A DNA stretch of 64,000 nucleotides from Ktedonobacteraceae bacterium (GTDB taxonomy: Bacteria; Chloroflexota; Ktedonobacteria; Ktedonobacterales; Ktedonobacteraceae), in assembly GCA_035653615.1 (NCBI GenBank), contig DASRBN010000021.1:62001-126000 (forward strand), written 5' to 3'. Below, one piece after another: positions 1-64,000 of this stretch (positions are counted from its first letter, which is position 1; the number at the start of each line of letters is the position of its first letter). Both the position numbers and the translations under genes were made by a program. The notes below the pieces were generated by a model. It did not search any database, was not told the origin of the DNA, and saw nothing but the letters and a program-made list of their open reading frames with translations.

Positions 1-1544
1 GTGCCCGTGGCATTGACCGTCAAAGAGTTTGAGGGCGTGCTGGCCGAGATCACCTGCGCTCCTACTTGATGCTGGGAATGACTTGGAGTTCCTGTTACCG
101 CCGAAATCGTGAAGGCGTTTTTCAAATCATCGGTGGTTGGGATGATCGTTACAGTAGCGGAACTGGCAATTGCAGGTCCCTGAGAATGAGCAGGCGGGTT
201 ACTCCTGCTAGTGACGCTGCCAGTGCCCTTATTGAAGAGGGCCGGGCCTGCATAAACAATTCCACCGCCGACGAGTGCCACAATAAGCACAATCAATGCG
301 GCGATTAAAAATGGTTGGCGCTTTTTCTTGCGAGCAGCCTGTACAGGTGGTTCTACTGCTGCTGTAGCATCCAGTTCTCTCAAAGGCGGAAAAATAGTGC
401 CTGATCTGGAAGCTTGTTCCATTGTTCCGCTTGCCGGTAGCTTTAGTTTATCTGGCTCAGCCAGGACGGGGTCCTGAATGGGGGTGGCAGTAACGGTGGC
501 TGCTGGTGGAGTATCTGGTGGTCGTACATATGCTACCGCGTAGCTTTCAGGAGCGGGGGTGTTCGAGGAAGGCTTGACCGGTGCAGAAATATCAAATCCT
601 GGTGCGAAAACAAGAGGTGTTGTCCTGTCTGAGCGATCCAGATCAACACCGGAAAAGGCTCTCTGAGCGCCTGTCATTCCATCTACCGCTTGGTTGAAGG
701 CATTGGCGAAGGCGCTAATCGAGGTAAAACGCTCTTTAGGGTCTTTTGCCAGAGCATGTAGAAGAACAGCATCGATTTCACTTGAAAGCTGAGGGTTCAA
801 GCTGCCTGGTGATTTTGGCTGTACGTGAAGATGCTGGTACATCATGTTTGCTGGCCCACCTTGGAATGGCAGGCTTCCAGTAAGTAATTCGTAAGCCATA
901 ACCGCCAGGGCGTACTGGTCCGCAGAAGGCGTTGGTGTACCCTCCCACTGTTCTGGGGCCATGTAAGATGGCGTTCCTCGAATAGACTGGCTCGCGCTCG
1001 AAGTTGCTGTAATAAAGCGTGCAATGCCAAAGTCTGAGAGCAGCAGGTCGGGAAAGCCATTGACATCTTCACGAGTGCGTAGCAGGAAATTGGACGGTTT
1101 CACATCCTGATGAATTACCTGGCGATTGTGAGCGTGTTGGAGCGCGGCTGCGGCTTGTTGTACGATTTGCTTGACTACCTGCGGTGTTAGCAATGTCCCA
1201 TTTATATGCTGGCGTAACCATTGGGCTAACGACCCTTCGGCGCGATAAGGCATCACCATGAACATGATGGTCGTATCGCCGATCAGCTCTTCTCCCACAT
1301 CGTACATGGGGAGAATATTGGGGTGATCGAGCTTGGCAATAGCTTTAGCCTCGCGCAAGAATAGGCGCACTCCATCCTCACGCGCTTTTTCCGTTGAATA
1401 CGGGCCTATCTCAGCCCGTATCACCTTGATAGCTATATGCTGTTCGATACGTGCATCTTCAGCGAGGTAGACATCGCCCATGCCGCCGCTCCCCAGGATG
1501 CGTATCAGGCGATAGCGACCAATTTGCTTTCCCTCGAGCGACAT
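1..1544 (-). CDS. Membrane Ser/Thr protein kinase, 3' end beyond left edge
   Basis: Hanks-type kinase, start ATG at 1544 behind a purine-rich RBS (GGGGGAAG); the frame stays open to the window edge, so the C-terminus is missing (514 codons seen). Glycine loop LGSGGMGDVY at residues 17-26, VAIK-type Lys40, catalytic loop HQDVKPSN near residue 140 and DFG near 160. The HRD Arg is Gln, so it is a non-RD kinase, but the catalytic Asp is present. After a low-complexity linker there is a KKKR stop-transfer and one membrane segment (about residues 413-437). The extracellular part carries an ATVTIIP...TISAVTGTPS pattern that I recall from other secreted proteins of this lineage but cannot name. Role inferred: transmembrane signalling with an external sensor. 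Fairly sure of the kinase call; ligand unknown. Confidence 0.93.
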   Translation of the reverse strand, partial: MSLEGKQIGRYRLIRILGSGGMGDVYLAEDARIEQHIAIKVIRAEIGPYSTEKAREDGVRLFLREAKAIAKLDHPNILPMYDVGEELIGDTTIMFMVMPYRAEGSLAQWLRQHINGTLLTPQVVKQIVQQAAAALQHAHNRQVIHQDVKPSNFLLRTREDVNGFPDLLLSDFGIARFITATSSASQSIRGTPSYMAPEQWEGTPTPSADQYALAVMAYELLTGSLPFQGGPANMMYQHLHVQPKSPGSLNPQLSSEIDAVLLHALAKDPKERFTSISAFANAFNQAVDGMTGAQRAFSGVDLDRSDRTTPLVFAPGFDISAPVKPSSNTPAPESYAVAYVRPPDTPPAATVTATPIQDPVLAEPDKLKLPASGTMEQASRSGTIFPPLRELDATAAVEPPVQAARKKKRQPFLIAALIVLIVALVGGGIVYAGPALFNKGTGSVTSRSNPPAHSQGPAIASSATVTIIPTTDDLKNAFTISAVTGTPSHSQHQVGAQVISASTPSNSLTVNATG

Positions 1545-1643
1545 CGTAACTTCCCCCTAAAGTAGAAAAAATAGAAAGAAAGCGCATAGCAAATGTATCT
1601 CTCATAATTATAGCATGGGCATTTGAAAATGTATAGTTTCTTT

Positions 1644-1910
1644 TCATTCCCTGGTCGAAGGCTTGGTCGCGCGCTCAAGGGATGCAAGGCGAACAAATGC
1701 CTCTCTTGTAGAGTGTCCGCATATGTCTTCAGATGGTTGCAATCTATTGCAGACTTCCGGTCGCTCCGGCCTACCGAAGAGCGCGCAGCGATTGTCCTTC
1801 GTCAGGTGAATACAGCGCACCCCGGCTGGTTTGCCATGAGGCATACCAGGAATAGGTGACGATATCGATAGCGCAATACAACAGGCTCCGCAGCCAACCC
1901 GGCAGTCCAT
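1644..1910 (-). CDS. YkgJ-type cysteine cluster protein (UPF0153)
   Basis: An 88-aa protein opening with the motif CRVGCGACC and continuing SISSPIPGMPHGKPAGVRC, which is the hallmark of the YkgJ/UPF0153 zinc- or iron-binding cysteine cluster family. Further cysteines follow at CALF and EVC, so the CxxxCxxCC...C...C pattern of the family is complete. The start is ATG at 1910 with a strong GGAGGAGGA ribosome site. The length is normal for the short members of the family. The biochemical role is not established. It lies 44 nt downstream of copZ on the same strand and could be read from the copper operon, but nothing in the sequence shows copper control directly. Confidence 0.85.
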   Translation of the reverse strand: MDCRVGCGACCIALSISSPIPGMPHGKPAGVRCIHLTKDNRCALFGRPERPEVCNRLQPSEDICGHSTREAFVRLASLERATKPSTRE

Positions 1911-1954
1911 TCCTCCTCCGCTTCTCTCCAGAACATTGCTAAACGATATGCGAG

Positions 1955-2167
1955 CTATAATGCTACCGTGTAGCCGGTATCGTCAAGGACTTCTACGATT
2001 TTCTCCAGCGCGACCTTTTGAGGGTCATAGATCAGGTGAATACTTTTCGTCGGAATATCAACCTGAACGCTGCTCACTCCCTCGACGTTTCCTACTGCCT
2101 CCTCGATAGCGTGCTGGCAATGCTCGCAAGAAATGTCTGGCGCTATCAGTGTTGTCGATTGAGTCAT
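1955..2167 (-). CDS. copZ: Copper chaperone CopZ (HMA domain)
   Basis: A 70-aa single heavy-metal-associated domain. The metal site CEHC (usual CxxC) is in the first loop at residues 14-17, followed by the ferredoxin-like fold pattern ending VLDDTGYTV. CopZ proteins carry Cu(I) in the cytosol to the CopA ATPase and to CsoR-type sensors. ATG at 2167 is preceded by AAGGAGA. It is the last gene of copA-csoR-copZ; a 136-nt gap with a palindromic repeat separates it from csoR. The Glu-His in the CxxC motif is less common than Ala-Ser or Gly-His but is seen in CopZ-like chaperones. Another soft metal is possible, though the neighbours argue for copper. Confidence 0.9.
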   Translation of the reverse strand: MTQSTTLIAPDISCEHCQHAIEEAVGNVEGVSSVQVDIPTKSIHLIYDPQKVALEKIVEVLDDTGYTVAL

Positions 2168-2206
2168 AGTTATTTCTCCTTCTATTGATTTCCCCTACGC
2201 CACGGC

Positions 2207-2249
2207 GTAGGAGCCGATTTATCGTACACATCGCCGATTGATCGGCCCC
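2207..2249. repeat. MITE-like palindromic repeat, copy 1 (CGATTGATCGGCC family)
   Basis: This 43-nt stretch matches the reverse complement of 60980-61022 at 38 of 43 positions and is related to 53471-53511. It sits between csoR and copZ and partly overlaps a small hairpin (2194-2211, CCTACGCC/GGCGTAGG). Confidence 0.7.
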
Positions 2250-2303
2250 GCGTCAATTCTCACGATAATTCACAAAGTGCATTATCGCGCCCCGCCAGGT
2301 CTT

Positions 2304-2573
2304 CTACTGATTCCCAGCGATAGTATAAAGCTGAATCAATTCCTGGATCACTGCCTCTTCGCGGTCGCCCTTGATTCCTTCGGGGACGCAGGTGCGCAAG
2401 TGTCCTTCCAGGATGATCGCCTCCAATTTTTCCAGCGCTTTGCGCACGGCATGCGTCTGGCGTAAGATGTCGATACAGTACTTGTCGTCCTCCACCATCT
2501 TACGTATTCCAGCTACATGTCCCTCGATATAAGAGAGGCGTTTCAACACCTCCGGTTTGCGCTCTTCTTGCAT
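2304..2573 (-). CDS. csoR: CsoR-family copper-sensing repressor
   Basis: An 89-aa all-helical DUF156 protein. The Cu(I) ligands of the family are all present: Cys33 (DDKYC), His58 and Cys62 (GHLRTC), matching the Cys-x(n)-His-x3-Cys signature that separates CsoR from RcnR and FrmR. CsoR binds DNA when copper-free and leaves it when Cu(I) binds. The start is ATG at 2573 with GGGAG about 8 nt upstream, 28 nt after the copA stop, so it is co-transcribed with copA. Its probable target is the inverted repeat at 5023-5043 in front of copA, which would make the operon self-regulated. Confidence 0.93.
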   Translation of the reverse strand: MQEERKPEVLKRLSYIEGHVAGIRKMVEDDKYCIDILRQTHAVRKALEKLEAIILEGHLRTCVPEGIKGDREEAVIQELIQLYTIAGNQ

Positions 2574-2601
2574 CTAGATGCTCCCTTCGAAAGAAACTTC
2601 T

Positions 2602-4986
2602 CTACCGTCCAAACCTGCGCAATCGCAATGAATTGCTCACGACTGTTACCGATGAAAGTGCCATTGCCGCTGCCGCGAAAATGGGTGCATTCTCTCGCAA
2701 GAAAGGGATCAGCGGCGAGAGGATCGCCGTAGGAATGAGAATCACATTGTAGGCAAAGGCCCAGAAAAGATTCTGCCGGATCGTGCGCAGCGTAGCCCGC
2801 GAAAGGTTCAGCGCGGTCACAACACTCTTCAGATTGCCCTTGACCAGCGTAATATCCGCGGCCTCCATCGCGATATCTGTGCCCGTACCCATCGCGATAC
2901 CGGCATCGGCCTGTGCCAGTGCCGGAGCATCGTTGATGCCATCGCCGGCAAACGCGACGAGCAGTCCGCGCTCCTGCAAGCGTTTGACCTGGCCGGCTTT
3001 CTCTTCCGGTAGCACCTCCGCAAGCACGTGTTCGGCAGGAATGCCAACCTGGGCCGCGATTGCCAGTGCCGCGCGCCGGTTATCTCCGGTAATCATCCAG
3101 ACCTCTAAGCCCTGTTCCTGCAATTGTCTGATAGCCTCTTGCGAGCCCGCTTTGACAGTATCGGCTACGGCCAGCAACCCGGCCAGCTTGCCATCGATAG
3201 CGACCAGCATAACCGTCTTGCCCTGTCCCTCCAGGGTTTCCAGTTGCTTCTCTAATGCATCGTATGCTATAGCTCGCTCGCGCATCAGTTGTCCTGTGCC
3301 GGCCAGCACGTCATGCCCGTCGACGACTGCTTCCACACCTCTTCCGGCCAGTGCCGCGAATTTTTCAGGAACAACATCGAGCGCGATGCCTCTTGCCGTG
3401 GCGCCCTCAAGAATCGCGGCGGCTAAAGGATGTTCGGAACCCTGTTCTGCCCCGGCAACCAGCCGTAATATGTCGCCGGCTTGCCAATCCTCAACCGCAA
3501 TCGTGTCAGTCAGTTCAGGCTTGCCCTTCGTGATGGTGCCGGTCTTGTCAAGCAGCACCGTACGAGTTGCTGAGATGCGTTCCAGGCTCTCGCCGCCGCG
3601 AATCAGAATACCCTGCTCCGCGCCCTTGCCCGTCCCAACCATGATAGCGGTCGGGGTCGCGAGTCCTAATGCGCATGGGCAGGCAACGACCAGTACGGCA
3701 ACGGCGGCAACGATAGCGACAATCCAGGGATTGCTCGCGCTCATCATACCGGCGGTCGTGGGAGCTATGCCCGTGAGATTGCCAATAATGGCCCAGGCGA
3801 TGAATGTTAATGCCGCGATTACCAGCACTGCCGGTACAAAAATGCTCGCAATCCTATCGGCCAGGCGTTGGATGGGAGCCTTTGAGCCTTGCGCCTGCTC
3901 GACCATACGAATAATATTTGCCAGTACCGTATCGGCTCCAACTTTCGTGGCCCTCATGCGCAGCAATCCGCCCTGGTTGATGGTCGCACCGATCAACTCA
4001 TCGCCTTCACTCTTCTCAACGGGTATGCTTTCGCCTGTAATCATTGATTCATCGACCGAAGAAGACCCCGAAAGCACAACTCCATCGGCGGGAATCTTCT
4101 CCCCTGGCCGCACGATGAGTTCATCACCGGCCCGTACCTGCTCAATGGGAAGCTCTATCTCTTTTCCCGAACGTATCACGCGGGCGGTATGTGCCTGCAA
4201 GCCCACCAGTTTTTTGATAGCCTCGTTAGTCTGTCCTGTTGCGCGTGCCTCAAGATACTTGCCGAGGAAGATCAGGGTGATGATCAGGGCCGTCGTATCA
4301 TAAAAAGTGGTGCCACCAACAATCTGCGGCAAAAAGGTCGCGACTACGCTCAGCACATAGGCCGCCGTCGATCCAACAGAGACCAGCGTATCCATATTGG
4401 CGCTGGCGTGGCGCAGGTTTTTAATGGCCCCACGATGAAACTCCCAGCCCACAAGCGCCCATACAGGTGTAGTCAGGGCCAACAGCAGGTAATTTTCGCC
4501 AGGGAAACGATTCATGAAAAACATGCTCAGGAGAGCAACCGGCAGGGTAAGCAGGATTCCTACAATCAGCAGATTGCGCTTGCGAGTAATCGCTGCCTGC
4601 CTCCGCCGGCTCTGTTCATCCTCTTGCGACATGATCGATGCGGCTACATCTTGAGACTCGGGCAGGTTGCTGGTGGATGCTATCAACTGCATTTGCTGTG
4701 TTGGTGAAGCATGCGGATAGGCTTTGTATCCTACCGCCTCCACTTTCTGCGCCATCCGCTCTATATCCGTCAATGCTGGATCATAGATGACGGTTGCTTT
4801 CTCTGTAGCAAGATTGACACTGGCGTCCTTGACCCCAGGCACCTTCTTCAGCCCTTTTTCGATCCGCATGGCGCATGAGGCGCAGGTCATTCCTTCTATC
4901 TCAAAAACAGCAGAGTTCTCTCCAGCGGCCGCTATCCGAGCCTGTGAAGTTTTTTCCGCCGGCATACCTTTTGTACCGGTAACCAT
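2602..4986 (-). CDS. copA: Cu(I)-exporting P1B-type ATPase CopA
   Basis: A 794-aa copper pump of the inner membrane. In order: one N-terminal HMA domain with MTCASC at residues 33-38, two helices plus the usual core, actuator loop TGES, membrane metal site CPC near residue 436, phosphorylation site DKTGT near 479, nucleotide-binding SEHPL, and hinge GDGINDAP near 679. A single HMA domain is normal for many bacterial CopA proteins. I place the start at ATG 4986, which has AAAGG 8 nt upstream; a longer frame begins at TTG 5019 but lies closer to the operator and has a poorer ribosome site. It heads the copA-csoR-copZ operon. Confidence 0.95.
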
Positions 4987-5022
4987 AATCAAAGCCTTTA
5001 GTTTTACGTCGTTCAACAACCC

Positions 5023-5077
5023 ATACCCCCCTGGTAGGGGTATAGATAGTATAAAACTTTGATGGCTGGTTTGTCAA
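5023..5077 (-). promoter_or_regulatory. copA promoter with CsoR-type operator
   Basis: Reading on the minus strand, TTGACA (5077-5072), an 18-nt spacer and TATACT (5053-5048) form a near-consensus sigma-70 promoter. Immediately downstream lies the inverted repeat 5043-5023 with 7-nt arms ATACCCC and GGGGTAT around a 7-nt centre. GC-rich arms capped by TA are what CsoR operators look like in Bacillus and Mycobacterium. The site overlaps the expected transcription start, so bound CsoR would block initiation until copper releases it. Confidence 0.82.
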
Positions 5078-5108
5078 ATCAAAGCCGGAATTGCCAAAAA
5101 GTATGTTG

Positions 5109-6266
5109 TTACCGCCGGCTTAGCCATAGCGAAGGGAACCATAGGGGTTCAGATCGTGAAGACATGCCGAGCAGGTGCTCATAAAAGGCCAGTGTCTGTT
5201 GAACCATACGATCGCGGCTAAAGTGCGAGACGACTTTTCTATGCGCGACAGCTCCCATGGCGGCCCGACGCGCGGGATGTTTTAACAGCATAAGAATTGC
5301 CTTTGAGAGCGCCCAGGGATCATCTGGCGGTATCAGCCAGCCATCGACAGCATGGGTAATGACTTCAGTGGTGCCGCCGACATTTGTAGCGATCACCGTT
5401 CTGCTCGCGGCCATAGCTTCCAATAATGTCATTGGAAATGTTTCTCGCCGCGATGGCAGGACAAAGATATCGAGGAGCCTGTTCAGTACGGGGACATCTT
5501 TGCGCGTGCCCAGAAAATGCACGGTATCTTGCAGGCCAAGCTCATCGGCGAGATGGCCCAGTTCTGTGGCTTGAGGCCCATCGCCAACGATGAGTCCAAT
5601 AATATCCGGGTACACGTCGGCCACCTGCCGCATGGCATATAGAAAGGTATCCACACCCTTTTCTTGCGAAAGGCGGGTGGATGTGCCAATAATCAACCTG
5701 CTCTCCAGGCCTAGTTCCGCGCGCAGGCGTTGTAGGGTTTCGATATCGTCCTCAAAATGTTCGGGGCCAATACCTTTATAGATCACCTCAATATTTTCCG
5801 CCGGCACCCCTACACTCTTGAGAAGGTGAGCAATGCCCTGCGATATGGCAATGGTATGAGCGCCGGTCATATGGCTGAGAAGGGCGTCACGGGGGCGAAT
5901 AACGCCGTTATGAGCCGTGTTGACGATAGCGTGTACACCCGTTTCCTTTGCCGCCAGGCTGGCGTGCAGGTAAGCGGGGTAGAGATGGCTATGTACCACA
6001 TCTGGCCGTTTCTTTTTAATGAGGGAAGCCAGATTCGAGATAGCGTCCCGATCAAGAAGGTAGTCTTCATTGACCCATGGGTGAACCATTTCCACAAACT
6101 GCGCTCGTATATCGAGCCTGGCGAGTTGCTCGCTCAATGGGCCTGGTCGCGGGCAAATAACTTCGACATTTATCCCCGATTTCTCAAGCCCTTGCACGAG
6201 ATCGAGCACATGATTCTCGGTTCCCCCGATGACAGAGTTGCCAACAATTTGCATAACTGTAAGCAT
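5109..6266 (-). CDS. Glycosyltransferase family 4 (GT-B)
   Basis: A 385-aa GT-B enzyme. The N-terminal half begins MLTVMQIVGNSVIGGTENHV, the GGxE-type acceptor loop of GT4 enzymes, and has DVVHSHLYPAYL. The C-terminal donor domain shows STRLSQEKGVDTFL, VGDGP, FLGTRKDVP and the E-x7-E motif within RRETFPMTLLEAMAA. It should transfer a sugar from an activated nucleotide donor to a cell-surface lipid or polysaccharide; the exact substrate cannot be read. ATG at 6266 is preceded by AAGGAAG. It stands alone, with a perfect 20-bp palindrome 28 nt upstream of the start. Confidence 0.88.
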   Translation of the reverse strand: MLTVMQIVGNSVIGGTENHVLDLVQGLEKSGINVEVICPRPGPLSEQLARLDIRAQFVEMVHPWVNEDYLLDRDAISNLASLIKKKRPDVVHSHLYPAYLHASLAAKETGVHAIVNTAHNGVIRPRDALLSHMTGAHTIAISQGIAHLLKSVGVPAENIEVIYKGIGPEHFEDDIETLQRLRAELGLESRLIIGTSTRLSQEKGVDTFLYAMRQVADVYPDIIGLIVGDGPQATELGHLADELGLQDTVHFLGTRKDVPVLNRLLDIFVLPSRRETFPMTLLEAMAASRTVIATNVGGTTEVITHAVDGWLIPPDDPWALSKAILMLLKHPARRAAMGAVAHRKVVSHFSRDRMVQQTLAFYEHLLGMSSRSEPLWFPSLWLSRR

Positions 6267-6293
6267 AGCAACACTTCCTTGTAAAAATAATGT

Positions 6294-6313
6294 ATTGGCA
6301 GCATGCTGCCAAT
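6294..6313. promoter_or_regulatory. 20-bp perfect palindrome
   Basis: ATTGGCAGCATGCTGCCAAT is a perfect palindrome without a loop, 28 nt upstream of the glycosyltransferase start. A loop-free palindrome fits a dimeric repressor site better than a terminator. Its core recurs at 6434-6457. Confidence 0.5.
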
Positions 6314-6433
6314 CTTTTGCCCGGTCATCTCTTAATCACTTTCCCTCTGGCTTCCCAGCGGAGCAGTTTAGTCTCCCCGAATATCTCATGGAATAAGTAT
6401 AATAGATTTTATGGAAAAAGTCGAGGATTTTGT

Positions 6434-6457
6434 GGCAGCATAGCAAAATATGCTGCC
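6434..6457. promoter_or_regulatory. Inverted repeat sharing the 6294 core
   Basis: GGCAGCATA and TATGCTGCC are perfect 9-nt arms around GCAAAA. The arms match the centre of the palindrome at 6294-6313. It could be a second operator or a small hairpin; there is no T-tract. Confidence 0.45.
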
Positions 6458-6760
6458 CTGATAACTATAATAAGAGGTTGATTACAGTAAACATTTTGCT
6501 ATGAAACAATATGAAGCAAATTGTGTACGAATGATATAATTATGCGCCGGGCAAGCGCTCAACCTTGAGCTCGTCCGGTTGTCGCTTATCCAGGAACCTT
6601 ACCGGTAATTCTACTGAAATTCTTTTTGCTTCGCCTGCAAACGTAACTTTCCTCTGGGAGAATGCGTGATTCTTGAAGAAGCTTATTTTATCTATCGTTA
6701 GACGTTCATGTATAAATCCCTGCTTTTCTGAGGGCTAGAACAGGTCGCCAATAGTTTATC

Positions 6761-8110
6761 ATGGCATTTGGTAAGTGGTTACGGGCGGGATTAGAGGATG
6801 AGCCAAAGAAAAATACAATTCCCGTGCTTGATGGCGTCCGTGCGTTCGCCTGCTTGATCGTTATCTGGTTTCATATCTATCGCATACCGCGCGATCTGCA
6901 TATCTGGAATACGCCGCCGTCGGACCATCCATTACTCAACTCTTTTCTTTACTTCGGCAGGTATGGTGTGACGCTCTTTTTTGTCCTTTCAGGCTTCCTG
7001 CTCTTTCTGCCATTTGCGAAGGCGCTGCTTTTCGAGAAAACGTGGCCTTCAATGCGCCGCTTCTACCTGCGGCGTGTCTTCCGCATTATCCCGGCCTATT
7101 ACCTCTCGCTGATACTCATTGTCCTGTTTCTCCAGAGACAATACTTGCAACCACAACATTGGCCAGACCTGGGATTGTTTTTGAGCCTCTTCATGGATGC
7201 TTCCCGGGCCACCTTCAAACAACTCAACGCGCCGTTCTGGACGCTGGCAATTGAGTGGCAGTATTACATGCTTTTACCGCTGCTGGTGCTGGCTATACGG
7301 CTCATCGCCTGGCGCGTCAAACAGAACTATCGCCTGCCTGCGACAATCGTTTGCCTGCTGGCATTGATCGCCTGGGGGCTTTTCTCGCGCTACTTCGGCA
7401 CCTATTTCAGCCAGCATCCATCAGCAACGTTCCTGGTTCCGCGCTCTGTACTCAATATCTTCCTGATCTTTACCTATGGGCAAAGCGGAAAATATCTCGA
7501 GGATTTCGGCGTAGGAATGTTGCTTGCCCTCTTTTATGTGTATGCACAGCATCCTTCGATTTCTTCAAGGGTCCGTGAGACCCTGCAAAATTGGAGTCCC
7601 TGGCTTATGCTCGCCGGTCTGTTGTGCCTGTTCGCTATGATTCTATGGAGTTACAATCAGAGATTTGTGAATGTGTGGCCGTTTTTCAGCAGTCCGATCT
7701 TCTTGCAGAGCAATTACCTGGTTGGAGAACTCAGCATCTCGCTCTTCTTCGGTCTCTGCATTCTCGCATTACTTTTCGGAACAACCTGGCTCAAACGCCC
7801 ATTGGAATGGTTACCGCTGCGCTGGCTTGGGATGATCTCCTTTAGCCTGTACATGTGGCATCTCCCACTCATCTTCGTTTTTATTCGCCTGGTGGGACTG
7901 CCTTTGCTCAAAGGGTGGTCGCCTGAGCAGTCCTATGGTATTTACTGGCTATGGGTGCTGGTCGTGGTTATTCCGTTCAGTTTCTTATTTTACAAATGGG
8001 TAGAGCAGCCGGGTATGAAGTTTGGTGAGCGGTTCTACCGCCGCAAGCAACACACACCTGGCAGGACAGAACAGTCTTCGCTACCTGAGCACGAGAAACA
8101 GGCGGCCTGA
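6761..8110 (+). CDS. Acyltransferase 3 family membrane protein (OafA/YrhL-like)
   Basis: A 449-aa polytopic protein with about ten membrane helices. The family signature is clear at the start: LDGVRAFACLIVIWFH (the RxxA...H motif), then FFVLSGFLLF and FYLRRVFRIIPAYY with the conserved RR. The enzymes move acyl groups, often acetyl, onto sugars or other surface molecules across the membrane. The C-terminal tail is charged and disordered, with no fused SGNH domain. The neighbouring glycosyltransferase on the other strand suggests a role in decorating a surface glycan, but this is inference. ATG 6761; the ribosome site is weak. Confidence 0.9.
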   Translation: MAFGKWLRAGLEDEPKKNTIPVLDGVRAFACLIVIWFHIYRIPRDLHIWNTPPSDHPLLNSFLYFGRYGVTLFFVLSGFLLFLPFAKALLFEKTWPSMRRFYLRRVFRIIPAYYLSLILIVLFLQRQYLQPQHWPDLGLFLSLFMDASRATFKQLNAPFWTLAIEWQYYMLLPLLVLAIRLIAWRVKQNYRLPATIVCLLALIAWGLFSRYFGTYFSQHPSATFLVPRSVLNIFLIFTYGQSGKYLEDFGVGMLLALFYVYAQHPSISSRVRETLQNWSPWLMLAGLLCLFAMILWSYNQRFVNVWPFFSSPIFLQSNYLVGELSISLFFGLCILALLFGTTWLKRPLEWLPLRWLGMISFSLYMWHLPLIFVFIRLVGLPLLKGWSPEQSYGIYWLWVLVVVIPFSFLFYKWVEQPGMKFGERFYRRKQHTPGRTEQSSLPEHEKQAA

Positions 8111-8229
8111 GTAAGTTGCCGTTCCACATCTTCCAGAAGATATAATAAAAACATCGTGCGCACTTCATACCAGGATTTTGAAATCGATGAACTTCAGCGA
8201 AGGCCATTTAAAAGAGAAAAGAGCATCCA

Positions 8230-9384
8230 ATGTCTTCAACCGAATTACCGCAAGGAATGGCAGAGAACAGCATTCCCCTGCTGCTGGGCCATCCAGCCCC
8301 TGCCACGCTGCTCATTCCCGAACTACAACAGGCCATGCAGCGCTTCATCAGCGCTCCTCAATACGCGATGGCTCTTCAATACGGCCCGGAGCAGGGAACA
8401 CGCAGCCTGATCGATTTTCTCGTCGAAAAGATCAGGCGCGCACAGGCGCTAACTATTTCGTCGCGGAATGTGATGGTAGTAGCGGGTTCGACACATGCTG
8501 TCGATATGCTTTCCCGGCTGTACGTCAAACCAGGAGGCGTGATACTCGTTGAGGCGCCAACTTACGTAGATGCCTTGCATATTTTTCGCGATCATTCCAT
8601 CAAATTGTGTGCTGTCCCAATGGATGATAATGGCCTCATACCGGCAGCATTAGAAGAACAGGTGACAAAGCTTTATGTCGCTGGCAAACATCCCGGCATG
8701 CTCTATACCATTCCGAACTTCCATAATCCAACCGGGAGAACATTGTCTGAAGCCAGGAGACGCGAGATTATCGAACTGGCCCATCGCTACGGCTTCCTCA
8801 TTGTAGAGGATGATGTCTATCGCGACCTCTCTTTTGAGGGCAACGTGCCGGCAAGTTTCTATGCGCTGGCGAATGGCGAGCAAGCCGTGAGCATCGGCAG
8901 CTTCTCGAAGACCCTGGCCCCCGGTTTGCGCCTCGGCTGGCTGGTTGCTTCTGAGAAGATCATCCAGGAATGCGTCAACTGTGGCACAACACAAATGGGA
9001 GGTGGCGCGAATCCTTTCGTGGCCAGCATGGTTGCCGAGTATTGCCGGAGCGGAGATTGGGAGAAACACATCGAATACGTGCGACCGCTCTACAAATTGC
9101 GGCGTGACGCTGCCCTCGCTGCCCTTGATAACTATATGCCTGCCGGTGTGACATGGACGCGTCCCGCGGGCGGCTTTTTCCTCTGGCTCACTCTCCCTGA
9201 CAACATCTTCGCGCAAGATGTGAAGCGTTTAGCCTTTCACAATGGTGTATCGGTCGCGGCGGGAGATGGATTCTTCGTCAATCCTGCTGATGGTACGCAT
9301 AACCTGCGCCTCGCCTATAGCTGCGCTTCCCTCAACGATATCGACATGGGGATACGCATTCTGGCGCACGTTATTGAGCCGTAA
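8230..9384 (+). CDS. PLP-dependent aminotransferase, fold type I
   Basis: A 384-aa class I/II aminotransferase. The PLP lysine is in GSFSKTLAPGLRLGW, the motif of the 2-aminoadipate aminotransferase (LysN)/MocR-like subgroup. Upstream are the cofactor-ring region YGPEQGTRSL, the substrate motif PNFHNPTGRTLS with the conserved Asn, and the Asp of VEDDVYRDL that holds the pyridine nitrogen. There is no N-terminal winged helix, so it is an enzyme and not a MocR regulator. The substrate is probably an aromatic or aminoadipate-like amino acid, which motifs alone cannot settle. ATG 8230 lies 119 nt after the acyltransferase stop. Confidence 0.9.
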   Translation: MSSTELPQGMAENSIPLLLGHPAPATLLIPELQQAMQRFISAPQYAMALQYGPEQGTRSLIDFLVEKIRRAQALTISSRNVMVVAGSTHAVDMLSRLYVKPGGVILVEAPTYVDALHIFRDHSIKLCAVPMDDNGLIPAALEEQVTKLYVAGKHPGMLYTIPNFHNPTGRTLSEARRREIIELAHRYGFLIVEDDVYRDLSFEGNVPASFYALANGEQAVSIGSFSKTLAPGLRLGWLVASEKIIQECVNCGTTQMGGGANPFVASMVAEYCRSGDWEKHIEYVRPLYKLRRDAALAALDNYMPAGVTWTRPAGGFFLWLTLPDNIFAQDVKRLAFHNGVSVAAGDGFFVNPADGTHNLRLAYSCASLNDIDMGIRILAHVIEP

Positions 9385-9574
9385 CCTGCTTCCTTCACCC
9401 TTTCTATAATTTCTTCTACCCCCTTCATTGCCCTGTAACCGTCTGACGTATTGCCATTAGGAAAAGAACTCCTGCATGATCATGTAATATTCTCTTCAAT
9501 ACAGTAAGGATGTGAAGCCGAGGAGAAATCATTGGTTATTGAACAACTTTATCGCTATGAAAGGAGAATATATC

Positions 9575-10426
9575 ATGCCTCATCGCAGGTTATTCTTGTT
9601 TGCCAGCGGTCTCCTTCTGGTAGTGCTTCTTGCTGCTTGTGGTGGTTCCACAAACGCCAGTACTTCTAATAGTGCGAGCTCAACACCGACAACTGCGCCT
9701 ACGACCGCGCCCACCAGCGCCCCGGCTGCCATGATACAGACGGCGACAGTCACCGTGAAAGGTCAATCCATAACGGTCCTCACTGACGCCCAGGGCAAGA
9801 CGTTGTACTACTTTACTCCTGATATGCCCGGCAAAAGCGCCTGTACGGGCGGTTGTGCCCAGGCCTGGCCGCCGCTACTGTTTTCCGGCTCAGGGTCGCC
9901 TACCAGCGCCACTTCCTTGCCTGGAACATTAAGTGTTCTCAATGACGCAAATGGCAATCAGGTGGAGTACAGCGGCTACCTACTCTATACCTATTCGGGG
10001 GATACCGCTCCTGGTCAGGCCAACGGCCAGGGTCTGTTCGGCAAATGGTTCGTTGCCGAGCCTGATCTGGTTTCATATGTTGTCAGAGTGGCAACAGTCA
10101 CGGTGAAAGGTAAATCAGAGACGGTACTCGCCAATGCTCAGGGCATGACGTTGTACTACTTCACCCCTGATTCGGCGACTAACATTGCCTGTACCGGTGG
10201 GTGTGCTCAGGCCTGGCCTCCCTTGATCTTCAAAGGCTCAGGCTCTCCCGAAGGTGATGCACCTCTCTCTGGAAAACTGAGTACGGTCAATGGAGCAAAT
10301 GGTGTTCAGGTAGAATACAATGGACATCCGTTGTATACCTATTCGGGGGATACCGCTCCTGGTCAGGCCAACGGCCAGGGTCTGTTCGGCAAATGGTTCG
10401 TTGCCACGCCCAGTCTGGCAGCATAG
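9575..10426 (+). CDS. Lipoprotein with two tandem Lipoprotein_15 repeats
   Basis: A 283-aa predicted lipoprotein. The signal peptide ends in the lipobox LLAAC, so Cys should be lipidated, followed by a Ser/Thr/Ala-Pro linker. Two copies of a module of about 110 aa follow, each with TVTVKG, TLYYFTPD, ACTGGCAQAWPP and HPLYTYSGDTAPGQANGQG, which is the pattern of PF03640 (secreted repeat of unknown function). Each module has a CxxxC pair. I start at ATG 9575 with AAGGAGA 7 nt upstream, which restores a normal signal peptide; the longer frame from 9512 does not. Some relatives are linked to electron transfer at the surface, but no function is proven. Confidence 0.9.
   Translation: MPHRRLFLFASGLLLVVLLAACGGSTNASTSNSASSTPTTAPTTAPTSAPAAMIQTATVTVKGQSITVLTDAQGKTLYYFTPDMPGKSACTGGCAQAWPPLLFSGSGSPTSATSLPGTLSVLNDANGNQVEYSGYLLYTYSGDTAPGQANGQGLFGKWFVAEPDLVSYVVRVATVTVKGKSETVLANAQGMTLYYFTPDSATNIACTGGCAQAWPPLIFKGSGSPEGDAPLSGKLSTVNGANGVQVEYNGHPLYTYSGDTAPGQANGQGLFGKWFVATPSLAA
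9986..10405 (+). repeat. Intragenic 72-bp exact direct repeat
   Basis: Bases 9986-10057 recur without change at 10334-10405, exactly 348 nt (116 codons) later, in the two lipoprotein modules. The rest of the modules has diverged, so this end was recently copied or homogenised. Confidence 0.9.
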
Positions 10427-10430
10427 AAAA

Positions 10431-10472
10431 ATGGTCATTGCTGGCACATGCATATATGCCAGCAATGACCAT
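10431..10472. terminator. Bidirectional hairpin terminator
   Basis: Perfect 16-bp stem (10431-10446 with 10457-10472) and a 10-nt loop, flanked by AAAAA on the left, between the convergent lipoprotein and VIT1 genes. The A-tract makes it best for the leftward gene; stability alone may serve the rightward one. Confidence 0.75.
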
Positions 10473-10498
10473 CTTATTAGAAGTCAAGCCCGGCAAGC

Positions 10499-11182
10499 TC
10501 ATCCTCCATGCAAGAGGAAGCCCAGACCTACACCGGCCAGAGTGCCAATTGTGACAACGGCGAGAAACTCCAGTCCGGCCCGGATCGGCCCTTGAGAGGT
10601 ATAGCGGGCTTTGATCGCACCAAGCGCGAGCGCGGTAATGGCTGTCAGCCCATATGCCCACCATTGGACGAAAGGCAGGCTCAGGAATACTGGTATGGTG
10701 GGGATAAGCCCGCCGATTACAAAGGAGATTCCGACCTGCGCGCCCTGCGCCCACGGGTTGATTTTTGTATCTTCGACAACTCCCAATTCGTCATGCACCA
10801 TGGCTCTATGCCAGCGATCCTTATTCGCGGTGAGATGACCAACGACCTGGTGTAGCAGCGGGCCTGAGAAGCCTTTGTTGCGGTAGATATCACGCAGTTC
10901 CGCGCGCTCTTCTTCCGGCTCGTGTTCGATCTCAAAACGCTCAATCGCGATGCGCTTATCGAGTACCTGTTTTGCTGTACGGGCGGCCAGAAAGCCACCC
11001 AGGGCCATAGAAACGCCCCCTGCCAGCACCTCGCCCAGCACTACCAGCAGCAATCGCCCTGGCGCAACCTCGCTCACAGCCATAATAAACACAAGGGTGG
11101 TGACCAGCCCGTCGTTCAATCCGAAGACGATATCTCGCAGCCAGTCACCTCCATGTGGATGTTGTTCTGTATGCTGCTGCAT
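10499..11182 (-). CDS. VIT1/CCC1 family iron/manganese transporter
   Basis: A 227-aa membrane protein. The motif IVFGLNDGLVTTLVFIMAV at the first helix is typical of the VIT1/CCC1 family, followed by GGVSMALGGFLAARTAK (with its helix-breaking glycines) and two C-terminal helix pairs. Between them lies a charged loop with EHEPEEERAEL, the Glu-rich metal-binding region of VIT1. Such proteins move Fe(II) or Mn(II) out of the cytosol. ATG 11182 is chosen because GGAGGTGA sits 7 nt upstream; the longer frame from 11257 has no ribosome site. The next gene upstream is a cysteine-rich regulator, so an iron theme is possible. Confidence 0.9.
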   Translation of the reverse strand: MQQHTEQHPHGGDWLRDIVFGLNDGLVTTLVFIMAVSEVAPGRLLLVVLGEVLAGGVSMALGGFLAARTAKQVLDKRIAIERFEIEHEPEEERAELRDIYRNKGFSGPLLHQVVGHLTANKDRWHRAMVHDELGVVEDTKINPWAQGAQVGISFVIGGLIPTIPVFLSLPFVQWWAYGLTAITALALGAIKARYTSQGPIRAGLEFLAVVTIGTLAGVGLGFLLHGG

Positions 11183-11287
11183 CGCTACTTCACCTCCTTC
11201 AGGTATACGTATCCTATTGTAGCATAGCGTGTACAAGCCAGGAGATTCATATCGCAACCAGGAGATAATTCTTTAGTGATATCCTTA

Positions 11288-11929
11288 TCACGAGGGATTT
11301 GGTGCGTTGGCTACGATGAAGCAGCATTGAGGAGTTTCGCCGCCGGTGCATTGTTCGTGGATTGGCGTACCGACCAGCTCCGTAAGTAGGGCTTCGGCGA
11401 GACGGCAGACTTCGGGATGACCAGGTACTATAGCGGCAAGCGGACAACTATATCCGCGAATAGCATATGTTCCATCGCTCTCTTCGAGTTCTGCCAGGCC
11501 ACCGAGTTCATTGAGAATCTCAATGGCTATTTGCAGGCGCGCGTGCAGGTCTCCTGCCGGCACGTTCCATTGCGCAGCCAGGCGCCGGCCCGTTGTGCGC
11601 AGTAAGACTTCTACCTGTTCCGCGGACATATTTTCGCATAGAACCTCCAGCAGTTGCCGCATTACAACCCCGTATGCCCTGGGGAATAAATTTTCGGCAT
11701 CTGTTGTGAGGTCATAGACATAGGAGGGTTTGCCACTGCCGCGACGTACCCCTTGCTGGTGTACCAGCCCATCACGTTCAAGGGTAGCAAGATGCGCGCG
11801 CACCGCGTTATCAGTGAGTCGAAGCGCCTGCGCAAGTTCCTCTACTGTGCGGCTCTCGCGACGAAGCAGTAGAATGATCTGTCCGCGTGTGCTTGCGAAA
11901 AAGCGTTGATTCCAGTGCTGTTGAGACAT
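11288..11929 (-). CDS. SufR-like winged-helix regulator with C-terminal cysteine cluster
   Basis: A 213-aa regulator. Residues 13-70 form a DeoR/ArsR-type winged helix (RTVEELAQALRLTDNAVRAHLATLERDGLV). The C-terminus has a Cys-x12-Cys pair (CPLAAIVPGHPEVC), then Cys after 18 residues and a Cys-Cys near the end. This resembles SufR, which uses C-terminal cysteines to hold a [4Fe-4S] cluster and represses suf genes. No suf genes are in the window. It is divergent from the DUF2231-Rieske gene and shares its promoter region, where a perfect inverted repeat overlaps both -35 boxes, so it probably controls itself and that gene. Confidence 0.82.
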   Translation of the reverse strand: MSQQHWNQRFFASTRGQIILLLRRESRTVEELAQALRLTDNAVRAHLATLERDGLVHQQGVRRGSGKPSYVYDLTTDAENLFPRAYGVVMRQLLEVLCENMSAEQVEVLLRTTGRRLAAQWNVPAGDLHARLQIAIEILNELGGLAELEESDGTYAIRGYSCPLAAIVPGHPEVCRLAEALLTELVGTPIHEQCTGGETPQCCFIVANAPNPS

Positions 11930-11951
11930 ACATTCCTCCGATCCTGCTGCC

Positions 11952-12027
11952 AGTATACCCGACGCGCTGTTGTTTTGTCAAGAAAGTCAAATAAATCATT
12001 GACTTTCTGTGATAAATATGGTATACG
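11952..12027. promoter_or_regulatory. Divergent promoters with shared operator
   Basis: Leftward: TTGACA (11981-11976), 18-nt spacer, TATACT (11957-11952) for the SufR-like gene. Rightward: TTGACT (11999-12004), 17-nt spacer, TATACG (12022-12027) for the DUF2231-Rieske gene. A perfect inverted repeat, AGAAAGTCAA (11981-11990) and TTGACTTTCT (11999-12008) with an 8-nt centre, overlaps both -35 boxes. That geometry is a textbook operator for a regulator that represses both directions. Confidence 0.8.
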
Positions 12028-12101
12028 AACATGTAGGAATTGCTTGACGCAAGGAAGCGCTATTTCTGATCCGATTTTTATTGATAGAAGGAGTGTTTCT
12101 C

Positions 12102-13013
12102 ATGTCTGAGACGCCGACCCCTGTTTCTGTACCTGAATCTTCTGCTCCCCGGCAGCCTTTTGCGGAGCGATTCAGTGATTCACTACAACATCTCATCCAG
12201 GTTGTAGTTGGTTCCCAGCGCAAGCCGCCGCGGCGCTTGAAAAGTTTCCTAAATGGCACCTGGTTTGGGCATCCCCTGCATCCTGTTATCACTGATGTAC
12301 CCGTTGTAGCCTGGATACTGGCAGCTGTCTTTGATATCATCTGGTTGATCTCTCCGGCCAGCAATACCTGGGCAGCATATGGAGCTTTTGTTGCTGTTAT
12401 TACCGGCCTGTTGGGTGCGCTTGGAGCAATCGCGACCGGATTGACCGATTGGAGCGATACCTATGGTTCTGAGCGACGCATTGGTCTGAATCATGCCATC
12501 TTCAATGCAATCGCAACTATTCTCTATCTCATTTCGTTTGTGCTGCGGCTGCTGGCCGGTCCGGGTGATACTATTGCCTCGGCCATTCCTGGCTTCGTTG
12601 GGCTGGTCAGCCTGATCTACGCGGCCTATCTTGGCGGTGAGATGGTTTTTTCGAAAGGAACCGGTGTCAATCATACGGCCTGGGAGGTGGGAAGCGAGGA
12701 CTATGAAGCGGTGCTACCGCTTGCAAGCGTCGAGGAGAACAGGCTGTACCGGGTGATGGTGGCAGGCACTGCGGTTGTGCTGCTGCGTCGTGGGACGCAG
12801 TTATCCGCCATTTCCGCGACATGCCCGCATGCTGGTGGTCCGCTGGATGAAGGAACTTTGGACGGCGATGTTGTGGAATGCCCCTGGCACGGTTCGCGCT
12901 TTTGCATGCGTGATGGTCGTGTGCTGACCGGCCCGGCGACTGTGAATGCCCCTCGTTACGATGTGCGTGTTCGTGACGGTCAGATCGAGATCAAACGCAG
13001 TGGCGATCATTAA
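12102..13013 (+). CDS. DUF2231 membrane domain fused to Rieske [2Fe-2S] domain
   Basis: A 303-aa protein. After a short N-terminus, residues about 45-190 form a four-helix membrane domain starting GTWFGHPLHPVITDVPV, the DUF2231 signature with its His residues. The C-terminal 100 residues are a Rieske ferredoxin domain: CPHAGGPLDEG and CPWHGSRF give the two Cys-x-His and Cys-x2-His ligand pairs. It should be a membrane-bound electron-transfer protein, with partner unknown. ATG 12102 with GAAGGAG upstream is preferred to TTG 12081. The SufR-like regulator next door, itself a likely Fe-S sensor, suggests expression tied to Fe-S or redox state. Confidence 0.9.
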   Translation: MSETPTPVSVPESSAPRQPFAERFSDSLQHLIQVVVGSQRKPPRRLKSFLNGTWFGHPLHPVITDVPVVAWILAAVFDIIWLISPASNTWAAYGAFVAVITGLLGALGAIATGLTDWSDTYGSERRIGLNHAIFNAIATILYLISFVLRLLAGPGDTIASAIPGFVGLVSLIYAAYLGGEMVFSKGTGVNHTAWEVGSEDYEAVLPLASVEENRLYRVMVAGTAVVLLRRGTQLSAISATCPHAGGPLDEGTLDGDVVECPWHGSRFCMRDGRVLTGPATVNAPRYDVRVRDGQIEIKRSGDH

Positions 13014-13051
13014 GGAAGAAACAGAGATAGATACAACGAGGGAGAAACGTC

Positions 13052-13717
13052 TTGTTTTACCAGAAGAGCGATGAGAGACGGAATGAGGATGAGGCGAATC
13101 TTCATTGGTCTTTGGAACTGAATCGCCGCGTTATTTCGCGCGAGCAAATGCGCACGTTTGAGGGTTATATCAGTGAGATATTCGCTGCGTTTGGTTTAGA
13201 CCTGAACACCTCAGCAACCGAAGAAACGCCACAACGCTTTCTTCAGGCGCTGTTCGATGCAACGCAGGGATACGATGGCGATCCAAAACTGCTCAAGGTA
13301 TTCGATACAGAGTACCGTGGTGATTCGGACCATCGCCTGGGCCAGGTAATTGAAGGGCCTATACCATTCTTTGCTTTATGTGAGCATCACGGGCTGCCAT
13401 TTCATGGGCATGCCTACATTGGCTATATTCCTCACGAACATATTATTGGTATTTCCAAGCTAACGCGGCTCGTGCGGCTCTTTGCCAGGCGCTTTACGGT
13501 GCAGGAACGGTTGGGTGAGCAGATTGTCACGGCTTTCGATGCGATGCTTCAACCACGTGGCGTGGCAGTCTACCTTGAAGCCCATCATCTCTGCGTCGAG
13601 ATGCGAGGAGTGAGTGAGACGAGTTCTCTTACACATGCGACGTTCTGGCGTGGTGAGTACGAGCGCAACGCTTCGCTGCGCGTTGAATTCTTGCTCGCGT
13701 GCAGTGCTGATACATAG
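13052..13717 (+). CDS. folE: GTP cyclohydrolase I
   Basis: A 221-aa FolE. It converts GTP to 7,8-dihydroneopterin triphosphate, the first step of folate (and other pterin/deazapurine) synthesis. Zinc ligands are visible in FALCEHHGLPFHG and later AHHLCVEMRGV; GISKLTRLVRLFARRFTVQERL is the conserved substrate and oligomer region. TEETPQRF is the family's TPxR motif. The start is TTG at 13052 with GAGGGAG about 10 nt upstream; no better ATG exists before the conserved region. It follows the Rieske gene by 38 nt and may share its transcript. A queuosine-salvage gene is at 35.7 kb, but the other queuosine or folate genes are not in this window. Confidence 0.95.
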   Translation: MFYQKSDERRNEDEANLHWSLELNRRVISREQMRTFEGYISEIFAAFGLDLNTSATEETPQRFLQALFDATQGYDGDPKLLKVFDTEYRGDSDHRLGQVIEGPIPFFALCEHHGLPFHGHAYIGYIPHEHIIGISKLTRLVRLFARRFTVQERLGEQIVTAFDAMLQPRGVAVYLEAHHLCVEMRGVSETSSLTHATFWRGEYERNASLRVEFLLACSADT

Positions 13718-13964
13718 GGATAGCGAGTGTTGGAGCGTTGTAACCACTAGCACAATCCCCCAAAATGTGCTATATTGTATATACATCGACAATACTCGCT
13801 TGCCTCTTTGTCGATCAGTATGAGCAGAGCTGCTCCTGGGCGATGATGCGCGTTCTCGTAGTGTTACCGTGTTGTCGTGGTTTCCCCGATGTTGCTGGCC
13901 ACCAAGATACGGCTGTCCCTTATGTTTCAATACTGACCGTCAGCACAAACCAGGAGGATACCTT

Positions 13965-14189
13965 ATGTCTTACAATGAATTTCGCAGTCCTGTTTCTATC
14001 GATTCAGCCCCGCGTGGCAGTCGTTGTGAGTGGTGCGGAAAGCCAGCCGAGGTGCAATTAACAGCTATCGGTGGAACGTCCCATAACGAAAGTGGGCTCT
14101 TCTGCCGTTCTTGTGGCGAAGATTTTTCTCGCGCCGTCATAAGCGCTTCAAAGCAGACCAGGACGTCTGCTGCACAGCTACAAGCCTGA
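13965..14189 (+). CDS. Small zinc-ribbon protein
   Basis: A 74-aa protein with two CxxC knuckles: CEWCGKPAEVQL and, about 25 residues later, FCRSCGEDF. This treble-clef or zinc-ribbon layout suggests one bound zinc. The tail is Ser/Thr/Ala-rich. No catalytic feature is seen and no specific family is recognised. ATG 13965 follows a perfect AGGAGG at 13952-13957; longer in-frame starts upstream lack this. It is probably its own transcription unit, as about 250 nt separate it from folE and a strong terminator follows. Confidence 0.75.
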   Translation: MSYNEFRSPVSIDSAPRGSRCEWCGKPAEVQLTAIGGTSHNESGLFCRSCGEDFSRAVISASKQTRTSAAQLQA

Positions 14190-14210
14190 TGAAGTAAATA
14201 AAGGATCAAC

Positions 14211-14251
14211 AAAAGAGAACAGGATGCCGAACTGGAACCCTGTTCTCTTTT
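14211..14251 (+). terminator. Intrinsic terminator
   Basis: GAGAACAGG (14215-14223) pairs with CCTGTTCTC (14239-14247), extended by AAAA/TTTT, and is followed by a run of T. It ends the zinc-ribbon gene, and the A-tract on the other side may also serve korB. Confidence 0.85.
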
Positions 14252-14278
14252 TTCGCCTTCTTTATGCAGGCTCATGCG

Positions 14279-15124
14279 TTATGCATAACGCGCCATATAC
14301 TTTTCGATATCGAACTCTTTGGCCTGCGCCTGTAGCTGTTGAGCTGCCTGATCCATCGTTTGCCGCTCATCCTGGTAGAACAGGCCCACGAATGGTTTCT
14401 CCGTCTCCATGGCCAGTTCCATTGCCTTGAAGCGATTATGCGTATCATGGTCGGCAGGAATGGGCGTCACGTTCGCTTTCCATACATCCATTGTATTATA
14501 GAACGTGGGGCATGGGCTGAGCGCGTGAATAAACGAGAAGCCATGATGGTTAATGCCTTGCTCGATCAGCGCGGCCAGTTCCTTTGGCTTGGAAGAAAAT
14601 CCTCGCGCTACAAAACTGACGTTCAGGCTGAGCGCGGTCGCGATTGGATTGAACTGCGATGCCAGCAGGCCATAGGGGGTTGACTTGGTGGTATGCCCGG
14701 TTGGGGAGGTTGGCGATGTCTGCCCTTTTGTCAACCCATAGATTTCATTATCCATCACTACCACTGTAATATCGATATTGCGCAAGGCGGCATGTATCAG
14801 GTGACCAGCGCCGATGCTGAAGAGATCGCCATCGCCGCCGACCGCTACAACCGTCAGGTCGGGACGCGCCATTTTCAGCCCTTGCGCCAGGGGCAGGGCA
14901 CGACCATGCACTGTATGAAAGCCAAAGGTCTTGACAAAATGCGGCAAACGGCTCGAGCAGCCGATACCCGATATCACAACCGTCTCATCGGGTGGCAATT
15001 TGAGGGTCGCCAGGGTATTATAGACCGAATTCAAGACGCCGAAGTCGCCGCACCCTGGACACCAGGTAGGCTTCACCTCACTTTTAAAATCTTTGGGAGT
15101 AAGAGTCACTGTTGATTGAGCCAC
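14279..15124 (-). CDS. korB: 2-oxoacid:ferredoxin oxidoreductase, beta subunit
   Basis: A 281-aa thiamine-diphosphate subunit of a KorAB-type enzyme. It shows WCPGCGDFG (Fe-S cysteines), the TPP motif GGDGDLFSIGAGH and MDNEIYGLTKGQTSPTSP. With the alpha subunit it decarboxylates a 2-oxoacid such as 2-oxoglutarate or pyruvate to the acyl-CoA and passes electrons to ferredoxin. The start is GTG 15124 behind GGAGG, overlapping the intergenic 2 nt after korA, so translation is tightly coupled. There is no separate ferredoxin-like delta subunit, which is usual for the two-subunit aerobic type. Confidence 0.94.
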   Translation of the reverse strand: MAQSTVTLTPKDFKSEVKPTWCPGCGDFGVLNSVYNTLATLKLPPDETVVISGIGCSSRLPHFVKTFGFHTVHGRALPLAQGLKMARPDLTVVAVGGDGDLFSIGAGHLIHAALRNIDITVVVMDNEIYGLTKGQTSPTSPTGHTTKSTPYGLLASQFNPIATALSLNVSFVARGFSSKPKELAALIEQGINHHGFSFIHALSPCPTFYNTMDVWKANVTPIPADHDTHNRFKAMELAMETEKPFVGLFYQDERQTMDQAAQQLQAQAKEFDIEKYMARYA

Positions 15125-15126
15125 GA

Positions 15127-16911
15127 TTAGCGAACCTCCTCTATTGCCTGCAAAATTTCGCCGGCAGTAAATGGAATACCTCCAAATTTATTGACACGGA
15201 TGGGCTGTAAACCATATTTCGCACCCAGCAAATTGGCCAGTTGCCCAGAATAGTTACATTCAGGTACAATTACGGTCTTCACTGAGCTGATAAACTCTCG
15301 TATGGCCCGGTCGGGTAGCGGTGAGAGAATCTTGGGATGCAAAGCCGCTACTTTGTAGCCCCTGGCCCGTGCCCGGTCAACCGCCTCTTGAATCGTGCCC
15401 TCCGTCGAGCCCCAGCCGATGATCCCGATAGTAGCATCCGCGTCACCGTAGCGCTGCGGCTGCGGCAACTCTTCCGCGGCAGTTTCGAGCTTGCGGAACC
15501 TTTTCTGCATCATCGCGGTATGATCTTCCGGCTCGTAGTCGGGGTGCCCATGCTGGTCATGCTCCAGACCGGTTGCGACATAGGTAGGTACGCCATGTCC
15601 GGGCGTTGTGATAGGAGAGATGCCGCTTGTGGTATAGGCGTAGCGGGCATATTCATGCTCTTCCGCCACCACTTCAGCCAGGTCGCCGATATTTGCTGCA
15701 TGACCATTGTGTCCATTGCCGTTTGCCCCATTGGCTTTCACCTGCACGCGCTCAACGATCTCCATTGGCTTGAAGACGCTGCGATCAACGCTTTCCACAC
15801 GCGCTGTCAAGGACTGGTCCGTGAGGAAAATGACGGGCATCTGGTAGCGCTCTGCCATATTAAAGGCCTGTATTATCAGTCGATAGCAGTCCGCAACATC
15901 GGCGGGAGCCACTATCATGCGCGGGGTATCACCGTGGCTTGCGCTAAGGGCGAAGCTCAAATCCGACTGCTCCATCTTCGTCGGCATGCCGGTGCTGGGG
16001 CCTGCGCGCTGGGCGTCGACGACCACGGCCGGTAGCTCAGCCATCGAAGAGAGTCCAATCAACTCGGCCATCAATGAAAGGCCTGGACCAGAGGTTGCAG
16101 TCATGGCGCGTTTTCCGCCGAACGAGGCGCCGAGTACTGATGCCAGGGCTGCCATCTCGTCTTCCGCCTGCAGGAAAGTTCCTCCTACCTGCGGCAATTC
16201 CTTGGCCATTGCTTCCATAATATCGCTGGCCGGCGTGATCGGATATCCGGCAAAGAAAGCGCATTTCGCCGCCAGCGCGCCGGCGACAACTGCCTGGTTC
16301 CCGTTGAGTACCACCTGGTCAGCCTTCTCTACCGCGCCTAAACGGTACGGGTCACGTTTGGTCACATGTTCTTCTACATACTTCTTCGCAATATCCAGGG
16401 CCAGCATATTCTTTTCCATCAAGATGGGATTGGATTTGCGCGACCGCGAGAGCTTGGACTCCACGACCTGGACGATTGCCTCGAGGGGTGGGCCAAATAA
16501 AGCGGAGATGGTGCCAAGCATGACCATATTTTTCGTCTGGAAAAGCTGTACTTCTTTGCGGGCTATCTCATTGAAAGGAACTGCATAGGTGATCAAATTA
16601 TCTGCGTCGGGTGTGAAATCAGAAGGGTCATAGATGAGAACGCCACCGGGACGCAGGTCTTTTCTATTGCGATCATACGCCTCTTCATTCAAACAAATCA
16701 GTACATCGGCATAATCACCCATTGACTTCACGGGTTCGTCACTGATTCGCACCTGAAACAAACAAGGTCCGCCGAGAATTTCGGCAGGGAAGGTGCGGAA
16801 GGTATACACATGATACCCCCAGCGCGCGGAGGCCAACGCGAGGATATCGCCACCGGAAATGGTTCCTTCGCCCGATTCGCCTCCAATTCGGATCGTCACT
16901 TCATTCGCCAT
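15127..16911 (-). CDS. korA: 2-oxoacid:ferredoxin oxidoreductase, fused gamma-alpha subunit
   Basis: A 594-aa fusion. Residues 1-190 are the gamma domain (GGESGEGTISGGDILALA, PAEILGGPC); from about 205 the alpha domain follows with GYPITPASDIMEAMA, QAEDEMAALASVLGASFGGKR and SGPGLSLMAE. A linker near residues 390-465 is rich in Gly, Asn and His (NGANGNGHNGH). The second pyrimidine-binding-like domain carries IGWGSTEGTIQEAVDRA. Together with korB it forms the TPP-dependent oxidoreductase. ATG 16911 follows GGGGGC. Only 2 nt separate the genes. Substrate (2-oxoglutarate versus pyruvate) cannot be fixed from motifs; I use korA by family convention. Confidence 0.94.
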   Translation of the reverse strand: MANEVTIRIGGESGEGTISGGDILALASARWGYHVYTFRTFPAEILGGPCLFQVRISDEPVKSMGDYADVLICLNEEAYDRNRKDLRPGGVLIYDPSDFTPDADNLITYAVPFNEIARKEVQLFQTKNMVMLGTISALFGPPLEAIVQVVESKLSRSRKSNPILMEKNMLALDIAKKYVEEHVTKRDPYRLGAVEKADQVVLNGNQAVVAGALAAKCAFFAGYPITPASDIMEAMAKELPQVGGTFLQAEDEMAALASVLGASFGGKRAMTATSGPGLSLMAELIGLSSMAELPAVVVDAQRAGPSTGMPTKMEQSDLSFALSASHGDTPRMIVAPADVADCYRLIIQAFNMAERYQMPVIFLTDQSLTARVESVDRSVFKPMEIVERVQVKANGANGNGHNGHAANIGDLAEVVAEEHEYARYAYTTSGISPITTPGHGVPTYVATGLEHDQHGHPDYEPEDHTAMMQKRFRKLETAAEELPQPQRYGDADATIGIIGWGSTEGTIQEAVDRARARGYKVAALHPKILSPLPDRAIREFISSVKTVIVPECNYSGQLANLLGAKYGLQPIRVNKFGGIPFTAGEILQAIEEVR

Positions 16912-17195
16912 CGAATGCCCCCTTACAGGAAAATTTTCGACCGCGCCATCCGTGATAAAGAAAGTGGCGCGGCCTTTTACTGTTCATCTGAACGTTTCGT
17001 ATCTGCTCCAGAGTATCTTAATGGTGTGGAATGTTCCAGCATCTTAATAACAGGAGAAACATACCCTACTTTAAACTGACTTCTATTATATCATACTTCA
17101 CACGTTACGGTACAAGCATTTCCACCGGCTTCTAGCAATAGGATGAAACTGAAAAGGGATTTGCCGGTGTCTCCAAAAAAACGTCGTAAAGGCTC

Positions 17196-17224
17196 TTCCC
17201 AATTTGCGGTAACTATGCTACAAT
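17196..17224 (+). promoter_or_regulatory. Probable tRNA promoter
   Basis: TTCCCA (17196-17201), a 17-nt spacer and TACAAT (17219-17224) lie so that transcription would begin just before the tRNA 5' end at 17236. The -35 matches 4 of 6 consensus bases. Confidence 0.5.
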
Positions 17225-17235
17225 ACGTTCCACGA

Positions 17236-17860
17236 GGGCCCATAGCTCAGCGGTTAGAGCAGCCGGCTCATAAAAAAGTGCGCCTATGCGCTTTTACGCA
17301 CCATGCCTACAGAGGTAGGCGGCACTGAGGTTAATGTGTCTAAAGCAGGGTCTTACCTGGAAGGGAAACCGGAAAGGGACAATAGCATGACCTGGAAAAG
17401 TCTGGCGAGGTAGCAGTGCCTCTTCAGGCAGCTACGCTGTATATGGTTAAGGCTGAATTGCTTGAATCCCAGTCTGCGCAATGTGGAGTTAGTAAGCGCG
17501 GTTATGAGGCTTATTAAAGACCTCCTCCACTGCGGATAGGACGAATGGGGAACCTACGTACAGACGTGGTGCGTAAGGGAACTTAGGGATCACCTAAATG
17601 TTGAGAGACACATGGTGACGGAGTGCCCATAGTACTCAAACGATCAGGGTAATGTCTGATACACGGGGAAGGGGCACAGGCAACGAAATCGGTTGTTGAG
17701 AAAACGCAAGAGTTTCTCAAAGACAAAGTAGTTGCTGGAGAGCCGTGTGCATTGAAAGGTGCATGCACGGTTCGGGAAGAGATAATTGGAAGCGTACTAA
17801 AGTAACGTGCCCACTATCTCTCTACCTGGTTGGTCGAAGGTTCAAATCCTTCTGGGCCCA
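17236..17860 (+). tRNA. tRNA-Ile2-like (anticodon CAT), interrupted by a group II intron
   Basis: The 5' exon 17236-17273 has acceptor GGGCCCA, TA, D-arm GCTC-AGCGGTTA-GAGC, anticodon stem GCCGG and loop CTCATAA (anticodon CAT). The 3' exon 17826-17860 has stem CTGGT, variable loop TGGTC, T-arm GAAGG-TTCAAAT-CCTTC, acceptor TGGGCCC and discriminator A. Joined, they make a normal 73-nt tRNA with every stem paired; CCA is not encoded. CAT with TTGGTC in the variable region looks like tRNA-Ile2, whose C34 becomes lysidine to read AUA; an elongator Met tRNA cannot be excluded. The intervening 552 nt are a group II intron. A T-run follows at 17861. Confidence 0.88.
17274..17825 (+). mobile_element. 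ORF-less group II intron in the tRNA anticodon loop
   Basis: Canonical 5' start GTGCGCC at 17278; intron 3' end ...CTAC at 17825. Domain V is the 34-nt hairpin 17740-17773 (GAGCCGT... ...ACGGTTC, with a TGAAAG loop). Domain VI pairs 17778-17784 with 17815-17821. A shrunken domain IV hairpin pairs 17696-17703 with 17713-17720; there is no room for a reverse transcriptase. EBS1 TTATGAG (17502-17508) is in an 11-nt loop on a 7-bp stem and is perfectly complementary to CTCATAA (17267-17273). EBS2 GGCTG (17451-17455) matches CAGCC (17260-17264). G17501 before EBS1 can pair with C17826, the first base of the 3' exon. Four A residues (17274-17277) lie between IBS1 and GTGCG. Confidence 0.88.
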
Positions 17861-18240
17861 TTTTTAGTTTATAATCAGATGCCATTCTATTAACCATGCT
17901 GATTCCGGTTTTTGAGCTGAGTTAGTCGACGGTGCGCTCCAGTATTGCCAATCTCGTCAACCGGAATCTAATAGACCTTATTAAGTTCAGCACTGTATAC
18001 CCCAAAGTATTCACATTGCCCTCGATAGTGGAGCCAGTCCCTTTTCTGCTAAAGATCAGGTAAAATATATAATCTCTTCATTTGTTTGTTTATAATTGAC
18101 GAGAACATGCGGAAAAGGTAACAAATAATAAAACATGCATCTGAAAAGGTTGTGAAACTACTGATCCTTGCTGTAACGTGCCATCAAAGAAGAGGTCATC
18201 ACTTCTGAAGGAATGTAGACGCGAAGAAAAGGAGCGAGCG
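17861..18240. other. Intergenic region after the tRNA
   Basis: No gene seen. It starts with a T-run that may terminate the tRNA. GATTCCGGTT (17901-17910) and AACCGGAATC (17959-17968) form 10-nt inverted arms 48 nt apart. The rest is AT-rich and likely holds the promoter of the next small gene. Confidence 0.5.
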
Positions 18241-18540
18241 ATGGAAACATGCATGCTTGGATACGAACGGGCTATCACGGTAACGGAAATTGCTGCCTGG
18301 GCGAACGGGTTAATCGGCAAAGAAGTGCCTGGCTACCCTGAGTACCTGGTCGTGAAGGTGCTTCAATTCCAGGTGATGCCCACACAAAATGGTTATGATG
18401 CCATGCTCCTCATCGATGTTAGAGAAAGGCCGGGCGAACACGATCAAATAGCCCTGAGCGAGGCGGATATTCAGGTGATCGAACAACTTACGTCGACCAT
18501 CACAGAAGCACCTGAAGGCGAAACTACATTGCCGGAATAA
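18241..18540 (+). CDS. Hypothetical protein, 99 aa
   Basis: Not recognised. The 99-aa product is acidic toward its C-terminus and soluble, with no membrane segment or cysteine cluster. The centre alternates hydrophobic residues (YLVVKVLQFQVMPTQNGYDAMLLIDVRE), suggesting a small beta-sheet domain, followed by a helix (SEADIQVIEQLTSTI). ATG 18241 is chosen because AAAAGGAG lies 6 nt upstream; the frame remains open upstream to 18178 but without a ribosome site. It is convergent with the GT9 gene 38 nt away, and it does not appear to be part of an operon. Confidence 0.65.
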   Translation: METCMLGYERAITVTEIAAWANGLIGKEVPGYPEYLVVKVLQFQVMPTQNGYDAMLLIDVRERPGEHDQIALSEADIQVIEQLTSTITEAPEGETTLPE

Positions 18541-18578
18541 GATTCGTATATCGCATCAAATACCAGGCATTTCTGTCA

Positions 18579-19502
18579 TCATAGCCGCTGCAGAATGTGC
18601 TCCAGTACTCTGCCGGGAGATAAGTTTTCCATTGGCATTTCTTGTAGTGTCTCGACGTAGGGGCCAGCAGGTCGTTTGAGTGTCGGATCGGTCGGACCGA
18701 AGAGTGAGAGTGTTGGAATGCCTAATAGACCTGCTAAGTGGCCGATGCCCGAATCATTGCCCAGGAAAAACCTGCATTGCCGCAGCTGGCGGGCAACCTC
18801 CAGCAATGGCTTGTTTGCCAGAATCATAAGATTCTCTGATTTCATGTCGCGCGCAATATCCTTGAGGACAAGCGAAAGCGTTTCGCCCTCGGATGGTCCT
18901 GCCAGCAAGAGGACAGGATATTTGCGGCGCAAAAGACCATTGATGACTGTCGCGAAATAAGAAGCTGGCCAGCGTCTTTTTTCATCGGTCGAACCAGGAT
19001 GAACGGCGATAGGAGGTATGTAATAACAGAAGGTATTACCTCTTTCCCAGGTGGGAGGAACGTATTCGGCAATAACATTCTCGATTCCAAGTGCCTGCAA
19101 TCCTGCTGCCTTCGCCATAAAATCTGCCACGTGCATTGACCCTGACTCAATGGGATCTTCGGGCACGACAAAAACAGACTTTACACCCGCATTATGTAAA
19201 TTCCGGCTGATTACCCCTCCCATATCAACCTGCCAGCAGATCATGCAATCCGTCTTCCCGAGTAGGGCAAGCAATTTCGGACTGCGAATACCTTTCGAGG
19301 AGGATAGCTCTTTCCACTGCTCATCTTTGCAGTCAAGCACTTCATCGGCAAGTTCCCACTCCAGAGCAAGCGGCAAAACAAGCCCGTAACTGACAAATGT
19401 AAGATGAGCATCAGGATATTTCGCTCGCAGCGCAGAAAGAATAGGAAAGACGAACAATGTATCTCCAATATGATCGGCGGAAAGGAAGGCAACAATATTC
19501 AA
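18579..19502 (-). CDS. Glycosyltransferase family 9 (heptosyltransferase-like)
   Basis: A 307-aa GT9 enzyme. The N-terminus has the LSADHIGDTLFVFPILSALRAKYP motif, a variant of the GDxxxxxP region of ADP-heptose:LPS heptosyltransferases. The C-terminal donor domain has IAVHPGSTDEKRRWP, LLLAGPSE and FLGNDSGIGHLAGLLGIPTLSLFGPTDP, the hallmark of GT9. It should add a sugar from a nucleotide donor to a surface glycan; heptose is not implied, since Chloroflexota generally lack LPS. The start is TTG 19502 with GGGGAAA upstream. It stands alone, convergent with the small hypothetical gene. Confidence 0.9.
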   Translation of the reverse strand: MNIVAFLSADHIGDTLFVFPILSALRAKYPDAHLTFVSYGLVLPLALEWELADEVLDCKDEQWKELSSSKGIRSPKLLALLGKTDCMICWQVDMGGVISRNLHNAGVKSVFVVPEDPIESGSMHVADFMAKAAGLQALGIENVIAEYVPPTWERGNTFCYYIPPIAVHPGSTDEKRRWPASYFATVINGLLRRKYPVLLLAGPSEGETLSLVLKDIARDMKSENLMILANKPLLEVARQLRQCRFFLGNDSGIGHLAGLLGIPTLSLFGPTDPTLKRPAGPYVETLQEMPMENLSPGRVLEHILQRL

Positions 19503-19768
19503 GATGGTTTTTCCCCTCTAGATGGTTTATCTGTAGCATATTTTATCCCAATGCGAAAACTTCTGCCTCCCTTCGACGCACAAACAGGAGCTGATTTTTT
19601 ACAACTATGCCAGATAGCGTCAGGAGATTTCTGAAGGGCATCACTCCGTGTGATGCTGTGTTTAAAAAAACGTGCAACAGAACACGAAAGTACTACGTGA
19701 TAAGAGTGAGCGATAGCAAACTAGCATTGCTCTCAAGTCACGCTTGATGAGCAGAAAAGGAGGTCAAA

Positions 19769-20206
19769 ATGCCTGCTGAAGATACTCCATCTTACGAGCG
19801 ACATCCAGAAGAAAGGACAGGCGAGCCGTATATCTATCACTCTGTAGACCCTACGAATCCCAGTCCAAATCCCGGAGGCCCCAGTCCAATGCCTGGTGGG
19901 CCAAATCCTCTTCCAGAAGCCGTCCATCAGTCTGGCGGAGATGATCCTAGTCCAAATCCTGGCGGGCCCGATCCAGCTCCCGGAGGCCCCGATCCTGTTA
20001 CCGGCGATATGTCTGCCACCCCGGATTATGTGCCTGTAGGCTCAGGCGACAATCCCGGAGGCCCCAGTCCAATGCCTGGTGGACCAAATCCAGTATCGGA
20101 GCCGGGAATTAGCCGGCCTGAGATTCATCACGTTCCTGTTGAAGATCCCAGTCCGAATCCCGGTGGTCCCGATCCTGCACCAGGCGGGCCGAATCCTGTT
20201 GAGTAG
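19769..20206 (+). CDS. Pro/Gly-rich repeat protein (PNPGGP)
   Basis: A 145-aa protein of unknown function made almost entirely of repeated PNPGGP-type units: PSPNPGGPSPMPGGPNP, PSPNPGGPDPAPGGPDP, NPGGPSPMPGGPNP and PSPNPGGPDPAPGGPNP. They are spaced by short acidic stretches with Tyr, His and Asp. It has no cysteine, signal peptide or membrane segment and should be fully disordered. A near-perfect AAAGGAGGT ribosome site 4-6 nt before ATG 19769 argues that it is a real, well-translated gene despite low complexity. The four blocks alternate between a PSPMPGGP and a PDPAPGGP form, as if one pair had been duplicated. Confidence 0.75.
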   Translation: MPAEDTPSYERHPEERTGEPYIYHSVDPTNPSPNPGGPSPMPGGPNPLPEAVHQSGGDDPSPNPGGPDPAPGGPDPVTGDMSATPDYVPVGSGDNPGGPSPMPGGPNPVSEPGISRPEIHHVPVEDPSPNPGGPDPAPGGPNPVE

Positions 20207-20242
20207 CGTTCAGCACTAAACTTCGCCAATAATGCATGGATA

Positions 20243-20280
20243 TATTACCAACGACAGGACCCGGGCTTTCGTTGGTAATA
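20243..20280. terminator. Hairpin between convergent genes
   Basis: A perfect 12-bp stem (20243-20254 with 20269-20280) and a 14-nt GC-rich loop between the repeat-protein and receiver genes. No T-run follows on either strand, so termination is inferred from place and stability. Confidence 0.55.
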
Positions 20281-20298
20281 CAGCTCTCAGGGGTCATA

Positions 20299-20709
20299 TC
20301 AAAGAGGATCACCGGACAACAATTCTTCGATGAGATCAAGTAATTTGTTCAGTTCTACCGGTTTGCTCATGCCGACTAGCTTTCGCCGGCGAAAATCATG
20401 TTCGAGCACCCCGGCGGTAAGCAAAATGCCGGGGGTATGTTCGAGTCCCTCGGTAGCATGAAGGCGGTCGTATAATTCAATGCCATTCATGCCTGGTAAA
20501 TGGTAATCCAGGAGGAACAGGTCGGGCTTGACATATTCGATAATGTTGAAAGCCCTTGTGCTATCGGCCACCAGGATTGCGCGATGAGGAGTTTCCTGCG
20601 TGATTACCTGCACAAGCAATTCTCCGATAGCAGCATCATCTTCGGCTATCAAGACCGTTTTCATCGCTGCGCGTTTACTTTGTGAGGATTGGGTCTCCCT
20701 CTCTGACAT
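20299..20709 (-). CDS. Stand-alone response-regulator receiver
   Basis: A 136-aa single receiver domain. Acidic pocket E23-D24-D25 (LIAEDDAAIG), phospho-acceptor Asp68 in LFLLDYHLPGMNG, the T/S position in ILLTAG and the Lys of GMSKPVEL are all present, so it can be phosphorylated. There is no output domain, so it acts through protein contact, like CheY, or feeds a phosphorelay. ATG 20709 has AGGAG 9 nt upstream; the longer frame from 20748 and the shorter start at Met16 are less likely. No histidine kinase is adjacent; the nearest is the ComP-like kinase at 28.8 kb. Confidence 0.9.
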   Translation of the reverse strand: MSERETQSSQSKRAAMKTVLIAEDDAAIGELLVQVITQETPHRAILVADSTRAFNIIEYVKPDLFLLDYHLPGMNGIELYDRLHATEGLEHTPGILLTAGVLEHDFRRRKLVGMSKPVELNKLLDLIEELLSGDPL

Positions 20710-20880
20710 TCCTTCTCTCCTATATCTATCTACTGTGGCGAACAGCATGAGCAGAGCAGTTTCTTATGAAAACGTCTTTGGCGCAAGCGAGGTTTCAAAA
20801 CGGAGAAGATCAGGTGTGCTATAATTTTTTCTAAAGCAATAAGCGCTCGGCTAGCTCAACTCACATGAAGTTCGACCTGT

Positions 20881-22041
20881 ATGAGCAAACAAGAGAAATT
20901 AGAGGAAGTCGAGGTCACCAACCTGCCCGAAACGAATAACGCCGTGACGGGTTGGTCCTCGCGTTTATCACATCTATTCCTTGCCTGGCAGCATTCATTC
21001 AATCGCCGTTCCTGGCATTTTATGACCCTGTGTGCTATTTTTGTATTGGCGCTGGTAGCAGTGATTGTAATCGTGTCCAGCCTGCAGGCGAACCTCACAC
21101 CCGGACCTGCCACATCCATAGTTCCGAGCCATGCTGCCACAGCTATTCCCACTCATTACGTCTCTCTTAATCGGCCTCTCGCCGAATATAGCGGTCATGC
21201 TGGCCTGGCGATCAATGTGGTATGGTCACCGGATGGGACACGCCTGGCCTCTGGTGGTAGCGATTCTACCGTCCAGATCTGGAATGTCAAGACGAAGCAG
21301 CGCCTGCTCGTTTATCGTGGTCACTCTAATGAGGTGCTTGCGCTGGCCTGGTCGCCGGATGGAACACGCCTGGCATCCGGCAGTCGCGATGGCACCGTTC
21401 AGGTATGGGATGCCCGAACCGGCAAACGGCTTCTTACGTATCAGAGCAATTCTGGTACAGTCTATAGCGTCGCCTGGTCGCCGGATGGGACGCGGATTGC
21501 CTCTGGGAGCGATGATGGAGAGGTTCAGGTATGGAATGCAAGTTCGGGCAAGCGCCTTTTCAGTTATTATGGTCATGATAGCGCAGTTCTCGCCCTGGCC
21601 TGGTCGCCGGATGGAACGCGTATCGCTTCCGGTGGCCTGGACAGAACGGTACAGATATGGGATTCCAGCACCGGAATTCCCTATCTTACGTATAATGGGC
21701 ATGCAGACAGTGTCACAAGCATCGCCTGGTCGCCCGATGGTACCGAGATCGCATCCGGCAGTTTTGATACCAGCGTGCAAGTCTGGAATGCGCAAACAGG
21801 GAAAACTCTCCTCACCTATACAGGCCATCTCAATACGGTCTATGGCGTCGCCTGGTCACCTGATGGACGGCGCATCGCCTCTGGTAGCGGGGATGGTACC
21901 ATACAAGTCTGGGATGCTCTCACAGGGAAGCATCTTCTTATCTGCCGTAGTGAAGCGCTTGCAGTTGCCTGGTCGTCGGATGGAACTCGTCTTGCCTCAG
22001 CCGGTAGTGATGGTCTTGTGAAAGTATGGAAGCTGGCTTAA
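20881..22041 (+). CDS. Membrane-anchored WD40 beta-propeller protein
   Basis: A 386-aa protein. A cytosolic N-terminus of about 48 residues is followed by one membrane helix (LCAIFVLALVAVIVIVSSL) and a Pro/Ala linker. Seven WD40 repeats of 41-42 residues follow, each with GH...VAWSPDGTRIASGSxDGxVQVWDA, enough to close one seven-bladed propeller. Repeat 3 lacks GH and repeat 7 has a shortened start (SEALAVAWSSDG), but the blades look intact. With a single N-terminal helix and positively charged inner side, the propeller should lie outside the cell. WD40 repeats serve as binding scaffolds; the partner is unknown. Confidence 0.92.
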   Translation: MSKQEKLEEVEVTNLPETNNAVTGWSSRLSHLFLAWQHSFNRRSWHFMTLCAIFVLALVAVIVIVSSLQANLTPGPATSIVPSHAATAIPTHYVSLNRPLAEYSGHAGLAINVVWSPDGTRLASGGSDSTVQIWNVKTKQRLLVYRGHSNEVLALAWSPDGTRLASGSRDGTVQVWDARTGKRLLTYQSNSGTVYSVAWSPDGTRIASGSDDGEVQVWNASSGKRLFSYYGHDSAVLALAWSPDGTRIASGGLDRTVQIWDSSTGIPYLTYNGHADSVTSIAWSPDGTEIASGSFDTSVQVWNAQTGKTLLTYTGHLNTVYGVAWSPDGRRIASGSGDGTIQVWDALTGKHLLICRSEALAVAWSSDGTRLASAGSDGLVKVWKLA

Positions 22042-22202
22042 TCGGATTCATCCTCTAACGGCTTGCCTTCTAAGCTGCTAAGATGATGTGCCGCGTGGTA
22101 CTACCCTTGATATTGTCACTGTTGTCAAGGTCAGTAACGTGTACTAATTGATGACTATTCGTGATTAATGAAGTGATATTCTTCAAAAAGGTATGAGGTT
22201 AT

Positions 22203-23165
22203 ATGCAAGAGGCAAAAGATACTACTGGAAAAGCAGCGAATCACCCACCCACACAAACTTCCGCCGTCGTACTGGCCAATGAAAAGTCGGGTAGTTTTGC
22301 AAAGAATAAAGAACAACTGGAAAAAACACTCGACTTTCTACGCCAGCATGGTTGGAATGTCGAACTCGAATATACAAATTCAAGCGATGATGCGCGCCAT
22401 GTGGCTCGCGAGGCCGTCTCACAAAAAATGGATGTTGTTATTGCCGTTGGCGGTGATGGAACAATTAATTCAATCATCCAGGAACTGGCGGGAAGCGAAA
22501 CGGCGCTGGGCCTCATCCCAACGGGCACTTTCAATGTATGGGCCACTGAAACGGGCATTCCTATGGATATTGTGGGGGCGGGCGATGTCCTTGTCAATGG
22601 GAAGGTGCGCCGTGTCGATCTTGGCTACGTTTACAACCGCTATTATCTTCTCATGGCCGGCATTGGTTTTGGTGGAACGGTGACATATGCGGTCAAGAAA
22701 CGATCGCTGAAACGTCTCGGCATTCTGGGCTATCTCATCACCGGTATACGGCTGGGCCTCGGCTTTGAGAGTTTTCATACTACGCTTGATATTGATGGAC
22801 ATAGAAAGAGAACACATGCCCTGCAAATTGTCGTGGGCAACACGCAGTTGTATGGAAGCCTGCTTCGCTTTACCTGGAAAGCCAAAAGTGATGATGGTCT
22901 CCTTGATCTCTGTGTTGTACGCAGCCCTAAAAAGCTAGAACGCATTGTAGTGATGCTCGATTTTTTACTACAGCGCAGGGAACGCCGCAAATGGGTTACC
23001 TATACGACCTGTAAAACTGTTGAAGTGCGCACCCGCAAGCCGGTTAACTTTCAAGTCGATGGTGAGCCACTGGGACATACTCCCGCGACGTTTAGCGTTG
23101 TTCCAGGGGCCTTGAAAGTCATTGTGCCGCAAGAAACACCGGAAGACCTCTTCTCGAAACCGTAA
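22203..23165 (+). CDS. Diacylglycerol kinase-family lipid kinase (YegS/DagK-like)
   Basis: A 320-aa cytosolic lipid kinase. The nucleotide motif VVIAVGGDGTINSIIQELAG is the GGDGT signature of the DAGK catalytic domain, followed by LGLIPTGTFNVWATETGIP, where most relatives have GTGND and here there is Thr-Phe-Asn-Val. The C-terminal domain ends NFQVDGEPLGHTP, the family's DGE motif. It probably phosphorylates diacylglycerol or a similar lipid using ATP, recycling it into phospholipid synthesis. ATG 22203 follows GAGG. The first 18 residues are a Lys/Thr-rich tail. A strong hairpin follows the stop. Confidence 0.92.
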   Translation: MQEAKDTTGKAANHPPTQTSAVVLANEKSGSFAKNKEQLEKTLDFLRQHGWNVELEYTNSSDDARHVAREAVSQKMDVVIAVGGDGTINSIIQELAGSETALGLIPTGTFNVWATETGIPMDIVGAGDVLVNGKVRRVDLGYVYNRYYLLMAGIGFGGTVTYAVKKRSLKRLGILGYLITGIRLGLGFESFHTTLDIDGHRKRTHALQIVVGNTQLYGSLLRFTWKAKSDDGLLDLCVVRSPKKLERIVVMLDFLLQRRERRKWVTYTTCKTVEVRTRKPVNFQVDGEPLGHTPATFSVVPGALKVIVPQETPEDLFSKP

Positions 23166-23196
23166 GCCCTACCTCTCAATTCATCCACGCCTGATG

Positions 23197-23246
23197 CTCT
23201 TTCGATAAGCTCTACCGCAATAAAGCTAAAGAGCTTATCGAAAGAG
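23197..23246. terminator. 17-bp hairpin after lipid kinase gene
   Basis: A perfect 17-bp stem (23197-23213 with 23230-23246) and 16-nt loop, followed by AAAAATTT. The position suits a terminator although the T-run is short. Confidence 0.65.
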
Positions 23247-23590
23247 AAAAATTTGTGATGCTAAAAAATAGGATTTTTGTCCTATCCGCTTGTCTGCTCA
23301 TTTTTTTGCCACTATAATTTCCGTAGAAAAGTTCCATGGAATTATTCTTTGAAAATATGGAAATCTGAAGAATAATTGCCCAGGAAATACTTCTAACATA
23401 CAGGGGGAAGGAATCAGAAAGCCCTATTGCTCGCTTTACAGCAAGCTTTTACTCTCTCTTTGAGAAAACGAGATCGGGTGTGAACAGCTATCTATCCTTT
23501 AGAAAAATCATGCCTCACGTGGGAGCTTCCCCAATGCTAGGGGATGGAGAACCTGGATTCTAATTTCTAACTAAAGAAGAGGTAGATCAG
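23247..23590. other. Long 5' leader of the pseudokinase gene
   Basis: No gene in this AT-rich stretch of about 340 nt. Near 23530-23546 a small TCCCC/GGGGA hairpin precedes the pseudokinase start. I see no riboswitch that I can name. Confidence 0.5.
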
Positions 23591-25951
23591 ATGATGACTA
23601 CAGAATACCAACATTTTGGCAAATATGAGTTACACAAGAGAATCAGTCGTAATGCAAATGGCGAGTTCTGGAAAGGCTACGATCCCGAACTACACCAGCC
23701 AGTCGCCATCAAAGTGTATTACATCAACCAGGTAGATGCGACTTTTATTTCACGATTTGCGCAACGTATGGGAGTCCTTACTTCTATACACCATGCCAAT
23801 ATCGTACCCATCCAGGATTTTTACATCGCTCCCTCTAAGAATGCTGATGAGGCTGCATCCTCTGTGGCCTGCATCGTTATGGACTACATCGAAGCTCCGA
23901 CCCTGGCGGACTATATTCGTAGTACATCGAGCCTGGGCAAGCTGCCGCCGGGTGCTGAGCTTCTTCATCTTTTTACCTCGCTTAGCCTGGCCATTGATTA
24001 CGCTCATCAGAACGGTATTATCCATGGGCATATCAAACCATCCAGTATCTTACTTGGTAAAAACACTTCTTCCCAGAACAAGATCGGTGAACCCTTGCTT
24101 ATCGATTTCGAGTTGTCCGGCATCCTGCAAAACAGCAGCAGCTTCTCCGAACCCTACTACCTCGCGCCTGAGCAGATAAGAGGATATCCCGCCAACGAGC
24201 GGAGCGATGTCTATACGCTTGGTATCATTCTCTATGAACTCTGTACCGGAGTACTGCCATTCCGAGGGAACAGGCGGGTCGCTATCATGATGCAGCATAT
24301 AAATGCGCTACCTACGCCACCGGCTCTCTTGAACCCCACTATTTCGCCCGCATTGACGAATGTCATCATGCGCAGTCTTGCCAAGGACCCTGGAATCCGA
24401 TTTGCCAGCGCGTCATCCATGACCGTAGCCCTGGCGAAGGCCCTCAACATGGCTGTTCCTGAAAATCTGGTTCGTTCTGCCTATCTGTTGGATTTGTTGA
24501 GTGATTCGGATGCCACACGCCCGAATAACCCGGTAGTCGCGCCGCGCATTATGCAGCCACTTCACATAACCTCTCAATTTGATCGCTCAACTTTTGCGCA
24601 AAATAGCTGGCCGTGGTCAGGAGCTTCTATAGTGGAGGCAGTACAGGCGCCGGAAAAGTTGTCTCGTGAGCAGGTTGGACGAGATCATTCAAGCGCAGCC
24701 TCTTCGCGTCCCACCCCCATTACCCCCATCCCCTCTATGGAGCCTTTTCCTTTCACGCGTCGACGCCGCTTTTACAAAACCTTGATTATCATCCTCATCA
24801 TTTTCATCTTACTCAGCAGCATCATCACAGTGGGCGCGATATTACTTTCCTCGCGGGCGAGTCCATCCAATTCCCTGGTAGGCCATGCCTACCTGCTCAA
24901 CAGTGGACAATTAACCGGTACTACGCAGGGCATTAATAGTGAGTTACAGATAAACCTGGCTAACATACAGAATCTTGCTGCCGGCACAAGCTATTATTGC
25001 TGGTTATTGGGCGATAAAACTAACACACATGTAGCCCCGCTCCTGCTGGGTCAATTAGCGCTCAATCATGGCGCGACCAATTTTCTCTATCCAGGTGATC
25101 AGCAACATGATAATTTATTGGGAACGTACAGTCGTTTACTCATCACTGTTGGTCGCACAAACGCTGCTGCAAGCGATCCGTTACGTGATACTGCTAGCTG
25201 GCGTTACTATGCTGAAATCCCTCAAACACCTATTCCTGGCGATGTGCTGCACTTCAGTATGCTGGATCACTTGCGTCACCTGCTTGTTAACTCTCCTGAG
25301 TTAGCACTTCGCCAGATTCAGGGAGGCCCTGCGATCTGGCTTGTCAGGAATACATCCGATGTCCTTGAACTTGCAAATAGTGCCGGGAACGATTGGCATA
25401 ATAAAGATGCCAGTTCCTTGCGCGCGCAAGTCATCCGTATTCTTGACTATATTGATGGAACCGCCGGTGTTCAAACCGATGTACCCAAAGGTACACCTCT
25501 TCTGACCGATCCCGCGATCTCTCAGGTTGCCTTGTTAGGACCAACACCAGGGCAGCTACAACCACCCGGTTCTCTCTACACTAACAAGCCTCTTCCTGGC
25601 TACATTTACCTTGTCGGCATGTATACAAACGCGCTGCTTCAGGCGCCTCAGGCGACACCAGATCAGCATCAACTGGTAGCGCAGATTACTACAGGTCTGA
25701 ACGAAGTAAAAAGCGCCCTGGATCAGATTCATCGTGATGCAGTTCGTCTTATACAGTTAAACAGTGGTCAATTATTGCAACCCGCGTCACTCTCTATGCT
25801 CAATGATCTGACTATGCAGGCGCAAAATGCCTATGCCGGCCAATTTGATTCCGTTACCGATCAGTTGAAAGGGGGAGTACTCTCGATTTATGGCAACCTC
25901 CAGCGCCTGGCAACTTTTGCCGTAATGCCATATACAGGTTCAGCCCTATAA
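23591..25951 (+). CDS. Membrane protein with Ser/Thr pseudokinase domain
   Basis: A 786-aa protein whose first 280 residues align with Hanks kinases but lack key residues. The glycine loop is SRNANGEFW. VAIK Lys (near residue 40) is kept. The catalytic HRDxKxxN reads HGHIKPSS (residues 145-152), so the Asp is His and the Asn is Ser. DFG at 172 reads DFE. APEQ and the helix-F DVYTLG are kept. It should bind partners or ATP without normal phosphotransfer. One membrane helix at about 396-420 precedes a 360-aa outer part with GHAYLLNSGQLTG and TSYYCWLLGDK, which resembles the outer domain of anti-sigma-K/RskA-type proteins only loosely. ATG 23591 follows GAAGAGG. Confidence 0.88.
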   Translation: MMTTEYQHFGKYELHKRISRNANGEFWKGYDPELHQPVAIKVYYINQVDATFISRFAQRMGVLTSIHHANIVPIQDFYIAPSKNADEAASSVACIVMDYIEAPTLADYIRSTSSLGKLPPGAELLHLFTSLSLAIDYAHQNGIIHGHIKPSSILLGKNTSSQNKIGEPLLIDFELSGILQNSSSFSEPYYLAPEQIRGYPANERSDVYTLGIILYELCTGVLPFRGNRRVAIMMQHINALPTPPALLNPTISPALTNVIMRSLAKDPGIRFASASSMTVALAKALNMAVPENLVRSAYLLDLLSDSDATRPNNPVVAPRIMQPLHITSQFDRSTFAQNSWPWSGASIVEAVQAPEKLSREQVGRDHSSAASSRPTPITPIPSMEPFPFTRRRRFYKTLIIILIIFILLSSIITVGAILLSSRASPSNSLVGHAYLLNSGQLTGTTQGINSELQINLANIQNLAAGTSYYCWLLGDKTNTHVAPLLLGQLALNHGATNFLYPGDQQHDNLLGTYSRLLITVGRTNAAASDPLRDTASWRYYAEIPQTPIPGDVLHFSMLDHLRHLLVNSPELALRQIQGGPAIWLVRNTSDVLELANSAGNDWHNKDASSLRAQVIRILDYIDGTAGVQTDVPKGTPLLTDPAISQVALLGPTPGQLQPPGSLYTNKPLPGYIYLVGMYTNALLQAPQATPDQHQLVAQITTGLNEVKSALDQIHRDAVRLIQLNSGQLLQPASLSMLNDLTMQAQNAYAGQFDSVTDQLKGGVLSIYGNLQRLATFAVMPYTGSAL

Positions 25952-25989
25952 GCAAAAGATGACGCCCTGGTGAATATTACAAACCAGGG

Positions 25990-26066
25990 GATCATGTCAT
26001 TCTTCGCTGCGCTCAGAATCCCGCAGGCCACGGGAGATTCTGAGCGCAGCGAAGAATGACATGATC
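25990..26066. repeat. Palindromic repeat, TTCTTCGCTGCGCTC family, copy 1
   Basis: 31-bp perfect arms (25990-26020 and 26036-26066) around 15 nt. Same core as the element at 26958-27031. It follows the pseudokinase stop and could also act as its terminator. Confidence 0.85.
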
Positions 26067-26201
26067 GATCCTCGTTGTTCATTTTCAGTGGGGACAGAGT
26101 TCTGAACAATCACGGTTCCTGAGAAATGTTGCGTAGTTCTGCCATACAAGGTATAGTATAAGAAATAGCCATCATCACAACAAACCGGAGACTATTGGAG
26201 C

Positions 26202-26927
26202 ATGGACTCATCGCAACTGACAGTGGGAGTTGCCTTTTTAGCGGGGCTGGCATCATTTCTCTCGCCCTGCGTCCTGCCTCTCGTACCTATTTACCTGGCA
26301 CAACTTGTTGGGCAAGGCATCTATCAATCAGCAGGAGATGGGGAGCTGCATGCGGGCCGCTTTATCACATTCCTGCACGCGCTCACCTTCATGCTGGGCT
26401 TTACCCTGGCTTTCGTCGCCCTTGGGGCCACCGCCAGTACATTGGGAGGATTTCTACGCGCCAACCAGTTCCTGCTGCGCCAGGTGGGTGGGATTGTCCT
26501 CATCATCATCGGCCTGCACCTGACAGGGCTGCTCAAATTGCCTTTTCTCTATTGGCAGAAACGCTTTGAATTTCATCCCAGTCGTCCCAGTTACCCGGCC
26601 TCTTTCGTCATCGGCTTGATTTTCGCCATTGGCTGGACGCCCTGCATCGGGCTTATCCTTGGGCCAATTCTGGCTCTCGCGGCCAATGCAGCAACGCTGC
26701 GCCAGGGGGTCTTGTTGCTGCTAGCATATTCGCTTGGCCTCGGCATTCCATTTCTACTCCTGGGCCTGGGATTGGACCGCTTTAGCAAGATATTGAAGTG
26801 GCTAAAGCCGCACCTGGGAAAAGTTGAAGTTGGAACCGGCATCATCATGATTCTGGTAGGGGTGATGATCTACTTCAACATGCTCATCTACCTGAATCAC
26901 TATTTCAACCTGGGTATTAACCTGTAG
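26202..26927 (+). CDS. ccdA: CcdA-type thiol-disulfide transmembrane protein
   Basis: A 241-aa polytopic protein of six membrane helices. The two redox cysteines sit in the family positions: LSPCVLPLVPIYL in helix 1 and IGWTPCIGLILGP in helix 4, each followed by the helix-breaking prolines. CcdA moves reducing equivalents from cytosolic thioredoxin across the membrane to outer thioredoxin-like proteins for cytochrome c maturation or disulfide repair. ATG 26202 follows GGAG. No cytochrome c assembly genes or periplasmic thioredoxin are next to it, so the receiving partner is elsewhere. It lies between two palindromic repeats. Confidence 0.93.
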   Translation: MDSSQLTVGVAFLAGLASFLSPCVLPLVPIYLAQLVGQGIYQSAGDGELHAGRFITFLHALTFMLGFTLAFVALGATASTLGGFLRANQFLLRQVGGIVLIIIGLHLTGLLKLPFLYWQKRFEFHPSRPSYPASFVIGLIFAIGWTPCIGLILGPILALAANAATLRQGVLLLLAYSLGLGIPFLLLGLGLDRFSKILKWLKPHLGKVEVGTGIIMILVGVMIYFNMLIYLNHYFNLGINL

Positions 26928-26957
26928 GGGCCACGAAGGATTTTTCACAGCCCTGAG

Positions 26958-27031
26958 CCTGTCATTCTGAGCGCAGCGAAGAATCTATGTCTCATACCGC
27001 TGAGATTCTTCGCTGCGCTCAGAATGACAGG
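26958..27031. repeat. Palindromic repeat, TTCTTCGCTGCGCTC family, copy 2
   Basis: 29-bp perfect arms (26958-26986 and 27003-27031) around 16 nt, in the convergent space between ccdA and the anti-sigma gene. It shares the GTCATTCTGAGCGCAGCG core with copy 1. Confidence 0.85.
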
Positions 27032-27089
27032 TCACAGAGTACTTTCCGATTTTGACAGTAGAAATTCGTTATCGGCCCGGTAGTGCTGG

Positions 27090-27383
27090 CTACCAGCATT
27101 CCTCAATATCTGCTCGAATCTCCCTTTCGATTTCGCGGTCGAATTCGATAGGCTCGCCAATAGGAGTGCGCGCCAGTCGCAACACCGCTTCGCGCAGGTG
27201 AGCCGGGGCGCGTTCGATTGTACAGCGCTCGTGGATGAGTCGCTTGATTTTCATATCAAAGTGGAACCGGCAATTACAACTGGAGCAATTCGAGAGGTGC
27301 TGCTGTACTATCGTGACCTCCTCGGCACTCAGTTCCCGGTCAATATAAAGATGGAGACGAGCCACGCTCTCAATACAACTCAT
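27090..27383 (-). CDS. Zinc-containing anti-sigma factor (RsrA-like)
   Basis: A 97-aa ZAS-type anti-sigma factor. The zinc motif His29-x3-Cys33-x2-Cys36 (QQHLSNCSSC) and an early Cys3 match the RsrA arrangement, in which Cys3, His and two Cys hold zinc and form a disulfide on oxidation, releasing the sigma factor. An amphipathic helix (FHFDMKIKRLIHERC) follows for sigma binding. It has no membrane segment, so it is a cytosolic thiol sensor. It is divergent from the ECF sigma gene 240 nt away. Redox sensing is inferred from the family; an extra pair of cysteines (CNC at 36-38 and Cys54) may add reactivity. Confidence 0.86.
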   Translation of the reverse strand: MSCIESVARLHLYIDRELSAEEVTIVQQHLSNCSSCNCRFHFDMKIKRLIHERCTIERAPAHLREAVLRLARTPIGEPIEFDREIEREIRADIEECW

Positions 27384-27625
27384 AACAAATCCTCAATTTC
27401 CCAGAGCCTGCTAATTTTAAAACATTCTTTACCGGCTCATCGTGTAACTCTTATCTGATGATACTAACATATGAAGAGGGGCTTTCATTCCCGTTAAGAG
27501 TACGCTATACTAGCCAGGAAAGATCAGTGATGGGTATAGAAGCCAGATGATGGACTTTAGTGATCGACTTCCATTATCGTTTATGGTAGAAATCCCCAGT
27601 AGGTTGGTTGAAAGAGGAACATTGC

Positions 27626-28315
27626 ATGTCCGATGAGCGAGAGCCAGTGGCGAAAGCTATAGAGCAAAAGCCGGTGGAATCTAATATATCGAATAACGAG
27701 GCCACACAAAATGGTGTCACAGAAGATTTTGAGGCAGGCGTCCTGGCCCAGTTGGATAGTCTCTATCGTACTGCGCTACGCTTGACCCATAACCAGCAAG
27801 AGGCCGAAGACCTGGTGCAGGAAACCATGCTCAAGGCATTTCGTTTTGCCGATAGCTATCAACGGGGTACCAATCTTCGTGCATGGCTCTTTCGCATCTT
27901 GAACACGTCTGCCATTAATCGTTTTCGCAAGCAATCCACTCACCCTGTCACAACTTCTCTGCCAGAAGGGGAAGATTTTTATCTCTACAACCGTATTCGT
28001 GACATGACGGGCCAGGAGTTGAGCGCGGCGGCGGAAGATGAAGTATTGAGCCAGTATCTGGATGAGGATGTATACCGCGCCTTAAACAATCTCCCTCTCA
28101 ATTTTCGCATGCCCGTGATCCTCGCCGATATCGAAGGCCTTTCATATAAAGAGATTGCCGAAGCCTTACAGATTCCCATTGGTACCGTCATGAGCCGTAT
28201 CTCGCGCGCGCGTCGCCAGTTACAGCAGTCGTTGTGGGAATATGCCAAAGAAAAAGGGTATGTGCCCGCCGGAGCGCCGCCAGACTCGAACAAGTCAGAT
28301 GGAAAGCAAAAATAA
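27626..28315 (+). CDS. ECF sigma factor (SigR/RpoE-like)
   Basis: A 229-aa group IV sigma factor. Region 2 has LDSLYRTALRLTHNQQEAEDLVQETMLKAFRF and NLRAWLFRILNTSAINRFRK; region 4 has LPLNFRMPVILADIEGLSYKEIAEALQIPIGTVMSRISRARRQL. An acidic N-terminal extension of about 40 residues precedes region 2. The DxxGLSYKEIA and IPIGTVMSR stretches are typical of the SigR/SigH group that pairs with zinc anti-sigma factors. ATG 27626 follows AAAGAGGA. The divergent RsrA-like gene is the likely partner, so the pair probably answers thiol oxidation. A TATACT element at 27506-27511 might be a -10, but the -35 is poor. Confidence 0.92.
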   Translation: MSDEREPVAKAIEQKPVESNISNNEATQNGVTEDFEAGVLAQLDSLYRTALRLTHNQQEAEDLVQETMLKAFRFADSYQRGTNLRAWLFRILNTSAINRFRKQSTHPVTTSLPEGEDFYLYNRIRDMTGQELSAAAEDEVLSQYLDEDVYRALNNLPLNFRMPVILADIEGLSYKEIAEALQIPIGTVMSRISRARRQLQQSLWEYAKEKGYVPAGAPPDSNKSDGKQK

Positions 28316-28335
28316 GGGTTTGCTTTCCGGTTTGA

Positions 28336-28366
28336 AAGATGCCTGGCATCCGCAGCCAGGCATCTT
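28336..28366. terminator. Hairpin terminator between convergent genes
   Basis: A perfect 12-bp stem AAGATGCCTGGC/GCCAGGCATCTT with a 7-nt loop, between the ECF sigma gene and the MarR gene. Confidence 0.75.
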
Positions 28367-28382
28367 GCTATTCGAACTCATG

Positions 28383-28652
28383 CTATACCATGCTGCCGGC
28401 ATCGCGGCGTAAGGCTTCATTACCGGAACGTGTAAGCGTCACGTCAACACAACGGCGATCCGTCATATTCTCGGCCCTCTTGACCAGTCCTTTACGTTCG
28501 AGGCGCGCAACTGCTTTTGTCGCTGCCGCGGAACTCACACCTAAGGCGCTTGCGATCTCACCTACTGACCAGCGTTCCCGTTGAGCAAGAAAAGTGAGAA
28601 CTTCGAACTGGCGGGGTGTAAGATTTATTTGTTCTCCATGTACTGTCGTCAT
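28383..28652 (-). CDS. MarR-family winged-helix regulator
   Basis: An 89-aa short MarR protein. LTPRQFEVLTFLAQRERWSVGEIASALGVSSAAATKAVARLERKGLVKRAENMTDRRCVDVTLT is a complete winged helix with the DxR wing motif. The long dimerisation helices of full MarR proteins are almost absent. ATG 28652 has AGGAG upstream; the longer frame from 28703 lacks a site. It lies 115 nt downstream of the ComP-like kinase on the same strand and could be a late gene of that unit, but the gap allows its own promoter. The regulated genes are unknown. Confidence 0.85.
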   Translation of the reverse strand: MTTVHGEQINLTPRQFEVLTFLAQRERWSVGEIASALGVSSAAATKAVARLERKGLVKRAENMTDRRCVDVTLTRSGNEALRRDAGSMV

Positions 28653-28767
28653 TGGTTTTTCTCCTGAAACAAGCGAATTTCGAAGTGAATGATATCCGTG
28701 CAATATGTCTTGACTATGCCTGTATTCAGAAGACGTTCTGGAAGGGAAAAACGGGTCACCTGCGGGA

Positions 28768-31698
28768 TTACCGGAGTAATTTGTTCAACGTGATGATCGC
28801 ATTCGGGGTAGGACTTTCCGCGATAGGAGCAGCGTGTAGTGTAAAGAAAAAGACACTTCCCTCACCTGCTACTCCATTGCTCTCTAGCCAGATGCGCCCA
28901 CCCATGGCCTCAATCAGCCGCTTGCTGATATAGAGACCTAACCCTGCGCCACGGGCAGGGCTGTTCATATCACGCTCGAGGCGTACAAAACGTTCAAAAA
29001 GGCGTTCCTGTTGATCCAGTGGTACGCCCAGGCCGTAATCCCGTACTCGCACCTTCACCATCTCGCCATCTAACTCACCGGCTATCTCAATCCTACTGCC
29101 AGCAGGAGAGTATTTAATAGCGTTACTCATCAGGTTGAGCAATACCTGGCGCAAGCGCAAATCGTCAGCCATCACCTGTATCTGTGCCGGGATATCGACG
29201 CGAACAGGCCGGCCTTCGCGTCGAATGACACCGTCGAGTATCTCCAAAATATGCTGTACCGGGCCGGCAAGCGGGATCGGGGCGAGTCGTATTTGTTCAA
29301 CATCTACCTGTACGCGGCTCGCATCCATAATGTTTCCCACCATAAGCGTCAATTCGTCGCAGCCACGGTGCGCTTTCGCGATAAAGTCGGCGCGTGTATG
29401 GCCTGGGAGCGTCTCATGGTATTGCTCCAGCAATTCGATATAACCCTGTACAGCAGTCAAAGGAGTACGCAACTCATGTGATGCCGTGATAATAAACTGA
29501 TCCTTCAGGAGATCCAGTTCCTTCTGCCGTTCATAAGCAGCTCGCAATGCGATAGTGATCTCTGCATTCTCCATTGCCGCCACGCACTGATTTGCGAACA
29601 TACTCAATACACGCTTCTCTTCATGCGAAAACACATGCGGTCGAACATAGGAGAGCACCAGTATGCCAAATTGCTGCTCCCCCTTGCCCAGCGGGAGCCA
29701 TGCGAATGGCAGGTGAGGAATCTGTGTTAAGCAGGTTGGCATAGTTGCCAATCTTGCCGGACTCGCCTCGATAGTGTTACCCGTATCATAAAAGTAAGCA
29801 GACCAATCACGCGCCTCAAGGCCGGTAATATCTTCCGGCAGGGCCAGGCGAGCCTCCGGCCCCTTATGAATAACCCGCTGTAGCGATCCGGTAGCGTCAT
29901 TATGAAGCCAGATTTCAGCCCCGGCCCCAACAGCTTGCGCGACGGCCCCGGCATAGGCTTCGGCCACCTCCTCAATGCTCGTATACGCCTTCTCCAACAT
30001 CGCGTTAGCGCTATACAAAGCGTTTAAAGTCGCTACATGGCGACTGGCGTGCCGGTACAAACGCCCCGTCTCCAGAACCGGTGAGAAACGACCAACAATC
30101 ATGTGGATGGCCTCAAAGTCTGGTCCTGCGAACGGCTGGCCGTCTCCTCGTTCGCCTAAAAGCAGCAGGCCGATCATCTTGCCCTGCGTCCACACAGGAG
30201 CCAGCAGAGGATCCGCGCCCTCAGAAACGGTGGTAGAGAGATACAACGCAAGGCCTGATGGTTGCTCCGTGTCCGACTTAGAAGCTTCACTGAGCAACAG
30301 TGGACGCCTGGCCTGCTTCACATGACGAATAAGGGGAGCATTCGCGTCTATCCAATCGCCTTTTTCGAGAAAGGGGAATGTTGCATGCTCATTCGCTGCC
30401 GATTGGACTGTTTGCAGTACCATCTGCACAAGTTTAGCGCGCGATACATCGTGAGAATCGCCCTCCTTGAGAGCAGGAGCGATATGATAGCAACCGGTAT
30501 CTTCGTCCAGGACGAGCAGGCAGACTTCCTGGGTTTCGAATGTATTTACTACTGTCAGGGTAAGCAATGCTGCTGCTTCCTCAAGGTTGAATGCTTCGCG
30601 GCTTAGCAAATCGGGGTTATTGACAAGCCGGCGATAATGAGCCATTTCATTGAAGAATAGTTTTTCTGTCACTACACGGGCCAGCCACCATGTACAGGGT
30701 CCCAGGATTATAAGGCCGGCCGCTATGCAGATCATGGCAGCGGAAGCATCATTGGATAGCAATAGATTACAGAGCATGACCACGAAATAGCCAACTATCG
30801 CCAGGCTAATGCTGCCTGCTATCCACGTGACTGCCCGGCGAATATACATATCGAATATCAGAATCTGGTAGCGGAGAATCGTATAGCCCAGCCCTAAAGG
30901 CAAGAGAATGGCGGAAAGTGTGCTTAATTGGGCATCAACTACATATTTGTTGGGAAGACCGAAGAGCAGGGGTAGCAAGGTCAATAAAAGAAAAGGCGCA
31001 AAAGCCAGTAGAACGCCGAACACAAATATACGCAATTGCTGCCGCTGGCGCAATGAAGATTGACGGAATGAGACAATAATGGTGACGAGGATGACCGTTA
31101 AAACGAGCAGGTAATAGCTATAATCCACGGTATTGAGCCAGCTGGGGAGACCCGGTGACCACAAATCGAGAAGCACTTCATTCAATGCTGTCACTATGCT
31201 CAGAAGTATGATCGCAACCGCATATATGTATAGTAATTGGATGAAAAAATGGCGCTGAACAGGCTTTGGCTTACTGGCGGATGATGAAGATAATGCAAGA
31301 TAAGACCTGGGAAACACTAACAGCAGGACGGAGAAAGTTGAAAGGGCCAGCGGGCTGCTGGCATTGTTTATGGCTGAAAGAATCGGATTGTTTAATGCCG
31401 CACCTGTTTCTGAGGCGAACGCGACCATCATGGCAAAAGAAAAACAGAAAAGCAGGAAAGCTACATAACGATTGCGCGCGTAGAGCCAGATCAAAGCCCC
31501 AATCGCCAGAAATATCAATCCTATAAAAGCCGAAAAACCAAAACGTGTCCAGAATTGAAAAGAAGGCGAGGTATTGGCAGCTTCGTGAGAGAAAAAAAGT
31601 ATCCCATCGATAGCCGACAGCAGGCAATAGACCGCGAGAGCGATCATTATAGCCAGCAGACGCCCCGCTCTGATCCGTATCCAGGACATGTACTTCAT
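28768..31698 (-). CDS. ComP-like polytopic sensor histidine kinase with GAF-type domains
   Basis: A 976-aa kinase. The N-terminal third has about 9-10 membrane helices ending with ILRYQILIFDMYIRRAVTW, a linker also found in ComP-like and related polytopic kinases. Two GAF-like regions follow (around residues 385-530 and 570-720). The HisKA box ASHELRTPLTAVQGY has His near residue 740, and HATPase has NLMSNAIKY near 855, DYGLGVP and GAGLGLYISK. The catalytic part is of the common HPK1 type, whereas Bacillus ComP is HPK7-like. ATG 31698 behind GGGGGAG is preferred. It lies 67 nt after the prenyltransferase gene, in the position of a receptor for the prenylated peptide. No response regulator is adjacent. 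Confidence 0.88.
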   Translation of the reverse strand: MKYMSWIRIRAGRLLAIMIALAVYCLLSAIDGILFFSHEAANTSPSFQFWTRFGFSAFIGLIFLAIGALIWLYARNRYVAFLLFCFSFAMMVAFASETGAALNNPILSAINNASSPLALSTFSVLLLVFPRSYLALSSSSASKPKPVQRHFFIQLLYIYAVAIILLSIVTALNEVLLDLWSPGLPSWLNTVDYSYYLLVLTVILVTIIVSFRQSSLRQRQQLRIFVFGVLLAFAPFLLLTLLPLLFGLPNKYVVDAQLSTLSAILLPLGLGYTILRYQILIFDMYIRRAVTWIAGSISLAIVGYFVVMLCNLLLSNDASAAMICIAAGLIILGPCTWWLARVVTEKLFFNEMAHYRRLVNNPDLLSREAFNLEEAAALLTLTVVNTFETQEVCLLVLDEDTGCYHIAPALKEGDSHDVSRAKLVQMVLQTVQSAANEHATFPFLEKGDWIDANAPLIRHVKQARRPLLLSEASKSDTEQPSGLALYLSTTVSEGADPLLAPVWTQGKMIGLLLLGERGDGQPFAGPDFEAIHMIVGRFSPVLETGRLYRHASRHVATLNALYSANAMLEKAYTSIEEVAEAYAGAVAQAVGAGAEIWLHNDATGSLQRVIHKGPEARLALPEDITGLEARDWSAYFYDTGNTIEASPARLATMPTCLTQIPHLPFAWLPLGKGEQQFGILVLSYVRPHVFSHEEKRVLSMFANQCVAAMENAEITIALRAAYERQKELDLLKDQFIITASHELRTPLTAVQGYIELLEQYHETLPGHTRADFIAKAHRGCDELTLMVGNIMDASRVQVDVEQIRLAPIPLAGPVQHILEILDGVIRREGRPVRVDIPAQIQVMADDLRLRQVLLNLMSNAIKYSPAGSRIEIAGELDGEMVKVRVRDYGLGVPLDQQERLFERFVRLERDMNSPARGAGLGLYISKRLIEAMGGRIWLESNGVAGEGSVFFFTLHAAPIAESPTPNAIITLNKLLR

Positions 31699-31765
31699 AC
31701 GATTCTCCCCCCTGATTTCCCACCACTTCGACTTAATAAACCAGGCATTCACCGGCATACTGCTT

Positions 31766-32824
31766 TTAGATGCCTAGCAAAAAATGCAGCGCGGGAGAAA
31801 CAGGCTTCTGAACCTCAATCTCCTGTAATCGTTCCCGAGCGCGTTCGCGATAGAGCAGGCAAATACCCCAGGTTGTAATTATTCCCTCTTGTAATGCCTT
31901 GCTCTGTCGTCTACTCTCCCCATCGGAATTTTCTGCTGCTTTCTGAAGAGAGGTGCTTATTTCTGCTGCGAGTACTACGGGCAGTGTTTTCTTTCCCCGC
32001 TTTAAATCTGATTTTATGCTTGTTCTTGTTGTATCGGTCGCCTCAACAATTACAGCATCCTTCTCATCTTGTAATAAATAATACAGGTCATGACAATCAT
32101 TGTCAAGTTGATGGGCTATTCCAAGCAGCTTGCCCAGTTCCGAAAACTGCTCGCATAATGTATCATCCGCTCCTCCACATATTGCTCCAAGCCGGCAAGC
32201 AAGGCGCATAATTGAACCGGCCTTGCCGGACGCTATCTCTATACACTCTTCATGAGAAAAGTCCCCGGCTGATCGCGATTCTGCCAGTAAATCCCGGTGC
32301 TGGCCAGACGTGGCGGTAAGGGCGCATTCCTGCAAAGTATTGAGTAGACGTATGATGATGGCAGGCTCAATAGCCTGCTCGCTCAGAGACAGGATTGCCT
32401 GGTAGGACAATGTTAAAAGCGCCGTGGAGGCATTCAACACGCGCGGTATACCAATAGACCGGACGATGGGAGTCTGATCCTCATCCTCAACATCATCCAA
32501 CAGGTCAAGCGCACAGACGAAACATTCCACTGCAACTGCTACACTGCTTGCGTATTCAGGATGTATATCTGGAGAGAGATGGTGCGCTATGAGCAGCGTC
32601 AAAAGCGACCACATACCGGCAGGAAGCACGGGAGCCAGAGCGCCGATTTCTGTATCAGGTTGGGAGAGAAGTTTTCCTGCACCTTTTAGGGCATGCACGA
32701 CATCATTTTGTAGTAGAGGGTGTAAGGTAGCCACAAGACGATGAAGCCGCTCGCGAAGGATGCCTTGTTGAGCGGCTATTGAACTCGCTGAAAACTGAGA
32801 AGCGTTACTCATTTCAGGAGCCAT
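31766..32824 (-). CDS. Polyprenyl synthetase-fold protein, ComQ-like
   Basis: A 352-aa all-helical isoprenyl-synthase fold. The first aspartate-rich motif is FVCALDLLDDVEDEDQ (DDxxD) and the second is HQLDNDCHDLYYLLQDEKD (NDxxD), where most chain-elongating enzymes have GDxxD. GKAGSIMRLACRLGA matches the GKT-like region. ComQ has this same fold and moves farnesyl or geranyl pyrophosphate onto a Trp of ComX. Here the gene follows a 66-aa ComX-like peptide by 67 nt and precedes a polytopic kinase by 67 nt. An ordinary prenyl diphosphate synthase is the alternative, but its place between peptide and receptor favours ComQ. ATG 32824 has no clear ribosome site. Confidence 0.8.
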   Translation of the reverse strand: MAPEMSNASQFSASSIAAQQGILRERLHRLVATLHPLLQNDVVHALKGAGKLLSQPDTEIGALAPVLPAGMWSLLTLLIAHHLSPDIHPEYASSVAVAVECFVCALDLLDDVEDEDQTPIVRSIGIPRVLNASTALLTLSYQAILSLSEQAIEPAIIIRLLNTLQECALTATSGQHRDLLAESRSAGDFSHEECIEIASGKAGSIMRLACRLGAICGGADDTLCEQFSELGKLLGIAHQLDNDCHDLYYLLQDEKDAVIVEATDTTRTSIKSDLKRGKKTLPVVLAAEISTSLQKAAENSDGESRRQSKALQEGIITTWGICLLYRERARERLQEIEVQKPVSPALHFLLGI

Positions 32825-32891
32825 TCTGATACATGTAAGAACCTACCTACCCTATCTTCTAATTGAGGAAGTCTGTTGGTACATCCAGGTA

Positions 32892-33092
32892 CTAGTGAGA
32901 CCAAAAATTGAGCGAAGGCTCCAACGGCTTCTCCATTGCCAGGTGCGGTACCAGGCGCATGATGATGCGAGCTACTCTGGGTGAAAAACCCTCACGCATA
33001 ATGACGGTATCCGGAGAACTTACAAGTTCCTTACGCAATACTTCGTCTGTTGAGACGCGATGAACAAATTCTTGAATCTGCAGTTCTTCCAT
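32892..33092 (-). CDS. ComX-like pheromone precursor peptide
   Basis: A 66-aa peptide with no signal sequence, as in ComX. It starts MEELQIQEFVHRV and has LRKELVSSPDTVIMREGFSP, which echoes the ComX pre-region (LKKLKN...L.GF....). It ends SLNFWSH, with Trp64 three residues from the C-terminus; in ComX a Trp 2-4 residues from the end is prenylated and the C-terminal 5-10 residues are released. A near-perfect AAGGAGAGG ribosome site precedes ATG 33092. It is the first gene of a unit with a prenyltransferase-fold protein and a sensor kinase. The leader also recalls Nif11-type RiPP leaders, so another prenylated RiPP is the alternative. Confidence 0.75.
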   Translation of the reverse strand: MEELQIQEFVHRVSTDEVLRKELVSSPDTVIMREGFSPRVARIIMRLVPHLAMEKPLEPSLNFWSH

Positions 33093-33284
33093 GAAAGTAA
33101 ATCCTCTCCTTCTACTCGCCCCGGCCAGTATTCCACAGCACTTCCTGTTGTTGTGGTGGCACGACGGGGGAATATGCCGTGCTGTTGTACTGAAATTGAC
33201 ACGCTGTCTGGATCACTATAAGCGAAGCTCTCATTGCTGAGATGGAAACTGAATCGCACGCAGCATTATAGAGCCGCTTTTCGA

Positions 33285-33340
33285 CGCACTACATGTCTGG
33301 AAATACGAAAAGCGCACTACACTACTGGGAATACTGAAAA
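33285..33340. repeat. Imperfect tandem direct repeat upstream of comX-like gene
   Basis: 33285-33311 and 33313-33340 share CGCACTACA, CTGG, AATAC and GAAAA with only a 3-base change, one substitution and one indel. They lie about 190-250 nt before the peptide start, where a response regulator could bind. Confidence 0.6.
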
Positions 33341-33507
33341 CACAACTCAGCAAGACATAAGGATATACGGTGCAACACTACAAGAACTAGAAAAGGGATG
33401 AAACTCTTCTTCCAGGCTACTAAACGGTTAGGTAAGATAATTATACTCAATGAACGTGGAAAATGCAAGGGGTTAAGGGATGAAAAATGCTTTTTTGTGG
33501 AAAGCAA

Positions 33508-33557
33508 GAGAAATGCGAAAGCTAAATGCACAATATATCTCATCTTTCGCATTTCTC
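33508..33557. terminator. Hairpin after the permease gene
   Basis: Perfect 14-bp stem (33508-33521 with 33544-33557) just past the leftward permease gene. The T-run on that strand is weak. Confidence 0.6.
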
Positions 33558-33568
33558 AATCTTAGAAC

Positions 33569-35245
33569 TTACTCACCGCCTGCACCGGAAGCGCCTTCGA
33601 CAATCACCGTCTCTCCAACGCTCCTCTCGATTGCTTCCAGTTCAGCCTCGGAACCTTGAATAACCGGCCCCTTGAACCAGAAGCGTGCGCTTACAAGCCA
33701 CCAGATACCAACGATGAGGAGGGTACCCAGTACTGCCACAGGAGCGTAATTGAATGTCGCCACGCTTGGAGTGGAGGTCGTTGGCAGCATGAACAGGATC
33801 GAAATGAAAATCACCCACAGCACCGCAATGATGCCAATTGGCTTGCTCCACGCCCCAAGATGCCACGGTCCGGGTTTGAAATCCTTCGCGAAGAGGCGCA
33901 GGAGTATCGGCAGGGCGTAAGCAATGTACAGGCCGATTGTAGCAATCGAGGTCACGGCAACATAGGCCACATAGTCAACCACCGTCGGCACCGCCAGGAT
34001 GAATGCCGCCACTGCCGACAGGATGATGGCATTCTGCGGTGTGCGCCCCCTGTTAAGGGTATGCCAGATCCGGTGTCCGGGAACCGCCCCGTCACGCGAA
34101 AAGGCATAGATCATGCGTGAGTTCGAAGTGATCGAAGACATGCCGCAGAAAAGCTGCGCAACTGCGATACCCGCGAACAGCAGCGTGCCAAGCACAAAGC
34201 TCAAACGGCTTTCCAGGATGTAGAGTACCGGGTTGACGAAGCCTCCCGCAGCTGCCAGGTCCGGCGTCGCTGCCACAAGACCCATCAGCAGCGCGTAGCC
34301 GGCAATAGCCGAGACCACAACAGACATCACCACACCCCAGGGCGCGCGCGTCTCGGCGCCCACCGTCTCCTCAGTCATATGCGCCGAGGCGTCATAGCCC
34401 GTGTACGTATACTGCGCCAGGAGCAGGCTCAGCAAGAAAGCGTACCAGATTGGAAAGCCCGTCGCATTAAATTGCTGGTTGGGGGTAAAGAGCGTTCCGG
34501 CATTATTGAAGCCTTGCACATGAGATGCGGCGACCGGCGCGGCGCAACATACGCCCGCCGCGCCTGGATTGAACTGGAACGCGGCAAGCACAGCGACAAC
34601 CAGGCTCACTACAATCGCGGCAACAAAGAAAATGTGCCATCCAACGCTCACATCGTTCAAAAACGCCACGATGCGCACGCCAAAGATATTCAGCAGCGCG
34701 TGTACGGTCAGCACAATCGCGTAGATCAACAGCGTCGTCCATTGCGTCGCGGGATCAATCACGAAAGAACCATTCATCACCACAGGCGCCGTGGCCGGAA
34801 TCGAGGAGAACCAGGCATGCAACAGCACATCGATAGTCACAGCTGCCCCGTAGTCGATGCCCGCCGTGATAGCGACCTGGCCGATCAGGTTGAACCAGCC
34901 CGTAAACCATCCCCAGCCGGGTCCGCCTAGCTTGGAAGCCCAATAATACAGGCCACCAGCCGTGGGATAGGCGGAAGCAAGTTCAGCCATCCCCAACGCC
35001 ACGATCACGACAAAAATGGTCACAAGCGGCCAGCCAATCGAGGCCGCGGCAAAGCCGGATGTCGTCGGTACAAGGTAAAAGAGCGTCACACAACCGCTCA
35101 GGATGGAAATAATGGTGAAAGAAATTGCGAAGTTGGAGAAACCGCCCATAGCGCGGAAGAGTTCCTGCGCATAGCCCATGCCATGCAGGCGTTTGATATC
35201 TTGCGCAATGAGCTGTTCTTTCGTAGGTCGGCTAGATGCACTCAA
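33569..35245 (-). CDS. APC-family amino acid permease
   Basis: A 558-aa transporter with about 12 helices. FRAMGGFSNFAISFTIISILSGCVTLF, PTAGGLYYWASKLGGPGWGWFTGWFNLIGQ and EETVGAETRAPWGVV are typical of the GABA/choline permease (BAT1/UGA4-like) branch of the APC superfamily. It imports an amino acid or amine, probably with H+; the substrate is not clear. An outer loop after helix 6 is longer than usual (FNPGAAGVCCAAPVAASHVQ) with a Cys-Cys pair. The start is TTG 35245 behind GGGAGGTG. It stands alone. Confidence 0.9.
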   Translation of the reverse strand: MSASSRPTKEQLIAQDIKRLHGMGYAQELFRAMGGFSNFAISFTIISILSGCVTLFYLVPTTSGFAAASIGWPLVTIFVVIVALGMAELASAYPTAGGLYYWASKLGGPGWGWFTGWFNLIGQVAITAGIDYGAAVTIDVLLHAWFSSIPATAPVVMNGSFVIDPATQWTTLLIYAIVLTVHALLNIFGVRIVAFLNDVSVGWHIFFVAAIVVSLVVAVLAAFQFNPGAAGVCCAAPVAASHVQGFNNAGTLFTPNQQFNATGFPIWYAFLLSLLLAQYTYTGYDASAHMTEETVGAETRAPWGVVMSVVVSAIAGYALLMGLVAATPDLAAAGGFVNPVLYILESRLSFVLGTLLFAGIAVAQLFCGMSSITSNSRMIYAFSRDGAVPGHRIWHTLNRGRTPQNAIILSAVAAFILAVPTVVDYVAYVAVTSIATIGLYIAYALPILLRLFAKDFKPGPWHLGAWSKPIGIIAVLWVIFISILFMLPTTSTPSVATFNYAPVAVLGTLLIVGIWWLVSARFWFKGPVIQGSEAELEAIERSVGETVIVEGASGAGGE

Positions 35246-35660
35246 GAAACACCTCCCATTACATTACAATGTAGATGATGCAGGGTAGGACTGTTGTTAA
35301 GAATCATCGCAGGCGAACCTGCCACAGGTCGTGTCATGTTGAGCCTTTCGCTTCGCTCGAAGGTGAACTCCGCGAAGAATCTCTGCCTCGTCGTGCCTGG
35401 TTCCCTCCTTTCGCTTAAAAGATAGGAACAACTCCTTTTCGATTGCTACCTGGATATTTTAAGAAGGATAACACAAGATACTTGTATTGGCCCAATTATA
35501 GCATAATTGTCTATGATGTTGAGCTTCCGCGTCAAGTCTTGATTAGCTCCATTTAGAACAGGGAAGGTGTGCATGGTGACCATAAGGAGTATTGCACCTG
35601 TCCGTTTGACGAATTTCGCCAATGCCAGTACAATCAAGACGTACAGAATGAGAGGTGACT
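35246..35660. other. Intergenic region with a degenerate palindromic repeat
   Basis: No gene seen between the divergent permease and queuosine-salvage genes. It includes the degenerate repeat at 35332-35386; the remainder is AT-rich. Confidence 0.5.
35332..35386. repeat. Degenerate CATTCTGAG-type repeat
   Basis: GTCATGTTGAGC, TTCGCTTCGCTC and GCGAAGAATCTCTG recall the elements at 26.0 and 27.0 kb, with a broken palindrome. Confidence 0.5.
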
Positions 35661-36725
35661 ATGACAGAAAATACGTACTTGAATAGAGATGAAGAAGAGG
35701 ATACAGATAGCTTGTCGCTGCCCGCGCTCGATCCCCTGGGAGTTCTCAGCAGCACTCGTTATGTAGTGGAGCAAGGCGAAAAAGCCTGGATCAACCGCAA
35801 TCGTCTGCCCGATCTCGCGGCTACGCTTGTCGCCGCTTATCCACCTACATCGAGTTCTACATGGTATGAACGCTATCACTTTCATGATGGGACGGAACGC
35901 ACTGTGAACTGGTTGCTCGTCCTTGATGCCCTGAACTTCTGCTTTTGGGCCGAAAAGGGCCAGCAGCGCTGGCACATCGAGTACCATGGAGAAACATTGG
36001 GCGGCTACTGGGCAGAGGCAGCTGCATTGACGCGAGCGGTCGAAGAAGGCATCCCTCTCTGGGATGCTGATTTTCTGAGTAAGATCAGCCGCGAGCAACT
36101 GGCGCATATTTTTCGCAGCGTCCCTGCTAGTGGGTATACGGATGGAGCACCTATCCCCCTATTTGAGCAGCGCCTTCAAAACGTGCATGAAGTGGGACGC
36201 GTCTTGTTGCAGCGCTACGACGGGCAATTCGCGAACGCCATCGAACAGGCCGATCACAACGCCGTCAAGCTCACGTTGCTCCTCGCGCAAGAATTTCCCT
36301 CATTCAATGATGTAACCTTGTATCGTGGTCATGAAGTGCGTTTCTTCAAACGGGCGCAAATCTGCGTCGCCGATCTTCACGGAGCGTTTAGCGGCAAAGG
36401 ATGGGGCAGTTTTGCCGACCTCGACCAGCTTACCGCTTTTGCCGATTATAAGGTGCCGCAAGTACTGCGTCATTACGGTGTCCTCTCATATTCTCCATCG
36501 CTCGCCGCGCGCATCGAAGCGCAGGAACTGTTAGCTCCTGGCAGCGAGGAAGAGGTGGAGATACGGGCGGCTACCATCTGGGCCTGTGAGCTATTGCGGC
36601 GCGAGATAGAACATCTCACCGGCCACACCATCACAGCGGCAGAGGTCGATAATCGTCTCTGGCATACCGGTCAAAACCTGGCTGAGGTGAAACCATATCA
36701 CCGGGTGAGAACAATATATTATTGA
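35661..36725 (+). CDS. Queuosine salvage N-glycosylase (QNG1/DUF2419)
   Basis: A 354-aa protein of the queuosine-salvage family. Conserved blocks are visible: WRIEYHGE-like QRWHIEYHGETLGGYWAEAAALTRAVEEG, the FPSFNDVTLYRG loop, KRAQICVADL, and FADYKVPQVLRHYGVLSYSPSL followed by GSEEEVEIRAATIWACELL. Family members cleave queuosine 5'-monophosphate to release the base queuine, which a Tgt enzyme can put back into tRNA. ATG 35661 with GAGAGGTG before it is preferred to GTG 35655. murE follows after 22 nt. Which queuosine route the host has cannot be seen here; tgt is not in the window. Confidence 0.9.
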   Translation: MTENTYLNRDEEEDTDSLSLPALDPLGVLSSTRYVVEQGEKAWINRNRLPDLAATLVAAYPPTSSSTWYERYHFHDGTERTVNWLLVLDALNFCFWAEKGQQRWHIEYHGETLGGYWAEAAALTRAVEEGIPLWDADFLSKISREQLAHIFRSVPASGYTDGAPIPLFEQRLQNVHEVGRVLLQRYDGQFANAIEQADHNAVKLTLLLAQEFPSFNDVTLYRGHEVRFFKRAQICVADLHGAFSGKGWGSFADLDQLTAFADYKVPQVLRHYGVLSYSPSLAARIEAQELLAPGSEEEVEIRAATIWACELLRREIEHLTGHTITAAEVDNRLWHTGQNLAEVKPYHRVRTIYY

Positions 36726-36747
36726 GCATGTCAGGAATATTTATGCA

Positions 36748-38262
36748 ATGAAATTACAACTCTTACTGGCAGGCTTAGAAGAGCCACCGCTGGCCTTTCC
36801 AGGGATGAATCAAAATAGCGAGCAGGCCGAGATTACTTCGCTGGCATATGATTCGCGGCGCGTGCAGCCGGGCGGGCTTTTTGTCGCCGTTCCGGGCGCG
36901 CATACCGACGGGCGCCGTTTTCTGGCCGATGCTGCCCGCAATGGAGCGGTTGTCGCGCTTGGGCCTCAGATCGAGGAATCTTCCTTGCCTCTCCCATATA
37001 TAGTGGTTCGGAATGTTCATAGCGCGCTGGCTGACCTGGCCTGCGCCTTTTACGGCTACCCGGCGCATCAACTCTGCACCATTGGCGTAACCGGAACTGA
37101 TGGCAAGACTACCACCAGCAATCTCATCTGTACGCTGCTAGAGGCCGCCGGTAAGCGTACCGGGCTTATGACAACCGTCAACTTCAAGCTACCCGGGCAG
37201 GAATGGGAGAATGCTACCCGGCAGAGTACGCTGGAAGCGCCGGAAGTACAGCAATTGCTGCGCCGCATGCTCGATGCCGGGGCGACACACGCCGTGATCG
37301 AGGCTACTTCGCATGGGCTTGAATTGCAGCGAGTACGAGGATGCGAATTTGATATCGGCGTCGTCACAAATATCACCCATGAACATCTTGATTTTCATAA
37401 AACTATCGAAAACTACCGCCGGGCGAAGGCACGCCTCTTTGAAATGCTCGATCCAGAACGCGACAAACCGGTACGGAGGCAATCTGTCGCCATTCTCAAT
37501 CGCGATGATGTCTCTTATGACGTGTTGAAGCCCTATTGTCGCGTCCCTATTCTCGATTATGGCATCGACTCACCCGCGGCAGTACAAGCGGTTGACCTGC
37601 AATTGCGGGCCGCCAGCACGCAGTTTCGCGCTATTCTGCCCGGTGTGGAGATACCTATCGAAACACGGCTCGTAGGGCGTTTCAATGTCAGCAATTGCCT
37701 GGCCGCCATTGCTACCGCATACAGCCAGGGAGTGAAGCCAGGTGCGATCGCGGCTGCTCTGGCAGGTGTCACAGGAGTATCAGGCCGTATGGAGCGTATC
37801 GATGAAGGCCAGCCGTTTACGGTTATCGTCGATTATGCTCATACTCCTGATAGCCTGGAAAAAGTACTTGCCATCCTGCGTCCCCTCACTCCTGGCAAGT
37901 TGATGGCGGTCTTTGGCTCAGCCGGAGAGCGCGATGTGCAAAAACGTCCTATTATGGGGCATATTGCCGCGCAGATGTGTGATTTTTTCGTTATTACAGA
38001 TGAGGACCCCCGCGATGAAGATCGCGTGCAAATTCTGCGTGACATTGCCAGGGGCGCCGAGTCTGTAGGGAAACGTGAAGGCCCGGATTTCTTATGCATC
38101 GCGGATCGCACACAGGCCATCGCAACGGCGTTTGCCAGGGCGCAGGCAGGTGATACCGTATTGCTGGCAGGCAAAGGTCACGAACAAAGTATAATTATAG
38201 GAAGAGAAAAGTTGCCCTGGGATGATCGCCGCGTCGCTCGCGAACAACTGCGTAAGTTGTAG
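36748..38262 (+). CDS. murE: UDP-MurNAc-tripeptide synthetase MurE
   Basis: A 504-aa Mur ligase that adds the third amino acid (usually meso-diaminopimelate, or Lys) to UDP-MurNAc-L-Ala-D-Glu in the cytosol. N-terminal UDP-binding DSRRVQPGGLFVAVPG, ATP P-loop TGTDGKTTTSN near residue 115, catalytic EATSHGLELQRVRG and NITHEHLDFHKT, and C-terminal DYAHTPDSLEKVL. In the C-terminal domain I read DEDPRDEDR where DAP-type MurE has DNPR; the DxNP signature is thus changed, so the amino acid cannot be fixed. ATG 36748 begins 22 nt after the queuosine gene. mraY is next but after a 157-nt gap with repeats. Confidence 0.93.
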   Translation: MKLQLLLAGLEEPPLAFPGMNQNSEQAEITSLAYDSRRVQPGGLFVAVPGAHTDGRRFLADAARNGAVVALGPQIEESSLPLPYIVVRNVHSALADLACAFYGYPAHQLCTIGVTGTDGKTTTSNLICTLLEAAGKRTGLMTTVNFKLPGQEWENATRQSTLEAPEVQQLLRRMLDAGATHAVIEATSHGLELQRVRGCEFDIGVVTNITHEHLDFHKTIENYRRAKARLFEMLDPERDKPVRRQSVAILNRDDVSYDVLKPYCRVPILDYGIDSPAAVQAVDLQLRAASTQFRAILPGVEIPIETRLVGRFNVSNCLAAIATAYSQGVKPGAIAAALAGVTGVSGRMERIDEGQPFTVIVDYAHTPDSLEKVLAILRPLTPGKLMAVFGSAGERDVQKRPIMGHIAAQMCDFFVITDEDPRDEDRVQILRDIARGAESVGKREGPDFLCIADRTQAIATAFARAQAGDTVLLAGKGHEQSIIIGREKLPWDDRRVAREQLRKL

Positions 38263-38291
38263 ACATCGCGTTACCATCAGTCCATGTATCA

Positions 38292-38402
38292 CGTTGCAAC
38301 ATGTGAAATGCGAATGCTCGATTGATCGCCCTCGCATGTCATCCTGAGTGAAACGAAGAATCTGTCGTTGCAACATGTGAAATGCGGATGCTCGATTGAT
38401 CG
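38292..38402. repeat. Pair of 37-bp direct repeats flanking a CATTCTGAG-type element
   Basis: 38292-38328 and 38366-38402 are identical except for one base and lie 74 nt apart. Both end in GATTGATCG. Between them is GTCATCCTGAGTGAAACGAA, a degenerate member of the other repeat family. Confidence 0.75.
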
Positions 38403-38419
38403 GCCTTTCTGGAGTTGAT

Positions 38420-40129
38420 ATGGTACCAATCTGGTTGTTATTGATTTTCATTGCCTGTGCGCTGCTTAGCTTTTTGCTGTCGTGGGCGGCCAGACTGCTG
38501 TTTCCCAAATTTCGCAGCGGAGAATATAAACCTGGCCCTCATCGCTCCGACTTGCCGGTCATGCCAGCCAGCGGGCGAGAGATCAAGACGATAGAACTAC
38601 CTCTGGTCGGTGGGCCGGCTCTCACGCTGTCCATTATCGGAACTGGCATTGCTGCCGGCTTTCTTTTCAATCTCCAGCCTGAGCAATGGACATTGTTACT
38701 GATTGGTCTCGGCGCGACCGCAGGGTATATGGTGGTGGGCTTTATCGATGACTGGCACAAGGTGTTCAGTAATGAGGGCATATCACAGCGCCAAAAACTG
38801 TTCGGGGTCTTGTTTGTCTCCATGGTGGCCGCCTTTCTTTATTACTGGCTTGATTCAAAAGGACGGCAACCGTACTCGCCTTATTCAGATATTATGGGTC
38901 CTCTTTTTCAGGCCATTCCCTATGCCTGGCTCGTGTTCCTCATGCTGATGACCGGGGTCATTGGCAGCGTTACCTCGCTCTCGGTTGATTTTAGCGATGG
39001 ACTGGATGGCCTGGCAGGTGGCCTGGTTTTTAGCGCTGCGCTGGCTTTTGGCATCATTATTACCGGTATTATTGATACAAATCATCCCGAAGGCATCGTG
39101 TTGGAGATCTTATCACTCTTATGTGCTGCCGGTGTCCTCGGCTTTCTGCCGCTCAACTGGCCATCTTCATGGGCCGCGCGACGAGGAAGCGCAAAACGAC
39201 GCGCAAAAGTTTATATGGGCGATAGTGGCGCCCTGAGCCTTGGTGGTATTCTCGCTATGATCGCCATTTTCTCGCGTAACGAAATACTCCTGTTGATGAT
39301 CGGGGGCGCGTTTGTATTAGAAGGGCTCTCGGCCTTAATTTCGGCGCGAATGTTAACGCCTTTCTTCCGTCAACGCTTGCAGTTGTTACGCTTTGCCAGT
39401 CTAAAAGAATATGTTCCTCATACTGAATTTCCGCTGCCCTTTCTTGCTACACCGCTGCATCATCACTTTGACCTGCTCGGATGGGACCGTCGCCGGCTGG
39501 TCTACGGGGCCTGGGCACTCGGCGCGTGTTTTGCCGCGTTAGGTGTGATGGTCGTCTATGCCCCGGAAACCTGGCAGCGCTACCTGGGACGCATACTCGT
39601 ACTGCTGCTGGCATGGGTGGTCTGGTCAAGTGGTTCCTGGACACGCCGTTACTTTGTCGGCAAACATCCCGCGAAGCGCCCGTACCGGCGGCGCCTGGCG
39701 CTCTTCTATGGTTTCCCTTACAGCGTCATGGGCATACCCCTGTATCATCTTGTCGAGGTGATCGAAGCCAGCGAAGACGTGATTGAGACACCGGCTGAAG
39801 AACTTGCTCTCTGGAAGCGTATGAACATCTTTGATGCGCGTGCCATGCTTGGCCTCTATTGCTACCGCGCGGGTTATTACCCTGCCGCCCTTGCTCAATG
39901 GACGCGTATTCCAGAAAGCAACCGCAAATTGCGCCCGAATATCTCCAATCTGCTGGAGGAGCTAGATAATCGCCTGGCATTGGAAAATCAGGAGACGCAG
40001 CCCATGCGCAGGGATCAGATATTGCGCACGCCCGTACTCACAGGCAATCTCCCACCTGCCGACTTGCCGAACCCGCACGAACCGGTCCGCAGCGATGAAA
40101 CGTTCGATCCCCGATTTGGCATGAGGTAA
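38420..40129 (+). CDS. mraY: Phospho-MurNAc-pentapeptide transferase MraY with C-terminal extension
   Basis: A 569-aa membrane enzyme that moves phospho-MurNAc-pentapeptide to undecaprenyl phosphate, giving lipid I. Family motifs: FIDDWHKVF (DD), SVDFSDGLDGLAGG, VYMGDSGALSLGG and LATPLHHHFDLLGW. MraY proteins are usually 320-360 aa; this one continues for about 180 residues after the last transmembrane stretch, with a soluble helical region (WKRMNIFDARAMLGLYCYRAGYYPAALAQWTRI) that looks like a TPR-type pair, then a Pro-rich tail. ATG 38420 follows GGAG at the right distance and is preferred to 38396. It follows murE, giving a small cell-wall block. Confidence 0.9.
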   Translation: MVPIWLLLIFIACALLSFLLSWAARLLFPKFRSGEYKPGPHRSDLPVMPASGREIKTIELPLVGGPALTLSIIGTGIAAGFLFNLQPEQWTLLLIGLGATAGYMVVGFIDDWHKVFSNEGISQRQKLFGVLFVSMVAAFLYYWLDSKGRQPYSPYSDIMGPLFQAIPYAWLVFLMLMTGVIGSVTSLSVDFSDGLDGLAGGLVFSAALAFGIIITGIIDTNHPEGIVLEILSLLCAAGVLGFLPLNWPSSWAARRGSAKRRAKVYMGDSGALSLGGILAMIAIFSRNEILLLMIGGAFVLEGLSALISARMLTPFFRQRLQLLRFASLKEYVPHTEFPLPFLATPLHHHFDLLGWDRRRLVYGAWALGACFAALGVMVVYAPETWQRYLGRILVLLLAWVVWSSGSWTRRYFVGKHPAKRPYRRRLALFYGFPYSVMGIPLYHLVEVIEASEDVIETPAEELALWKRMNIFDARAMLGLYCYRAGYYPAALAQWTRIPESNRKLRPNISNLLEELDNRLALENQETQPMRRDQILRTPVLTGNLPPADLPNPHEPVRSDETFDPRFGMR

Positions 40130-40296
40130 GCAACTTTTGCTCTATCCGTGATGATGTGTTATAGTTCACTTAACCTTTCCTTAATATTCGTATAACATTC
40201 CACAGGCTTTTTGTGAAGCGGCAAACAGTCATAGCCGCTCAAAGCTGTTACACTTAGAACAACGGCCCGTCACCTGCCGGAGCTTTTGTAAAAATG

Positions 40297-40366
40297 CCGT
40301 AGGGAGAGCGGCTGGTCCCTGTCCTCGTACCCCAACCAGGACAAGGACAGGCCATTGTCCCTACAG
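40297..40366. repeat. Imperfect hairpin before the ATP-grasp gene
   Basis: GTAGGGA (40299-40305) pairs with TCCCTAC (40358-40364) and CCTGTCCT (40318-40325) with AGGACAGG (40344-40351), with unpaired bulges. It ends 15 nt before the ATG. It may be another mobile palindrome or a control element in the leader. Confidence 0.5.
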
Positions 40367-40380
40367 CGGAGAAGGTTAAG

Positions 40381-41244
40381 ATGCGATTCTGTTTCATCGT
40401 TGAGGAGCAATATCGAAATGACCCTATGCCCCTGGTCATCGCAGACCAACTGCTCCAGTGGGGACATGATGTCGATGTGCTGGAACCACATGCAATGGTT
40501 ACCTGCCTGAATAACCTCGCGCAGCAAGGCTACGATGCGTATGTACTCAAATCGCTGGCAGACGGTCCCGGACTCTCTATCCTGGAAGCCGCGGAGGCAG
40601 TAGGTATTCCAACGATCAATAATTCTCGCGCGATCCGGCTGGTCAGAGATAAGGCTGTGGCCGTCGCATTCGCGCGCGCGCATGGTTTGCCCATCCCTCC
40701 AACCTACTTTGTTGCTCACCCGCGTCTCCTTAAGCAAATTCCGGAGACCGATTATCCCATCGTCGTGAAGCCGAGCAATGGCAGTTCCTGTCGCGGCATC
40801 TATCGCCTCAACCGCCCGGCTGACCTGGCGGAATTGGAGATTGCCGAGGCGAACGACAGTTTCTTCCTGGCTCAACGTTACGCAGAAAATGCCGGATTTG
40901 ATATCAAAGTCTATGTAACAGGCAAAGAGGTCTACTCTGCCATTGCAAAAAAATCACCCTTGCACTCAACGGTTGAGGAACATTTTGTGCCATTAACGCC
41001 GCAGGTGCGTAAACTGGCTCTAGAGGTTGGCAAGCTCTTTGGATTGGATATCTACGGCATGGATATCGTCGAAACCCCTTCTGGCCCTGCGATTCTCGAT
41101 ATCAATGATTTCCCCAGCTTTGGCGGCGTGCCGCGAGCCGTCATAAGGGTCGCTGAATATGTCCTGCACGCCGCCAAACGCGCGGAAATTCGACGCATGA
41201 ACCATACTGGACAGCGTAAACAAAAAGCGCTGCTGGCGAGTTGA
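40381..41244 (+). CDS. RimK-like ATP-grasp enzyme
   Basis: A 287-aa ATP-grasp ligase. Binding features are visible: Lys in YPIVVKPSNGSSCRGIY (nucleotide loop), FLAQRYAENAGFDIKVYVTG and the metal motif AILDINDFPSFGGVP with the Asp-x-Asn pair. The preATP-grasp domain begins MRFCFIVEEQ. Such enzymes join a carboxylate to an amine (amino acid or peptide) through an acyl phosphate. The motif DINDFPSF resembles that of RimK/inositol-kinase-like members, so the product is uncertain. The second ATP-grasp protein in this region (46.7-49.0 kb) has a related DVNGFPGF motif. A ribosome site GGAGAAGG lies just before ATG 40381. Confidence 0.85.
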   Translation: MRFCFIVEEQYRNDPMPLVIADQLLQWGHDVDVLEPHAMVTCLNNLAQQGYDAYVLKSLADGPGLSILEAAEAVGIPTINNSRAIRLVRDKAVAVAFARAHGLPIPPTYFVAHPRLLKQIPETDYPIVVKPSNGSSCRGIYRLNRPADLAELEIAEANDSFFLAQRYAENAGFDIKVYVTGKEVYSAIAKKSPLHSTVEEHFVPLTPQVRKLALEVGKLFGLDIYGMDIVETPSGPAILDINDFPSFGGVPRAVIRVAEYVLHAAKRAEIRRMNHTGQRKQKALLAS

Positions 41245-41335
41245 AGCTCAAAAAGAGATCGATAGCAGCGTATTTATTCTATCAAAACATAACACTATGA
41301 CATAGTTGTTAAAATAAATTGCAGAGGAGAGGTAT

Positions 41336-42778
41336 ATGGCAGCACAAGCACAGATAGCATCGTCATCGAGACGTTTTGGCGCGGGGCGATTGTTCACCTG
41401 GATGATGGGCATCGTCTCTTTTGGCCTGCTGGCATACCTGGTGTTTCAGATTGCCTATCAATTCGTTGTACCCCCACCGGCTCACCGGCTCATCCTGATC
41501 GAGGATTACCCACTTCCTAGCGGCCTACCTACTCCCGCCCAGGAAAAATTGCTTGTTCCTGGCGCTGCCCAGCAGACCTTACTTACCCCCGGCGTGGCGA
41601 TCGATTTCGATCATTTCGACTTTGAGGCGCTGGATGTAGCCACGCATCGCCTCTTTATCGCCCATAGCGGACCCACTCCTGACCTGCTGGCGATGGATCA
41701 CAACGTGGATTTCAACGAAGGGCGCGATGGGCCATATGATGGGCATATTGTTGTCTTTGATACGCAGCTGGTAAAGATCATCGCGCGTATCAATATCCCC
41801 CAGGTCGCTGGTATTGTGGATGCCCCTGACCTGGGCGAGGTGTTTGCCGCCAGCGATAGTGATCAGAGCATCATCTACGCCATCAATGTACGCACCCTCA
41901 AAACCACACCGATCCGCCTCGGCGACCTCGAAAGCCCTGATGCCCTCTTCTATGACCCGGTTGGCAAAAGGATTTTCGCCTCTGACCCCGGCACACCGGC
42001 CAACCCGACTAAAACAATGAATGTAGCCAGGAGCAATGAGAACGTCGCCGTCATTGATGCCGTCCATGATAAACTGCTCAGATATATCAACCTCGGTAAC
42101 CTGCCGCTCTTGCCGGGCGAAAAAGTTCCCGCGAATATGATTGCGCCTGGCAATATTCCGCTCTACGGCCATGATGTAGGGCATAATGTGTACGATGAGG
42201 GCTTGCAGCGCCTCTTTGTGACCTCTACCGTCCTGCCAAATGCCGATGATCCCAATCCATTCGTCTTGCCGCCGCGCGGCACAGGCGAGTTCTTTGAAAT
42301 CGACCCGGCCAACCCAACCAATCCGATTGTGAAGGAAATCGACCTGCCGGCTACATGCAGCACTCCGCATGGACTTGCTATTGATGAAGCGCAGCAAATT
42401 GGCTTTATCGCCTGTGTGGACCTGGACGCCGCTACCAACCTCTTTTCCAATCTCGTCAGGGTTGATTTAAGGACCATGACGGTGATTCCTACCAATCCCG
42501 GAACCACTCGCCTGGAGGGCGGCCCGGATATCATCAGGATAGACAAAGATAGCGCCAGGAACATCGATGTGTTGTTTGTAGCCTGTAAAGCCGGCATCTC
42601 CATTTTTGACATCACGCCCGGTCATTTTCACAAACTCGGTGATGAGATCCTTGGTAAGCAGACACACTCCATCGCCATCGACGAGGCAACGCAAACAGTC
42701 TACCTGCCGATCATCGTTGGTGGAAGGCCGGTACTGAGAATTGCCAGGTATAATCCCGATGGGCAGTCCCTCGCGTGA
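41336..42778 (+). CDS. Secreted or anchored YncE-like beta-propeller protein
   Basis: A 480-aa protein. One N-terminal membrane helix (LFTWMMGIVSFGLLAYLVFQIAY) follows a short positively charged tail; the rest should be outside. The outer part contains repeats of the form GHIVVFDTQLVKIIARINIP and ENVAVIDAVHDKLLRYINLG, typical of YVTN/YncE propellers. It has about six to seven blades. Function unknown; relatives bind nucleic acids or metals, or carry redox cofactors, which cannot be read here. ATG 41336 has GAGGAGAGG upstream. It is 91 nt after the ATP-grasp gene and possibly co-transcribed. Confidence 0.8.
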   Translation: MAAQAQIASSSRRFGAGRLFTWMMGIVSFGLLAYLVFQIAYQFVVPPPAHRLILIEDYPLPSGLPTPAQEKLLVPGAAQQTLLTPGVAIDFDHFDFEALDVATHRLFIAHSGPTPDLLAMDHNVDFNEGRDGPYDGHIVVFDTQLVKIIARINIPQVAGIVDAPDLGEVFAASDSDQSIIYAINVRTLKTTPIRLGDLESPDALFYDPVGKRIFASDPGTPANPTKTMNVARSNENVAVIDAVHDKLLRYINLGNLPLLPGEKVPANMIAPGNIPLYGHDVGHNVYDEGLQRLFVTSTVLPNADDPNPFVLPPRGTGEFFEIDPANPTNPIVKEIDLPATCSTPHGLAIDEAQQIGFIACVDLDAATNLFSNLVRVDLRTMTVIPTNPGTTRLEGGPDIIRIDKDSARNIDVLFVACKAGISIFDITPGHFHKLGDEILGKQTHSIAIDEATQTVYLPIIVGGRPVLRIARYNPDGQSLA

Positions 42779-42940
42779 AAAGTCTTCTCTGTTCTTTAGA
42801 GAACCGGACCAGGGGCTTTAGAGCGATGTATGTAGTATTGGGCTACGCGACAGAATTGGCCACCCGAAATGGAGCCAGATCAATTTTTCGATAAACTCAG
42901 TAGATTTAAACGCCAATCCAGCAAGAGCTTATTGACGGTG

Positions 42941-42979
42941 AGAGCAAAGCAGGTATCTTTGATGTACCTGCTTTGCTCT
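42941..42979. terminator. Hairpin terminator between convergent genes
   Basis: Perfect 15-bp stem (42941-42955 with 42965-42979) and a 9-nt loop between the propeller gene and the repeat-protein gene. Confidence 0.78.
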
Positions 42980-43009
42980 TGATCGCCGAGCAAATGCCTC
43001 TTTTTCGTC

Positions 43010-44158
43010 TTAGCTATACTCCTCGGTGAGCGTCTGTACGGGGCTGTTGTTTATGTTCGCATAGGATCCCACGGCCCAGAGGTTGGAAGAGCTCACTGCT
43101 GCCACACTATTCAGGAAGTTTTGAGCTGTCCCAGCATTAGGACTGGGGACGGTTTTCCAGCTTTTCCCATTCCAATGTTCGATCAGTGTCTGGCCAGCAG
43201 TATTGTTATTCGCATAGGCTCCCACGGCCCAGAGGTTGCTGCCACTTATCGCGGTTACTCCTATCAGGGAGTTTTGAATTGTCCCCGGGTCAGGACTGGG
43301 GACGATCTTCCAGCTTTTCCCATTCCAGTGTTCAGTCAGCGTTTGGGTAGGTGGGCTAGAGGGAGCACCAGAATACCCTACCGCCCAGATGCTGCTAGCA
43401 CTGACGGCAGCTACTCCAGAAAGTTGGTTGGGAACGGTTCCTGTGTCTGGGCTGGAGACGACCTGCCAGCTTTTCCCATTCCAGTGTTCAATCAGCGCCT
43501 GGTTGGTCCCATTGCTGTTTTGATAGGATCCCACGGCCCAGATGTTCGTGGAACTGACAGCCGCTACGCCATTGAGGAAGTTGCTACCAGTCCCAGCGTC
43601 AGGGCTTGGTATGATCTTCCAGCTTTTCCCATTCCAGTGTTCGATCAGTGTCTGGTCGGTGCCACTACTGTTACGGGTATATCCTACCGCCCAGATGTTG
43701 GTTGCACGGATGGCCACCACTCCGACGAGTTGGTTGTAGTCCATCCCAACATCAGGACTGGAGACGACCTGCCAGCTAGTGCCATTCCACTGTTCAATCA
43801 ATGTCTGGCTAGGACTACTGCCGTTTTGATAGGATCCTACGGTCCAGATGTCGCTGGCATTGACAGCCGCCACACCATTCAGGGAGTTGTCCGTTGTCCC
43901 AGGATCAGGGCTGGAAACCACCTGCCAGCTGGTGCCATTCCACTGTTCAATCAATGTCTGGGTGCTGGTGCTATCATAGATTCCCACAGCCCATACATTA
44001 TTCGCTGAAACGACAGTTACTCCGTTCAGGTCGTTGAAATTTGTGCCGGGACTCGGGCTAGAAACCACCTGCCAGGAGGCGGCCTGGACAGGTGGTGAGC
44101 CGAGCAGGAAAAGTGTAACCAGCAGAGCCAGGAAAGTGGCAGTCGAACCTCTCTTCAT
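43010..44158 (-). CDS. Secreted repeat protein (WNGxSWxxVxSPxxG / IWAVG repeats)
   Basis: A 382-aa exported protein. A signal peptide (LALLVTLFLLGSPPVQA) is followed by seven copies of about 48 residues: WNGTSWQVVSSPDPGT...NSLNGVAAVSASNIWAVGSY...QTLIEQ. Each repeat looks like one four-stranded blade, giving a seven-bladed beta-propeller. No catalytic residues are seen. Proteins with these repeats are common in soil bacteria of this lineage and their function is unknown. ATG 44158 has GGGGAGG upstream. It starts 21 nt after the ABC-FHA stop, so it is the third gene of that operon and may be an exported partner or substrate. Confidence 0.82.
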   Translation of the reverse strand: MKRGSTATFLALLVTLFLLGSPPVQAASWQVVSSPSPGTNFNDLNGVTVVSANNVWAVGIYDSTSTQTLIEQWNGTSWQVVSSPDPGTTDNSLNGVAAVNASDIWTVGSYQNGSSPSQTLIEQWNGTSWQVVSSPDVGMDYNQLVGVVAIRATNIWAVGYTRNSSGTDQTLIEHWNGKSWKIIPSPDAGTGSNFLNGVAAVSSTNIWAVGSYQNSNGTNQALIEHWNGKSWQVVSSPDTGTVPNQLSGVAAVSASSIWAVGYSGAPSSPPTQTLTEHWNGKSWKIVPSPDPGTIQNSLIGVTAISGSNLWAVGAYANNNTAGQTLIEHWNGKSWKTVPSPNAGTAQNFLNSVAAVSSSNLWAVGSYANINNSPVQTLTEEYS

Positions 44159-44179
44159 ATATGCCTCCCCTTCTGAGAT

Positions 44180-46687
44180 TTAAGATGTGACGAATTGCAG
44201 CACCGCCGTGGGGGCAAAGTAAATGCGATCACCATTGTTGAGCGTGAGGTGGTCGATGCGCTGGCCGTGGTAGAGCATGCCGTTCAGGCTGTCCGCATCC
44301 TCGATCACCCACCCCCCGTTCTCCTGGCGTATCCTGGCGTGCAATCGCGATACACGCTGCGAGGGTATTTGCACATCATTTGATGACAGCCGCCCAACGG
44401 TCATGATGGGTTTGTTAAGCGCTCGTTCGCCGATGACTCTGCCGTCCAGCTCGATTCGTACACGCGCTTGCTGGGGAAGGGCAGGCAGCACTACCTGCTG
44501 TTGCTGTTGGCGCTGCCGGCCGTTTCCATCCGGGCGCGCAGGGGCATAGATGGGCGGCTGCGGTTGGCCGAGCGGTGGGGGCGAGAATGGCACGTTTTGT
44601 CCTGCCGGAGGCACCGGTACAGCGGCAGCCTGGAAACCGGCCGGGCGTGGTGGCTGTGCTGGCACCTGTTGCCGCTGCCATTGCTCGTAGGCATCCAGCG
44701 GCACGAAGGCCGAACGGATAATGGACTTCTCGGCGGCCTTTTCCAGGTTATAGCGGTTCTGCTCCGCCAGCAGCGCCGCGAAGACCCCACCTCTGCGCTT
44801 CAACTCCTGGAATGTTCCCTGCTCGGCAATCTGTCCATTCTTGAGTACGATGATCTCCTCGACATTGCCCAGTGTGCTCAGACGGTGTGAAATCATGATC
44901 ACCGTGCGTCCAACAATCAATGTTTCCAGCGCGTGTAGCACCTCGGACTCCGATTCGACATCCAGCGCGGCGGTCGGTTCATCCAGGATGAGGATGGGGG
45001 CATCGCGCAGGATGGCGCGCGCGATAGCCATACGCTGGCGCTGGCCTCCCGACAGATTCTTGCCCTGTTCGCGAATCATGCCATCATAGCCGCCGAGGTC
45101 GCGTATGATAGTCTCGTGAATGTTGGCCTTTTTCGCCGCCTCGATCACTTCATACAGCGGCGCGCCGGGCTTGCCAATGGCAATATTTTCGGCCACCGTC
45201 CCCTCAAACAACACCGAGTCCTGTAACACCATGCTCACATTTTGCCGTAGCACAGTCAGCGGGTAGGCGCGGTTATCAACGCCGTCAATCTTCACCGAAC
45301 CCTGCTGAATTTCATAAAAGCGTGGGATCAGCTTGACCAGCGTTGTTTTACCGCCGCCGGAAAGGCCGACGAGCGCGACCTTCTTTCCCGCGGGAATATG
45401 CAGGTTGATACCCTTGAGGATAGGTTGATCTGCCGCGTAGCCAAAGACGACATTCTCAAAGCGAATATCGCCTTTCAGCTTGGTTGGCCCGGCATAGGGC
45501 GTCTTGCTCTCTAATACTTCTGGCGCCTGGTCCAGCACCTCTTGAATGCGTTCCGCGCCGGATGCGGCAGTGCCATAAAGGGCAGTCAGTTTAGAAAGGT
45601 CGCGCATCGGCTGGTAGAGCAGGCCAAGGAAGATGAGGAACAGCACCAGCGTGCCGATATCCACGCTAGCGGCCGGAATGGTGAAAAAGCCGAGTCGAAA
45701 AGCGTTACCGGCGGCGACGTAGCCTCCGACACCGATGACGGCCGCCGTACCCAGTGATACCAGGAAGCTGACGAGAGGAGCGAATTGCGCCTGCAGGCTA
45801 CCGGCGCGCAATCCTGCCTTGCGGTTCTTATCGACGTAATCGCCAAAGCGCAGCGCTTCCCTCTCTTCGCGCGTGAAGACCTTGATCACGGTGAGCGCGT
45901 TGATATCTTCGGTCGCTACATCCGCGACCTGGCCCGATGCCCTGGCCGCCGTCTTCGTAGCCGCCTTGATGTTCTTCGTATAGCCCAGCGTAATCATGAA
46001 CAAAGCGGGCACAATCGTCAGCGCGATGACGGTGTAGGCTGAGCTGAGGAAGAGCATGACGGCCACAATCACTGTCAGCGTCAAAACGGCGGCGAGCAGG
46101 TCTACCAGGCCATCGGTGACGAGTTTCTCGATGTCGGCGATATTGCCGGTGATGCGTTGCACCAGATCGCCTTTCTTCTGCTTGCCATGCCAGTCGAGCG
46201 ATAGGCGTTGCAGGTGTTCAAACAACTGGTTGCGCAGTCTGGCCGTCAAATGTTGCGCGATATAACTCGCGAGGTAGAGGTCCAGGTAGGCCAATAACGC
46301 GGATATTGTGCCAAAGACGATGAGCATCAATACCGAAAAGATGATCACACCGTTGGTACTATGATGGGTAGTGACTAATATGGGATTTGGGTCCGAGGGT
46401 GAAATGGGACATGGCGTCAATCCTGGCGTCTGATTTGGACCGTTTGGCGTCAATGGAGCAAGCGATGGATCAAACAGGGGGATGTCGAATTTATCGAGTA
46501 AGGGATTGAGAAAGCCGAAGGTGCAGGCTGGATCGTTACCAGCATTGGTGACCTTGGCCGGAATAAATTTGAGGGGGAATGCAGCGGCTATAGTGCTGAC
46601 TACCTGCAAAACGGTCACTATGATGGCAAGTGCGATGAGCAGGCGGAACCCTTTCAGGTTGCGAAAGAGAAATTTGAATAATAACAT
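44180..46687 (-). CDS. ABC exporter (TMD-NBD) with C-terminal FHA domain
   Basis: An 835-aa fused exporter. Six membrane helices with a long outer loop after helix 1 (Pro/Asn-rich, residues about 40-105) are followed by the nucleotide domain: Walker A VGLSGGGKTTL near 440, Q-loop MVLQDSVLF, signature LSGGQRQRMAIARA near 544, Walker B ILILDEPTAALD and ISHRLST. After a Pro/Gln linker the last 75 residues form an FHA domain (MTVGRLSSNDVQIPSQRVSRLHARI), a phosphothreonine reader. FHA-ABC fusions such as mycobacterial Rv1747 have FHA at the N-terminus, so this order is unusual. Control by one of the many Ser/Thr kinases is likely. ATG 46687 overlaps the previous stop (TAATG). Confidence 0.92.
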   Translation of the reverse strand: MLLFKFLFRNLKGFRLLIALAIIVTVLQVVSTIAAAFPLKFIPAKVTNAGNDPACTFGFLNPLLDKFDIPLFDPSLAPLTPNGPNQTPGLTPCPISPSDPNPILVTTHHSTNGVIIFSVLMLIVFGTISALLAYLDLYLASYIAQHLTARLRNQLFEHLQRLSLDWHGKQKKGDLVQRITGNIADIEKLVTDGLVDLLAAVLTLTVIVAVMLFLSSAYTVIALTIVPALFMITLGYTKNIKAATKTAARASGQVADVATEDINALTVIKVFTREEREALRFGDYVDKNRKAGLRAGSLQAQFAPLVSFLVSLGTAAVIGVGGYVAAGNAFRLGFFTIPAASVDIGTLVLFLIFLGLLYQPMRDLSKLTALYGTAASGAERIQEVLDQAPEVLESKTPYAGPTKLKGDIRFENVVFGYAADQPILKGINLHIPAGKKVALVGLSGGGKTTLVKLIPRFYEIQQGSVKIDGVDNRAYPLTVLRQNVSMVLQDSVLFEGTVAENIAIGKPGAPLYEVIEAAKKANIHETIIRDLGGYDGMIREQGKNLSGGQRQRMAIARAILRDAPILILDEPTAALDVESESEVLHALETLIVGRTVIMISHRLSTLGNVEEIIVLKNGQIAEQGTFQELKRRGGVFAALLAEQNRYNLEKAAEKSIIRSAFVPLDAYEQWQRQQVPAQPPRPAGFQAAAVPVPPAGQNVPFSPPPLGQPQPPIYAPARPDGNGRQRQQQQQVVLPALPQQARVRIELDGRVIGERALNKPIMTVGRLSSNDVQIPSQRVSRLHARIRQENGGWVIEDADSLNGMLYHGQRIDHLTLNNGDRIYFAPTAVLQFVTS

Positions 46688-48999
46688 TACATCCTCCTGA
46701 AGTTAGTTGAGAGGCATGCCGCGATCTCATCAAGCATGGCAGACAGTTCTTTGGGTCGCGGGCTATTAAGGCGATTGACACGCCGGGTAGCGATTTTGAA
46801 GATGAGCGCGGCTTCATAGAGCTGGGAGCGCTCGAGAATACCCTGGATAGCTTCCTCTGATGTGTCCAGATCGCGCATAGCTTGCGCGTAGGTTGAGACA
46901 AATTCGTGACTTGCCGCCTCGAACCATTCGCGCATGCCGGCACGCCTGTACCAGAGTCCGTTTGGGCGCAGGTAGGCCAGAAAATAGCCAACGTCCAGCG
47001 CAGCATCCGCCAGGCAGAAACCATCAAAGTCAACCACGAACACCTGGTGGCTGTGGAAGAGCAGCTGGCTCGGCTTAAAGCCCCCGTGTGCCGGTCGATA
47101 CATATCTGGTTCGAGCATTTCCAGTCCGCTCGCCAGTTGCTCCGCGAGTTGCTGCACTACTTCGGCCTGCGCGGGGTTATGAGCGGCGATGAGCGCGGCT
47201 CGCTCGCGGGCGCGCCTGGCTTCTTTGGAACCCCTGCGTGGTCCGGTTTCATTCGCTCGCACTGCGCTGTTGTGCAGGCGAGCCAACGCAATCGCCGTCA
47301 TACGCAGTTCTTCGACGGGAATCGTGATGGCAACGATTTCGCCACCTTGTCCGCGTTCGATGGCGGGCTGCATTGCCTGCGTTCCGGTGATAGCTCGCTC
47401 CTGCGGATCAGCAGGTTGTATGGCTTCATTCAATGTGATACCCAGGTCGGCAAGCAGCCCAAGTGGTCGTGGCAGTATAGGCGACCGCAATTCCTGGCCG
47501 GCTGTGCGGTTGCCAGGCATAGCCACTTGCTCATCATAGAGCCGCTGCTGCAATGCCTGCACAGCCTGAGCCTGCTGTGGGTCAGCGTATACTTTGCCGT
47601 AGAGAATCATCTGCCGGAGTTCCTCCCCCTGTGCCAGCGTAAGATGGTAGCGCACCACGCAGCGGCTGGCCGGCTTATAGCGCACTGCCTCCGCCCTCGC
47701 ATTCACAAGCCGCCAATCATTATCTTCAAGCAGTGTTCGCGCTGCTTGCTGGAGTGCGGCAAATACCGGGCCTTCCTGACTCGTATCGCAACTTGCTGCC
47801 AGCGCGGGCAATCCGTTGTCTGCCGGGAAAGCCTGAACCGATAGACCCAGTTCCTCGGCGCGCAGCACACCCGATGGTTGCACTTCTAGCGCTGCTTCCT
47901 GTGCCTCACCCCTATCAAAACGAATATACGCGCCATCCAGTGCTTTTTCGTCCAGCGTCAGGCTGACTAACCGTTGCGGGTCCTGTGTATGCCCGGCGCC
48001 GCGGTATCCCGGCTTATCAACCGCATAGATTACCGCCAGTCCGCGTGCCGGTTTACGACGCAGGTAGCGCACAAATAATCCCACCTGCTTGCCAGGTTCT
48101 GATGATAGAGGCTGGTGAGCGCGCTCAAAAAGGCTAATAACAATACCCGGCAAATCTATAATAGAAACAGTTGATTGAACCAGCTTTTCCACCAGCTTGA
48201 CCAGGGCGCGGTCGGCCCCAGGGACGCCACGAAAACCGGGAAAGCCGTTGACATCGACAATGATTGGCCCTTTTGCCGTCATCAGTAGATCGACACCATA
48301 GAGGCGCATATTGAAGATGCGACCGATCTCCAGCGCAATATGTGCCCAGTCTGCCGGCAGCTCATCTGCTGGAATGACGAAATCTTCTTTTGATGCCTCC
48401 GGTTCTAGCGGCGTGCGGCGACGCGCAGCGAAGATCTGCTGGTCAATAACCCACAGCTTGATATCCCATCCGTCGCCGGCGGCGTATTCCTGGAGCACCA
48501 CCGGCTCCTCACTCCAATTGTTTGCCAGTTCTTCCAATTGCTCCCTGCCGCGAACCAGTGCGACGAGGTCTCCACGATGGCTGAAACGACTTTTAAGGAT
48601 CACAGGGAAGCTCAGCTTCGCAAGAAAAGAAGTGTTTGAAGCAAGTGCCTTCAGGCTCTCAAAGCTGACGGTATGCGGCCAGGGCAGGTTTGCCTCACGC
48701 ATGCGCTGAGCCATCAGAACGCGATCCTGGCATGTTACTGAGGAGGCCCAGCTATTGACGACGAGCGCGCCCTGCTGCTCCAACGCGCGCGCAACTTCCA
48801 GCGCCTGTGGCGCGTGCGATTTCAACAGGTAGAGGTCCGCTCGCGGGTATTGTGCCTCCTCCGCAATGGCCTCTTTACCGGTGAGTGGGCGCACATCCAG
48901 CAGGCGTATCGTGTGATTGCTACGTAATGCTTTCAAGACTGGCGCGATCACCGGATGACGAGGTGTTTCCGGGTTATCCATAATCAGGCAAATGTGCAT
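46687..48999 (-). CDS. ATP-grasp / APH-like kinase fusion protein
   Basis: A 770-aa two-part enzyme. Residues 1-300 are a RimK-like ATP-grasp domain: LKSHAPQALEVARALE, FPVILKSRFSHRGDLV, VVLQEYAAGDGWDIKLWVI and IIVDVNGFPGFRGVP near 248. From about 400 there is an aminoglycoside phosphotransferase-like kinase fold: RCVVRYHLTL, then HGGFKPSQLLF near 639 (family HGDxxxxN) and VVDFDGFCLADAALDVGYFLA near 656 (DxD of APH). The HGD Asp reads Gly, so catalysis by this half is uncertain. ATG 48999 has AAGGAG 8 nt upstream. It is first in an operon with the ABC-FHA exporter and a secreted repeat protein. Confidence 0.85.
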   Translation of the reverse strand: MHICLIMDNPETPRHPVIAPVLKALRSNHTIRLLDVRPLTGKEAIAEEAQYPRADLYLLKSHAPQALEVARALEQQGALVVNSWASSVTCQDRVLMAQRMREANLPWPHTVSFESLKALASNTSFLAKLSFPVILKSRFSHRGDLVALVRGREQLEELANNWSEEPVVLQEYAAGDGWDIKLWVIDQQIFAARRRTPLEPEASKEDFVIPADELPADWAHIALEIGRIFNMRLYGVDLLMTAKGPIIVDVNGFPGFRGVPGADRALVKLVEKLVQSTVSIIDLPGIVISLFERAHQPLSSEPGKQVGLFVRYLRRKPARGLAVIYAVDKPGYRGAGHTQDPQRLVSLTLDEKALDGAYIRFDRGEAQEAALEVQPSGVLRAEELGLSVQAFPADNGLPALAASCDTSQEGPVFAALQQAARTLLEDNDWRLVNARAEAVRYKPASRCVVRYHLTLAQGEELRQMILYGKVYADPQQAQAVQALQQRLYDEQVAMPGNRTAGQELRSPILPRPLGLLADLGITLNEAIQPADPQERAITGTQAMQPAIERGQGGEIVAITIPVEELRMTAIALARLHNSAVRANETGPRRGSKEARRARERAALIAAHNPAQAEVVQQLAEQLASGLEMLEPDMYRPAHGGFKPSQLLFHSHQVFVVDFDGFCLADAALDVGYFLAYLRPNGLWYRRAGMREWFEAASHEFVSTYAQAMRDLDTSEEAIQGILERSQLYEAALIFKIATRRVNRLNSPRPKELSAMLDEIAACLSTNFRRM

Positions 49000-49302
49000 A
49001 TCTTTCACTCCTTAAGACAGCATATTATTGCAGCTTTGCGCAAAAAAAGAAACCCAACCAGTACTTTGCCTGATCTTCAATCCCTGATAACCGGTTTTAG
49101 AAGAAATAGATTGGGCCACCATAAGCGCTCCTTACATCTTTTGAAATCTCTTTGCCGAAGGGATATGTTTGCTTCTACTACCTTATATTATTGATCAGAA
49201 TGAATGGGTTTGCGATGATGCATTTCACGCGAACAATGTGAATATTTACCGCCTGCCGGGGAAGGCGACCAGGGAGTTCACAAGGTAACGCTCTTACCAG
49301 AA

Positions 49303-52300
49303 CTATATTCGTTCAAAATGTCGTCGCAGCTCGGCATAGGGTTCTTGCAAGTGTTCTTGTGCGACGAGAGCCTCAACCTTTTTTTGCAGAGCTTCCCTAT
49401 CCGTGTGCCCTATGCGCCGATCCAATGCCAATGCTTCTACCCATACGCTAAGAGCTTCAGAGTACTGTTGCTGCGCTAGATACAGCTCTCCCAGGCGATG
49501 CAAGATTGCGCAGCGTTCGGGAGTAATATTCAATTCGTTGGCAATGTCGGTGGCCTCCTGATAAAAATGCTGGGCAGCGGCAAAATCCCCCATGAGTCGC
49601 GCTATATCGCCCAGGCCACGCAGCGCCCTGCACTCGAATTGGCGCGCACCCTGCGAATGTGCCAGAGCAAGCGCTTGCTCGTATTGTTCCCTGGCCACCA
49701 TAAAGGCGCCCTCTTGCTGCGAAAGCGCCGCCAGGGCATTTAATGTTCGCGCCTGGTCTATACTATCTCCAATACTTTTGAAGAGCGTCATAGCATCTTC
49801 ATAATACGTGCGAGCAAGCTCCAGATTGTGCTGCTTACGTGCGATATCCCCTTTTACTCGCAAGGCCCATCCTACCCCGCGGTCTGCCCTATTCTCACGG
49901 AAGATCGCCAGCGCTTCCTGGCTTGACGCTTCGGCCTGTTCGAATTTTCCCTGGTCCACGTAGACAGCGCTGCGGTCGGTCAAGACCCAGCCCTGCCAGA
50001 AACGCAATCCCTGCATCGTAAAGAGTCGCAGTGCCTCTTCGTAATCCATCAGCGCTTCCGGGTAGCGACCAAAGGCTTCGTAAATGGTGCCGCGATCTCG
50101 CAGGGCCTGGGCAATCCCTTCATCGTTATGGAGCGAACGGAAGCTGTCGAGCGCGCGCTCAAAATAGTCAAGCGCTTCGGAATATCTTCCTGCCCCGCGA
50201 TTGACCTCGCCCAAAACCAGGTGCATCCATGCTATGCCCCTGATATCGCCGGCTTCTCCAAAGAGTTCCAGCGCCTCCTCTGCATGGGCCCTGGCCTGCT
50301 GGAATTGTCCCTCTTCACGATAGAGCATCGCGAATTCGTAGAGCGCCCAGGCCTGCTCGTCCGGCTCATGCTGTTCGCGATGGAGCGCCAGGCTGCGTGT
50401 AAGGCAGCCGATTGCCGCTTCGTACTGCCCCTGTTGGCGCAGGATTGCTCCAAGACAGCATTGAAGTCGCCCTTCGCCCGTTTTATCATCCAGGCTTTGC
50501 GCGAACTGCACTGCTCGCCGCAGAATTGTGCGCAGTTCAGAGACTTGCCCATGACCGCATAATGCCCATGAAGCCTGTACCGCAAGGCGAACGGCTTTTC
50601 GCAGATCCTGTGGCTCTCCTGCTTCAACCAGGTGTTCGAAAGCGGCGAACCACTCCTCAGAGGTGGGATGCGGTCTGCTGCTGTAATAAGCGGCGGCGAC
50701 CCGGTGTACGCGATGATGTTCGTCTGCCGGCAGCAGCGAATGGGCATATTTACGTACCTGCGTGTGGATGCCGTAGACGCGGCCATCAAATTGCATGAAT
50801 GAAGCCTGCACCAGTTCATCGCGTGCAGTGCTCCAATTTTTTTGTAATTCTACCGGAATAGCAAGGGCGGATTCGGCCTCTTCAAGCTCAATGGGCGACC
50901 ACTTTTGCAAGAGATGTTCTCCATCCATACGTTTAAAGGCTCGCAACGCATCTGTCTTTCGCGGTTCAATCAAGAGCAGAATCTGTTCTGTCGTGAAAGG
51001 GAGTTTAAACGTTGATAGGTATGGAAGCAGCAACTGTGCCGGTTGCGAGAGAAGATGATACGCCACATCCAGAACGGCCCATACTCCCTCCAGAGGAGAC
51101 TCGCGCAACACGTCGCGCACTTCCTCAAGGGGACGCGTCGCCGCTTGCGGTTGATACACCCGGCCATCAATCGAACGCGCCCTCCCCACAATGAGTTCAG
51201 CGCCAAGGGGATAGCCATCCAACAGGTCGCAAATCTCCTGTAAAATGGCTCTCTGTTCAGGGTCATCCAGGTGAATGCGTTCGGTGAGGCCATTTTCTTT
51301 TGCCAGTTCAGTAAAGAGATGAAGCAGGTCCTCGCTCGTCATTTTGTCGACCCGGTAGTCATACCAGTTGTAGTTTGCGCCGGCCAGGGCAGCAGCAATG
51401 GATGGATCGGAGTGTGAGGTGGCCAGAACCACGACCTGCTGCGGCAGCTTACTGAGGAATCGGTGCCACATCGTAACCGCTGTGCGCTCCTGAACTTCAT
51501 CAAAGCGATCAAGCACCAGCAGGCACGGCATTTCCCGGTTATCCAGCGAACGAAACGCCGAGAGAACTACTTGCTCGGCATAGTGTATATCGGATGAATG
51601 TATGGCATTGATGACAACATGCAGTTGATGCGCGATCTCCAACAGCGCATCAATGAAAGATCTGCCTCCCTGCAAAGAAACGCCAATAATGCCGCCAGGA
51701 AACTTCCCCTTATTGAGCCTTGCCGCCTCGAATGCCAGCGCGCTCTTACCGATCCCTGCCGGGCCAACCAGCGCAATATGATGAACTCCCTGGCTCAAGC
51801 GAGGCTGGCTTCGCGACTCAGTCCAATCATCATCTTCTCCAATTGCCTGTGAGAGCAGGGTTGTGATGTCGCGTAGTTCCAGAGTGCGGCCCACAAATGT
51901 GCTGGGGGCGCCCAGGTGAGCGAGCGGGTGATCAAGGTCTTCGTGACTCTCATGTGTACTCAGAAAAGCTACCGGTCCCTCCCTTCCCTCGACCACCTTG
52001 CGATATAACACGGGGATAAACCAGCCGTGAAATTTCTTGGCCGGCAACATTGCCTGGCGGGCGCGTGCCAGCGCTTCCTCCAACGTGCGCTCTTGAGCCA
52101 ATGCGGAGTAGAAATGGAACATAAAAATAGGGCTGGCTTCATCCTGCAAATTGAACGGCATGGCTACGACTGCCGGCACCTGTGACATCACCAGCGCCGT
52201 TGCTAATGTAGCATTAACGGCGGGTCGCCTGCGCCTCTGGCGTGCCTTCTCGTCTTCTACTTTGGCCGTCTCGCAAGCAGAGAAAACGGCCAGGCGTACA

Positions 52301-53220
52301 TCACTACTGATGAGTAGAGAGCGCAGCGTTTCCGTATCAACCAGCCTTGTCTTTCCCTCGTCGTCACAGAAACACAGGTACGTTTGCGCTTCTACACGAT
52401 TCAGGGGCGTACCGCAAGCAGCGCAATTGCGGGCCGTGGGAGGGTTCAGTTCATCGCAATCTTCGGCGGGGCAGAGACGACCATAAGTACCGTGCCCATC
52501 AAAGTGGATAGCATAACAAGGAGCCATTTCTTCTCGCTCATCCAGCATACTGACGCCACCATACGAACTCAGATAATCGACCAGGTGGTCGTATGTCGCC
52601 GGCTCCAGGCGCTCTATGAACAGCAACCCTTTCTCTCGCAAAGGAGCGAGACCTCGAGCAAGCGCCTTAAAACTGCTCTCCGTTTCTAATGGGGGAAGAT
52701 CACACGGGGATGCTCCTATATAGAGTAATTTCATCGGCGGATAGACCGGTAATTCTTCCCTTTTCGCGTTGTCCTCTATCATCAGGGCGCGTGTAAGGGT
52801 GAAAATACCGGAAGCAAGCAGGAAGTGCTCGCCGTTATGCAGTAGTTCCCACGGATAGCGCACAAACTCTTCGCATCCCGGAGCGAAACAGAGCGTCAGG
52901 GCGACGGTACCGCGCTTATGGAGCGTGCGCTGAATCACCTCGCGCATCACTATCCGAATAGAGCGGCTTGAAGATGCGCGAGAAGGTGCGGCTACATCTG
53001 ATCCACATAACGCAAGAAAGAGTGTTTCCCCAATCTCACGTAGTTCTTCGTCCTCAATCAGTGAATTATTGAGCTTTCTGAGCAAGCGATTGAGCTGCGT
53101 AGGGGTATAAGGGTTGACAAAAGAACCTCTGATGGTACGCCCGGAGTGGCTCTCCTTTACCTGTAGTTCAATATTGCCACCCTCGCCCTTACGGAAAAGT
53201 AGCGTCACTGTCTCACGCAT
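49303..53220 (-). CDS. CHAT protease - NB-ARC/STAND - TPR protein
   Basis: A 1305-aa signalling protein. The N-terminal CHAT (caspase-like) domain has His243 in IHFDGHGTYG and Cys316 in AVFSACETAK, the catalytic pair. A four-cysteine zinc-ribbon insert (C250, C255, C266, C269) lies between them. An NTPase follows: Walker A VGPAGIGKSAL near 486, Walker B CLLVLDRFDE, and a STAND/NB-ARC-type module. The C-terminal 350 residues are at least eight TPRs. Such proteins sense a ligand through TPRs and oligomerise to switch on the protease. I start at ATG 53220; GTG 53295 is possible. No partner substrate gene is adjacent; obg is 200 nt upstream and separate. Confidence 0.9.
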   Translation of the reverse strand: MRETVTLLFRKGEGGNIELQVKESHSGRTIRGSFVNPYTPTQLNRLLRKLNNSLIEDEELREIGETLFLALCGSDVAAPSRASSSRSIRIVMREVIQRTLHKRGTVALTLCFAPGCEEFVRYPWELLHNGEHFLLASGIFTLTRALMIEDNAKREELPVYPPMKLLYIGASPCDLPPLETESSFKALARGLAPLREKGLLFIERLEPATYDHLVDYLSSYGGVSMLDEREEMAPCYAIHFDGHGTYGRLCPAEDCDELNPPTARNCAACGTPLNRVEAQTYLCFCDDEGKTRLVDTETLRSLLISSDVRLAVFSACETAKVEDEKARQRRRRPAVNATLATALVMSQVPAVVAMPFNLQDEASPIFMFHFYSALAQERTLEEALARARQAMLPAKKFHGWFIPVLYRKVVEGREGPVAFLSTHESHEDLDHPLAHLGAPSTFVGRTLELRDITTLLSQAIGEDDDWTESRSQPRLSQGVHHIALVGPAGIGKSALAFEAARLNKGKFPGGIIGVSLQGGRSFIDALLEIAHQLHVVINAIHSSDIHYAEQVVLSAFRSLDNREMPCLLVLDRFDEVQERTAVTMWHRFLSKLPQQVVVLATSHSDPSIAAALAGANYNWYDYRVDKMTSEDLLHLFTELAKENGLTERIHLDDPEQRAILQEICDLLDGYPLGAELIVGRARSIDGRVYQPQAATRPLEEVRDVLRESPLEGVWAVLDVAYHLLSQPAQLLLPYLSTFKLPFTTEQILLLIEPRKTDALRAFKRMDGEHLLQKWSPIELEEAESALAIPVELQKNWSTARDELVQASFMQFDGRVYGIHTQVRKYAHSLLPADEHHRVHRVAAAYYSSRPHPTSEEWFAAFEHLVEAGEPQDLRKAVRLAVQASWALCGHGQVSELRTILRRAVQFAQSLDDKTGEGRLQCCLGAILRQQGQYEAAIGCLTRSLALHREQHEPDEQAWALYEFAMLYREEGQFQQARAHAEEALELFGEAGDIRGIAWMHLVLGEVNRGAGRYSEALDYFERALDSFRSLHNDEGIAQALRDRGTIYEAFGRYPEALMDYEEALRLFTMQGLRFWQGWVLTDRSAVYVDQGKFEQAEASSQEALAIFRENRADRGVGWALRVKGDIARKQHNLELARTYYEDAMTLFKSIGDSIDQARTLNALAALSQQEGAFMVAREQYEQALALAHSQGARQFECRALRGLGDIARLMGDFAAAQHFYQEATDIANELNITPERCAILHRLGELYLAQQQYSEALSVWVEALALDRRIGHTDREALQKKVEALVAQEHLQEPYAELRRHFERI

Positions 53221-53470
53221 GTAATCGGCATCTCCCACAATCCAAAATACTGCTAAACGCCTGGACGCGATTGATCCGTTGAGGCGAGCGACCACAAGGG
53301 TACGCCGTTACGGGCCACAGTTAATTGAAGTAAATCGTCCAACAAGCAAATGCAGAAATACTCCTACCAGGCGTACCAGGTGCATCTTAATCAATGTAAG
53401 TATAACACAAGAATTGTATTATATGGAATAGGGAGCGCCGTGAAGGTTGAGGTGAGTTGGCGACCACAAA

Positions 53471-54815
<1,345 letters not shown>

Positions 54816-54918
54816 CTATCCTTGTGGTGTGAGAAACACCGTTTTTTTTGCCGTGGGTTTGAGTATATCATATTTTTGGGGGAAAGAGCTATTGCCAACA
54901 GGGAATTTCAGGCCGCGT

Positions 54919-56592
54919 TTAAGCGACGGTAGGTGACCTGAGCCGGTAATCCATGGGTGTATTCGATGGAACCAGGCTCGATCCAGAACCACCGGGTGAT
55001 GATGGAGTTACATTCCATGTGCCATAGCCTCCTGCGCCGTAGTTGCATTGATTATTCACATAGCTGCAATAGTTGCCCGACATAGAGCCATTCTGTTGCA
55101 CGGTGCCCGTGAAGAAGAGAGGTGGATTGCCATGCGAACCCTGTACCAGGAACTGAATATAATTTTTGTTTGTCACGTATCCTGTAAAGGAATTGCTGCC
55201 GATGAGCGGCGGCGATACGCTGAAGTAGCCGCTGATAGTCCCCTGGCTCTGGTTTATCGAAAGCGACATAGGCGCGCTCGTAGGGGGACGCGTAAGGTCA
55301 TCGACAATCGTGCCGTTATAGTTTCCCGCCACATTTGGAATGCCCGGCGCGGGAATCGGAGTAGGCGATGGGGTTGGCGAAGGACTGGGACTTGGCTGAG
55401 TTGTGGCGGTGGCTGTAGGTGAAGGAGTCGATGCATGAGTAGCTACCGGTGTTGGCGTAGACTTGTGCTGAACGTGCGGCGTCGGGGTTATGCCGGATAC
55501 CTGTCCATGATGACCCACCAGAGATGGCAACAGTAGGGCCAGGGCGACACCCACAATCGACAATGCGAGGACCAGAAGCAGCAACGCGCCAATGCGATTG
55601 CGTCGTCGTCGCGGCGATTTTTGCAATGAGACTGTCGTAGCCTGCTCAACCTGCGGTCTGTTGCGTTCTCCCTGCGCTGGAGCGGATTGGGCTACTGGTT
55701 TAGCAATGACGACAGGCTCAGGCAGAGGCTCGACAAGTGGTTCGGCATTCAACGCTTCCCAGAATGCTCCGGCGCTTGCGAAACGCGCGTTGCCGTCGAT
55801 AGCCATCGCCCGGTAAACCGCCTGCTCAATATGGCGTGGAATAGTCGGCACGTACTGGTGAATTGGCTCCAATGGGTCAGTTCCCTTACTGCCCTGCTGA
55901 GTCGCACGGAAGAAAGCGTCCACCGGTACAGCTCCTGTCAGCAGCGCGTAAATAGTAGCTCCCAGCCCATAGATATCTGTGCGTGTATTCGTACCGATCC
56001 CGTATTGTTCAGGAGCGCCGTAGCCAGGAGACGCGTGACGTATGGCTGTTGTGGTGGATTCCGGATCGTATTCTTTGGCAATGCCGAAATCGACCAGAAC
56101 GCTTCCAATCCCAGAAGTGGGCACAATGATATTAGCGGGCTTGATATCGCGGTGTATGATCGGTGGGTGCTGTTGATGCAGGTAGTCGACAGCCTGCATG
56201 ATAGGACCCATAATACTGAGTACTTGCTGCACCGGGAAACGTTTGTTGGGCTGCTTCTGGCGCAACATTTCCAGATTTGGCCCCTCGACGTAATCCATCA
56301 ACATGTAGGCGCGATCTTTTTTGGGGTCTTCGAAGACATAGTAGACACGCGGAAGCGCAGGATGATCCAGCCGCTTCAGAACCTCGGCCTCAAAGACGAA
56401 GCGCGCCCGTTCGCGTTTATTGGGGTCGACGACTTCTTTCAGGGCAAACAAATTGTGGTGGACCCGTTGATCCCTTACCAGGTAAACGGCACCGAATCCC
56501 CCTTTGCCGAGCAGGTCCTCCACGATATAACGGTCGCGCACGACCGTACCAATTGGGAGCGTACTTTGTACCTCTTGCACTCTGCACCTCAC
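54919..56592 (-). CDS. Membrane Ser/Thr protein kinase
   Basis: A 557-aa active-looking Hanks kinase. Glycine loop LGKGGFGAVYL near 29-39, FALKEV Lys, catalytic loop HRDIKPANI near 146, DFGIAK, and APEQYG. One membrane helix at about 334-358 is followed by a Thr/Pro-rich stalk of about 55 residues and an outer beta-rich domain (NVAGNYNGTIVDD, GYVTNKNYIQFLVQG) with one CSYVNNQC pair. The outer domain is the likely sensor. The frame begins at GTG 56592; GTG 56580 has GAGG at a better distance and may be the true start. It is 107 nt past obg's upstream side and independent. Confidence 0.93.
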   Translation of the reverse strand: MRCRVQEVQSTLPIGTVVRDRYIVEDLLGKGGFGAVYLVRDQRVHHNLFALKEVVDPNKRERARFVFEAEVLKRLDHPALPRVYYVFEDPKKDRAYMLMDYVEGPNLEMLRQKQPNKRFPVQQVLSIMGPIMQAVDYLHQQHPPIIHRDIKPANIIVPTSGIGSVLVDFGIAKEYDPESTTTAIRHASPGYGAPEQYGIGTNTRTDIYGLGATIYALLTGAVPVDAFFRATQQGSKGTDPLEPIHQYVPTIPRHIEQAVYRAMAIDGNARFASAGAFWEALNAEPLVEPLPEPVVIAKPVAQSAPAQGERNRPQVEQATTVSLQKSPRRRRNRIGALLLLVLALSIVGVALALLLPSLVGHHGQVSGITPTPHVQHKSTPTPVATHASTPSPTATATTQPSPSPSPTPSPTPIPAPGIPNVAGNYNGTIVDDLTRPPTSAPMSLSINQSQGTISGYFSVSPPLIGSNSFTGYVTNKNYIQFLVQGSHGNPPLFFTGTVQQNGSMSGNYCSYVNNQCNYGAGGYGTWNVTPSSPGGSGSSLVPSNTPMDYRLRSPTVA

Positions 56593-56698
56593 ACAACATG
56601 CTTGTTCATCTCATCACATTATTATAGTGCAAGAGATTTGTCCATTAGCAAGCTCAAGGGTTAAAATTAAGGATTCACCGACTATTTATAATCTTCCT

Positions 56699-58036
56699 CT
56701 AAGGTTCACCTTGCCCCACACTCGTGATCAAGCGAGCATCACGAGTGTATGTGAAGTAACTCCATGCCCACTGAAAGATCGCAACCAGTCGATTGCGGAA
56801 ACCTACCAGGAAGTAGATATGTACCACAAGCCACAACAACCAGGCAATGAAGCCTGTAAGATGAAATGGACCTATATCTACAATAGCATAGGAGCGCCCG
56901 ACGGTGGCCAGATTCCCCTTATTGAAATAATGGAAAGGCCTGGTTAGCTCTTCACCTGCAACGCGTCTCTTGATGACTGAGGCGACGTAGCGGCCTTCCT
57001 GAATCGCCACCGGAGCCACACCCGGTAGTGGTTTACCATTCTGCTGCAAAGTGGCGGTATCACCTATCACAAAGATATTCGGGTGTCCGGGAACGCTCAG
57101 GTCGCTTGCGACTTTGACGCGCCCCGCACGATCCACCTCTGCATGAAGCCATTTCCCGGCAGGTGATGCGCCAACTCCCGCGGTCCATATGATAGTATCC
57201 GCGACGATGTGTTCTCCGGGAACGGTAACGCCATGCTCGTCGATATCTAACACAGGTGTGTTCGTTCGCACTTCTACACCCATGCGAGCTAGCCTCTTTT
57301 GCGTTTTACGCGCCAGCGATTCGGGAAAGGCGTTTAATATACGCGGCAAAGCCTCGATGAGTATGATGCGGGTCTTCCTGGGATTGATATGGCGAAATTC
57401 TGATGCCAGGGTCTTGTGAGCGAGTTCGGCAATGGCTCCGGCCATTTCAACTCCCGTCGGTCCGGCTCCAACCAGCACAAACGTTAAAAGCTCCCCAATT
57501 TTCGCCGGATTCGTCTCTAATTCGGCAGACTCAAACGCCAGTAATATCTTTTGCCGGATAGCCCTTGCGTCTTCAATCGTTTTTAATCCACATACATATT
57601 GCGCCCATTCGTTATGGCCAAAGTAGTTATCCTGCGCGCCGGTTGCCAGTACCAGGTAATCGTATGGAAGCGAGCGGTCTCCCATCATTACTCGTTGCTG
57701 CTCGATATCTATGCCCGTCACTTCAGCCATCACTACTTCGGTGTTTTTTTGCTTTCGAAGAATATGCCGGATAGGCGAACTGATATCGGCAGGGGATAAG
57801 CCTGCCGTGGCGACCCAATACAACAATGGCTGGAACAGGTGATGATTTGTACGATCTATCAACGTTACACCAACGGGAGCATCTCGCAGCCCTAGAGCTA
57901 CGTGCAGCCCGCCAAATCCCGCTCCAACGATTACCACGCGAGGTATTACGCGAGGTAGGTGTTCTTCAACTGCTTCGATAGTAGCCGGCGCAATCATTTC
58001 GTCTCTGCCTATGTCGCTATTTTGTACTTCAGTCAT
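56699..58036 (-). CDS. Type II NADH dehydrogenase (NDH-2)
   Basis: A 445-aa flavoprotein oxidising NADH and reducing quinone without pumping protons. FAD motif VVIVGAGFGGLH at residues 33-44, NAD motif VLVGAGPTGVEMAGAIAEL, and a third motif NIFVIGDTATLQQNGKPLPGVAPVAIQEG with the Asp of the FAD site. The C-terminal stretch (GPFHLTGFIAWLLWLVVHIYFLVGFRNRL) is amphipathic and hydrophobic and should hold the protein on the membrane surface. ATG 58036 follows AAGGAGA. It stands alone between a kinase and a stress-type protein. Confidence 0.94.
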   Translation of the reverse strand: MTEVQNSDIGRDEMIAPATIEAVEEHLPRVIPRVVIVGAGFGGLHVALGLRDAPVGVTLIDRTNHHLFQPLLYWVATAGLSPADISSPIRHILRKQKNTEVVMAEVTGIDIEQQRVMMGDRSLPYDYLVLATGAQDNYFGHNEWAQYVCGLKTIEDARAIRQKILLAFESAELETNPAKIGELLTFVLVGAGPTGVEMAGAIAELAHKTLASEFRHINPRKTRIILIEALPRILNAFPESLARKTQKRLARMGVEVRTNTPVLDIDEHGVTVPGEHIVADTIIWTAGVGASPAGKWLHAEVDRAGRVKVASDLSVPGHPNIFVIGDTATLQQNGKPLPGVAPVAIQEGRYVASVIKRRVAGEELTRPFHYFNKGNLATVGRSYAIVDIGPFHLTGFIAWLLWLVVHIYFLVGFRNRLVAIFQWAWSYFTYTRDARLITSVGQGEP

Positions 58037-58475
58037 AGCGGTCTCCTTCCCGGTAATAGTTTTCTTCCCAACAATAGCTTAAGCCAGAAAGAGATGATGA
58101 TCAAGGAGATCAATACTCCTGGTTTTTTTTAGTCACATATCTTCTTCTTTGCTCCCACCGGCAGCTTTCATGTGGGTAACCCTTTTGACGCAATTGAGGG
58201 CAATCAGGATATAGAAAATGTCTATAAAGAAGAGAATAACGAAGGACATCTTATAATTTTAATATGGAACACATTGACACTTTTTTCGAACCGCTTTCGT
58301 GTAAAAAAAAGTGTCCTTGCCTGGTTAGTGATGAGATATCCTATTTATCCCATCATTTTAGTAATCAGGCAAACATAAAAATTGTAGGGAAGCATATTAA
58401 TAGTAGCGATGAGTAAAAAGCTGACGGACAGATAAACTGCTCGCCGCTATTGATGCAGTCGAAAGGAGCTAATTG
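58037..58475. other. Intergenic region with an AT-rich hairpin
   Basis: No gene seen. GACACTTTTTT (58276-58286) and AAAAAAGTGTC (58305-58315) form an 11-bp hairpin with a smaller CGAA/TTCG stem inside. TTGACA at 58275-58280 overlaps its left arm, so the hairpin may be an operator or a leader structure of the DUF2382 gene. Confidence 0.5.
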
Positions 58476-59318
58476 GTGACAACGACAGGAAACCCGATTG
58501 TTGCAGCAATTTTTCAAACCGAGGATCAGGCCAGGCAGGCTATGAATGACCTCCAGCAGGCTGGATTTAGCAATGACCAGATCCGCTATTCCGTACACCG
58601 GGGTGGAACCGGGATCACCGATTCCCTCATGAATTTAGGACTTTCACAACAAGACGCTAATTTCTATAACAGTCAGTTTGAAGCTGGAAAGACCATCGTT
58701 ACTGTCAACACAAATGATCGCCAGCAGGAAGCCTGCAATATTCTAACGCAAGATGGCGGACAGAGCGCCAATGCGAACTACGGCACAACAATGGGTACAA
58801 CTGCACAGACCGCGAGTAATCGGGTTGCGAACAATGTTGACCAGGCCGCGAAGAATGTTGCCCAAACAGCGAGTGCTACGACCGGCCAGGGCGCGAATGC
58901 TGTTACCGGTAATCAGACCGAAAGCGTACAGCTACGCGAGGAGCAGTTGCAGGTGAACAAGCAACCGGTACAAACCGGCGAGGTTGGACTACGAAAAGAG
59001 GTCGTCACCGAGCAACAAACCATCAATGTTCCGGTGAACCGCGAGGAAGTGGTCATCGAGAAGCGTCCTGTTTCTGGCCAGCCCACCGATCAACCAATTG
59101 GCGAGGGTGAGACCATTCGCGTACCGGTAAGCGAGGAACAGGTCAATGTCACGAAGCAGACGGTGCCGACCGGCGAGGTCGCTATCGGCAAGCGCCAGGT
59201 GCAAGATACCCAGCAGGTTTCAGATACAGTGCGCCGCGAGGAGGCTCATCTGGTACAGGAAGGCGACGTTGATGTTGAGGGCGACAACATTCAAGATGTA
59301 ACCGACCGGCAGCCATAA
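58476..59318 (+). CDS. DUF2382 (YsnF/AvaK-type) stress protein with N-terminal GsiB/YflT-like domain
   Basis: A 280-aa protein. Residues 1-85 are a YflT-like general stress domain (IVAAIFQTEDQARQAMNDLQQAGFSNDQI). A Thr/Ala/Gln-rich linker follows. The C-terminal half is a DUF2382 domain: VQLREEQLQVNKQPVQTGEVGLRKEVVTEQQTINVPVNREEVVIEKRPV and a second half-repeat. Such proteins occur widely in desiccation- or radiation-hardy bacteria; function unproven. GTG 58476 has AAGGAG 7 nt upstream. It is monocistronic. Confidence 0.87.
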   Translation: MTTTGNPIVAAIFQTEDQARQAMNDLQQAGFSNDQIRYSVHRGGTGITDSLMNLGLSQQDANFYNSQFEAGKTIVTVNTNDRQQEACNILTQDGGQSANANYGTTMGTTAQTASNRVANNVDQAAKNVAQTASATTGQGANAVTGNQTESVQLREEQLQVNKQPVQTGEVGLRKEVVTEQQTINVPVNREEVVIEKRPVSGQPTDQPIGEGETIRVPVSEEQVNVTKQTVPTGEVAIGKRQVQDTQQVSDTVRREEAHLVQEGDVDVEGDNIQDVTDRQP

Positions 59319-59373
59319 GTTGAAGCACTCAGGCTCTTCTGGAGCCTATTTACCTATGGACCTGATTCAACCG

Positions 59374-59399
59374 GGACGACCACATTCTTGCGGTCGTCC
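59374..59399. terminator. Hairpin terminator after DUF2382 gene
   Basis: 8-bp stem GGACGACC/GGTCGTCC with a 10-nt loop between convergent genes; no clear T-run. Confidence 0.55.
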
Positions 59400-59448
59400 T
59401 GGCTCCTGTAGAGGCTGTCTTGCTACACATATTTTCAGGCAACGTTCC

Positions 59449-60735
59449 CTATCCCCCCTTATGAAATATTCGCTGCCACAGCGTTCTTCGTCCCTCTGAC
59501 TGATTCGTAGCATCATCTTTCTGTTCGGCTCGTTTACCTGGTGCATCTGGGTGCATTACGGGTTCAAGGGGGCCAGTAGGAAGTTCTTCACTTCCTCTCA
59601 CCGTCTCATTCGATATTGCCGGCGGGCGTTGATATTCATCCTGTTTATCCAGTTTCACCGGCGCTCTCTCGCTTCCTTGCGGGCTCATCTCCCCTGTTTG
59701 CTCTTGAACCTCTCCTGGCAATGGGTGCGTCGCTTCCAGGTCCAGGTAAGAAGGCCGCGTCGCCTGAGGCCGCTTAGGTGGACGAACAACAATGCCATCA
59801 CGCCGTATTTGTGGCTGTGCTGGAGAAAATGGGCTGGCCTCAAATGGGCCACCGCTGGTTGGCGGCCCTCCTGATCCCAAAGAAGTAGGAGTAAAAATCG
59901 CTCCTGGCGTTCGCAATTGGAGGGCGCGTAGTTCTTGTGCCATTGATCCCGCGTCCGTGTAGCGATTGTCGCGATTCCTGGCCATGGCGGTCAAAATAAT
60001 GCGTTCGAAGTCAGGAGCAACCTCTGGATTGATCGTGCTCGGTGGCTGGAGGACGCCTCCTACGATGGCCTGCGTCAATTCGGTCAGTGTCCGGCCCGTA
60101 AAAGGCCGCTGGCCGGTCACCATTTCGTAGAGTACTACACCGAGCGCGTAGATATCGCTGCGGTTGTCCAGCGTTTGTCCCCAGACCTGTTCAGGTGAGG
60201 AGTAATACAGGCTGCCTACCAGTGTCTTCGCCATCGTAATTTGCTGGTGTCCTGGCGCGCGTGCAAGTCCAAAGTCCATCACTTTGATTTTGCCCCAGCG
60301 ATCCAGCATCAGATTCTCCGGCTTGATATCGCGGTGAATTACGTTGCGCTCTTTGTAGGCAAAATCCAGCGCATCAGCGATCTGGGCCCCATACTCTGCT
60401 GCCAGGTATTGTGGCATCATGCCGTCGATTTGCAGCAGGCTCCCTATCGTTGGCCCCTGCACATACTCCATCACGAAGTAGAGGAGGCCTCTTTGCTGTC
60501 CCGCGTCATAGATTTGCACAATATTTGGATGATTCAGTCCCGCGATGATCTGTGCTTCCCGGATGAATCGCGCTACATAGGAGGCATCTTTCGCCAATGT
60601 GCGTGGCAGCACTTTGATGGCAACCTCACGCCCAAGCGCAATTTGTTTGCCCCGGTATACCATCCCCATGGAGCCGTGTCCAATCTCTTCTTCCAACAAA
60701 TATCCACCAAGGCTCTGACCGGCCAATTCGTTCAT
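59449..60735 (-). CDS. Soluble Ser/Thr protein kinase
   Basis: A 428-aa complete Hanks kinase. Glycine loop IGHGSMGMVYRG at 18-29, VAIKVL Lys, HRDIKPENLML near 132, MDFGLAR and SPEQVWG, DIYALGVVLYEM. Beyond residue 275 the chain is Pro/Ser/Thr-rich and disordered, with no membrane segment, ending RRTLWQRIFHKGG. So unlike its neighbours it has no outer sensor and probably acts in the cytosol or by docking. ATG 60735 has a weak ribosome site. It is separate from the sigma gene upstream by a long hairpin. Confidence 0.93.
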   Translation of the reverse strand: MNELAGQSLGGYLLEEEIGHGSMGMVYRGKQIALGREVAIKVLPRTLAKDASYVARFIREAQIIAGLNHPNIVQIYDAGQQRGLLYFVMEYVQGPTIGSLLQIDGMMPQYLAAEYGAQIADALDFAYKERNVIHRDIKPENLMLDRWGKIKVMDFGLARAPGHQQITMAKTLVGSLYYSSPEQVWGQTLDNRSDIYALGVVLYEMVTGQRPFTGRTLTELTQAIVGGVLQPPSTINPEVAPDFERIILTAMARNRDNRYTDAGSMAQELRALQLRTPGAIFTPTSLGSGGPPTSGGPFEASPFSPAQPQIRRDGIVVRPPKRPQATRPSYLDLEATHPLPGEVQEQTGEMSPQGSERAPVKLDKQDEYQRPPAISNETVRGSEELPTGPLEPVMHPDAPGKRAEQKDDATNQSEGRRTLWQRIFHKGG

Positions 60736-60958
60736 GTGGTTATCGTTTGCAGCGCAGGGACCCCAGGCAAGTTTTCACTGGGGGGGGAGCGCTGTCCTCC
60801 TTCCCTCTTAATACTTGTGTAAGAGCATTCCTCGCGGATACCCTACTCTCTCCTCTACTATGATTAAACGTACCTGTCCTATGAATATAGTTTACGCTAT
60901 CCTCAGTACTTTTTTCTCATTCTCATCCGAAAAGGCTATTCACGATGGGGACAAGAAA

Positions 60959-61040
60959 AAAGAGGGGTTCCGTGATGTAGGGGCCGATTGATCGGCGGTG
61001 TGTACGATCAATCGGCCCCTACATCACGGAACCCCTCTTT
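60959..61040 (-). terminator. 36-bp hairpin (MITE-like repeat copy 3) ending the sigma gene
   Basis: A perfect 36-bp stem (60959-60994 with 61005-61040) and a 10-nt loop, 18 nt past the stop of the leftward sigma gene. On that strand a TTTTT run follows, so it is a strong terminator. Its centre (60980-61022) is a copy of the CGATTGATCGGCC repeat. Confidence 0.8.
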
Positions 61041-61057
61041 ATCCGTCTTTGTTGTCC

Positions 61058-61969
61058 TTAATCAAGGTAATCTTTAAGAATCCGGCTGGCTTGAGGATGG
61101 CGTAGCTTACGAATAGCGCGTTCCTCGATCTGGCGCACTCGTTCGCGCGTCACTTTCAACTTCTTCCCCACCTCTTCTAGCGTATGGTCGTGGTCGTCTA
61201 CGAGGCCGAAGCGCAACTCGATCACCTGTCGCTCGCGCAGGGTCAGGTGAGTGAGCACTTTCCGGATCTCCTCGTGCAGCAGTTGCCTGTCCGTCAACTC
61301 AACCGGCCCGCGCTCGCGCATATCCTCGATGATGTCGCCCAGCGTATTTTCCTCTTCTTCGGAGAGAGGCGCATCCAGCGAGAAAACTTTCTCGGCCCAT
61401 ATAAGCAGCTCGCTCACCCGTTCTGGAGTCATGCCCAGCCGCTCGCCAATATTTTCAGGCGTCGGCTCACGTCCTAATTCCTGGTAGAGCTGCCGCGTCA
61501 TGCGTTTCACGCGCATAACTTCTTCCATTATATACACAGGCAATCGCACTACACGCGTTCCCTCCAGGATAGCGCGTGTAATTGCCTGCTTGATCCACCA
61601 TGTCGCATAGGTAGAGAATCGGAAGCCTTTCCGGTAGTCAAACTTTGTCACAGCCCGGATCAACCCGATATTTCCCTCACCAATCAAGTCCTCCAGCGAC
61701 AGCCCCTGCCCCACATACTTCTTCGCAATGCTCACAACCAGTCGTAAGTTGGCCTCAATCAGCTGGTTACGCGCATCCTTATCCCCCTGCTCCGCCCGTT
61801 CAGCAAGATAGGTTTCCTTTGCTGCTGAGAGCAGCGAAATACGCGAAATCTCGCGCAGGTACAGGCGCAAACTGTCACTTTGCGCCAGGCTATTCAAGTC
61901 TGTTTCCTGCACAGCCTCGCGTTCTGGCTCCGCTGGTTTGTCGGCTTCAAACATGACTTCTTGTTCCAA
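61058..61969 (-). CDS. Sigma-70 family RNA polymerase sigma factor (group 1/2)
   Basis: A 303-aa primary-type sigma factor. Region 1.2/2.1 begins [15 protein letters not shown]; 2.3-2.4 has [61 protein letters not shown]; region 4 ends [28 protein letters not shown]. Region 1.1 is absent. It may be the housekeeping factor or a close group 2 relative; its short length favours a group 2 or RpoD-like member. The frame begins at TTG 61969 with GAGAG upstream; ATG 61954 is possible. The 5' leader has a small TTCCTCG/CGAGGAA hairpin. Confidence 0.92.
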
Positions 61970-62467
61970 ATGCTTGCTCTCTTCTTTATTTACTTCCTCG
62001 CCGGGAGGAACGAGGAAACAGCCGCTTCCTGATATTTCGGTGTCATTTTATCACACCGTTGCGTTAGTGCAAACTGAAAGCATCATCATTTTTACGCATC
62101 GTATTCCAATTTCATATGTCTGCGCAAGGTATGCTATAAGCTCAGGGTCTCTGAAAAGGTTGTTGAGCGCGATGCATTGCCTCAAACGAATGACGCCTGT
62201 AGCCTATTGCCGGGATAGATATATATATACCTATCTCTTGCGCATACCATAGCATACCACACCTGGCCATATTCGACTGCACCTTATTTTCTCTTTTCGG
62301 CCAATTTTATAGTATCGACAGGCTTTTTCTTGCGCTTTGTAGAGAGCCGGTAATATCATATGTAACTGCTCAGGCCGTTGTATCGTAGATAGCTTTGAAC
62401 GTTTATTGCTATAGAATAAGAAAGAATAAGCACCCGACGCCTACCGACCGGCAAATAATAGAGGACT
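61970..62467. other. Divergent intergenic region
   Basis: About 500 nt without a gene, between the sigma gene and the last kinase. TTCCTCG (61995-62001) and CGAGGAA (62012-62018) form a hairpin in the sigma leader. The rest is AT-rich and should contain both promoters. Confidence 0.5.
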
Positions 62468-64000
62468 ATGAAATTGGCTGAAACACAACCATTACCTTCA
62501 GGGGTATTGATTGGTGGGCACTACAGAGTTGGTACCCTTATCAATACAGGCGGATTCGGTTCCGTTTACCGGGGAATTGATACCAGCGAGGGAGACCGCC
62601 CATGCGCTATCAAAGAGACCTATGATGTGACACCTGCTGCCCGTCGCCAGGCATTGATGGAGGCAGCGATTCTTTTCACTATCAAAAGCAAACATCTCCC
62701 CCAGGTCTATGATGCTTTTGAGGACAACGGGCGTTTTTATCTGGTTATGCAACTCATCGAGGGGGAAAATTTGTTGCAGTTGCTCAACCGGCGTGGTAAG
62801 CCTTGTAGCGAGCAAGAAGTTCTTACCTGGCTGCTTCCCATCATGGACGTGCTACAAGAACTGCATAGCCGTAGCGCCCCCGTCATGCATCGCGACATTA
62901 AACCGGCCAATATCATTCTCACTCCCGACCAGACCGCGGTGCTGGTCGATTTTGGGCTGACGAAGCTCTATGATCCCACGAAAGAGACATCTACCCTCGT
63001 TCGCGCTGTTTCGGAGGGCTTCAGTCCTGTTGAACAGTATATCGGCAAGACCAGCCCGCAATCAGATATCTATGCGCTGGCAGCGACCATGTATTTCTTG
63101 CTTACACAAACAACCCCTCCTGCCTCGATTGACCGCAGCGTGCAAGATTCGTTGATTCCCCCGCGTTTACTAAACCCTCTGATCTCTCCCAGGGTAGAGA
63201 GTGCGCTGCTCAAAGCTCTCGCTATTGACCCGGATCAACGTTTTCAAAGCATGCAAGAATTTGCCAGGGCATTACGCGAGCCAGCATTTCATGCTTACGC
63301 GGATGCGACTATTGCTGATCGGAGCATACAGGCTGTTTCTGGAATTGCTCCGAATCCTCGTGCCGGAATTGTCAACTCATACCCCGCGCCTTATTCCTCC
63401 TCGTTTAATCATTATCAATCCAACCAGTACCAGGTTCCTGCATACCAATCAACGCCGCCATCGCCTGTTTATCCGGTAGCGGCAACACCCAGACCTGGAA
63501 CAGTTCCTGTCCAGCCGAAAGTGAAACGGGCCCAGGCTCCCATTATCGTGCATTTACCGAGCGCTTTCAACCAGGGTTGTCTCTGGGGCCTGCTCCAGGG
63601 TGTCTTATCCGCACTCATCGTGCTGTTCCTGCGCCAGGAGGTATTCTTTTATCTTGCTCTGCTGGAAGGATTTCTTTTCTACCTGCTCTCCGGTTTCTTC
63701 ACCGTTCGTAAGGGAGGAGGCACGTACCGTGGAGCTTTGGCCGGGTTCTGGGCTGGCATTAGCAGCACCATCATCTTCTGGCTCGTATTTCCTTTCCTCC
63801 TGCTGATCTTGATTGCCCGGCGCATTCAACTCGATACTGCCAGCGCGAATAAGCGCGGCGTTGTGCTGAACTTCAACAAAGAATTCTCCCAGGCGCTGCA
63901 AGCGGTCGCGCCTGTTCTACCCAGCAATCATTCGACAACGCAGGCTCCCACAACGGGTATAATCATTTATCTCGGCGGCGGCCTGCTCTGTGCAATACTA
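62468..64000 (+). CDS. Ser/Thr protein kinase with multi-pass membrane region, cut by right edge
   Basis: 511 codons seen, open at the window end. Glycine loop INTGGFGSVYRG at about 24-35, AIKET Lys, HRDIKPANIIL near 140, VDFGLTK, and VEQYIGKTSPQSDIYALAAT; all catalytic residues are present. A Pro/Tyr/Ser-rich linker (290-370) precedes a membrane part with several helices (about 372-455: LLQGVLSALIVLFL, FYLALLEGFLFYLLSGFF, GALAGFWAGISS and LLLILIA), and a further helix begins at the edge. Multi-pass kinases of this kind are less common than single-pass PknB types. ATG 62468 follows GAGG. Confidence 0.92.
   Translation, partial: MKLAETQPLPSGVLIGGHYRVGTLINTGGFGSVYRGIDTSEGDRPCAIKETYDVTPAARRQALMEAAILFTIKSKHLPQVYDAFEDNGRFYLVMQLIEGENLLQLLNRRGKPCSEQEVLTWLLPIMDVLQELHSRSAPVMHRDIKPANIILTPDQTAVLVDFGLTKLYDPTKETSTLVRAVSEGFSPVEQYIGKTSPQSDIYALAATMYFLLTQTTPPASIDRSVQDSLIPPRLLNPLISPRVESALLKALAIDPDQRFQSMQEFARALREPAFHAYADATIADRSIQAVSGIAPNPRAGIVNSYPAPYSSSFNHYQSNQYQVPAYQSTPPSPVYPVAATPRPGTVPVQPKVKRAQAPIIVHLPSAFNQGCLWGLLQGVLSALIVLFLRQEVFFYLALLEGFLFYLLSGFFTVRKGGGTYRGALAGFWAGISSTIIFWLVFPFLLLILIARRIQLDTASANKRGVVLNFNKEFSQALQAVAPVLPSNHSTTQAPTTGIIIYLGGGLLCAIL

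Follow-up and report, generated by a model that had tools for sequence, protein, structure and literature searches.

Group II introns of bacteria are usually regarded as mobile parasites that keep out of essential genes and depend on a maturase of their own for splicing. The introns of bacterial tRNA genes are given as group I in a review (PMC4033280), and the tRNAscan-SE 2.0 paper ascribes missing Ile2 genes to group I introns (PMC8450103). The one published precedent for a group II intron is TeI4h of Thermosynechococcus elongatus, a group IIB1 intron that lies in the single-copy gene for tRNA-Ile(CAU) and splices with a first nucleotide other than G (5' U) (PMC2882425). In chloroplast trnV and in several plant mitochondrial introns, loss of the branch-point A goes with hydrolysis in the first splicing step (PMC4513849).

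In this study, we analyzed a 64-kb stretch of DNA (the window) from a soil bacterium of the Ktedonobacteraceae (Chloroflexota), in which a tRNA gene is split. We consider it highly likely, from its sequence and that of its relatives, that the only tRNA-Ile2(CAU) gene of the genome, which lies in the window, harbors a domesticated group II intron without an ORF and that the intron is excised to give a working tRNA. The statement in the first-pass annotation that group II introns are very rare in bacterial tRNA genes holds, but with TeI4h there is a precedent in the same tRNA. The open-licence papers on group II introns of Ktedonobacter and Thermogemmatispora contained no report of tRNA introns, which is weak evidence of absence.

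The split tRNA gene and its intron

The two tRNA halves (Table 1), which the first-pass annotation had placed correctly to the base, join to a 73-nt tRNA that ARAGORN folds as a regular cloverleaf with a CAT anticodon. With its intron option, ARAGORN reported the gene as i(39,552); without it, no tRNA was found in the 64-kb window. The intron is inserted after position 38 of the loop and before position 39 of the stem. The 5' exon agrees at every base with the 5' half of an uninterrupted tRNA in a relative (G005), and CCA is not encoded at the end of the 3' exon. Comparison of filled and empty orthologous loci sets the intron limits given in Table 1, and the same loci rule out chance tRNA-like halves. 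The anticodon loop reads C32 U33 C34 A35 U36 A37 A38, and the C4-G69 and C5-G68 pairs are present. A CAU anticodon combined with these two pairs and with A37 A38 is the tRNA-Ile2 pattern accepted by TilS, the enzyme that converts position C34 of tRNA-Ile2 to lysidine-34 and thereby enables the reading of AUA. By this pattern, the split tRNA is a lysidine-dependent tRNA-Ile2(CAU), distinct from the Met tRNAs. The scan that located the probable promoter had an overall yield no higher than chance; in the relatives compared, a TATAAT/TACAAT box precedes the tRNA at a similar distance. Elsewhere in the window, positions 19769-20206 hold an ORF of PGGPxPxPGGP repeats.

Table 1. Features of the split tRNA-Ile2 locus and of embedded tRNA genes in proteobacterial introns (window positions unless a locus is named)
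Feature	Position	Strand	Remarks
2-Oxoacid:ferredoxin oxidoreductase alpha-type gene	15127-16911	-	Syntenic neighbor marking the orthologous locus
Probable promoter of the split tRNA gene	17196-17224	+	TTCCCA, 17-nt spacer, TG before TACAAT; consensus scan
5' exon	17236-17273	+	tRNA-Ile2(CAU) from nt 1 to loop position 38 (..GCCGG CTCATAA); ARAGORN
IBS2	17262-17266	+	GCCGG, 5' strand of anticodon stem; pairs with 17402-17406
IBS1	17267-17273	+	CTCATAA, anticodon loop; 7/7 with EBS1
ORF-less group II intron, 552 nt	17274-17825	+	Filled/empty orthologous loci; ARAGORN i(39,552); RF00029
AAAA 5' extension	17274-17277	+	4 nt ahead of GUGCG; alignment with relatives, fold
GUGCG	17278-17282	+	Canonical group II 5' motif, displaced 4 nt into the intron
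EBS2 candidate	17402-17406	+	CUGGC; pairs with GCCGG, one G.U
EBS1	17502-17508	+	UUAUGAG in a domain I hairpin loop; hairpin kept by compensatory changes
Domain V	17740-17773	+	34 nt; RF00029 match; core invariant among relatives
Domain VI	17774-17823	+	Without branch-point A
3' exon	17826-17860	+	3' strand of anticodon stem, variable loop, T arm, 3' strand of acceptor, discriminator A
Embedded tRNA-Ile2-like gene	L091 5479-5554	-	
Embedded tRNA-Ile2-like gene	L093 3799-3875	-	
Embedded tRNA-Ile2-like gene	L094 3433-3509	+	
Embedded tRNA-Ile2-like gene	L092 1408-1484	-	

The assembly of the window genome (G000) comprises 6.59 Mb in 44 contigs and is 95% complete; its tRNA and reverse transcriptase (RT) counts were taken from profile and pattern searches of the contigs. 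Besides the split gene, 47 tRNAs scored above the Rfam cut-off, and these cover all other specificities once or more. The search for a second intact tRNA-Ile(CAT) gene proposed by the first-pass annotation found none in this assembly, so that a second Ile2 gene was rejected; the three other CAT tRNAs are, by sequence, two initiator Met and one elongator Met. An intact-tRNA pattern applied to CAT, CCT, CCA, and CTT anticodons matched elongator Met, Arg, Lys, and Trp tRNAs and no Ile2. TilS is encoded in the genome (TIGR02432, 171.6 bits against a cut-off of 93.6), and AUA makes up 26 of the 187 isoleucine codons in eight window ORFs. Because no intact Ile2 was found, TilS is present, and AUA is used, the split gene appears to supply the only reader of AUA in the window genome.

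A search of the 64 kb with all Rfam families gave a single family above threshold, RF00029, matched over the full length of the model at 17738-17821 (52.1 bits; gathering score, 40; E value, 2.3e-7). This is the covariance-model check that had been suggested, and it bears out the proposed 34-nt domain V, a catalytic hairpin with the AGC triad and a GAAA-type loop. The intron ends with AC at 17824-17825, which fits the group II AY, and contains no ORF of at least 80 amino acids and no intron-encoded RT/maturase. That the insert is instead a group I intron, as in the tRNA-Ile2 genes of Azoarcus and Burkholderia (PMC8450103), or an archaeal-type bulge-helix-bulge intron is scarcely credible, since the search gave a clear group II domain V and no group I match and since the 552-nt insert has group II boundaries. 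Of 134 consensus pairs derived from 13 aligned introns and their exons, 51 carry two-sided compensatory changes, compared with 6 to 10 pairs when the partners were slid and a mean of 31 (maximum, 40) when they were shuffled; the alifold consensus structure has an energy of -169 kcal/mol. These values point to conservation of a multidomain group II secondary structure. Two further group II introns of the window genome, at C7:166654-166745 (L002, L155) and C30:216865-216961 (L003), have no RT ORF nearby, and ARAGORN placed neither in a tRNA gene. Origin of the tRNA intron from another intron of the same genome was rejected, the similarity to L003 being limited to 55 nt at 84%.

As first noted, EBS1 is fully complementary to the anticodon loop: TTATGAG and CTCATAA form seven of seven Watson-Crick pairs. 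A match of this quality arises by chance in 4% of shuffled introns and is modest if taken alone; however, the complementarity is kept in all 13 intron sequences, and it follows the exon from one tRNA to another (UUAUGAG-CUCAUAA in Ile2, UUUGGAG-CUCCAAA in Trp, and UUAGGAG-CUCUUAA, with one G.U, in Lys). This covariation places the 5' splice site after CTCATAA and not at the GUGCG motif. The EBS2 complementarity to the anticodon stem proposed in the first-pass annotation stands for the window copy, in which CTGGC pairs with GCCGG, but not for all relatives: the pairing is weak or absent in some and is not conserved in G006 and G008. No EBS3 was identified. Specialization of the intron on the anticodon arm, as originally suggested, is consistent with the orthologous locus in other genera and with the matching of EBS1 to the exon.

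Unusual intron ends and the first splicing step

The displacement of GUGCG by AAAA had been missed. The four A residues can pair with UUUU at 17292-17295, extending a hairpin in the predicted fold, and the number of extra 5' nucleotides among the relatives ranges from 0 to 7. GUGCG stands directly at the junction in seven or more relatives, including L090, G019, G006, and Thermogemmatispora; the G003 intron has one extra nucleotide, G002 has AA and a C in place of the first G of the motif, and G008 and G015 have six and seven extra nucleotides, respectively, and a U in place of that G. Splicing at GUGCG itself (17278), leaving the four A residues in the tRNA, would use the canonical 5' end, which directly follows CTCATAA in those seven or more relatives; it is nevertheless very improbable, since it would give an 11-nt anticodon loop, EBS1 pairs exactly with the seven nucleotides that end at 17273, and the joined exons form a perfect tRNA in G002, G008, and G015 although the first base of the motif is changed.

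The first-pass annotation had called a domain VI; it did not mention, however, that the branch-point A of this domain is missing, the window having TATCTCTCTAC where relatives have TATCTACTCTAC. Counted from the 3' end, this A lies at -7; G002, G006, G008, G015, G019, and L090 have it, in the window it is deleted, and the Ile2 and Lys introns of Thermogemmatispora have a G there. Its absence does not disqualify the window intron as group II, since plant group II introns that lack it splice by hydrolysis (PMC4513849). Because the branch-point A is missing and AAAA precedes GUGCG, we lean slightly, by analogy with trnV, toward hydrolysis rather than lariat formation as the first splicing step of the window copy. 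Coupling between the two lesions had been expected; this is contradicted by G002, G008, and G015, which carry a 5' extension and keep the branch-point A, so that the lesions are not coupled. Each is a short indel in sequence of low complexity and might reflect a sequencing error; the intact long ORFs near the split tRNA count against this explanation.

The extended 5' end and the missing branch-point A could also mean decay. If the window copy were decaying and no longer spliced, an intact tRNA-Ile2 gene would be expected in the unassembled part of the genome, and such a copy could be absent from an assembly of this completeness and contig number; furthermore, one relative (G003) has an extra intact copy near its partial intron copy. 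We regard this reading as unlikely, given that every other tRNA specificity is present in the assembly, that the tRNA pairings across the intron are intact in the window copy and conserved among relatives, that EBS1 is fully complementary and domain V canonical, and that the well-assembled relatives other than G003 have a single Ile2 gene each.

Distribution and history of the intron

A locus search of 150 relatives revealed the same arrangement in other genera of the family, and a family-wide search of 29 genomes found one tRNA-Ile2 gene per genome in nearly all of them. Thirteen genomes carry the intron (G000, G002, G006, G008, G012, G015, G018, G019, G022, G025, G027, G028, and, in part, G003), and 13 others have an intron-free Ile2 locus; at most filled and empty loci, the oxidoreductase gene adjoins the tRNA. 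In G008, joining the exons gives a sequence that matches the intact tRNA of G016 and G020 at every position. In a scan of 84,980 species, the intron was also found in Thermogemmatispora tikiterensis, T. carboxidivorans, T. aurantia, Tengunoibacter tsumagoiensis, and uncultured Ktedonobacteraceae. In G003 (L128, L125), an intact tRNA-Ile2 gene lies a few hundred bases upstream of the partial intron-bearing copy, on a contig with N gaps.

On a host tree built from the neighboring gene, a clade supported at 95/97 unites 11 of the 13 bearers, without G006 and G008, and three changes are needed. The G008 intron groups with the window intron (98/98), against the relationship of their hosts. Strictly vertical descent is unsupported by these trees, and because of the G008 conflict they indicate that some transfer or loss of the intron has occurred. 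The 3' half of the G015 intron (L126 versus L127) is nearly identical to that of G019, its domain I is divergent, and it bears the 7-nt 5' extension, which suggests a chimera formed by exchange between introns or during assembly. Contig L090, which bears the name Acidobacteria bacterium 13_1_20CM_3_53_8, shares synteny with the window at 84% DNA identity over the neighboring genes. By these signs it is a Ktedonobacteraceae contig from a misnamed or mixed metagenome-assembled genome, and transfer to Acidobacteria was rejected on that ground. A match in Aenigmatarchaeota (L087) was set aside for want of a group II match.

The same scan of 84,980 species found group II introns at CTCATAA|GUGCGCC in the tRNA-Ile2 genes of Pseudomonas fragi, Massilia, Burkholderia, Cupriavidus, and Psychrobacter (L091, L093, L094, L092, and L095, respectively). 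These resemble the window intron in their insertion site, their GUGCGCC start, and an EBS1 region containing TTATGA. Unlike it, they are full-length elements with an RT-maturase ORF, intact (621 to 625 amino acids) in P. fragi, Massilia, and Psychrobacter (L091, L093, L095), and four of them, in P. fragi, Massilia, Burkholderia, and Cupriavidus, contain an intact CAT tRNA gene of the tRNA-Ile2 type, 439 to 890 nt from the intron start (Table 1); the Cupriavidus contig is duplicated and gapped at this tRNA. Downstream of the P. fragi intron lies the 3' half of the host tRNA. The embedded tRNA looks like a rescue copy brought by the element.

Probable maintenance without a maturase and comparison with known systems

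In six Thermogemmatispora genomes, one of them a single contig (G022), the tRNA-Lys(CUU) and tRNA-Trp(CCA) genes are interrupted as well, by group II introns of 575 to 667 nt that lack an ORF and share the 38/39 position (L149 and L151, tRNA-Lys; L150 and L152, tRNA-Trp). No intact Ile2, Trp, or Lys(CUU) gene was found in the six genomes with the intact-tRNA pattern, for which the window genome gave a positive control, Lys included; the pattern matched nothing at all in the G027 draft, which is weaker evidence. Neither PF08388 (GIIM) nor PF00078 (RVT_1) had a match in any of the six. In ordinary bacteria, tRNA-Trp is the only reader of UGG. Because the only Trp tRNA found is split and UGG has no other reader, the Thermogemmatispora introns must, as judged from these gene inventories, splice, and do so without an RT-type maturase. 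A split tRNA-Trp gene also occurs in G010 (L164), with a 549-nt intron that starts CGAGCGCC and an intact Ile2 gene elsewhere.

A group II maturase may still be needed in the window genome, in which case one of its three RT/maturase proteins (contigs C15, C23, and C44) would act in trans. There are three RVT_1 and three GIIM matches in that genome, and the driver proteins of T. elongatus serve ORF-less introns in trans (PMC2882425). We find such a helper possible but doubtful: the orthologous intron occupies the sole Ile2 gene of six Thermogemmatispora genomes that lack both matches, and domain V of the other introns of the window genome differs from that of the tRNA intron, with almost no blastn similarity.

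In the reading we favor, splicing of the window precursor is predicted from its sequence. The precursor would be transcribed from the tRNA's own promoter, and the tRNA arms, to judge from their conserved pairing, would form around the intron. EBS1 would then pair with the whole anticodon loop, fixing the 5' splice site, as the covariation indicates, and probably masking the anticodon until splicing. Domain V would catalyze excision, with hydrolysis as the probable first step instead of lariat formation, and the joined exons would yield a standard tRNA-Ile2 that reads AUA once TilS has made lysidine-34. The intron family would no longer need its own protein, as is suggested by Thermogemmatispora, with three tRNA introns and no detectable RT/maturase. 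More broadly, group II introns in Ktedonobacteria are probably permanent residents of essential tRNA genes that splice in vivo without an RT/maturase, in part hydrolytically; all UGG and AUA decoding in Thermogemmatispora would then pass through ribozyme splicing, a chloroplast-like state in free-living bacteria.

Here, group II introns appear as stable parts of single-copy tRNA genes over several genera, in one of which no RT/maturase was matched. They offer a bacterial test bed for how such introns become dependent on, or free of, host factors, a transition that has been proposed as leading toward organellar and spliceosomal introns. The split genes also explain why tRNA-Ile2, tRNA-Trp, and tRNA-Lys escape tRNA finders in such genomes. 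The hosts include the named strains Thermogemmatispora carboxidivorans, T. tikiterensis, T. aurantia, and Tengunoibacter tsumagoiensis, so that the matter is open to direct testing.

The group I introns in the tRNA-Ile2 genes of Azoarcus, Acidovorax, and Burkholderia (PMC8450103) share with the window intron the tRNA, the loop, and the problem posed to tRNA finders, but they belong to a different ribozyme class. As in Ktedonobacteria, chloroplast genomes have several essential tRNA genes that contain small group II introns without ORFs, and trnV, where the loss goes with first-step hydrolysis (PMC4513849), has likewise lost its branch-point A. Chloroplast introns, however, use MatK and nuclear-encoded factors; the host of the window intron is a free bacterium, and in Thermogemmatispora no RT/maturase was matched. 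TeI4h, compared here from its published description alone, is likewise a group II intron of a bacterium that occupies the sole tRNA-Ile(CAU) gene, with good EBS/IBS pairing, and its noncanonical first nucleotide is actually used in splicing (PMC2882425); the 5' end of the window intron is also noncanonical. The two differ in that TeI4h codes for an RT/maturase and is one of a mobile family that numbers 28 introns in a single genome, whereas the window intron has no ORF, is found at the orthologous locus in several genera, and is related to introns of tRNA-Trp and tRNA-Lys genes. In conclusion, what is known is the precedent of TeI4h in the same tRNA; what is new is a family-wide, ORF-less intron lineage in up to three tRNA genes, probably maintained without a maturase.
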